DNA from: an uncultured Treponema sp.
GTDB taxonomy: Bacteria > Spirochaetota > Spirochaetia > Treponematales > Treponemataceae
Direction of reading: 5' to 3'
NCBI GenBank assembly: GCA_946628495.1
Contig: CAMOWQ010000010.1
Coordinates: 1-34,563, forward strand
Length of the DNA stretch: 34,563 nt
Shown: positions 1 to 34,563 of the stretch, piece by piece
Layout: the number at the start of each line of letters is the position of its first letter
Numbering within the stretch: the first letter of the stretch is position 1
Program-made: the position numbers and the translations under genes
The notes under the pieces: generated by a model
Seen by the model: only the letters and a program-made list of their open reading frames with translations
Databases searched by the model: none
Told to the model about the DNA's origin: nothing

Positions 1-2
1 CA

Positions 3-2642
3 AAAATTCTTATGAGCGACAGTTATACCAGGGAGTTTACGGAGGAAGATGTAATTCTTGAACATACGTTCCTTCTTAAGCCTGAACGAACAGAAGGAAC
101 TGGAATCGTCAGCCTTGAGATGGGAATACCAGATTCCGTAACGGACGTAAAGCTGAAATGTGATGATGGGACCTGGCCTTCTGCACTCGACAGTGCGTCT
201 TTAAGCGGCAGCGGCGCTTCAAAAAAAGCAGTAATAAGCAGCAGTACGGTACCGTCGGGAAGTTACGGCGTAATGATACAGTTCTACAATGAAGATGGAT
301 TCCTGCTATATTACGAGAAGCAGGAAATAACGGTATTCCAGAACATGACGACTTCCAGATGGTATGATAATGGTGGATCTGTAACGGTAAAGACGGACGG
401 AAGTTATGAACTTACGGATGCAACCATAAAAGATTCCGCACAGTACTCAATATTCGTAGGACAGATGAATCTTCCGACTGGAACGGTATACGGAAGTGAC
501 GAGACGGGAACAGGAAGCCTCTTTGCACCGTATGCAACACTTGGCAAGGCAATAAGCTATATTTCTGCGATAAACGCACCGGACAGGATTTATACGGTTT
601 TTGTAAGAGGTGTTGTAGAGGGAAAGACCGTCATTTCGTCAGACCTGTCTTCAAAAATGAAGAAGCTCATTATAGAAGGATACAGTCCCCTGGGCTCGGA
701 CGGTTTGCCGCTGGACATTCTTGATGCAAAACTGACGGCAGCAGAGGCGGACGGTTCTGTAATCACTCTTTCTGCTGGAATACCTGTCGTAATCGAAAGA
801 ATGTGTATTACAGGTGGAAAGACGACTGGCAGTGGCGGTGGAATAGCCCTTATGGCGGGAGAGCTTACTCTTGGAGATGACGTACTGATACATAGCAATA
901 CGGCAGGAGTAAGCGGAGGAGGAGTGTATGTTTCCTCTGGTGCAGCCTTGTGTGTAAGGGGCTGCGTAGGCATATACGGAAATACGGGCGGAACTACTGG
1001 TGCGGATAGGTCTAACGTATATCTGCCTTCTGGAAAGAAAATCAGGGTAACGGGAGCCTTATATAGCGGAAGCGGGCTCTCTGCAAGGAATTCGAATATC
1101 GGAATAACGACGGCTAATGTACCTGATATGGAAAATCCCGTAGCGATTACAGTGGGATACGGATACGGAGCGGATGGACTTAATGAGGATGTTCCTCCGG
1201 GACGCTATTTCAAGGGTGACGCGTATGGTCTAACAGTAGACGGATTTACGGGAGAGGCTGTGCTTTCGGTAAGCGGCGGCGGAATCAGTATAGATGAAAA
1301 TTATAAAGATGTAACGCTTTCGGCAGATGGAAGGTTGTTTGCTCCCGAGGCCGCTTCAAAGGTTGTAACAGTTTCTGCGACTGTTACGGTAGACGGCGTA
1401 TCGACAGGTATTACAGCCGGAGACGGAGAAGATGAAATAACGTACAGTTTTGCCCTTAATTATCATGGCGAGGCTGTTCCCGAATCTTATTATACGGTTG
1501 GAACTAATACATTAACGTTTGGTTCGAATGCTCCGGCAGGTAATTATACTTTGATTGCAACTGGTATTTATAAGGGTAAGACTTATTGTACCAGCTTTAT
1601 GATTAAAATAGGTTATGACGATGATTTAATTGTTGTTTCCAGTTATGAAGAAGCTATTACGGCTATATCTTCTATGACAGAAAATGGAAAAATAAAAATT
1701 ACATGCGAACTTTCTGATACACAATTGAAAGATATTTCAGATGCTGTAAAAGCATTGGCTACTTCAAATCCTGACATAGAAATTGGAGTTGATTTAAGTG
1801 GAGTTACTGGTATTACAGAAATATCGTATGCAAATGATTTCTTCTATGAATGTGAAAATTTAGTATCCCTGTCATTCCCTTCTAATATTTCTTCAATTCC
1901 TGCGGGTTGTTTACGAGGCTGTATTAAACTAAAGAATCTTGATTTCCCTGCTTCTATTACAAGTTTTGGAACTGAACAAGTTTGTTATTTGTGTACAGCA
2001 CTGGAGACTGTTACTATTGGCGGTAGTGCAACAGCTGATAACGGAACAATGAAGGTTGCAGACAATGTAGTATATTCTAGCGATGGTAAGACCCTGTATT
2101 TCTATGGAAAGAAGGCATTCACTGGTACTTTTACTGTTCCAGATGGTGTAAAGAAAATTTATAAATGGGCAATGTGTTCAAGTAAATTTACAAACGTTAT
2201 TCTTCCAAGCGGTATACAAAGAATACAAGATTTCGCTTTTTCATGGAGTGATAAACTTCAGTCAATTGAAATTCCTGATTCTGTTATTGAATTGGGAAGA
2301 AGTGCATTTACTTGGTGTACTGATTTAACTTCCGTTGATTTTAATCCGTCTATAGACTATATGGGAAGTTCTATTTTCAGTAATACAGGTATTACATCAA
2401 TTGTTATTCCAAATGGAGTAAAAGAATTGGGCTCTGATTTCTTCAGGTATTGCTTTCATTTGACAACAGTAGTATTGCCGGTTTCGTTGGAAAGAATAGG
2501 AAATAATTCGTTTAAGGATTGTGATGTATTGGAAACTGTAAAATACAGAGGTTCGGAAACAGATAAAACAAATCTTGAAATTCAGTCTGGTAATGATTCT
2601 CTTACAGCTGCAACCTGGGAGTATAATTATACTGGAAATTAA
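3..2642 (+). CDS. Surface protein with beta-helix-like N-terminal region and C-terminal BspA-like leucine-rich repeats (LRR_5); 5' end truncated by window
   Basis: Frame is open from nt 3 upstream of the ATG at 12. Residues 'GTGSLFAPYATLGKAISYI' and 'GSGGGIALMAGELTLGDDVLIHSNTAGVSGGGVYVSSG' are typical of parallel beta-helix repeats. From about residue 550, repeats such as 'LVSLSFPSNISSIPAGCLRGCIKLKNLDFPASI' and 'LQSIEIPDSVIELGRSAFTWCTDLTSVDF' are BspA-type LRRs. Confidence 0.85.
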   Translation, partial: KILMSDSYTREFTEEDVILEHTFLLKPERTEGTGIVSLEMGIPDSVTDVKLKCDDGTWPSALDSASLSGSGASKKAVISSSTVPSGSYGVMIQFYNEDGFLLYYEKQEITVFQNMTTSRWYDNGGSVTVKTDGSYELTDATIKDSAQYSIFVGQMNLPTGTVYGSDETGTGSLFAPYATLGKAISYISAINAPDRIYTVFVRGVVEGKTVISSDLSSKMKKLIIEGYSPLGSDGLPLDILDAKLTAAEADGSVITLSAGIPVVIERMCITGGKTTGSGGGIALMAGELTLGDDVLIHSNTAGVSGGGVYVSSGAALCVRGCVGIYGNTGGTTGADRSNVYLPSGKKIRVTGALYSGSGLSARNSNIGITTANVPDMENPVAITVGYGYGADGLNEDVPPGRYFKGDAYGLTVDGFTGEAVLSVSGGGISIDENYKDVTLSADGRLFAPEAASKVVTVSATVTVDGVSTGITAGDGEDEITYSFALNYHGEAVPESYYTVGTNTLTFGSNAPAGNYTLIATGIYKGKTYCTSFMIKIGYDDDLIVVSSYEEAITAISSMTENGKIKITCELSDTQLKDISDAVKALATSNPDIEIGVDLSGVTGITEISYANDFFYECENLVSLSFPSNISSIPAGCLRGCIKLKNLDFPASITSFGTEQVCYLCTALETVTIGGSATADNGTMKVADNVVYSSDGKTLYFYGKKAFTGTFTVPDGVKKIYKWAMCSSKFTNVILPSGIQRIQDFAFSWSDKLQSIEIPDSVIELGRSAFTWCTDLTSVDFNPSIDYMGSSIFSNTGITSIVIPNGVKELGSDFFRYCFHLTTVVLPVSLERIGNNSFKDCDVLETVKYRGSETDKTNLEIQSGNDSLTAATWEYNYTGN

Positions 2643-2682
2643 AGGTTTCAGGTTACAACTGTAAAATGTTTTAAGATTTGTT

Positions 2683-4269
2683 TTATTCTGCTGCAGAAAC
2701 CATTGCTTTAATAAATTCAGGGTCTTTCTGTGTTGCAGAAGGCTTATCAAAAACATTAAAGTTTCCGCCATCGTCCCAGAGAATTGTAAGCATTTTATAC
2801 CGCTTTGCCTGTTTTACAAAATAGTTTATCCAGTTTATACGTTGAGTAAGGTCTGTTGTTTTAACGGCACCGGTTTCTCCAATAATTACAGGAATTCCTT
2901 TTTGTGTATATTCCTCATCGATTTTGATAAAGAGTGCATCCAGCTGAATTTCCATCGCTCTTGTAAAATATGGAGTTGCATATTCAGGACCCGAGCCCAT
3001 TATATAGTTGTGGAAAGTTGCAATAAGACGGCCGTCTGCAGAATCAGAAGGCATTTTAAAGTATTTATTGTAAAGTGCAGCGCCGTCGGAACAAAGGCTT
3101 GGAATCATAACAAAACGGGTTGCATTGTTACCGCCAGATTTTCGGATTTCATCAAGACATGCCTGATTGTAAACGTTCAAAATTTCAAAATCTTTACGGC
3201 ATTCTTCGCATTTTCCCGAAGACATTGCAGGTGTCCATGCATGTATATGTCCCGCGTTTCTTGGCTCGTTCATTGTTTCAAAAATAAGGTGTTCATCGTA
3301 ACCGTTATTGAATGCCTGTGCAATCTGTTTCCAAATGGCTCGTAGGAACTGTTCAGATTCAACTTCGTCGCCAGTGCCTGTTCTGTAGCCTTCTCCGTGC
3401 TGCAAAGGTTTTGTCATTTTGTCGCGTACTGAGTGGTGTTCATTCAAAATTACATATAAACCTGCGTCCAAAGCCCAGTTTACAACAGTTTTTACGCGTG
3501 CCATCCAAAGCGGATCAATTGTGTAGTTTTCGTCGATGATGTGGTTTGCCCAGGTAACAGGCATTCTCAAAGTTTTGTAGCCTGCATCTGAATACATTTT
3601 TATGATTTCAGGAGTGATTTTTGGACTTCCCCAGAGAGTTTCGGATTTTAAGCCGATTGGATTTCCCCAGCCCCCGATTGATTCAAAGGTATTTCCCATG
3701 TTTACACCAACTTTCATGTCTTCAAGCAATTCAAACCCTGTGATTTTTGTGTTGATTTTTTTAGCAGGCATCGTGTCCAAAACCGGTTCATCTGGAGAAT
3801 AAATAAAGCTTGTTGCAATATCTTTCTTGAACGTAAGCGAATACAATCTTACCGAACCTGCAATTTCAAGTGCCTGAACGGAAATTTTGCTGACTGCCTT
3901 CTTTGATTTATCTTTGAGCGGAATAAGAAAAGAAGTTGTGCCTTCTTCGATGTATGCTTTTGTAATTTTTCCGTCTGAATATTCAATGCTTACCGTAAAA
4001 CCCATAAGGGCAGCTTTATTTGTAAGTTCAAGCGAATTGTAAGCACTTGCATCAACAGGAGGATTAAATTCCTGCGAAACGCCTGTTTTGCTCTGCATGA
4101 ATGTGATAGAATTTGTTTTTTTGCTGATTTTAGTCTTTGATTCATCCCAAGCAGTGAATTGCGAAAGATCGACTGCAAAAGAATCAGCTGCTTGTGCAAA
4201 AAGTTGTGATGTAAGACCGCAAATCATAAGGATAAACATCACACCGAATACAAAAAATTGTTTTTTCAT
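2683..4269 (-). CDS. Secreted glycoside hydrolase family 5 (endoglucanase-like) with N-terminal beta-sandwich/CBM-like region
   Basis: GH5 motifs 'VNMGNTFES', 'LRMPVTWANHI', 'YVILNEHHSV', 'LIFETMNEPRNAG' (acid/base Glu) and 'IPVIIGETGA' (nucleophile Glu). The start is refined to MKKQFFVFGVMF..., which has an AGAGG SD (revcomp of 'cataataacctctt') and a signal peptide. The longer ORF start at 4347 is not supported. Confidence 0.92.
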   Translation of the reverse strand: MKKQFFVFGVMFILMICGLTSQLFAQAADSFAVDLSQFTAWDESKTKISKKTNSITFMQSKTGVSQEFNPPVDASAYNSLELTNKAALMGFTVSIEYSDGKITKAYIEEGTTSFLIPLKDKSKKAVSKISVQALEIAGSVRLYSLTFKKDIATSFIYSPDEPVLDTMPAKKINTKITGFELLEDMKVGVNMGNTFESIGGWGNPIGLKSETLWGSPKITPEIIKMYSDAGYKTLRMPVTWANHIIDENYTIDPLWMARVKTVVNWALDAGLYVILNEHHSVRDKMTKPLQHGEGYRTGTGDEVESEQFLRAIWKQIAQAFNNGYDEHLIFETMNEPRNAGHIHAWTPAMSSGKCEECRKDFEILNVYNQACLDEIRKSGGNNATRFVMIPSLCSDGAALYNKYFKMPSDSADGRLIATFHNYIMGSGPEYATPYFTRAMEIQLDALFIKIDEEYTQKGIPVIIGETGAVKTTDLTQRINWINYFVKQAKRYKMLTILWDDGGNFNVFDKPSATQKDPEFIKAMVSAAE

Positions 4270-4434
4270 AATAACCTCTTTATTGATAAGTCTAAAAAAT
4301 CTGGTTCGCAATTTTTTAGTGACAACAATATAAATATTATCACACAAAATTTAATTTTTCACAAAAATAAAGATTTGAAATTTAGTATAAATATATTACA
4401 TTATTTAATAGATACAAAAATTAGGAGACATGTT

Positions 4435-4845
4435 ATGGCAAATGACCTTCAGGTAAGAGAATCTCTTCGGCTTATTGACCAGCTGATTCCGCTTGTTTCG
4501 GAAGCAGAACGTCAGCTTACAAGTGCAAGAAACTGGGGTTTTCTTGATGTTCTTGGCGGCGGTTTTATTGTTGATTTGATTAAGCATTCTAAATTGAACA
4601 GTGCAAGCAACACAATGAATCAGGTAAATTATCTTATGCAGCAGTTGCAGCATTCTCTTTCTTCTATAAGTGCTCCTGCTGATTTTACAATGCAGGTTGG
4701 TTCTTTTGCTACGTTTGCAGATTTCCTTTTTGATGGAGCTCTTGTTGATGTTTACATGGTTTCTAAAATAATGGGAAGCATAGATCAGGTTCGCAGATTA
4801 AAAGACAAACTTTATATGCTAAAAAATCAGTTGGAACGTATGTAA
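4435..4845 (+). CDS. Conserved hypothetical protein, 136 aa, largely helical
   Basis: AGGAG SD ('ttaggagacatgttATG') upstream of the 4435 start. Protein is MANDLQVRESLRLIDQLIPLVSEAERQL..., with no recognised catalytic motif. Confidence 0.8.
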   Translation: MANDLQVRESLRLIDQLIPLVSEAERQLTSARNWGFLDVLGGGFIVDLIKHSKLNSASNTMNQVNYLMQQLQHSLSSISAPADFTMQVGSFATFADFLFDGALVDVYMVSKIMGSIDQVRRLKDKLYMLKNQLERM

Positions 4846-4937
4846 ACGTAAACCTTAAAATAAATTATAGCGTGCATGGACGGTAAAAAATTTGTGCCCG
4901 TAAGAATTTTTTTCTCTTTTTATTTACAGTCTTGATA

Positions 4938-5204
4938 AATATTTATAGAATACACACGGGTATTTCAATGGAACTGTGTGAAAATCACAGACTGAATGCG
5001 CAACGGTAATAAGAGCGGTAAAACGGAAAAAACGGCTGCAATCACTGAAAGTAATTTTGGGAAGATTTGTTTTTTCTCTGCCGGAACAGGCGGGTTTCTT
5101 TAAGTCCGGAAACTTTGGTATCCGTTGGAATTTTATAATTCCAGGTATTCCGTATGGAGTGCTATCCATTAATTTTGGGAACTGCGCAGATTCGGTTCCC
5201 GGAG
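4938..5204 (+). promoter_or_regulatory. Cobalamin (B12) riboswitch with L5-L13 kissing-loop expression platform next to the SD
   Basis: 'GTGTGAAAATCACAGACTGAATGCGCAACGGTAA' (about 4975-5008) matches the conserved cobalamin-riboswitch core. 'CACTGAAAG...TTTTGGGAAGA' (B12-box-like) and 'AAGTCCGGAAAC' follow in the canonical order. Hairpin GGGAAC(5177-5182)/GTTCCC(5195-5200) abuts GGAG at 5201. Its loop carries TGCGCA (5183-5188), complementary to TGCGCA in L5 (4997-5002). A TonB-dependent receptor lies downstream. Confidence 0.9.
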
Positions 5205-5211
5205 ATAAAAA

Positions 5212-5742
5212 ATGAAAAAATCAATTTTCTCATTTGTAAGGCTGCCTGTTGCAGTACTTTTGTTGTGTTTTGCGTTCGTTCTTACATCATGTGGACCGAT
5301 GGTTAATCCTCAAAACAATCCTACAGCTACACCTGTTGCTTTAAATGATAACAGTAAGCTTATCGGTACATGGGAATCGTCTTTCGGCGAAATCTATGCA
5401 ATTGCAAAAACAAGTCTTTCTAACGGCGGTTCTTGGGGCGACTGCTATGCCGGCGACAATCTTGTAGTTCTTGCAGAAACAGAAACAAGTGGAATCATCT
5501 TTATTAAATATACAAGAGCAATGACTGCAGATTATAAGTATTCTACTGACGCTTCTGTTGCACCTGATGTTGGTAAATGGTATGCACTGGCTTACAAGAA
5601 TTTGACAGATACATCACTTTCTATTTCAGGAGCATATAAGGCAGATGGAAAATCTTCTGAAGATTCTCTTGAAAACGCAGTAAAAGAATTTACAGTTGAT
5701 AACGGCTATTTTGGAACTTACAGCGAATGTGTTAAAAAATGA
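5212..5742 (+). CDS. Small lipoprotein of unknown function, B12-riboswitch controlled
   Basis: Signal peptide and lipobox 'LLLCFAFVLTSC|GPMV'. SD is 'cggagataaaaaATG'. First gene after the riboswitch; its stop overlaps the next start (ATGA). Confidence 0.88.
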   Translation: MKKSIFSFVRLPVAVLLLCFAFVLTSCGPMVNPQNNPTATPVALNDNSKLIGTWESSFGEIYAIAKTSLSNGGSWGDCYAGDNLVVLAETETSGIIFIKYTRAMTADYKYSTDASVAPDVGKWYALAYKNLTDTSLSISGAYKADGKSSEDSLENAVKEFTVDNGYFGTYSECVKK

Positions 5743-7727
5743 AAAAACTGACATCTTTTGCCGTTTTTGTGTGTTTTTTCCGGATAATTGCAGCACAGGA
5801 AATTACACTTCCTCCGATTTTTACTTATATTGAAGATTCTCTTGTAGAACAGAAGGAAGTTTTAACGGCAGAAGATATCAGCAGGGCAAACGTAACAGAT
5901 TTGCCCTCTCTTCTTTCGTCCGCAGGCATTCAGATTTTATCGTATGGTGCTTACGGACTTGAACAAAAACCAAGCATGCGTGGTTTTACAGACGAGACTG
6001 TCCGTGTGATTATTGATGGAATCTGCGTAAACAATCCTCAGTATGGAACTTTTGATTTTACTTCGCTTAATCTTGAAGATATTGAACGTATAGAAATTGT
6101 TCGCGGCGGTTTTACGGAAAGTGTTTCTGATGAAGGAGCCGTTGGCGGTGCAATTTATATTTCAACAAGAAAACAGGAAAAAGGGCAAAATTTTTCGTCG
6201 GATACTTCATTCTCTTCTTTTTTTAATATAGAAAAACCAGTTGATACAATAACCCAAGGGCTTGGGTACAAAGGTCAGATTTCTGAACAGTCTTATTTGA
6301 ATTTAAATTTAAAAGGAACAACGGCAGAAAATAAATATCTTTATGAATCTGCATCTGGCAGAATAAGACAGCGTGAAAATTCTTCGGTATTGGATGGAAA
6401 TTTAAGTGCCGATTTTCTTCATTACTTTAAATCCGGTTCCTCTATGAACATAAGCGATTTATTTTATGCAGGAAAAAAATGTACTCCTGGATCTGCTTCC
6501 GGTGTGGAATATGGGGTCCAGCAGGATTATTCTAATAATGCAACCGTTCATTTTGTACATCCGTCGTTCATGGATTTGTGTCGTTTTGAAAATTCCTTTG
6601 CGCTTTTAGATTCAATACGATATTACGATACTCAAAATGCGCATTCTTCGCACCAGCTGAATACAGGAAAATATTCTGGAAGTGCAAATTTCTTTAAAAC
6701 AGGTATTTTGCGGCAGTCGGCAGGCATAACAGCTGAACTTTCCCATCTTAATTCTACAGATGACGGCATTCATACTCAGGGGGAATTTGCCATAAAGAGT
6801 ACATCCCGCCTGGAAATTCCTCTTGGTACCACAGAAAATGCTTCTAAAACGAAGAATATGCTTGATATTTCTCTTCCTGTTTCGTTTAAAGTATGTGGCG
6901 AGAATCTTGCATTTGTTCCAAAGTTTGGAATTGGATTTGAATTTTCAAAAATTAATGTTTTTGCAGATGTTTACAGAATGGTTCAGTTTCCGAATATGGA
7001 CGATTTGTATTGGGACGACGGTATTTATAAAGGAAATCCTGAGTTAAAACCCGAAACAGGGTGGGGCGGGGAAATTACGATGAATGTTCATGATGTTCTT
7101 CTTCCTTTTTCACTTTGTGCATTCACCAATTATTACGAAAACAAAATTCAATGGACATCTTTGTCTATGAACGACGTAAGTACATCAGGCATTCAGAATA
7201 ATTTAACTCAAACTTCCGAACCGAACAGCCATTCTAGTTCTGGCGGAAAATCTGGAATGGCGCCGCAAAATATTTCAAGTGCATTTTATTTTGGTATTGA
7301 TTTTTCGGCTAAGAAAGAATTCGCGGATGGTCTGATATGCTTTAAGATGAACGCGGAATATTTATATACAATGTTGCTTGATAAATCAAAAATTACGTAC
7401 GGTAAAAAAATAATGTGGACTCCCGATTTTGTGGCTTCTTCGTCATTGTTTGTAAATATTCCAAAAGCAGAAAAATTTCCTGGAGCATCGCTTGGTTTAG
7501 AAATAAATTATGTTGGAAAACGTTATATTTCAAATTTGAATATTTCTTTTATGAAACCTTATGTTCTTGTAAATATTGTTGGGGAATCAAAAAAGATTAA
7601 GGTTTGGTCTTGCAATCTTGTTCCTTATTTTCGTTTGAATAATCTATTAAATACAAGATACGAAAGTGTAGAAGATTATCCGATGCCGGGTATAAATCTA
7701 ACAATCGGACTTAAACTTAGCAATTAA
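5739..7727 (+). CDS. TonB-dependent outer-membrane receptor (BtuB-like)
   Basis: Signal peptide. Plug domain 'DLPSLLSSAGIQILSYGAYGLEQKPSMRGFTDETVRVIIDGICVNNPQYGTFDFTSLNLEDIERIEIVRGGFTESVSDEGAVGGAIYISTR'. C-terminal beta-barrel 'WSCNLVPYFRLNNLLNTRYESVEDYPMPGINLTIGLKLSN'. Confidence 0.92.
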   Translation: MKKLTSFAVFVCFFRIIAAQEITLPPIFTYIEDSLVEQKEVLTAEDISRANVTDLPSLLSSAGIQILSYGAYGLEQKPSMRGFTDETVRVIIDGICVNNPQYGTFDFTSLNLEDIERIEIVRGGFTESVSDEGAVGGAIYISTRKQEKGQNFSSDTSFSSFFNIEKPVDTITQGLGYKGQISEQSYLNLNLKGTTAENKYLYESASGRIRQRENSSVLDGNLSADFLHYFKSGSSMNISDLFYAGKKCTPGSASGVEYGVQQDYSNNATVHFVHPSFMDLCRFENSFALLDSIRYYDTQNAHSSHQLNTGKYSGSANFFKTGILRQSAGITAELSHLNSTDDGIHTQGEFAIKSTSRLEIPLGTTENASKTKNMLDISLPVSFKVCGENLAFVPKFGIGFEFSKINVFADVYRMVQFPNMDDLYWDDGIYKGNPELKPETGWGGEITMNVHDVLLPFSLCAFTNYYENKIQWTSLSMNDVSTSGIQNNLTQTSEPNSHSSSGGKSGMAPQNISSAFYFGIDFSAKKEFADGLICFKMNAEYLYTMLLDKSKITYGKKIMWTPDFVASSSLFVNIPKAEKFPGASLGLEINYVGKRYISNLNISFMKPYVLVNIVGESKKIKVWSCNLVPYFRLNNLLNTRYESVEDYPMPGINLTIGLKLSN

Positions 7728-9126
7728 GAGGAATCATTAAAGTGATTACGGCTCCTGTGTGTCCGTCTTCGCGATTGTTAGCTGTAATTGTACCGCCTAA
7801 GGCTTTTACAATTGAACTTGAAATAGAAAGTCCAAGTCCGGCTCCTCCAACCGCACGTGAATGTGCCGGATCGCCTCTATAAAATCGTTCGAAAATATGA
7901 GGAAGAACTTCGTCAGTAAATCCAGGCCCGTCGTCAATTTCGTATATGCACATTAAATTGCTTTGGGTTTCTGCTTTTAAAGCAATATGACACTGGTCTT
8001 TTGAAAATTTAATGCTGTTCGAAATTAATGCTGTTAATACCTGATGAAGAAGTTCTATATCTGTGTTAAAAAGTACATCGTCGTCCGAACTGAAATCGAT
8101 GTGAACGTTTGGAGAAATTGTTTCGAATTCATTTTTAAGGCGCAGGAACATTGTCTGGATGTAAAGCGGTTCCGAAAGCGGTTTTTCGTAGCCTGCTTCA
8201 AGTTTTGATATTTGCAGAAGGTTTGTTATAATTGCATTCATTGAATTTGCTTCTGTAATAATCATATTTAGCGAAGTTTCAAGCTGTTTTGGATCTTCCT
8301 TGCCCCATCGTTTAAGGAGCTTTGCCTGTCCTAGAATTCCTGCAACTGGAGTTTTTAATTCATGCGAAACATTACTTGTAAAATTTCGTTCACGGTCAAA
8401 ATCTGTACGAAGGCTTTCGAATAAACTGTTGAAGGTTTTTGCAAGTTCATCAATTTCGTTGTTGTTATTACTTACAGGCAGCAGTTGCTCAAGATTTGTA
8501 CTGCTTATTTTTCGTGCCTGATCTGTAATTCTCTTTACTGGTCGTAATGTAAGCCGGGTAATAAAAATAGAAATACAGAACGAGATTATAAAAATCGGAA
8601 TCATTGTAATAAGTTCAAGTTTTGGTACAACTTTTATAAGATTTAACGAAGAATCTCGTTCAATATCCATTGCAGTTTCAATAATGATGATGTCGCCCTT
8701 ATCGTCTAAAATTGGCATTGCATAGTAAAGAATATTTAAATCACCGTCTGCAAAAAAATCTTTCTGATAATACTGCATTGCACGTCCATGTGTTGTCTGC
8801 AAAAGCGGAAGAAAAGGGTCGTTTGTAAAAAGAATGTCGCCGGACTGCTCTTCGTAAATTGTGTAAGTCATGTAGTAAGGAATTCCCAGCAGTTCCGGCT
8901 GAAGGTTATTGATATCGTCTACGCAGATACAGAGAAGGTTTGCGGCATCTTCAAGTTCTATGCTCTGATTATAATTAATGGTTAGTTTTAAAAGCATTAC
9001 AAATACAGAGGTAAGAAATAGAACTACAACTGCAACAATCACCATAAAAAATATAGACAGGCGGGTTGCAATTGAGTTCATGAATTTTACTATATGTTTT
9101 TGCCGTGAACCTTGTTTCTTTTTCAT
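7717..9126 (-). CDS. Sensor histidine kinase (two TM, HAMP, HisKA, HATPase)
   Basis: 'NVSHELKTPVAGILGQAKLL' H-box, 'ALISNSIKFS' N-box, 'EIDDGPGFTDEVLPHIFERFYRG' G1/F boxes, 'GGAGLGLSISSSIVKALGG' G2. Confidence 0.95.
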   Translation of the reverse strand: MKKKQGSRQKHIVKFMNSIATRLSIFFMVIVAVVVLFLTSVFVMLLKLTINYNQSIELEDAANLLCICVDDINNLQPELLGIPYYMTYTIYEEQSGDILFTNDPFLPLLQTTHGRAMQYYQKDFFADGDLNILYYAMPILDDKGDIIIIETAMDIERDSSLNLIKVVPKLELITMIPIFIISFCISIFITRLTLRPVKRITDQARKISSTNLEQLLPVSNNNNEIDELAKTFNSLFESLRTDFDRERNFTSNVSHELKTPVAGILGQAKLLKRWGKEDPKQLETSLNMIITEANSMNAIITNLLQISKLEAGYEKPLSEPLYIQTMFLRLKNEFETISPNVHIDFSSDDDVLFNTDIELLHQVLTALISNSIKFSKDQCHIALKAETQSNLMCIYEIDDGPGFTDEVLPHIFERFYRGDPAHSRAVGGAGLGLSISSSIVKALGGTITANNREDGHTGAVITLMIPLNC

Positions 9127-9169
9127 ATTTATCTTTTGAAACTTTGTATAATTGTGTAAGGAAGATTTT

Positions 9170-9841
9170 TTAGACCATCATATAGCCAATTCCACGTACA
9201 GTTCTTATATATTCATCTTTAGTCTGCTGTGAAATTTTTGTACGAAGGTAATTTACGTAAACATCAACAGAGTTTTCTTCTATATAATAATCTTTTCCCC
9301 AGACTTTATCGATAATACTTGAACGGTTAAGCGCAATGTTCAGATTTTCGATAAAATATTTAAGGATAAGGAATTCCGTTTTTGACAGGAAAACCTGATT
9401 TCCCTTGATTGTTGCTGTCATATTCTGAATATTCAGTTCAAGGTCACGGTTTTTAAGAAGTCCGTTTGCTTTTGAATTTGCGGCGCTTCTTCTTAATACG
9501 GCACTTACTCTTGCAAGAAGTTCTTCAATTTCAAACGGTTTTGCAATGTAATCATCTGCACCGGAATTTAATCCGTTTACTTTATCGTAAGTTTCGTTTT
9601 TTGCAGTTACAAGAATAACCGGCACGCTTGAAGTTTTTCTAATGCGGCGGAGTACTTCTGTTCCTGTAATTTCAGGAAGCATTATATCAAGAAGAATTAA
9701 ATCTGGTTTTTCAGATTCAAATTTTTCCAAAGCTTCGCGTCCATTTCGTGCAAGAACTGTTGTATAACCTTCATGATTTAATTCAAGGTTTTCAAAATTC
9801 AATACAGTTTCGTCGTCTTCAACAATTAATATTTTCGCCAT
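9170..9841 (-). CDS. OmpR/PhoB-family response regulator
   Basis: Receiver 'KILIVEDDETVL...PDLILLDIMLPEITGTEVL...PVILVTAK...GADDYIAKPFEIEELLARV'. C-terminal winged helix 'LSKTEFLILKYF...VDVYVNYLRTKI...YIRTVRGIGYMMV'. AGGAG SD. Confidence 0.96.
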   Translation of the reverse strand: MAKILIVEDDETVLNFENLELNHEGYTTVLARNGREALEKFESEKPDLILLDIMLPEITGTEVLRRIRKTSSVPVILVTAKNETYDKVNGLNSGADDYIAKPFEIEELLARVSAVLRRSAANSKANGLLKNRDLELNIQNMTATIKGNQVFLSKTEFLILKYFIENLNIALNRSSIIDKVWGKDYYIEENSVDVYVNYLRTKISQQTKDEYIRTVRGIGYMMV

Positions 9842-10374
9842 TCTCCGTTCTCCTTGGTCTTATAATATTCTGTATTTATAGAAACTTCTGGAAAGTGCTC
9901 TTGTTTCATCACTAATCCATTCATAGATTGTATACCATTTATGTCAATCGTGAACAAATTTTTTTCATCTTTTATAGGATAATCCGTGATGAAATCGTAT
10001 TTATCGAAATAATAGCGAAGTCCTCGTGTGTTTTTTGTAAATAGATAGTCTTTTTTTGCATACTGGCTTTCGCAGGATGCTTTAATACATTCAGATTTTA
10101 CTGTGTAAGGATTTATTTCCTGATTGAAGAACAGGTCAACAATCATTTTTTCATCGCAAAGAAAGATTTTTATTCCGACAAGAGTAAATTCACCGCTAAG
10201 ATCTGTAAGTCTTGTACCTCTGAAGTTTTTGAATTCCTTTTTTGATTCTATACGTGGAGATACAGGCAATGGCGGCGGAAACGACCCCGGATTTCTTGGA
10301 GAAGGCGTCTGTGCACTTAAGAATGCAAGGCTGAGAATAAAAAATGTACTTAGCAATAATCTGAGGCTTCTCAT
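9826..10374 (-). CDS. Exported hypothetical protein, first gene of the RR/HK unit
   Basis: Signal peptide MRSLRLLLSTFFILSLAFLSAQ; Pro-rich N-terminus of the mature protein. The 3' end overlaps the RR gene by 16 nt. No SD. Confidence 0.82.
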   Translation of the reverse strand: MRSLRLLLSTFFILSLAFLSAQTPSPRNPGSFPPPLPVSPRIESKKEFKNFRGTRLTDLSGEFTLVGIKIFLCDEKMIVDLFFNQEINPYTVKSECIKASCESQYAKKDYLFTKNTRGLRYYFDKYDFITDYPIKDEKNLFTIDINGIQSMNGLVMKQEHFPEVSINTEYYKTKENGEWRKY

Positions 10375-10380
10375 AATCTT

Positions 10381-10409
10381 TAGCTAAATGATAAACGCAA
10401 ATATTCCAA
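10381..10409 (-). promoter_or_regulatory. Predicted leaderless promoter of the exported protein-RR-HK unit
   Basis: Minus strand: TTGGAA (10404-10409), 17 nt, TAGCTA (10381-10386), 6 nt, ATG (10374-10372). No SD. Confidence 0.5.
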
Positions 10410-10480
10410 AGTGGAAGAGTTTTTTCCTTAAACTTGCATTAGAGATTTCTAATTTAGCTATGCACTTAAAAAATAATTTA

Positions 10481-10508
10481 TTGTTATTTTTTAAATTGAT
10501 GTTAGAAT
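10481..10508 (+). promoter_or_regulatory. Predicted leaderless promoter of the GGDEF/EAL gene
   Basis: TTGTTA (10481-10486), 16 nt, TAGAAT (10503-10508), 6 nt, ATG at 10515. No SD. Confidence 0.55.
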
Positions 10509-10514
10509 GATTAT

Positions 10515-12095
10515 ATGTTCAAGAAGTATTCCTGGAATATATTATTTTTTATTATCTCTTTGGCGGTTATTATAATCGGGTTTTCTGCGGAAAGAATTGT
10601 TTTAGCCCAAAAAGCCGTCCTTTTTATTTGGATACTTGTTGCCGCTGTTTTATTCTGTTCCCTCTTTAGTGTTTTGTATGCTTACCATTTGAATACGACA
10701 GATAGTGTTTCTGGAGTTGCAAATGTAACAGGTATGATGGCATATTCCGTTGTTCTTCGGTTTTTTAAAAGATTTGATAAATATTCATGCTGTTTTATGA
10801 ATATAAAAAATTTCAAGTATATAAACGAAACTGTTGGAAACGGCGGCGGCAATTATGTTATTGCTATGTTTGCACGAAAAGTCCGCGGTTGTCTTAAACC
10901 CGGTGAAATGATATGTCGTCTTGGCGGCGATAATTTTGCTGTACTTATAAAAAAGGGCAGAGAAAAGCAATTTATTGATTCAATAGCAAATATCAAGGTT
11001 TCGCTTGAAAGGGGATCTGTAAACAAGAATTTTGTATTAAATACTCGAATGGGAATTTATCCTATTGAAAAAGGCGTTGATATGAATGCTGCTCTTAACT
11101 CCAGTTCTACAGCATTAGCCTATGCCCGTAATAAAACCTTAAAAGATTGTGTCTGGTTTGAACGTGTAATGCAGGAAAAAATATTTAATGAAAAAGAAGT
11201 TCTTGTTACTTTTTCTCCGGCACTTCAAAATCATGAATTCCATGTTTATTATCAGCCAAAATTTAATATGAAGACAAATCAGGTGATTGGTGCAGAAGCT
11301 CTTGTTCGATGGATACAAGATAACAAAACCGTTTGTCCTGATGATTTTATTCCAATTCTTGAAAAAGAAGGTTCTATTGCACATCTTGATTTTTTTATTT
11401 TTGAAAAAGTGTGTCAGGATATAAAGATGTGGATAATAGAAGGCATTGAACCTCCAAGAGTTTCAATTAATTTTTCGAAAATTCACATTCAAGATTCAAA
11501 TTTTGCAGACAGAATTATTTCAATAATTAAAGAATACGATATTGATTTTAAATATTTTGAAATAGAAATAACCGAGTATGCAAGTTATAAGGATTTTTCT
11601 GCATTAAGAGATTTTGTTGTGTGCATGAAAGAGCATGGAATTGCTGTTTCTATTGATGATTTCGGAACTGGTTATTCTTCTCTGTCGCTGCTTACAAATC
11701 TTCCTGTTGATGTTGTAAAACTCGATAAATCATTCATTCAGAATTTCGAAGAAGACAGGGTTAGGAATTACGAACTTTTGCGTAATCTTGTAAATATGAT
11801 CCGCGGTTTTGATTGTGATGTTATCTGCGAAGGCGTTGAAACAAAAGAACAGGTTGAATTTTTGATAGGCGTTGGCTGTTATCTTGCACAAGGTTTTTAT
11901 TACAGTCGACCGATTGATAAAAATCAGTTTGAACGGCTTATTGTTACGTCTAGTGTTAATAGTCTTACAAGTAAAGGTTATCCTGGTTCAATGAATACGG
12001 CTTCTGTTCATGATAATATCAGGCATATTCCAGAAAGTTCCGTTAATTCTGGTGTTCCTAAACCTGATGATTTTGGTGAATTGGAAGAAATATAA
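10515..12095 (+). CDS. Membrane-anchored GGDEF-EAL protein; degenerate GGDEF (GGDNF), EAL residues conserved (probable c-di-GMP phosphodiesterase)
   Basis: Two N-terminal TM segments. 'CRLGGDNFAVL' degenerate GGDEF. 'YQPKFNMKTNQVIGAEALVRW', 'SINFS', 'EITEY', 'IDDFGTGYSSLS', 'VVKLDKSF', 'CEGVE', 'AQGFYYSRP' EAL motifs. Confidence 0.93.
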   Translation: MFKKYSWNILFFIISLAVIIIGFSAERIVLAQKAVLFIWILVAAVLFCSLFSVLYAYHLNTTDSVSGVANVTGMMAYSVVLRFFKRFDKYSCCFMNIKNFKYINETVGNGGGNYVIAMFARKVRGCLKPGEMICRLGGDNFAVLIKKGREKQFIDSIANIKVSLERGSVNKNFVLNTRMGIYPIEKGVDMNAALNSSSTALAYARNKTLKDCVWFERVMQEKIFNEKEVLVTFSPALQNHEFHVYYQPKFNMKTNQVIGAEALVRWIQDNKTVCPDDFIPILEKEGSIAHLDFFIFEKVCQDIKMWIIEGIEPPRVSINFSKIHIQDSNFADRIISIIKEYDIDFKYFEIEITEYASYKDFSALRDFVVCMKEHGIAVSIDDFGTGYSSLSLLTNLPVDVVKLDKSFIQNFEEDRVRNYELLRNLVNMIRGFDCDVICEGVETKEQVEFLIGVGCYLAQGFYYSRPIDKNQFERLIVTSSVNSLTSKGYPGSMNTASVHDNIRHIPESSVNSGVPKPDDFGELEEI

Positions 12096-12172
12096 ATTTT
12101 ATTACTTTTTTACTTTTATAAAATATTACACATATTCTTTATAATAGAACATTTTTCTAATTGGTTTTGTGT

Positions 12173-12202
12173 TTGACAAAAATACTAATTCTGTAATAAT
12201 AG
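12173..12202 (+). promoter_or_regulatory. Predicted promoter of the M16 peptidase gene, leaderless or nearly so
   Basis: TTGACA (12173-12178), then TAATAATAG (12194-12202), ending 7 nt before the ATG at 12210. No SD. Confidence 0.6.
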
Positions 12203-12209
12203 AACCATT

Positions 12210-15059
12210 ATGAAATATTCAAACTTTATCAGAAAATTGAATTTTGCCGTGCTTATTGTAACGGCAGTTTTATTTGTCGGATGTGCATCTGCTTCTAAAA
12301 AAGAAAAAAATGCAGAATTGTTGATTGTAAATCCTGCCATAAAAACCGGAGATTTCGGAAATGGTATGAATTATTATATTCTTAAAAACAGCGAACCTAA
12401 AAACCGTATATTGTTAAGGCTTGTCGTAAATGCCGGTTCGTGCATGGAAGAAGAGGATCAGAAAGGGGTTGCTCATTTTATTGAACATCTTGCTTTTAAT
12501 GGAACAGAACATTTTGAAAAACAGGCAATCGTAGATTATTTTGAAAAAATCGGTATGAATTTTGGTGCCGATTTGAATGCCTATACTTCTTTTGAACAGA
12601 CGGTTTATATGCTGGAAATTCCTGCAGATAATCCCGAAATTCTTGAAACTGCAATTCTTATTCTGCATGACTGGGCTTGTGCTGTTACTTTCCCTCTGGA
12701 AGAAATTGAAAAAGAACGCGGCGTTGTTACCGAAGAATGGCGTCTTGGTCAGGGCTTCCGAGGTCGTATTACAAATACGATGATTCCATTCATATTAAAA
12801 GATTCTGCATATTCAGAACGCCTTCCGATTGGTGATATGGATGTAATTAAAAATGTTTCCCGTGAACGGATTCTTGATTTTTATAAAAAATGGTACAGAC
12901 CAGATTTAATGAGTGTTGTTGTTGTCGGCGATGCTGAAGTTAGTGATATTGAATCTGCACTCAAAAAGACAATGTGTACTATTCCAACTTCTAAAGATAA
13001 ACTTAAGCGTCCGGAGTTTGCCGTTCCAGCTCAAAAAGATAAATCAATTCTTATAATGAAAGATGCAGAGCAGAATTCAACAGAAATTGATATTTTTAAA
13101 CTGAACGAAAATTATAAACCTGTAAAAACAAAAGATGAATACAAGCGTCTTATGGCTAGGGTCATTGGGCAGACGGTTTTAAATCAGCGTATTTCTGAAA
13201 TTGCAAACACGCCTGAAGCAAAATGGTTTTATGGAGGAATGGGTTCTTCTTCTTTTTCGAATGGGGCAAATTTTGATGTTTTGACTCTTGCGCCAAAAGA
13301 CGGGCAATTTGAAGAATGCCTTAAAGCTTTTTTTGACGAATGCGACAGAATTTCTACATTTGGAGTTACCGCTCCTGAAGTTGAACGAATCAGACAGTAT
13401 TATTTTTCTCAGGCTGATTTAATTCTTAACAACAAAGATACAACTCCTTCTTCGGAATTTGCATCGGATATCATTCAGTATTGTACCGAAGGCGAAATTC
13501 CGTTTGAATCTGAATATTATTCAGAGCTTTTAAGGGAAACAATTAATGCCATCACTATAGAAGAAATTAATGCGGCATTAAAAAAAGAACTTTCTGAACG
13601 TATGAATCTTATGTTCATTCTTGCTTCGGATAAAGTGCAGGATTTGCCGGACGAACAGCAGATAATGGATATATGGAAAAATTATAAAAATCAGGAAATT
13701 GCAGCTTACGAAGATGATGCAGACGGCAAGGATATTATGGAACGCCCTGCAAAAATCGGAACGGTTGTTTCTAAAAAAGAAATACCTGAAGTTGGCGCAA
13801 ATGAATATATGCTTTCTAACGGAATTCGCGTAATCACCAAAAAAACTGATTTTGAAAAAGACTATGTTTACATCAATATTTCGAGCAAAGGTGGTTCTTA
13901 TCTTGTAAAAGATGATGAAGTTCCGGGTGTTGGTTCTTGTCTTAGTTATGCTTTGTATTCTGGTTTTGATGGAATGACTTTTAATCAGCTTAGAAAAAAG
14001 ATTGTTGATAAGAATATAAGCCTCAGCTTTAATGTTTCTACAACTCAGGAAAAATTTTACGGAGGCTGCCGTCCTGCTGATGTAGATGCTTTCCTTCAGA
14101 TAATTCATCTTTTTATGGTAAAACCTCAGTTTACACAGGAAGGCTGGGCTGTAACTTATTCTGCCCTTGAAAATTCGGCAAAAGGTTTTGGGCTTTCTCC
14201 TGATGATTTGTTCTATGCAAAGGTAAATGAATTTCTTTATGGTGATGATATAAGGTTTACTCCTTTTGATATGGATTATCTTGCAAAAATGACCCCTGAA
14301 CTTAGCGAAAAAGTTTACAGAGAACGTTTTGCAAATCCTGCTGATTTTACTTATGTTTTCGTCGGCGATTTTGATGAAGATTCTCTTATAGAAAGCTGCT
14401 GTGCTTTTGTAGGTTCAATGCCGACAACGGACAAAAAGGAAGAAACTGTATATAAATATCACAATTTCCCTAAAGGCATTCAGAATGCGGTCGTTAATAA
14501 GGGGCAGGATGAACAGGGAAGGGTATACATCGGTTTTGGTGGAAGTTTGCCTGCTCAAAAAGATGCGGAACTTGCCTATAAAGAAGATATAATCATTAAT
14601 TATCTTGAAGATTTGCTTGATATAAGACTGCGCGAAATTATCCGCGAAGACAAGAGCGGTTCATACGGAATAAGCGTTAATTGTGGTATTGACGGATATC
14701 CTGAACGATTCCACAGGTCTTCTATAAATTTTGGCTGCGAACCAAAACGCGAGCAGGAGCTTGTAGACGAGGTAATCAATCAGATAAAGATTATTCAGAA
14801 TGAACCGATTTCACCTGAATACATTGAAAAAATCAGGGAATCTGTACGACGCAACCGCGAAACAAACCTTAGAAACAACAACTGGTGGATGAACAGGCTT
14901 GTTTATTCGCTCGTCTTTGATTATGAGCCTTTATGGGTTTCTGGAAATGTTGAAAAATCTATTGAATGGATAACTGCCGAAAATATTCAGGCTGCTGCAA
15001 AAAAATATCTTGATACGTCAAATTATTTTACGGTATTTCTGAAGCCAGAAAATAAATAA
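12210..15059 (+). CDS. M16 family (insulinase/PqqL-like) zinc metalloprotease, lipoprotein
   Basis: Lipobox 'VLFVGC|ASA'. Inverted zinc motif HxxEH in 'GVAHFIEHLAFNGTEHF', with downstream 'EIEKERGVVTEEW'. Second M16 half includes 'YVFVGDFDEDSL'. Confidence 0.95.
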   Translation: MKYSNFIRKLNFAVLIVTAVLFVGCASASKKEKNAELLIVNPAIKTGDFGNGMNYYILKNSEPKNRILLRLVVNAGSCMEEEDQKGVAHFIEHLAFNGTEHFEKQAIVDYFEKIGMNFGADLNAYTSFEQTVYMLEIPADNPEILETAILILHDWACAVTFPLEEIEKERGVVTEEWRLGQGFRGRITNTMIPFILKDSAYSERLPIGDMDVIKNVSRERILDFYKKWYRPDLMSVVVVGDAEVSDIESALKKTMCTIPTSKDKLKRPEFAVPAQKDKSILIMKDAEQNSTEIDIFKLNENYKPVKTKDEYKRLMARVIGQTVLNQRISEIANTPEAKWFYGGMGSSSFSNGANFDVLTLAPKDGQFEECLKAFFDECDRISTFGVTAPEVERIRQYYFSQADLILNNKDTTPSSEFASDIIQYCTEGEIPFESEYYSELLRETINAITIEEINAALKKELSERMNLMFILASDKVQDLPDEQQIMDIWKNYKNQEIAAYEDDADGKDIMERPAKIGTVVSKKEIPEVGANEYMLSNGIRVITKKTDFEKDYVYINISSKGGSYLVKDDEVPGVGSCLSYALYSGFDGMTFNQLRKKIVDKNISLSFNVSTTQEKFYGGCRPADVDAFLQIIHLFMVKPQFTQEGWAVTYSALENSAKGFGLSPDDLFYAKVNEFLYGDDIRFTPFDMDYLAKMTPELSEKVYRERFANPADFTYVFVGDFDEDSLIESCCAFVGSMPTTDKKEETVYKYHNFPKGIQNAVVNKGQDEQGRVYIGFGGSLPAQKDAELAYKEDIIINYLEDLLDIRLREIIREDKSGSYGISVNCGIDGYPERFHRSSINFGCEPKREQELVDEVINQIKIIQNEPISPEYIEKIRESVRRNRETNLRNNNWWMNRLVYSLVFDYEPLWVSGNVEKSIEWITAENIQAAAKKYLDTSNYFTVFLKPENK

Positions 15060-15116
15060 AAGGTTCGGGCAGATTTTATATGCCTGAAATATTAAACATT
15101 GCATCTTATAATTTTC

Positions 15117-15144
15117 TTGAAATGACAAAATTATCGTGTATAAT
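15117..15144 (+). promoter_or_regulatory. Sigma70-type promoter of the MCP gene
   Basis: TTGAAA (15117-15122), 16 nt, TATAAT (15139-15144), followed by an AAGGAGAG SD and GTG at 15175. Confidence 0.7.
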
Positions 15145-15174
15145 TTAATTGTATTTTATACAAGGAGAGATGCA

Positions 15175-16989
15175 GTGTTTAAATCATTACGCAGCAAGTT
15201 TATAGTAACTCTTGGCGCATTATTTTTAATTTCTATTGGCTTAATAACTTATTTATCTTCCCGCATAATTCGAAGTGGTGCCGAAACTTTATCGGCAATG
15301 CAGGGTGCACCTGTTGTAGAGAAAACGGTTAATCATATTAATGGCGATGAATTCGAAGCATTCTTAAAAAAAATGGACGAAAACGATCCGTATTATGAGG
15401 AACTTCGAATTTGGATGCTGGATTTGAAGGAATCTGTCGGCTGCCAGTATCTTTATACAATGGCAAAAATCGGAAATAAATATGAATATATCGTAGACGG
15501 AAGTTGCGACCCTAACGATAAAGACAATTTTTCTAAGCTTGGAACCGAAGAAGATATATCCTCCTGGGGAGACGCACCTTTAATTGCTCTTACAAAAGGC
15601 AATATAACGCATTCTAAGTTGGAAAATCAGGCAGTTTGGGGTTGGACAATAAGTACTTATATGGGAATAAAAAATTCCAGCGGCCGCATTGTCGGAATAG
15701 TTGGCTGTGATTATGGTGTAAGTTTTCTTGTAGAACTTATAAAAAAGGAGATAACAAAGCTTTCGTTTATAGGTTTGTTCTTTGCTTTTGCAGGTTGTTT
15801 TGCGGTATGGATTTTTACTAAGGTTATTTTTGATTCTATGTCAAAAATTTCGGGATCGCTTGAACAGATTTCTACAGGTAAGGCAGATCTTACTGCCAGA
15901 ATTCCAGAAACAGGCGGTCTTGAATTAAGGGTTCTTGCAAAAAACTGTAACAATGTAATTTCAAGCCTTGATGATTTAATAGGCACTTTGCAAAAAGAAA
16001 GCGATATTCTTACTCAGACAAGTACGCAGGTTCTTGAAAAAATGAATTCGCATATGAAGCAGATTGGAACTGCCGTTAGCGAAGTTAAGAATATTGATTC
16101 CGGTATAAATAATCAGGTACAGAAAGTTGAATCTATTTATGGAAGTGTAAGGCATGTTGAAAATGAAATTACAGGTTTGAATGCCCGCATAAGTGATCAG
16201 ACAGGGGCAATTCAGCAGTCAGCAACGGCAATTGAACAGATTTCTTCGACAATAGAATCAGTATCTCAGGTTGTAACAAAAATTTCCTCTGAATATGACA
16301 AGCTTGTAAGCGAATCTGACAAAGGAAGGGCTACACAGGAACGTGTTGCAAAACAGGTTGAAACAATTTCAGAGCAGTCTAAAAACCTTACTCTTGCAAA
16401 TCAGGCAATTGCAACAATTTCAGCACAGACAAACCTTCTTGCCATGAATGCCGCAATCGAAGCAGCTCACGCAGGAAATGCAGGAAAAGGTTTTGCCGTT
16501 GTTGCAGACGAAATCCGTAAGCTTGCAATTACTTCTGCCAATCAGTCTGCCGAAATTGAAAAACTTCTTGCAAATGTTAGCGAATCAATCGGGCTTATTG
16601 TTGAATCGTCCGCGGTTTCTTCTCAGGCGTTCTCAACTTTGGGAATGCGTATTGTAGAAATGGACCAGCTTATGAAATCTGTTCAGACTGGTATGAATGA
16701 GGAAAATTCTTCTGTTCAGAATATTCTTGAAACAGTTAGAACTCTTAATGCAACAACAGAGGCAATTTCCGTTGCTTCGGCACAGATTAAAAACGAAAGC
16801 GGAAAACTGTTTTCCGAAATTGAAGGATTGCAGCAGCTTTCTACCCGTACACATCAGCAGTCGGAAACTGTATCGGAATCAATTGAAGAAATGAAGGAAA
16901 GTTCTGAGATTGCCCTTGCAGCAACTCAGAAAAATATGGAAGCAGCCGACAGTGTAATTAATAAAATTACAGGATTTAAAGTCGGCTGA
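15175..16989 (+). CDS. Methyl-accepting chemotaxis protein (Cache-like sensor, HAMP, MCP signalling domain)
   Basis: '[41 protein letters not shown]' signalling hairpin. SD 'caaggagagatgcaGTG' supports a GTG start at 15175; the ORF-track start at 15136 lies inside the promoter. Confidence 0.95.
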
Positions 16990-16996
16990 TATTACT

Positions 16997-18226
16997 TTAT
17001 TTCTGTTTTTTATGCAGTTCAATTGCTTCTTCGTAATAAGACACGAGTTTTGGCGTAAGTGCTTTTAATGACCACTTTTCTGCCCAATCTCGTGCTTCCT
17101 GAACTTTTTTTGCATAAAGCTGCTTGTCCTGAAGCAAATCGATAACTTTTTCTGCAAAAATGGCTGCATCATCTTTTACCATAAAGCCGCCGTTATCGCC
17201 CTGCATTACGTCAATAGTACCCATTTCGCCAATTGCAACAACAGGTAGTCCTGCCATCATTGCTTCCAGCGTTACAAGTCCCTGTGTTTCTGTTTTGCTT
17301 GGGAATACAAAAACATCGGCTGTATGATAGAAATATGATAATTCGTCTTTTGTGCGATAACCGGTAAAGATAACATCTTTGTTGCAGTGCAGTTTTTTTG
17401 CTTTTTCTTTAAGATGTTCAAGTTCAGGGCCTCCACCTACAATAATCAGCATTGTATCAGGAATGATTTTCTTAACCGTAAATAAAACCGGGAAAAGGAA
17501 TTCAAGATTTTTTTCCTTTACAACACGTCCTACATAAAGAAGAATATGTTTTTTCTGAACAACCGGGAAAAGTTTATGCAGCTGATTATAATAAAGCTTT
17601 TTATACTCTTTTTTGATTTCTCCGTTATTGTTCGGAATGCCAGTTGGAAGAATTTTTGGCACACGCTCTATTTTGTAAGCCTTTACGACATCGGCAATTC
17701 TTTGTGTTGGAGTGATAATTAAATCAACTCGTTTAAGATAGAATTTTATAAGTTCCTTGGCAATTTTTTTTGCAGGGTAGGCCGGCATAAAATGAATATA
17801 TCCGTCTACATAATCTTCCCACATAGTATGGAAGGTATAAACCTTTGGAATGCCTCTGTGTTTTGCATAAGTAAGTCCGAACCAGCCGATAATAAATTCT
17901 GTATTGATATGGATTACGTCTGGTTTAAAATCGTCCATTTCGTGTTTTACAATACGCCAGGCCGTTAATTTTGCAGACTTATCTTCTTCGGAAACAAAAA
18001 CATTAAACGAGGAAATTCGAAGAATTTTTATGCGGGAATCTATTTCCGGATTATGATCGTAATATCCCTTAGCACGTAAATCTAAAAGTGTTGATTCATC
18101 ATAATCGCAGCAGACAATACAAACATTGTGACCAAGGTTTGTAAGTGCCTCTGCGTATGATTTTACAGATACTGAAACGCCGTTGATTCTTGGATAAAAA
18201 GAATCTGAAAACATTGCTATATTCAT
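16997..18226 (-). CDS. GT4-family glycosyltransferase (diacylglycerol glucosyltransferase-like)
   Basis: 'MNIAMFSDSFYPRINGVSVSVKSYAEALTNLGHNV', 'LLYVGRVVKEKNLEFLFPV', 'LIIVGGGPELEHLKE', 'VFVFPSKTETQGLVTLEAMMAGLPVVA'. Confidence 0.94.
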   Translation of the reverse strand: MNIAMFSDSFYPRINGVSVSVKSYAEALTNLGHNVCIVCCDYDESTLLDLRAKGYYDHNPEIDSRIKILRISSFNVFVSEEDKSAKLTAWRIVKHEMDDFKPDVIHINTEFIIGWFGLTYAKHRGIPKVYTFHTMWEDYVDGYIHFMPAYPAKKIAKELIKFYLKRVDLIITPTQRIADVVKAYKIERVPKILPTGIPNNNGEIKKEYKKLYYNQLHKLFPVVQKKHILLYVGRVVKEKNLEFLFPVLFTVKKIIPDTMLIIVGGGPELEHLKEKAKKLHCNKDVIFTGYRTKDELSYFYHTADVFVFPSKTETQGLVTLEAMMAGLPVVAIGEMGTIDVMQGDNGGFMVKDDAAIFAEKVIDLLQDKQLYAKKVQEARDWAEKWSLKALTPKLVSYYEEAIELHKKQK

Positions 18227-18232
18227 ATCTGT

Positions 18233-18261
18233 ATACTAACCTTTTTTTATTCAAGTGTTAA
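18233..18261 (-). promoter_or_regulatory. Predicted leaderless promoter of the GT4 gene, overlapping the GH120 stop codon
   Basis: Minus strand: TTAACA (18256-18261), 17 nt, TAGTAT (18233-18238), 6 nt, ATG (18226-18224). The -35 contains the TAA stop of the upstream gene. No SD. Confidence 0.5.
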
Positions 18262-20294
18262 GCCAGAGTTTCTGATTTTGCATCTTTTCCGTCGGCAAAC
18301 GGGCCTGCAATTGGAGATGAACTGCGTTTTTTACCGAAATAGTCGGTATCGAATATAATAGGTGTTCCATCCGGATTTTCGTAGTTCTGTTCCGGTTCAA
18401 AAGCAGGTGGAATGTCTTCTGTTTTTAACAGATTGCATTTTACACTGTCCGCTGGTATTGTTCCGTCGGCAATCAAATCATAAAGGTTTGTTTTAAGGAA
18501 ATATTTTCCGTCTTTTTCTTCAAAACCAATCTGAATATCATGAAGGCTGTCTACAAATGCCTTTTCTTTATTCATAGGGCATGCTCCGTTAAAGTAAAGA
18601 TTGCCTTCTGCCCAGACAGGAAGTTCTGAATAATAGCGGTCTGTTGTCATAGAACCCATGCCACAATAACCTTCGAACTGATTTTTCCATTCATCAAAAG
18701 TCGGATAATTATTGTAAGGTTTTGTTCCTACTACAAAGTTTGAATCATCCCAGTCGTTGTGAGCGTTATCAAGCATTCGCGCTGCAAATTCTGTGCAGAT
18801 TGGCTGCTGAATAAAAATATTGTTGTAGAATTTACAGTCGCCGTGCAAGATTGTCATAAAACCTGCAATTTCTGTTCTGTGCTTCATATGATATGGTGTA
18901 TAACGGTTTGAAGGACGGTTAGGTGCGCCATTATTACATCCACGTCCAACTGCCGTAAAACTTCCTGCAATGATGTTATGAACAACTGCAACTCCCTGTG
19001 TTGCAAGTTTTAATGCTCGTGGAGAAAGGAAGATATTGTTGTCTATAAGTGTTGGTCCGTGAGAAACTTCTATAAACAGGTCTTCTGCAACTTCGCCGCA
19101 GATATTCTGTCCTGGTCTCTGTGGCGGAATATTGTCGTGGAAAAAGTTTTGTGTAACGCGTGTTCCCTGTGCCTGCCAATCGAGCCAGATTCCGCGTGTA
19201 CAGTGATGAATATGGTTTCTTCTATAAATAACGTCGATTGCGGCATGCATTTTAATACCGCCAATCTCTGCTCCTGCAAGATTCTGCTTGTTATTTATAT
19301 GATGAATGTGGTTGTCTTCGATGATGGAGAAAACACCACCAAGATGCCCGACAATTCCAGTTTGTCCGCAGTCGTGAATTTCGCAGCGGCGTACAATATG
19401 AGAACCGATATTTTCTTTGCTCCAGCCTTCTACTTGAGCCTGACAGATACAGTCGCGTTCGGTTTGAGTTCCATCTTTGTATTTTGTCTTAAGCCATTTG
19501 TTGTCGTTTTCCGGCTGAAGATATTTTCCTAAAGAAATTCCTGAACATTTTGATTCGTAAATTTCGCAGTCTTCGATAATCCAGCCTTTTGACCAGTGAG
19601 GACCAACCATTCCTTCCTGATAAGCTGTTGGTGGAGCCCACTGTGTTGCTGCCTTAGAAACTTTAAACCCGCTGAATGTTATATAGCCGATTCCTTCTGC
19701 TTCCGGATAAAAACAGTTTCTGCGAACAGTAATTTCTACATTTTCTTTATTCGGGTCAAAGTCATGGAAGTTTGCATAGAAAACAGTTTCGTTTTTTGCT
19801 TCGTCCTGTTCTGCAAACCATTTATATGTAGAAAATTCTGCATCCCAGGCAGCAGCGTAAACTTCGCCTTTTTTTACTTCTTCAAGGCTTTGTGCTTCGT
19901 AAAGAGATTTTTCGTTTAAGAAAACGTCTCCTGTGTGAGCCGTAATATAGGCAATAAACCAGTCGCCGCTTATAAGAGTTGTAAACGGATTGTAATCTCC
20001 AAAAATTTTATTGGAAACGCGGGCAGTCCAGACAGTGCCTTCTACCTTTGTCCATCCTTTTACCTGTTCTGCTCCTGTTATGTGTGCACCTTTTATTGAA
20101 GTTGAACGGTAAACAATCGGTTTTCCTTCTTCTCCTGCATTTTTAGGATTTACGGCTTCCCTGTAAATTCCGGGAGCAACTATAACTTCATCGCCTGCTT
20201 TTGCAATATCTGCAGCAGACTGAATTTTATTAAACGGTTTTTTTTCTGAACCGTCTCCACCAGCAGCGGCGGAAACATCAACATAATATTTCAT
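18258..20294 (-). CDS. GH120-type beta-xylosidase (right-handed beta-helix), predicted cytoplasmic
   Basis: 'AGDEVIVAPGIYREAVNPKNAGEEGKPIVYRS', 'AATQWAPPTAYQEGMVGPHWSKGWIIEDCEIYESKCSGISLGK', 'GIVGHLGGVFSIIEDNHIHHI', 'GIWLDWQAQGTRV', 'FIEVSHGPTLIDNNI' closely resemble the Thermoanaerobacterium GH120 beta-xylosidase as I remember it. No signal peptide. SD AAGAGG. Confidence 0.85.
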   Translation of the reverse strand: MKYYVDVSAAAGGDGSEKKPFNKIQSAADIAKAGDEVIVAPGIYREAVNPKNAGEEGKPIVYRSTSIKGAHITGAEQVKGWTKVEGTVWTARVSNKIFGDYNPFTTLISGDWFIAYITAHTGDVFLNEKSLYEAQSLEEVKKGEVYAAAWDAEFSTYKWFAEQDEAKNETVFYANFHDFDPNKENVEITVRRNCFYPEAEGIGYITFSGFKVSKAATQWAPPTAYQEGMVGPHWSKGWIIEDCEIYESKCSGISLGKYLQPENDNKWLKTKYKDGTQTERDCICQAQVEGWSKENIGSHIVRRCEIHDCGQTGIVGHLGGVFSIIEDNHIHHINNKQNLAGAEIGGIKMHAAIDVIYRRNHIHHCTRGIWLDWQAQGTRVTQNFFHDNIPPQRPGQNICGEVAEDLFIEVSHGPTLIDNNIFLSPRALKLATQGVAVVHNIIAGSFTAVGRGCNNGAPNRPSNRYTPYHMKHRTEIAGFMTILHGDCKFYNNIFIQQPICTEFAARMLDNAHNDWDDSNFVVGTKPYNNYPTFDEWKNQFEGYCGMGSMTTDRYYSELPVWAEGNLYFNGACPMNKEKAFVDSLHDIQIGFEEKDGKYFLKTNLYDLIADGTIPADSVKCNLLKTEDIPPAFEPEQNYENPDGTPIIFDTDYFGKKRSSSPIAGPFADGKDAKSETLA

Positions 20295-20404
20295 ATTAAT
20301 CCTCTTAATTATAAATGATACACCTTTGTTTTAAAATGTGTATAAAGAAAATATACTATTGTAGTATTTTTTTTGCATTGTCCTTTTTACGTACTATAAT
20401 AAAA

Positions 20405-20527
20405 GGTAGCGCCGAGCATGGAACAGCTTTAGTCCACCGCAAGCGAGGACGGCTGCAGGGCAGACGGACGAGTGCGGAGGATGAGCGTTAGCGAACTGTG
20501 GAACGCGAGTTGGTGTTGGGATGCGCA
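20405..20527. repeat. GC-rich, compositionally atypical block upstream of the AAA+ gene (possible dispersed repeat or structured leader)
   Basis: 'gcgccgagcatggaacagctttagtccaccgcaagcgaggacggctgcagggcagacggacgagtgcggaggatgagcgttagcgaactgtggaacgcgagttgg...' is GC-rich against AT-rich flanks and contains a GTCC...GGAC foldback. Repeat status cannot be tested from one copy. Confidence 0.35.
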
Positions 20528-20537
20528 AGGAGATTTT

Positions 20538-21866
20538 TTGAAAAACAACATAAATTATCTGCGGGATTTAATGCTTACTGGTTTTGAAATAAGCAGGCAT
20601 TCTAAAGTGCCAATGCTTTATCTTGGAAACCCGGGAATTGGTAAAACAACGATTGTGAATCTCTGGGCAAAACGCAACGGTTATCATGTGGAAAGCCTTA
20701 TTGGAAGTGCCTTTGACCGCAGCGAAATTCTTGGATATATGGTAAATGACGGCGGCGAATATCTTAAAACAAAAGATCCTGAATGGTTTCATTCGATTAT
20801 CGAAAATGAAAAAAATGGTGTTCCGTCGGTTCTGTTTATTGATGAAATTGCCGGTGCACCAAAAGATGTTCAGGCAAGCCTTTACCGTTTGATTTTTGAG
20901 CGTACTATTGGCAACGGGCATTCTTTACCGGAAAGCACGATTATTGCAAGTGCAAGTAACTACAAGGCAAATCTTCCTGTTATGTGCGATATTACGAGCC
21001 CTAACATAAACAGATTTTGTGTTGTAAATCTTTGTCCGGTTTCTTTTGAAGGTTTATATTCTGAATTTTTGCAGGAAGAATGCGCATTGGAAGAAAATCT
21101 TCCTGTTTTTGATAATAAGCCTGTTTCCGAAGAATTGAATAGACAAATTTCTGCAGCAGTTTACGGCATTTTCGAAAATATTAACACGGCATATTGTGCA
21201 AAAGACAGTTCAAAAGGTTTGTTTGATTATACCAATAAAAACCTTAATAATATTTTTGATGCAGATTATTCAACTTCCGGCGAAGTATATAATTTTATTT
21301 CCGGGCGAACAATTTCTTACTATAAGGCAGTTTTTCGTGCAATGTACATAATCGGTCTTAAAAACAAGGCTTATATCGGAAAATTTGTTGACGGGCTTAT
21401 CGGGCTTGGTTTTAATACATTCCCGGAAATTAAGGAACTTAATGCGTACCGCCGTTTTATTCTTGAACTTACAAAAACTGAACTTTCTAAACTTGATAAT
21501 TCTGCAGACGAAGAAACTCCGGTAAAACTGGAATTTAAGGATGATGATTCAATTTCTAAAATGGTTCATGCCGTTATGCTGCAAAAAGATAAACTTGGCC
21601 TTATTAATTTGCAGGATGTGATGTCGGAAATTTATCTTAAGATTGTTTATACATTTTCGGACAAGACGGAAGAAATTTATGATTTTCTTGTTGATAATAC
21701 GAGTGATGTTTCAAAAACAGCGGCATTTCGCGAAGATTATGAATCAATCAAGTTGTTTAGAAATATTATTGAAGAAAGCCGCGATACAAAAGAGCGGGAT
21801 GTTATGCTAAAAACAATAGATGACATAATTCTGACTTACAGATTTTATGCATTATCTTGTATTTGA
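20538..21866 (+). CDS. MoxR-like AAA+ ATPase
   Basis: Walker A 'LGNPGIGKTTIVNLW', Walker B 'SVLFIDEIAGAPKDVQASLYRLI', sensor-1-like 'STIIASASNYKANLPV'. An AGGAG SD 5 nt upstream of TTG (20538) suggests the real start; the ATG at 20472 lies inside the GC-rich block. Confidence 0.85.
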   Translation: MKNNINYLRDLMLTGFEISRHSKVPMLYLGNPGIGKTTIVNLWAKRNGYHVESLIGSAFDRSEILGYMVNDGGEYLKTKDPEWFHSIIENEKNGVPSVLFIDEIAGAPKDVQASLYRLIFERTIGNGHSLPESTIIASASNYKANLPVMCDITSPNINRFCVVNLCPVSFEGLYSEFLQEECALEENLPVFDNKPVSEELNRQISAAVYGIFENINTAYCAKDSSKGLFDYTNKNLNNIFDADYSTSGEVYNFISGRTISYYKAVFRAMYIIGLKNKAYIGKFVDGLIGLGFNTFPEIKELNAYRRFILELTKTELSKLDNSADEETPVKLEFKDDDSISKMVHAVMLQKDKLGLINLQDVMSEIYLKIVYTFSDKTEEIYDFLVDNTSDVSKTAAFREDYESIKLFRNIIEESRDTKERDVMLKTIDDIILTYRFYALSCI

Positions 21867-21879
21867 TGAAATATATACC

Positions 21880-21893
21880 GTCCGCCAGCGGAC
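21880..21893. other. Perfect short inverted repeat (hairpin) between the AAA+ and 84-aa genes
   Basis: GTCCGC-CA-GCGGAC, no following T-tract. Confidence 0.6.
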
Positions 21894-21926
21894 ATACACA
21901 TACACAGGCACAGGAGGCTTTATAAA

Positions 21927-22181
21927 ATGACAATGCAGAATATAATTTTAGGCATTCTGGATAAAGACTGCGCAAAATATACAAAAGAACAGCTTTTGGA
22001 AAAAAAGAATAAATTTAAAAAAATTGGCATACGCAATAATTTCTTTTATTTTTTTGATGAATTTGGCGTTCCAAGACTTATTTCCCGTTCGGATATTAAA
22101 TATCTGCTGTCGGTTGAAAATTTTAAGTTATGTTTAAAAACTCCTGATGAATTTTTAGAATTATATAAGGATATTTTGTAG
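21927..22181 (+). CDS. 84-aa hypothetical protein, middle gene of the AAA+/VWA unit
   Basis: Strong SD 'caggaggctttataaaATG'. MTMQNIILGILDKDCAKYTKEQLLEKKNKF..., no known motif. Confidence 0.78.
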   Translation: MTMQNIILGILDKDCAKYTKEQLLEKKNKFKKIGIRNNFFYFFDEFGVPRLISRSDIKYLLSVENFKLCLKTPDEFLELYKDIL

Positions 22182-22210
22182 GTTTTGAATTTAAGGGTGA
22201 ATAACGGATA

Positions 22211-23650
22211 ATGGGAAAAAAACAATACAGGCATTTTAATGAAGCAGAAGAAGAACTTAATCTTATTGTTCATACAGTTTATGAAATGCCGGAGGAATTT
22301 GAAAATGAAAATCTGGAATTTCCGTTTGCATTTGTAACAAGAAACGGGCTTTCTACAAATTCCTACAAAATCTATATCTCGAATTATTGCCATGGGGATA
22401 TGTTTTTGCTTCACGAAATGGGGCATATTATTTGTCAGCATTTGCGTTATGAAGAAATTATCCATGAGCAGATTATGGAAAGACTTAAAGCGGTCTGGAC
22501 AAGAGCTTTCGGCAAATATTTTTCAAAATGCACGGATCATTTTGCACATCTTCTCTGTAATTACGCAATGGATATGGAAGTAAACACCCGTTTTTTTGAT
22601 GTTGATGAAAAGCCTGCAATGATAAGGGAACTTGTTTCAAGTGAATGGGACAGAAGAAAAGTTCAGTATCAGCGGCATGGATTAAAAAAATCAATAAGAC
22701 GGTCGGATCTTTCAAAAGAGGGAATAAGCCCTGTTTTTCCTGAAGATTATGGTTTTGAGCGGAATCTTACCTGGCGAAAATATATTGATTTAATGCTTCT
22801 GAATCCTGACATGTTTGCTTTTATTTTGTATGAAAATTTTAAAAAACAGGGTGTTCAAATTAGTTCCGACGGTAAGGTATCTGAAAAAGAAATTGAACGT
22901 ATTACAGAAAATCATGATACGACAGAAGGCATTGGTAACAAATTAAGCGAATACGAAAAAAATATAGATAAAGGGAACGATAAAGGTAAAGGTTCCAGAA
23001 AAGACTTCCTTAGTCAGATTCAGAAAATTGGTCCTGAAACGGCAGACTTTATTCGTGAACGTTCTGTTGCAGATTTTAAGGATACCCGAACCGACTATCT
23101 TTATCTTACAAACCGTGGAAAAACTTATGGTGTTCTGCGTGGAAAATCGGTTGACCACAATGATTATATGATGAAAAACATTTATGTAATTGTTGATACC
23201 TCTGGTTCTGTAGATTCGGAAAATTTAAGGAGACTGCTTTCTCTTTTTACACAGTTAAAAGCTTTTGTTGGAGAACAGAGCAAAGTGATTTTTTGGGATA
23301 CGGAACTGCAAAATGTATGTCCGCTACGAAAAAAAATTACAGCAATTCCCCGTGGAGCTGGAACAAATATTGCAAAGGCAATTGAATATGTGCGGCAGAA
23401 ACATTGCAGGACAAACGATGCTGTTTTTATAATTTCTGATTATTTTGACAATCTTGATGACTGGCTTACAGAAATTAATAAACTGCCTTGTACGTGTTAC
23501 GGAATTTGCTGGACTTTTGAAGATGCAGGAAAAACTATAGAGTCCACATTTGCTGCAAACTCTTATTTTGCAACCAGATATGGTAAAAAAATAAAAGAAT
23601 TTTGCAGCAAAGTCGAAACGCTTTTTGTAAGTTTTAATAATTCTCGTTGA
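22211..23650 (+). CDS. DUF2201-like protein: N-terminal putative metallopeptidase (HEMGH) and C-terminal VWA domain
   Basis: 'FLLHEMGHIICQHLRYEE' (HExxH), then 'LLCNYAMDMEVNTRFF'. C-terminal 'NIYVIVDTSGSVDSENLRRLLSLF' MIDAS (DxSxS) and 'AIPRGAGTNIAKAIEYV', 'AVFIISDYFDNLDDW'. Confidence 0.87.
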   Translation: MGKKQYRHFNEAEEELNLIVHTVYEMPEEFENENLEFPFAFVTRNGLSTNSYKIYISNYCHGDMFLLHEMGHIICQHLRYEEIIHEQIMERLKAVWTRAFGKYFSKCTDHFAHLLCNYAMDMEVNTRFFDVDEKPAMIRELVSSEWDRRKVQYQRHGLKKSIRRSDLSKEGISPVFPEDYGFERNLTWRKYIDLMLLNPDMFAFILYENFKKQGVQISSDGKVSEKEIERITENHDTTEGIGNKLSEYEKNIDKGNDKGKGSRKDFLSQIQKIGPETADFIRERSVADFKDTRTDYLYLTNRGKTYGVLRGKSVDHNDYMMKNIYVIVDTSGSVDSENLRRLLSLFTQLKAFVGEQSKVIFWDTELQNVCPLRKKITAIPRGAGTNIAKAIEYVRQKHCRTNDAVFIISDYFDNLDDWLTEINKLPCTCYGICWTFEDAGKTIESTFAANSYFATRYGKKIKEFCSKVETLFVSFNNSR

Positions 23651-23659
23651 TAATATCTT

Positions 23660-24322
23660 TTAGAGAATCTTTTTAAGCGGTTTTCCGACAAGAGTGATTA
23701 CAGGACCAAGAAGCAGCGACATCAATATTGAACCGACAATTGAACCTTGAATGCCGTTGGGATTAAGTTTGCCTGCGATTACACCAAGAAGAACTGCCGA
23801 AAGATCGAATACAATCCTTACAATAAAGAATGGGATTTTTGGCATCCATCTGCTTAAAATGTTAGGAATTGCGTCATAAGGTGCAACACCCATTTGCGCG
23901 TTAATGTAAACGGCTGCAACGGTAACAAAAAGAAGAAGGGTAACGGCAAAAATCAGAATGCGTACACCAAAGCTTCCCTGCGTAAGGACAGCCGTAAACC
24001 CGGTTTTTTCCCAAATCCATCGGCACAAATCAACAACGTAGCCAATAAGAATCATGTTGGCAAGAGTTCCAAAACCAATCATCTCTACACCAAAAATGAA
24101 CGTAAAAACAAGCATAAGTCCGTATACAAGCACTTCGGTATTGCCAAGACCCCAGTTCAGCAGAGAAGCGATGTTCAGATTCATAAAGCTTGCAGGGTCA
24201 GTTCCCCAGCCGAGTTCCACAAGAATAGAAACAAAAACACCCATCAAAATAACAGCGGGCAGCATAAAAGAAAGGCGTTTTGCACAGTTTGGTACAATAA
24301 ATTGTTTAAAAGAAAATTTCAT
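23660..24322 (-). CDS. YitT/YczE-family integral membrane protein
   Basis: Multiple TM helices; 'ELGWGTDPASFMNLNIA' and 'AQMGVAPYDAIPNILS' are characteristic internal-repeat motifs of the family. Confidence 0.82.
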   Translation of the reverse strand: MKFSFKQFIVPNCAKRLSFMLPAVILMGVFVSILVELGWGTDPASFMNLNIASLLNWGLGNTEVLVYGLMLVFTFIFGVEMIGFGTLANMILIGYVVDLCRWIWEKTGFTAVLTQGSFGVRILIFAVTLLLFVTVAAVYINAQMGVAPYDAIPNILSRWMPKIPFFIVRIVFDLSAVLLGVIAGKLNPNGIQGSIVGSILMSLLLGPVITLVGKPLKKIL

Positions 24323-24377
24323 AACATCAACCTGATATGTTGTCTAAAAGAATAATTGCAACGAGTATATTGAGATT

Positions 24378-26033
24378 TCAGGCAAATGTATAGACGTTAA
24401 GTTTTTCGGTTTTTCCGCGGATTTGTGCAGCATCTACAAGTTTAAGGGCAGGGGAAGAAGATTCGTCTTTTTGTGATTCGTCTGATTTTGTATTGGCGGC
24501 TGTTTGTGGGGAAATGGACGGGCGGTTACCGATGCCTGTTTTTGGGAGAACGGCAGGACTGTTACCGATGCCTGTTTCAATTTGTTCTACCGTTGATTGT
24601 GATATTAACAAGTCAGTGCTGTAAGTTTTGCAAAGGCTTTCTATGCGGCTTGCTGTGTTTACAGTGTCGCCGATTACAGTATATTCCATGCGGTTTGATG
24701 CCCCGATTGTACCTGCAAAAACGTTTCCCGTATGAATGCCGATTCCAAAATGAATTTCAGGCAGATTTTCTGTTTTATATTTAGAGGCATTTTCTTCGTT
24801 GATTTTTTTTAGAGCTTCCCTCATTTCAAGCGCGGCAAGAAAGGCATCCTGTGCATGAGTTTTGGATTCGACGGGCGCACCAAAAATTGCCATAATTGCA
24901 TCACCAATATATTTATTTATAATTCCGTGATGATTTGTAATGCATTTTCCAAGTTCCGTAAAATATCTGTTTAAAAAAGACACGACAGCCGGAGCTTCCA
25001 TTTTTTCACTCATCGCCGTAAAATTCCGTATGTCGCAGAAAAGCACCGTAACCTGCAGCGTTTTTCCGCCAAGCGCATTGTTGTGAAGCATTTCATTTTT
25101 CATAAGATAGTCGCGTACTTCTGGATCAACGATTTTTCCAAAGGTATCACGCATGAACTCTTTTTCGGCAAGAGAGTCGGACATATCGTTAAAGCTGTCG
25201 GCAAGCGTTCCAAGTTCGTCGGCAGTTACAATTGAAACTTTGCTTTTATAGTCGCCGTTCTGAATTTTTTTAGAAGCGTCGGTCAATTCATTAAGAGGAT
25301 TTATGATGATGCGTGAAAGTGCATTTGTAACCGCCAGTGCCATCAGAATAAAGAAGAACGAAATTATTATGATGTCAATTTGAACTGGCAGATGGTTGTT
25401 TACTTGAATTGTAATCAGGCTTGTAACAAGCAGAATAATCGGGAATACCGAGCAAACCATGATGCAGAATGTAAGAAGATGCTTGAATCTTGGACGGAAC
25501 GAAAAATCATTTTTAAGGATATGACCTTCTGGAAAAACTTTTGGAAGCAAAACAGAACGGTTTAAGATTTCAATTGCAAGATAAGAAAGCGTCCATGCCG
25601 TCATGCCGGAAAAAAGTGAGAAAACCCAGCTTGAAAAAAGAATGCCTTTTATGTGAATGCCAAGCGTGATTTTTGCATAAATTGCAAATGGAATTTCAAC
25701 AAAATAATACAGATTCCAACCGATTACGGACGAAAGCGAAAAAACAGAAGGAATTTCTGCAAGGTTTTTTACGATTTTTTCATCGCTTCTAAAAATCTTC
25801 ATTGAATAGGTTATGCATACGAACGTCGGTACAAGAAATGCAGCAACCAGCGCAAGATTAGAAATATATGTGCTGTCTAAAAATTCCTGCCAGATGCGGT
25901 TACTTTCAGTATCCATAACCGGTACAAAAAAAATAACAGGCACAAGAATTGCAACAATATTTGCGAAAATTACAATTACGCCGTAAATGCGGGTCATTTT
26001 GGCTATAAAACTTTTGTTCAGTTCCATCTGCAT
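24378..26033 (-). CDS. Class III adenylate/guanylate cyclase with N-terminal membrane region and HAMP
   Basis: HAMP 'IINPLNELTDASKKIQNGDYKSKV'. Cyclase 'VTVLFCDIRNFTAMSEKM', 'IINKYIGDAIMAIFGAP', 'FGIGIHTGNVFAGTIGASNRMEYTVIGDTVNTASRIESL'. Confidence 0.95.
   Translation of the reverse strand: MQMELNKSFIAKMTRIYGVIVIFANIVAILVPVIFFVPVMDTESNRIWQEFLDSTYISNLALVAAFLVPTFVCITYSMKIFRSDEKIVKNLAEIPSVFSLSSVIGWNLYYFVEIPFAIYAKITLGIHIKGILFSSWVFSLFSGMTAWTLSYLAIEILNRSVLLPKVFPEGHILKNDFSFRPRFKHLLTFCIMVCSVFPIILLVTSLITIQVNNHLPVQIDIIIISFFFILMALAVTNALSRIIINPLNELTDASKKIQNGDYKSKVSIVTADELGTLADSFNDMSDSLAEKEFMRDTFGKIVDPEVRDYLMKNEMLHNNALGGKTLQVTVLFCDIRNFTAMSEKMEAPAVVSFLNRYFTELGKCITNHHGIINKYIGDAIMAIFGAPVESKTHAQDAFLAALEMREALKKINEENASKYKTENLPEIHFGIGIHTGNVFAGTIGASNRMEYTVIGDTVNTASRIESLCKTYSTDLLISQSTVEQIETGIGNSPAVLPKTGIGNRPSISPQTAANTKSDESQKDESSSPALKLVDAAQIRGKTEKLNVYTFA
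24501..24572. repeat. Two-copy 36-bp imperfect tandem repeat inside the cyclase gene
   Basis: 24501-24536 'tgtttgtggggaaatggacgggcggttaccgatgcc' versus 24537-24572 'tgtttttgggagaacggcaggactgttaccgatgcc'. Encodes TGIGNSPAVLPK / TGIGNRPSISPQ. Confidence 0.85.
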
Positions 26034-26197
26034 ATATTTTTTCTCATGAGGTTATGCTTATTATAACATTGATTGTGTGATTATAGAAAGAAATAATTTA
26101 TTCTGCTTGAAATCATGCCATAAACTGACTATTCTTGGTATATAGATTGATGTGCATAGGTCTATGCCTGAAAAGATACAGCAAGAGGAATTCAGAA

Positions 26198-26887
26198 ATG
26201 AGATTTTTATTTATTCGACATGGGGAACCTGATTATATAAATGATTGCCTTACGGCAACTGGAAAATTACAGGCAGAAGCTGCTGCAAAACGTCTTGCGG
26301 GCGAAGGCATTTGCGAAATTTATGCGTCTCCGCTTGGTCGTGCACAGGAAACGGCGAATTATACTGCTGAAACACTCGGTCTAAAAATTACTACTCTTGA
26401 TTTTATGCGAGAAATTTCGTGGGGTGGAGAAGGAGTTCCTGATGACGGCCACATTTGGACACTTGCAGGGAAAATGCTCTACGAAGATAATTTTGATTTT
26501 TATAAGCAGGATTGGCGTGAACATCCGTATTTTAAGCATAATACTGTTATGCCCTGCTACGATAAAGTTGCAGCCGGTATAGATGAGTTTTTAGAAGGAC
26601 AGGGTTATCGTCATGACGGCAGAAGATTTTTTTGCAGCCAGCCGAATGACAAAACTATTGCTCTTTTTAGTCATGGCGGTTCAGGAGGAGCTGCATTGTC
26701 TCATATTTTATCCATGCCTTTTCCTTATGAACTTTGTGTTTTTCCTTATACTTATACTTCGGTGATTGCGGTGGATTTTCCGTCAAAAGCAGGCTGCTTT
26801 GTTCATCCGCGAGTAGAACTTTTTAACGATGCTGCTCATATCAAAGGTTTGGGCGATGAGTTGAAGGTGCAGCAGAAGGTAGATTAG
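26198..26887 (+). CDS. Histidine phosphatase (phosphoglycerate mutase-like) superfamily protein
   Basis: 'MRFLFIRHGEPDYINDCLTATGKLQAEAAAKRLAGEGICEIYASPLGRAQETA' (RHG motif), 'IALFSHGGSGGAAL'. AGAGGAA SD before the ATG at 26198. Confidence 0.92.
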   Translation: MRFLFIRHGEPDYINDCLTATGKLQAEAAAKRLAGEGICEIYASPLGRAQETANYTAETLGLKITTLDFMREISWGGEGVPDDGHIWTLAGKMLYEDNFDFYKQDWREHPYFKHNTVMPCYDKVAAGIDEFLEGQGYRHDGRRFFCSQPNDKTIALFSHGGSGGAALSHILSMPFPYELCVFPYTYTSVIAVDFPSKAGCFVHPRVELFNDAAHIKGLGDELKVQQKVD

Positions 26888-26903
26888 AGGATTATCATTT
26901 TTC

Positions 26904-27773
26904 TTAAAACAAAGACGGTTGTAAAGGATCGTTTTCTGGAAATTCTTCTATCCATTTAAAAATGCTGTCTGTGCCAAGCATGATGTTGTTCTGGCGGCAG
27001 AGGGTAGAGAGGTAAGTCATAAGCTCATGTTCATGCGGGCTTGAACACATATAGTTGTAGCCGAAGGTACGGATATAGCGGTTTTTGAGATTGCTGTTAG
27101 GAAAGTTTCGCTCCAAAGCAGCGTAAAAATATTCTCTATTTCCTTCTCGCAAAGTTAGCCCCATTCCAAAACATATGATTGCGTGAACTTTTGCACGAAC
27201 GCAGTAATCAACAATTCCTTTTACATTTTCTTTTGTATCATTTATAAAAGGCAGAAGCGGACTGAACCAGACAACGGTGGGAATTCCTCGTTCGTGGCAG
27301 GCTTGCAAAACTTCAAAGCGGCGGCTTGTGGGACAGACGCCAGGTTCAATTTTGAGGCAAAGTTCGTCATCTGCAGTGGTGAGCGTCATTTGAACTACGG
27401 CTTTTGTCTTTTTGTTTATGCGTTCAAGAATATCCAGGTCGCGAAGCACAAGATCTGATTTAGTTATAAGAGTAGCGCCAAAATTGTATCGGTCAATAAT
27501 TTCAAGACAGCGGCGCATAAGGCCAAGTTCTTTTTCCAGAGGAATGTAAGGGTCGCACATTGAACCTGTACCAATCATGCAGCGTTTGCGTTTTTTACTA
27601 AGTGTTTCTTCCAGAAGTTCCGGTGCGTTTTGCTTAACTTCTATATCTTCGAACTCATGCGTAAACTGATAGCACTTGCTTCGCGAATCACAGTAAATGC
27701 AGCCATGCATACAGCCGCGGTAAATATTCATACTGCGAGGTGTTAGAATTGTCTTTGCGGTTACGAAGTGCAT
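26904..27773 (-). CDS. Radical SAM protein (SPL/Rv2578c-like)
   Basis: CxxxCxxC 'YRGCMHGCIYCDSRS', 'GTGSMCDPYIPLEKELGLMRRCLEII', 'LITKSDLVLRDLDIL'. Start refined to MHFVTAKTILTPRSMNIYRG because a TATAAT lies 6 nt upstream. Confidence 0.92.
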   Translation of the reverse strand: MHFVTAKTILTPRSMNIYRGCMHGCIYCDSRSKCYQFTHEFEDIEVKQNAPELLEETLSKKRKRCMIGTGSMCDPYIPLEKELGLMRRCLEIIDRYNFGATLITKSDLVLRDLDILERINKKTKAVVQMTLTTADDELCLKIEPGVCPTSRRFEVLQACHERGIPTVVWFSPLLPFINDTKENVKGIVDYCVRAKVHAIICFGMGLTLREGNREYFYAALERNFPNSNLKNRYIRTFGYNYMCSSPHEHELMTYLSTLCRQNNIMLGTDSIFKWIEEFPENDPLQPSLF

Positions 27774-27779
27774 GAATTT

Positions 27780-27788
27780 ATTATAGCA
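27780..27788 (-). promoter_or_regulatory. Predicted leaderless extended -10 promoter of the radical SAM gene
   Basis: Minus strand TGCTATAAT (TATAAT at 27785-27780) then AAATTC then ATG (27773). No SD; -35 poorly matched. Confidence 0.55.
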
Positions 27789-27892
27789 CAAAAAATATGG
27801 CTGTGTGATGTCATGTTTTGAGAGGTTCAAATTTTTCCTAAAATCAGAAAATATATGTTATACTTTGCTTAAGAAAACCGAAGGGAGTTTTT

Positions 27893-29098
27893 ATGTTCAT
27901 CGCTTGGGAAATCATAAAATTTATCTTAAATGTTTTGGCAATTACAACAATTGTAGATATCATTCTTATGGGGCCATTGTTTCCTCATTTTGAAAAACGT
28001 GCAAAGAGGTCGAAGTTTTTTGTAAGCCCAAAGAAGGAAACTGTGCGAACAGAAGCAGGCAGTTTTTTTGAATTTCAGGAGGGTGGCGGTTGTGCAGGTT
28101 TTTCTTCTGCTTTTGTTCTGAGGCATCTTGGCGAAAATGCCAAAGGGGATGAAGTTTTTAAAGAAGTTCCATTCACTTATGGTAACGGGGTTGCTTTTCC
28201 AAAAGGCATAACAGGATTTTTCAAAAAGCGCGGAATCAAAATGAAGGCATGCTGCGGTAACCTTGCAGCGTTGCAGAATGAACTTACCCATGGAAATCCA
28301 GTGATTGTTGTAATCCGTTCTTTTGTAGGAAAAAGTTTTTTGCATTTTGCCTGCGTTACCGGTTATGATGAAGAAAATATTTATTTTGCAGATTCTATAA
28401 AAGATTGGGTTAATGTGGATGAGGCTGGTAATCTGATTAAGTCAGAGGAAACTTCGGGTGCAGAGTCGGCAAGTGAGTCATCTTCTACGTCAGAACAGAA
28501 GGTTTACTACAATCGCGTTGTTCCTGTGGCGGAATTCAAAAAACTTTGGAATACTTCAATGCTCAAAATGCCATTATACTTTAATATTTATTTTGCAATG
28601 TCTGCGCCGGCTGAAAGCAAGGAACTTTGGGACGCATATAATTCAAATCTTGAAAAAATAGAAGGACTTACTTTGGTGCGTGGCGAGGAGGAGAAGATTC
28701 CAGAAGGGGTTTATCATCTTGTCTGCGAGATTCTTGTTCGACACACCGATGGTTCGTATCTTTTGATGAAGCGCGATCCGACTAAGCCTCTTTATCCGGA
28801 TATGTGGGAAGCAACGGCGGGTGGTTCGGCATTGCAGGGGGAAAGTCCTGTTGAAGGGGCAATGCGTGAACTTCGTGAAGAAACGGGAATCGTGTCAAAA
28901 TCGCTTGAAAAACTGGACTGGTCGTTGGGAAAAACTTGCATTCACTGCCGGTTTTTGTGCGTAACAGATTGTAAAAAAGATTCAATAATATTTCAAAAAG
29001 GCGAAACCTGTGCTTACCGTTGGGTGAGTGCAGAAGAACTTCTGGCTATTCCAGACGAAGAACTGGTTGGCTGGCAGATGAAGAGGTTTGTAAAATGA
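27893..29098 (+). CDS. Fusion protein: TM segment, C39-like papain-fold peptidase domain, C-terminal Nudix hydrolase
   Basis: TM 'IIKFILNVLAITTIVDIILMGPL'. C39-like 'QEGGGCAGFSSAFVLRHLG...FLHFACVTGYDEENIYFADS'. Exact Nudix box 'GSALQGESPVEGAMRELREETGI' (GX5EX7REUXEEXGU). SD 'gaagggagtttttATG'. Confidence 0.88.
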   Translation: MFIAWEIIKFILNVLAITTIVDIILMGPLFPHFEKRAKRSKFFVSPKKETVRTEAGSFFEFQEGGGCAGFSSAFVLRHLGENAKGDEVFKEVPFTYGNGVAFPKGITGFFKKRGIKMKACCGNLAALQNELTHGNPVIVVIRSFVGKSFLHFACVTGYDEENIYFADSIKDWVNVDEAGNLIKSEETSGAESASESSSTSEQKVYYNRVVPVAEFKKLWNTSMLKMPLYFNIYFAMSAPAESKELWDAYNSNLEKIEGLTLVRGEEEKIPEGVYHLVCEILVRHTDGSYLLMKRDPTKPLYPDMWEATAGGSALQGESPVEGAMRELREETGIVSKSLEKLDWSLGKTCIHCRFLCVTDCKKDSIIFQKGETCAYRWVSAEELLAIPDEELVGWQMKRFVK

Positions 29099-29670
29099 CA
29101 ACAATCTATTTTGTAAGACATTGTAAACCAGATATTAGCATAGCAGATGACAGAAAGAGGCCTTTGACCGAAGAAGGACTTGCAGATTCTACAAAGGTTA
29201 TGGAAGTTTTGAAGGATAAAAAAATCGATATGTTCATTTCAAGTCCATACAAGCGAAGTTATGATTCAATAAAAAAGGCAGCTGATTTTTACGGGCAGTC
29301 AATACTTACTGATGAAAGGCTCCGCGAACGTAAGGCTGGGAAAGACAGCAACAATCACGAAATGTTTAAAAAGCGCTGGGCAGATTTAAATTTTGCAGAA
29401 GCAGACGGAGAATCAATCGGTGAAGTGCAAAAAAGAAATATCGAAGCTTTAAACGAAATCCTTGAAAAATATCAGGATAAAATAATTGTAATCGGCACAC
29501 ACGGAACCGCGCTTAGCAGCATCTTTAATTATTATGATTCCAGTTTTAACGACGAAAGTTTTATGAAAATTGTAGATTTAATGCCATACATTGTAAAAAT
29601 GGAATTTGACGGCAAAAAGAACGTTTCTAAAGAAGAGGTGTTTTCTATTTATAAGGAATGGAAAGGCTGA
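29095..29670 (+). CDS. Histidine phosphatase superfamily protein
   Basis: 'MTTIYFVRHCKPDISIADDRKRPLTEEGLADS' (RHC variant), 'MFISSPYKRSYDSIKKAA', 'VIGTHGTALSSI'. ATGA overlap with the upstream gene's stop; SD AAGAGG. Confidence 0.9.
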   Translation: MTTIYFVRHCKPDISIADDRKRPLTEEGLADSTKVMEVLKDKKIDMFISSPYKRSYDSIKKAADFYGQSILTDERLRERKAGKDSNNHEMFKKRWADLNFAEADGESIGEVQKRNIEALNEILEKYQDKIIVIGTHGTALSSIFNYYDSSFNDESFMKIVDLMPYIVKMEFDGKKNVSKEEVFSIYKEWKG

Positions 29671-29702
29671 TACAAGTTCGAATTGAAAGAAAGAGAACTA
29701 AA

Positions 29703-30218
29703 ATGAAAACATTAATCATTCTCTGCGCCCCATGTGGCGTAGGAAAATCAACAATAAGAGAGCTTCTCGCCGCACGAAATCAGCTGACAGATTATGCCTG
29801 CATCGACACAGATGCCGTAGGCCTGAACTGGCACGACTACGCAGGCACAGACCATGAAAATCAATATCAAACAGATTGCCTCAAACGTGCAGACGAAATC
29901 TCCGGCGACAAAAATATTTTCTTTGTGAGTGCCGGCATGAATCCGCCGAACTTTTATAACAACGTGGATTTGCCCGAAACAATAGGGAGAACTTTTTTTA
30001 TCGGTATGACCTGTTCTGATGAAGAAATCACAAAACGCCTCAAAGCCAGACCGGCCGAACGCAAAACCGACAGCGATGACTTCATAAAAAGCCAGCACGA
30101 ATACAGTGCCTGGTTCAAAAGAAGTAAAGGAAAATTCCAGCTTTTTATTGATAATACAAATCAGACACAGGAAGAAACTGCCGGGCTTATCGAAGACTTT
30201 ATAAACTCACTACAGTAA
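29703..30218 (+). CDS. P-loop NTPase / small-molecule kinase-like protein
   Basis: Walker A 'MKTLIILCAPCGVGKSTIRELL', 'YACIDTDAVG'; AAA_33/zeta-kinase-like size and layout. Confidence 0.82.
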   Translation: MKTLIILCAPCGVGKSTIRELLAARNQLTDYACIDTDAVGLNWHDYAGTDHENQYQTDCLKRADEISGDKNIFFVSAGMNPPNFYNNVDLPETIGRTFFIGMTCSDEEITKRLKARPAERKTDSDDFIKSQHEYSAWFKRSKGKFQLFIDNTNQTQEETAGLIEDFINSLQ

Positions 30219-30420
30219 TGTGGGCAATATCCTGAATTCTGATATGAGTATCGTTTCCAATGTCCAGGAAGTCGCCCCAGTCTTCGGAGGTAAAGCAGCC
30301 GTGTTCATAACAACCACCATCGGAACGGCAGTTCTGGCAGGGGTTCTTTGAAAACTTTTCGATATTCTGGACAGTGTAAGTGTCGCTTGTTCCGTCTTTG
30401 AATTTTACAAGAATTCTCAT
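30199..30420 (-). CDS. 73-aa Cys-rich hypothetical protein
   Basis: Strong SD 'gcggaggtacgatATG' (minus strand) for MRILVKFKDGTSDTYTV...; contains 'CQNCRSDGGCYEHGC'. Confidence 0.72.
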   Translation of the reverse strand: MRILVKFKDGTSDTYTVQNIEKFSKNPCQNCRSDGGCYEHGCFTSEDWGDFLDIGNDTHIRIQDIAHITVVSL

Positions 30421-30496
30421 ATCGTACCTCCGCAATTATACTAACCGCACATTGTGAATTCCGCAACAATTATGATAAAATATCATCGAGGTAACT

Positions 30497-30928
30497 ATGA
30501 AAGATTTAAATAAAATAAAAGAACTTTGCCCGTCTGCTTACGATTTTATCGTTAGTAAAGCAAAAGATGCTGCTGTTGGGAAATATGAACTTGAAAACGG
30601 CGCTTATGTTAGCGTTCAGGAATATACAACCAAGGCGCGTGCAGAGGCTAAATATGAAGCTCACAAAAAGTTTATAGATATTCAGCTGATTCTTAGCGGA
30701 AAGGAACTTATTGCCGTAACTCCGATTGAAAAAATGGAAATTAAAGATGAATATAACGAAACAAAGGATGTTATGTTCTTCCAGCACAATGACGAATGTA
30801 CCGATTACGTTCTTGAATCTGGCGATTTTCTGATTTTATATCCGCAGGATGTTCATATGCCAGGCGTTTGCGTGAATGAAAAATCGGCAGTTCGAAAAAT
30901 TGTGGTAAAAGTGCCGGTGTCTAAATAA
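30497..30928 (+). CDS. YhcH/YjgK/YiaL (DUF386) family protein
   Basis: 'AKYEAHKKFIDIQLILSGKELIAVTPIEKM', 'GDFLILYPQDVHMPGVCVNEKSAVRKIVVKVPV'. SD GAGGT. Confidence 0.92.
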   Translation: MKDLNKIKELCPSAYDFIVSKAKDAAVGKYELENGAYVSVQEYTTKARAEAKYEAHKKFIDIQLILSGKELIAVTPIEKMEIKDEYNETKDVMFFQHNDECTDYVLESGDFLILYPQDVHMPGVCVNEKSAVRKIVVKVPVSK

Positions 30929-30950
30929 TTAAGAGATTGAGCTTAATTTA

Positions 30951-30989
30951 ACGGCGGAGATTTCAAGTCAGACTTGAAATCTCCGCCGT
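30951..30989. repeat. Perfect 19-bp inverted repeat with 1-nt centre
   Basis: ACGGCGGAGATTTCAAGTC (30951-30969), A, GACTTGAAATCTCCGCCGT (30971-30989). Confidence 0.95.
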
Positions 30990-31002
30990 ATCATGTTATC
31001 CT
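30974..31002 (+). promoter_or_regulatory. Predicted leaderless promoter of the DUF4143 AAA gene, -35 inside the palindrome
   Basis: TTGAAA (30974-30979), 17 nt, TATCCT (30997-31002), 6 nt, ATG at 31009. No SD. Confidence 0.55.
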
Positions 31003-31008
31003 TAATTT

Positions 31009-32214
31009 ATGATAAAGAGAAAGATTTCTGAATATATTACTTCTTGTATGAAGGATTATCCGTCAGTTGTAGTTTTTGGGCCTCGTCAATGTGGAAAAAC
31101 TACACTGGTTCAAAACATGTTTCCCGATTTTTCTTATGCAAATCTGGAAGACATGAATACGCGCTCTCTTGCAAAAAATGATCCTGAAGAATTTTTTACA
31201 AGATTTCCGGAACCTGTAATTATTGATGAAATACAGCGTGTGCCTGAATTATTAAGTACTGTTCAGGTTCGTATTGATAAGAATAAAAAAGCGGGACAAT
31301 ACATCCTTATCGGAAGCCAGCAGATTTCTCTTAAAAATTCAGTTTCTCAATCGCTTGCAGGTCGTATTGCAATTATTCAGATGCAGCCTTTATCTTTGGA
31401 AGAATTGAAGGCCAGCGGAATTGAACTGGAAAGAGATGTGCAGCTTGTGTCTGGCTGTATGCCTTTTCTCTTTACAAAAAAAGGTTTAAAGCCTTTTGAA
31501 TATTATCGCAACTATGTACAAACCTATCTGGAAAAAGATATTGCACAAATTAATGCCGTTCAGGATTTGATGAGATTTGAAAACTTCATGCGTCTTCTTG
31601 CGGGCCGCACTGGTCAGCTGGTAAACAATTCTGCACTCTCGGCTGATGTTGGTGTATCAAGTACTACAATCGGTTCCTGGCTTTCAATTCTTGAATCATC
31701 GCACATCGTATATACATTGCATCCCTGGTATGAAAACAGAACAAGTCAGGTTGTAAAGACTCCAAAAGTTTATTTTTGTGATACAGGTCTTGTTGCCTAT
31801 CTTTTGGGAATTGAAAATCCGTCACAAATGCAGCGGGACCCCCTTTTAGGAAATGTTTTTGAAAATCTTGTTGTTTCTGAAGCGCTTAAAGCCCGCTATA
31901 ACGCTGGAGCAGAACCAGATCTATTTTTCTTCAGAAATAGTAAAGGCTTAGAAATTGATTTGCTTTTAAAAGAAAATAAACTTCTTTCACTTTTTGAAGT
32001 AAAGAGTGGAAAAGCCTTGAATGAGGAATTTACAAAGAACATGAAAAAATTCTACGACCTGTATCCGTCTCATATTCAGCAATCAGAAATAAAAGGTTCT
32101 GTTATCTATAGCGGGGAAAATTATGAGTCATATAAAGATTTTTCGTATGTCAATTTCCATGATATCTCGCCGTTATTCGAACCAAAAGAAGCTCCTTTTA
32201 CATTAAACTTCTGA
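31009..32214 (+). CDS. AAA+ ATP-binding protein with DUF4143 C-terminal domain
   Basis: Walker A 'VVFGPRQCGKTTLVQ', Walker B 'PVIIDEIQRVPELLSTVQ', 'YILIGSQQISLKNSVSQSLAGRIAIIQMQPLSLEEL', C-terminal nuclease-like 'FFRNSKGLEIDLLLKENKLLSLFEVKSGK'. Confidence 0.94.
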   Translation: MIKRKISEYITSCMKDYPSVVVFGPRQCGKTTLVQNMFPDFSYANLEDMNTRSLAKNDPEEFFTRFPEPVIIDEIQRVPELLSTVQVRIDKNKKAGQYILIGSQQISLKNSVSQSLAGRIAIIQMQPLSLEELKASGIELERDVQLVSGCMPFLFTKKGLKPFEYYRNYVQTYLEKDIAQINAVQDLMRFENFMRLLAGRTGQLVNNSALSADVGVSSTTIGSWLSILESSHIVYTLHPWYENRTSQVVKTPKVYFCDTGLVAYLLGIENPSQMQRDPLLGNVFENLVVSEALKARYNAGAEPDLFFFRNSKGLEIDLLLKENKLLSLFEVKSGKALNEEFTKNMKKFYDLYPSHIQQSEIKGSVIYSGENYESYKDFSYVNFHDISPLFEPKEAPFTLNF

Positions 32215-32253
32215 TTTAGCGACATTTAATTTTATGACAGCGGAGACAATCAA

Positions 32254-33030
32254 ATGAAACTAAGTAAAAAAGATATTGAAGAAAAAATAAAAAATCAGAT
32301 TGCACTTGAGTTTAACTGCTCGCCAGCTGATTTTGACAAAACTGAAAATGTTATTACCACTGCCTGCCAGAGCGAGAATCGCAGAAAGTTTTCAGATAAG
32401 CCTTTCTTTTTGCAAATGGCTACTTTTGGAAAGAGCACTGTAATTTCAGCTGATGAATCAATTCATCCATGGCTTACTGAATGGGTAAAGGGCAAGCAGG
32501 GAATCTGGCTTTTTGAACAGCATAATTATTATGAGCTTGAATGCGAGCTTAGAAAGCACGGCTATAAAATGGCACTGACTCATCATATGTTTATGCCTGT
32601 CCCTGAACTGATGGAAATCAAAACTGATTTAAATATCAAATGGCTGGAACAAAAGGATATCATGCCCTTTTATGGAAATGAGAATTTCCCGAATGCAATC
32701 TGCGACAAGTTCAAACCGGAGCGCCCTGATGTGCTTTGCGTAGTTGCCATGGACGGTGACAAAATTATGGGTATGGCCGGCTGCTCGGCTGATACACCAG
32801 AGTTATGGCAGATTGGAATTGATGTCCTGCCTGAATACCGGGGTAGGGGTCTTGCAAAAACTCTTGTTACACTTTTGAGAAACGAGACTTTCCGTCGCGG
32901 AGCAATTCCATATTATGGTACAAGTCTTTCAAATCTTGCATCCTGGAAAACAGCGCTCGAGTGCGGCTTTAAGCCTTGTTGGGTAGAAAGTGAATCTCAT
33001 ACAGATGAGAAAATGGAATTTGCAAAGTAA
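32254..33030 (+). CDS. GNAT-family N-acetyltransferase
   Basis: 'LWQIGIDVLPEYRGRGLAKTLVTLLRNETFRRGAIPYYGTSLSNLASWKTALECGFKP' (acetyl-CoA motif A/B). SD GGAG. Confidence 0.93.
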   Translation: MKLSKKDIEEKIKNQIALEFNCSPADFDKTENVITTACQSENRRKFSDKPFFLQMATFGKSTVISADESIHPWLTEWVKGKQGIWLFEQHNYYELECELRKHGYKMALTHHMFMPVPELMEIKTDLNIKWLEQKDIMPFYGNENFPNAICDKFKPERPDVLCVVAMDGDKIMGMAGCSADTPELWQIGIDVLPEYRGRGLAKTLVTLLRNETFRRGAIPYYGTSLSNLASWKTALECGFKPCWVESESHTDEKMEFAK

Positions 33031-33079
33031 TGGAAAGATGATGATAACAAAAAAGTTTATTAGTGCGTGGGTGTAAATA

Positions 33080-34039
33080 ATGACAGATAATTATAGCAAA
33101 AAGTTTATTCAGGCCTTAGAAAACAAAGATTGTGAAACTCTTCTTTCAATTCCAAAAAGTGATGTGCATAATCATATTGGCCGTGGTTGCCGTAAGCAGT
33201 GGCTTTCTGAAAAATTGAATCATGTATTTGCTGATCCGCCTGCAAAGTTTGACGGACTCATGGGAATGCAGAACTGGTACGTAAACGAAATCCGCGATTA
33301 CACCCGCGAGCATGATGCTTCGGATCTACGCCGTGAAGGTTGTTTTGTAGAGGCTCAGCGTAATCATCTTGTAAGATTTGCTCCGGGATTTGCTGTTGAA
33401 GATATTGATGAATTTGGCAGCATGGAAGCGTTTATGGATTTCTGGCATGCAATGCATAAAAAGTATTGTCCTGAGGCAGCCTTTGAACCGGAGCTTGCCT
33501 TTCCATCTTATGGCGACGTCCACAAAGAAATACCCCTAGCAGAAGAATATTTTGCATCCGGATTTTTTCATTCGATTGATGTTTGTTGTGGGGAAGGGTA
33601 CAAGCCTTTCGATGCTTTTCTTCCTTTATATAAGATTGCAGAAAAAAATCATGTGTTAAAGCGAATGCATGTTGGAGAGTCTGGAACTGCAGAAGATGTG
33701 GAAGCTGCAGTTGAAACTCTCGGGCTGGATGAAGTTCATCACGGAATACATGCTGCCAGTTCGACACGTGTTATGAAGCTGCTTGCCGACAGAAAAATCA
33801 CTTTGAATTTATGCCCTACAAGTAACATCATGCTGAATTATGAAAATAGCTACGAGGATTATCCAATAAAGATTCTTGTAGAAAATGGTGTGCCTGTTAC
33901 GATTAATACAGATGACCTTCTGGTTTTCAATAGTTCTATTGATGAAGAATATCTCCGCCTGTATGAAGCAGGCACTTTGACTGCAAAGCAGCTGGATGAG
34001 ATTCGTCTCTGGGGAATATATGGCGGAAAAAGACAATAG
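33080..34039 (+). CDS. Adenosine deaminase-like amidohydrolase
   Basis: 'LLSIPKSDVHNHIGRGCRKQWL', 'MHVGESGTAEDVEAAVETLGLDEVHHGIHA', 'ITLNLCPTSNIMLN', 'VPVTINTDDLLVF'. Confidence 0.9.
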   Translation: MTDNYSKKFIQALENKDCETLLSIPKSDVHNHIGRGCRKQWLSEKLNHVFADPPAKFDGLMGMQNWYVNEIRDYTREHDASDLRREGCFVEAQRNHLVRFAPGFAVEDIDEFGSMEAFMDFWHAMHKKYCPEAAFEPELAFPSYGDVHKEIPLAEEYFASGFFHSIDVCCGEGYKPFDAFLPLYKIAEKNHVLKRMHVGESGTAEDVEAAVETLGLDEVHHGIHAASSTRVMKLLADRKITLNLCPTSNIMLNYENSYEDYPIKILVENGVPVTINTDDLLVFNSSIDEEYLRLYEAGTLTAKQLDEIRLWGIYGGKRQ

Positions 34040-34499
34040 TCTCAAAATCTTGCTCACAGGTTTTAAGGGAAAGAATAATTCTTCGGGAAAACTGGTTCAG
34101 GCAATTTCTGAAAACTACAGGCTGCTCACAAATTCGTTTGATGGTCTGAAAAAAGATATTGAAGAAATCAGTGGAGACATTAACTTTCTGATCATGTTTG
34201 GATGCGATAAAAATCTAAAAGATTCTGTACGGATCGAAAGATTTGCAGAAAAGAATGGTGAGAAGATTGCTTCTGGTGCTGATCAGGCAAAAATCTCGAC
34301 GAGTCTTGATAAGGCTGGGATAGAGAATTGTATTTCAGATACCTCAGGCCATTATTTATGCAATGAGGCATATTGGTATGCTTTAAAAAAGCTTAATGGA
34401 AAGGCAGTCTTTATTCATATTCCAACAATCAAGAATTTGGATGAAAGTTTTATTGATAAAATGAAAAAGTTTGTGAGTTATGAAATAGGAGGCAAATAA
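34020..34499 (+). CDS. Pyroglutamyl peptidase I (C15)-like protein
   Basis: 'ILLTGFKGKNNSSGKLVQAI' resembles C15 'GFEPFGG..NPS'. 'DTSGHYLCNEAYWYALKK' resembles the C15 catalytic Cys region; 'AVFIHIPTI' resembles the catalytic His strand. Overlaps the ADA-like gene by 20 nt. Confidence 0.72.
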   Translation: MAEKDNSLKILLTGFKGKNNSSGKLVQAISENYRLLTNSFDGLKKDIEEISGDINFLIMFGCDKNLKDSVRIERFAEKNGEKIASGADQAKISTSLDKAGIENCISDTSGHYLCNEAYWYALKKLNGKAVFIHIPTIKNLDESFIDKMKKFVSYEIGGK

Positions 34500-34563
34500 A
34501 TGGCAAGCAACATCGAAATAATTCCTTTACCAAAAGAGCAGTGGAAGGGTACTCCAATTCCGC
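34500..34563 (+). CDS. Start of a further CDS, possibly a GNAT acetyltransferase; truncated by window
   Basis: ATG immediately after the C15-like stop, SD 'ataggagGCAAATAA'. MASNIEIIPLPKEQWKGTPIP... Confidence 0.55.
   Translation, partial: MASNIEIIPLPKEQWKGTPIP

Follow-up and report, generated by a model that had tools for sequence, protein, structure and literature searches.

Upstream of a predicted B12-uptake operon in an uncultured Treponema, on contig CAMOWQ010000010.1, lies a leader that, as read from its sequence, is a cobalamin riboswitch of the ordinary kind with a lineage-specific platform, corrinoid binding being expected from its family. The L5-L13 contact on which such a switch turns, and the register of that contact, are established by covariation among Treponema relatives. 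Very probably the leader represses the operon translationally, through L5-L13 docking and masking of the Shine-Dalgarno (SD); corrinoid binding, repression and masking are here what we infer. The window, by which is meant the whole stretch of DNA analysed, is 34,563 nucleotides long, and the parts of the leader up to the switching hairpin are as follows.

4923..4951, + strand: putative sigma-70-like promoter, TTTACA-17-TAGAAT, by consensus match
4956-4962 (ACGGGUA) with 5119-5125 (UAUCCGU), + strand: P2, 7 bp, around the aptamer, found in relatives
4970..5113, + strand: core of the cobalamin aptamer, aligned to positions 47-167 of the RF00174 model, with the B12 box at about 5103-5113
5147..5160, + strand: hairpin AUUCC-GUAU-GGAGU between P2 and P13, conserved in relatives

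A covariance-model search gave an RF00174 match at 4970-5113 (50.2 bits, E 8e-10), above the family's gathering threshold of 31.5 bits, and it is the sole such match in the 2.57-Mb, 82%-complete assembly. Both the B12 box and the P3-P6 core fall within the model alignment, and the box variant GGAAACUUUGG is conserved among relatives. An earlier note, made from the letters alone, had recognised a cobalamin riboswitch with a readable aptamer core and proposed a check with cobalamin covariance models; that check confirms it, and score, core and L5-L13 kissing with an expression platform all agree with membership of RF00174. The usual L5 consensus, UCCCG (PMC10653944), which is typical and not required, is replaced in the window by AAUGCG. 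As departures in L5 are compensated in L13, the leader is marked as a variant and its membership kept.

P2 recurs in every relative, usually with 5-7 contiguous pairs and never with fewer than three, and its two strands differ among them in a compensatory way (CGGGUA/UAUCCG in the window versus CGUGUA/UACACG in most others). The promoter consensus has one match at the leader, against 0.9 expected in shuffles. Since this promoter-like site ends at 4951, and most relatives have a similar -10-like box equally far from P2, the transcript probably starts at about 4957-4959, i.e., at P2, and P1 would be absent. The hairpin between P2 and P13 varies in its stem bases from relative to relative, yet keeps a C-GUAU-G or C-GUAC-G loop in almost all of them; at three loci (L030, L057 and L059) the counterpart of 5147-5160 is missing or altered.

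Of 146 congeneric genomes, a set that takes in strains of Treponema bryantii as well as many Treponema MAGs, 65 have RF00174; across the family it is present in 115 of 246. The sub-type studied, defined by TTTCAATGGAA on the 5' side together with GGAAACTTTGGTA where the B12 box lies, was gathered from genomes and from GTDB contigs scanned with a pattern, which is short and has some matches that are unrelated or another riboswitch type. A first set of 87 loci yielded 34 distinct P5/P13 versions; a larger one, for which genomes were added and the filter tightened, comprised 103 loci and 32 distinct versions. Several loci are one genome in two collections and so distinct rows alone were counted. 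P13 was located independently of L5, as the best 8-bp stem and then SD and open frame. Because MAFFT misplaced the bulge when all rows were aligned, pairs in the full set were scored in register and those in an equal-length subset by pair counter. One contig labelled Alphaproteobacteria (JAKSVU010000094.1, locus L127) carries a Treponema leader and operon, probably through a binning error.

The elements of the contact and of the platform are these.

4993..5002, + strand: P5 (UG 4993-4994 / CA 5001-5002) with L5 AAUGCG at 4995-5000, found in relatives
5173..5176, + strand: U-tract directly 5' of P13, able to extend it by pairing with GGAG 5201-5204 (U.G, U.G, U-A, U.G)
5177..5200, + strand: P13 hairpin, 8 bp, GGGAACUG (5177-5184) / CGGUUCCC (5193-5200), loop CGCAGAUU (5185-5192)
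5185..5192, + strand: L13, with 5185-5188 pairing with 4997-5000, bulge 5189-5190, and 5191-5192 pairing with 4995-4996
5201..5204, + strand: Shine-Dalgarno GGAG, flush with the P13 3' end and 7 nt before the ATG at 5212

The register has L5 AAUGCG (4995-5000) paired with L13 CGCA-[GA]-UU, that is four base pairs, a bulge of 1-3 nt among relatives, and two more pairs. So counted, 201 of 204 L5-L13 cells are paired, a level reached in 0/5000 shuffles (mean 177, maximum 190), and the kissing proposed earlier is thereby borne out; the two P5 pairs, U4993-A5002 and G4994-C5001, are formed in 68/68 cells of 34 distinct rows. In the 24 equal-length rows P5, L5-L13 and P13 together are 99.2% paired by the pair counter, with two-sided changes at nine pairs; 0/500 shuffles came as high, and a shift of one column lowers pairing to 44%. 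Eight L5 types (AAUGCG, AGUGCG, GGUGCG, GGUGAG, GAUGCU, GAUGCC, GACGAU and GACGCU), each set against its own L13 in one shared architecture, give 48/48 pairs, a score equalled by only 2 of 40,320 L5-L13 re-pairings. A locus discovered after the rule was fixed (L209) has GACGCU facing GGCG-C-UC, with six out of six pairs fitting. Other natural combinations are GGUGAG / CUCAGGCCC (L083) and GACGAU / GUCGCUC (L069), for the latter of which an alternative pairing of GACGA with UUGUC was dropped for the register common to all rows. Most kissing pairs changed more than once on the TonB-receptor tree, which is poorly resolved at depth, and loops of the L022/L090 type have one outer kissing pair broken. 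The Treponema bryantii SIG99 loci (L025/L146) share the arrangement of hairpin and SD, with a longer L13, kissing loops that match in part only, a different start and a different lipoprotein N-terminus.

What then of the palindrome? The earlier note had correctly located TGCGCA at 4997-5002 and 5183-5188, GGGAAC and GTTCCC at 5177-5182 and 5195-5200, and GGAG at 5201-5204, and took the two hexamers to be self-complementary loops of identical sequence. That register is wrong. TGCGCA straddles loop and stem, with the CA of the first copy in P5 and the TG of the second in P13, and as the two stems claim its ends neither loop holds the whole of it and the loop sequences differ. By sequence, the palindrome is a coincidental by-product of a UGCG:CGCA contact that happens to have CA after it in P5 and UG before it in P13. 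Pairing of the loops over all six bases, permitting dimer kissing, would suit the two copies in the window, which 21 of 32 distinct rows also have; it is scarcely credible, given that C5001:G5184 is broken in 11/34 rows, that the outermost pair A5002:U5183 never co-varies, and that the CA and UG it would need are already paired in P5 and P13. In the other 11 of the 32 rows TGCGCA is absent from P13 and L5-L13 pairing is kept, and among the 26 distinct rows with TGCGCA at P5/L5, five have UACGCA or CACGCA in P13 and the pairing persists. A self-complementary sequence is thus not conserved within the loops, as it would be in a palindromic kissing or dimerisation element, and the suggested intermolecular loop pairing finds no support, the outer bases of TGCGCA pairing inside P5 and P13.

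P13 itself is paired in 271/272 cells of the 34 distinct rows, seven of its eight pairs have changed on both sides, its next-to-innermost pair is a U.G wobble in 30/34 rows, and alone it is predicted to fold at -10.6 kcal/mol. These compensatory changes uphold the SD-adjacent hairpin of the earlier note, with amendments: its 6-bp stem is one of 8 bp, in which U5183.G5194 and G5184-C5193 also pair, and, as P13 ends at 5200, the single base that was thought to separate it from GGAG is zero bases. On the other side of P13, the U-tract:GGAG extension appears in the minimum-energy fold and among relatives occupies 155/184 cells, compared with a linker-shuffle mean of 114 and maximum of 132. Its pairing is mostly wobble, it is absent in 8/46 rows, and at one locus (L051) an inserted A-U pair shifts U-tract and SD strands together. 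We infer that the U-tract could mask the SD.

The genes downstream, with a motif inside the first of them, are the following.

5212..5742, + strand: first regulated gene, for a lipoprotein of 176 aa with an LTSC lipobox and a small beta-barrel as predicted fold
5227..5231, + strand: conserved UUCUC at codons 6-7 of the first gene, found in relatives, may pair with the SD
5739..7727, + strand: second regulated gene, BtuB-like TonB-dependent receptor with Plug and barrel domains

The predicted lipoprotein structure has a pLDDT of about 97 in its core and weak lipocalin-like matches only. For the receptor the best NCBIfam model is TonB-B12 TIGR01779 (E 5e-22, below the curated cut-off), and BtuB is among its PDB matches. 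The order lipoprotein then TonB receptor holds at about 76 of 87 loci, and B12 uptake is the predicted function of the operon in this rumen/gut-type Treponema. At L080/L137 the first gene encodes a 665-aa exported TonB-receptor-like protein and there is no lipoprotein, and at L166/L193 the lipoprotein is not the first gene; both kinds retain leader and UUCUC. A two-component system (histidine kinase and OmpR-type regulator; 7717-9841, - strand) is convergent with the operon.

UUCUC lies at CDS nucleotides 14-21, near codons 5-7, in 47 of 51 distinct starts. The synonymous null (1000 shuffles) has a mean of 14.7 and a maximum of 24, with kinship among the sequences making the shuffles overstate independence, and later windows hold 0-3. 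Control gene starts have it in 15/312, some of these chosen for having it, and a pattern search of the window's own genome gave 16 TTCTC matches versus 11 for CTCTT, i.e., no notable enrichment. Could it simply reflect the protein, as Phe-Ser in the signal peptide, with no RNA element involved? The lipoprotein alignment has hardly any variation at F6 and S7, and yet this is rather unlikely, as codon choice preserves UUCUC in three frames (32, 14 and 1 starts; TTT TCT C, TTC TCA, TCT TCT CTT, ATT CTC), far in excess of the synonymous shuffles, and the motif is present too where a gene other than that of the lipoprotein comes first (the TonB receptor of L080/L137, and L166). SD:UUCUC duplexes exceed the synonymous null in strength by a modest margin (-4.87 vs -4.30 kcal/mol), and three of the four UUCUC exceptions still have SD-complementary letters; pairing of UUCUC with the P13 5' strand is slightly better than null (-3.90 vs -3.49), with no covariation. 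A tentative proposal, which may well not hold, is that UUCUC and SD form a start-codon hairpin stacked on docked P13, the stacking turning docking into masking and the U-tract being an alternative partner of the SD.

The mechanism that we favour would run as follows. The aptamer would bind a corrinoid, as its family membership suggests, and binding would hold L5 to L13, U4997-G5000 with C5185-A5188 and A4995-A4996 with U5191-U5192, leaving G5189-A5190 bulged. As P13 is stable alone, the ligand most likely acts on docking and not on P13 folding. Once docked, P13 would directly abut the SD, which the weak U-tract:GGAG extension, and perhaps the SD:UUCUC hairpin, would hide, so that initiation would stop. 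In the env8 riboswitch it is a bulge of 1-2 nt in the interloop helix that renders kissing dependent on cobalamin, and the docking that hides the ribosome binding site (RBS) is promoted by ligand (PMC10907184); as a bulged interloop helix there confers ligand dependence, the conserved bulge here fits control of docking. The fold of the whole leader did not have aptamer and kissing together, pseudoknots being outside the method.

That control is translational, as the earlier note predicted, is probable: the switching hairpin adjoins the SD, as in a translational riboswitch, and a search for a terminator-like hairpin between B12 box and start codon found none. Regulation by transcription termination in place of the SD could appeal to terminator-like matches at 5077-5094 and 5241-5255, of which the first is within the aptamer and the second within the gene; with P13 pinned to the SD in relatives as well, it is most improbable. 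Activating corrinoid riboswitches are known (PMC10653944), and here a duplex of UCCGGAAAC (5105-5113) with GUUCCCGGA (5195-5203) would be paired at 8/9 positions, the best predicted duplex in the area of B12 box and P13 3' strand being -11.7 kcal/mol. Without ligand the B12 box would then pair with the P13 3' strand and SD, and aptamer folding on B12 would free the SD. Activation of this sort is, though, very unlikely: in 29 relatives shuffled combinations give stronger B12-box:P13 pairing than the real ones do (-7.96 vs -7.53 kcal/mol), on which ground the B12 box was rejected as an antisequestor of the P13 3' strand, and repression by its own product is what one expects of an uptake operon.

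The leader has close parallels among known riboswitches. The marine metagenome env8HyCbl also has P13 docking by a bulged L5-L13 interloop helix and translational control (PMC10907184, PMC10653944), but its RBS is in the P13 terminal loop, whereas the Treponema SD is outside, flush with the P13 3' end. In Escherichia coli btuB, likewise a B12-uptake gene under translational control, L5-L13 kissing stabilises P13 and promotes RBS masking (PMC10653944); it has five contiguous kissing pairs, in contrast to the four, bulge and two of Treponema with SD contiguous with P13. The L13 hairpin of Mycobacterium tuberculosis ppe2 also comes partly from the translation start region, and ppe2 and metE there share the short fused P1-P3 arm (PMC11260477), though with uORF-based output and an L5 with three conserved C. 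P13 of the Priestia megaterium metE corrinoid riboswitch is stabilised by L5-L13 kissing too (PMC10653944); its output is a terminator and its L5 is UCCCG, from which the Treponema types (AAUGCG, GGUGCG, GAUGCU, GACGAU, GACGCU and others) depart. A search that fell short of the full literature found no published description of the Treponema form, whose lineage-specific traits appear to be an L5 outside UCCCG, an SD flush with P13 and a conserved motif in the coding sequence.

How a ligand-bound cobalamin aptamer alters its expression platform has been named as an open question (PMC10653944). The register of the contact is now fixed and a tempting palindromic reading of it removed, and these Treponema offer one short platform in about 30 natural forms, its L5-L13 compensated, its bulge constant and the SD flush with P13, so that the docking model becomes directly testable by exchange of natural loops.
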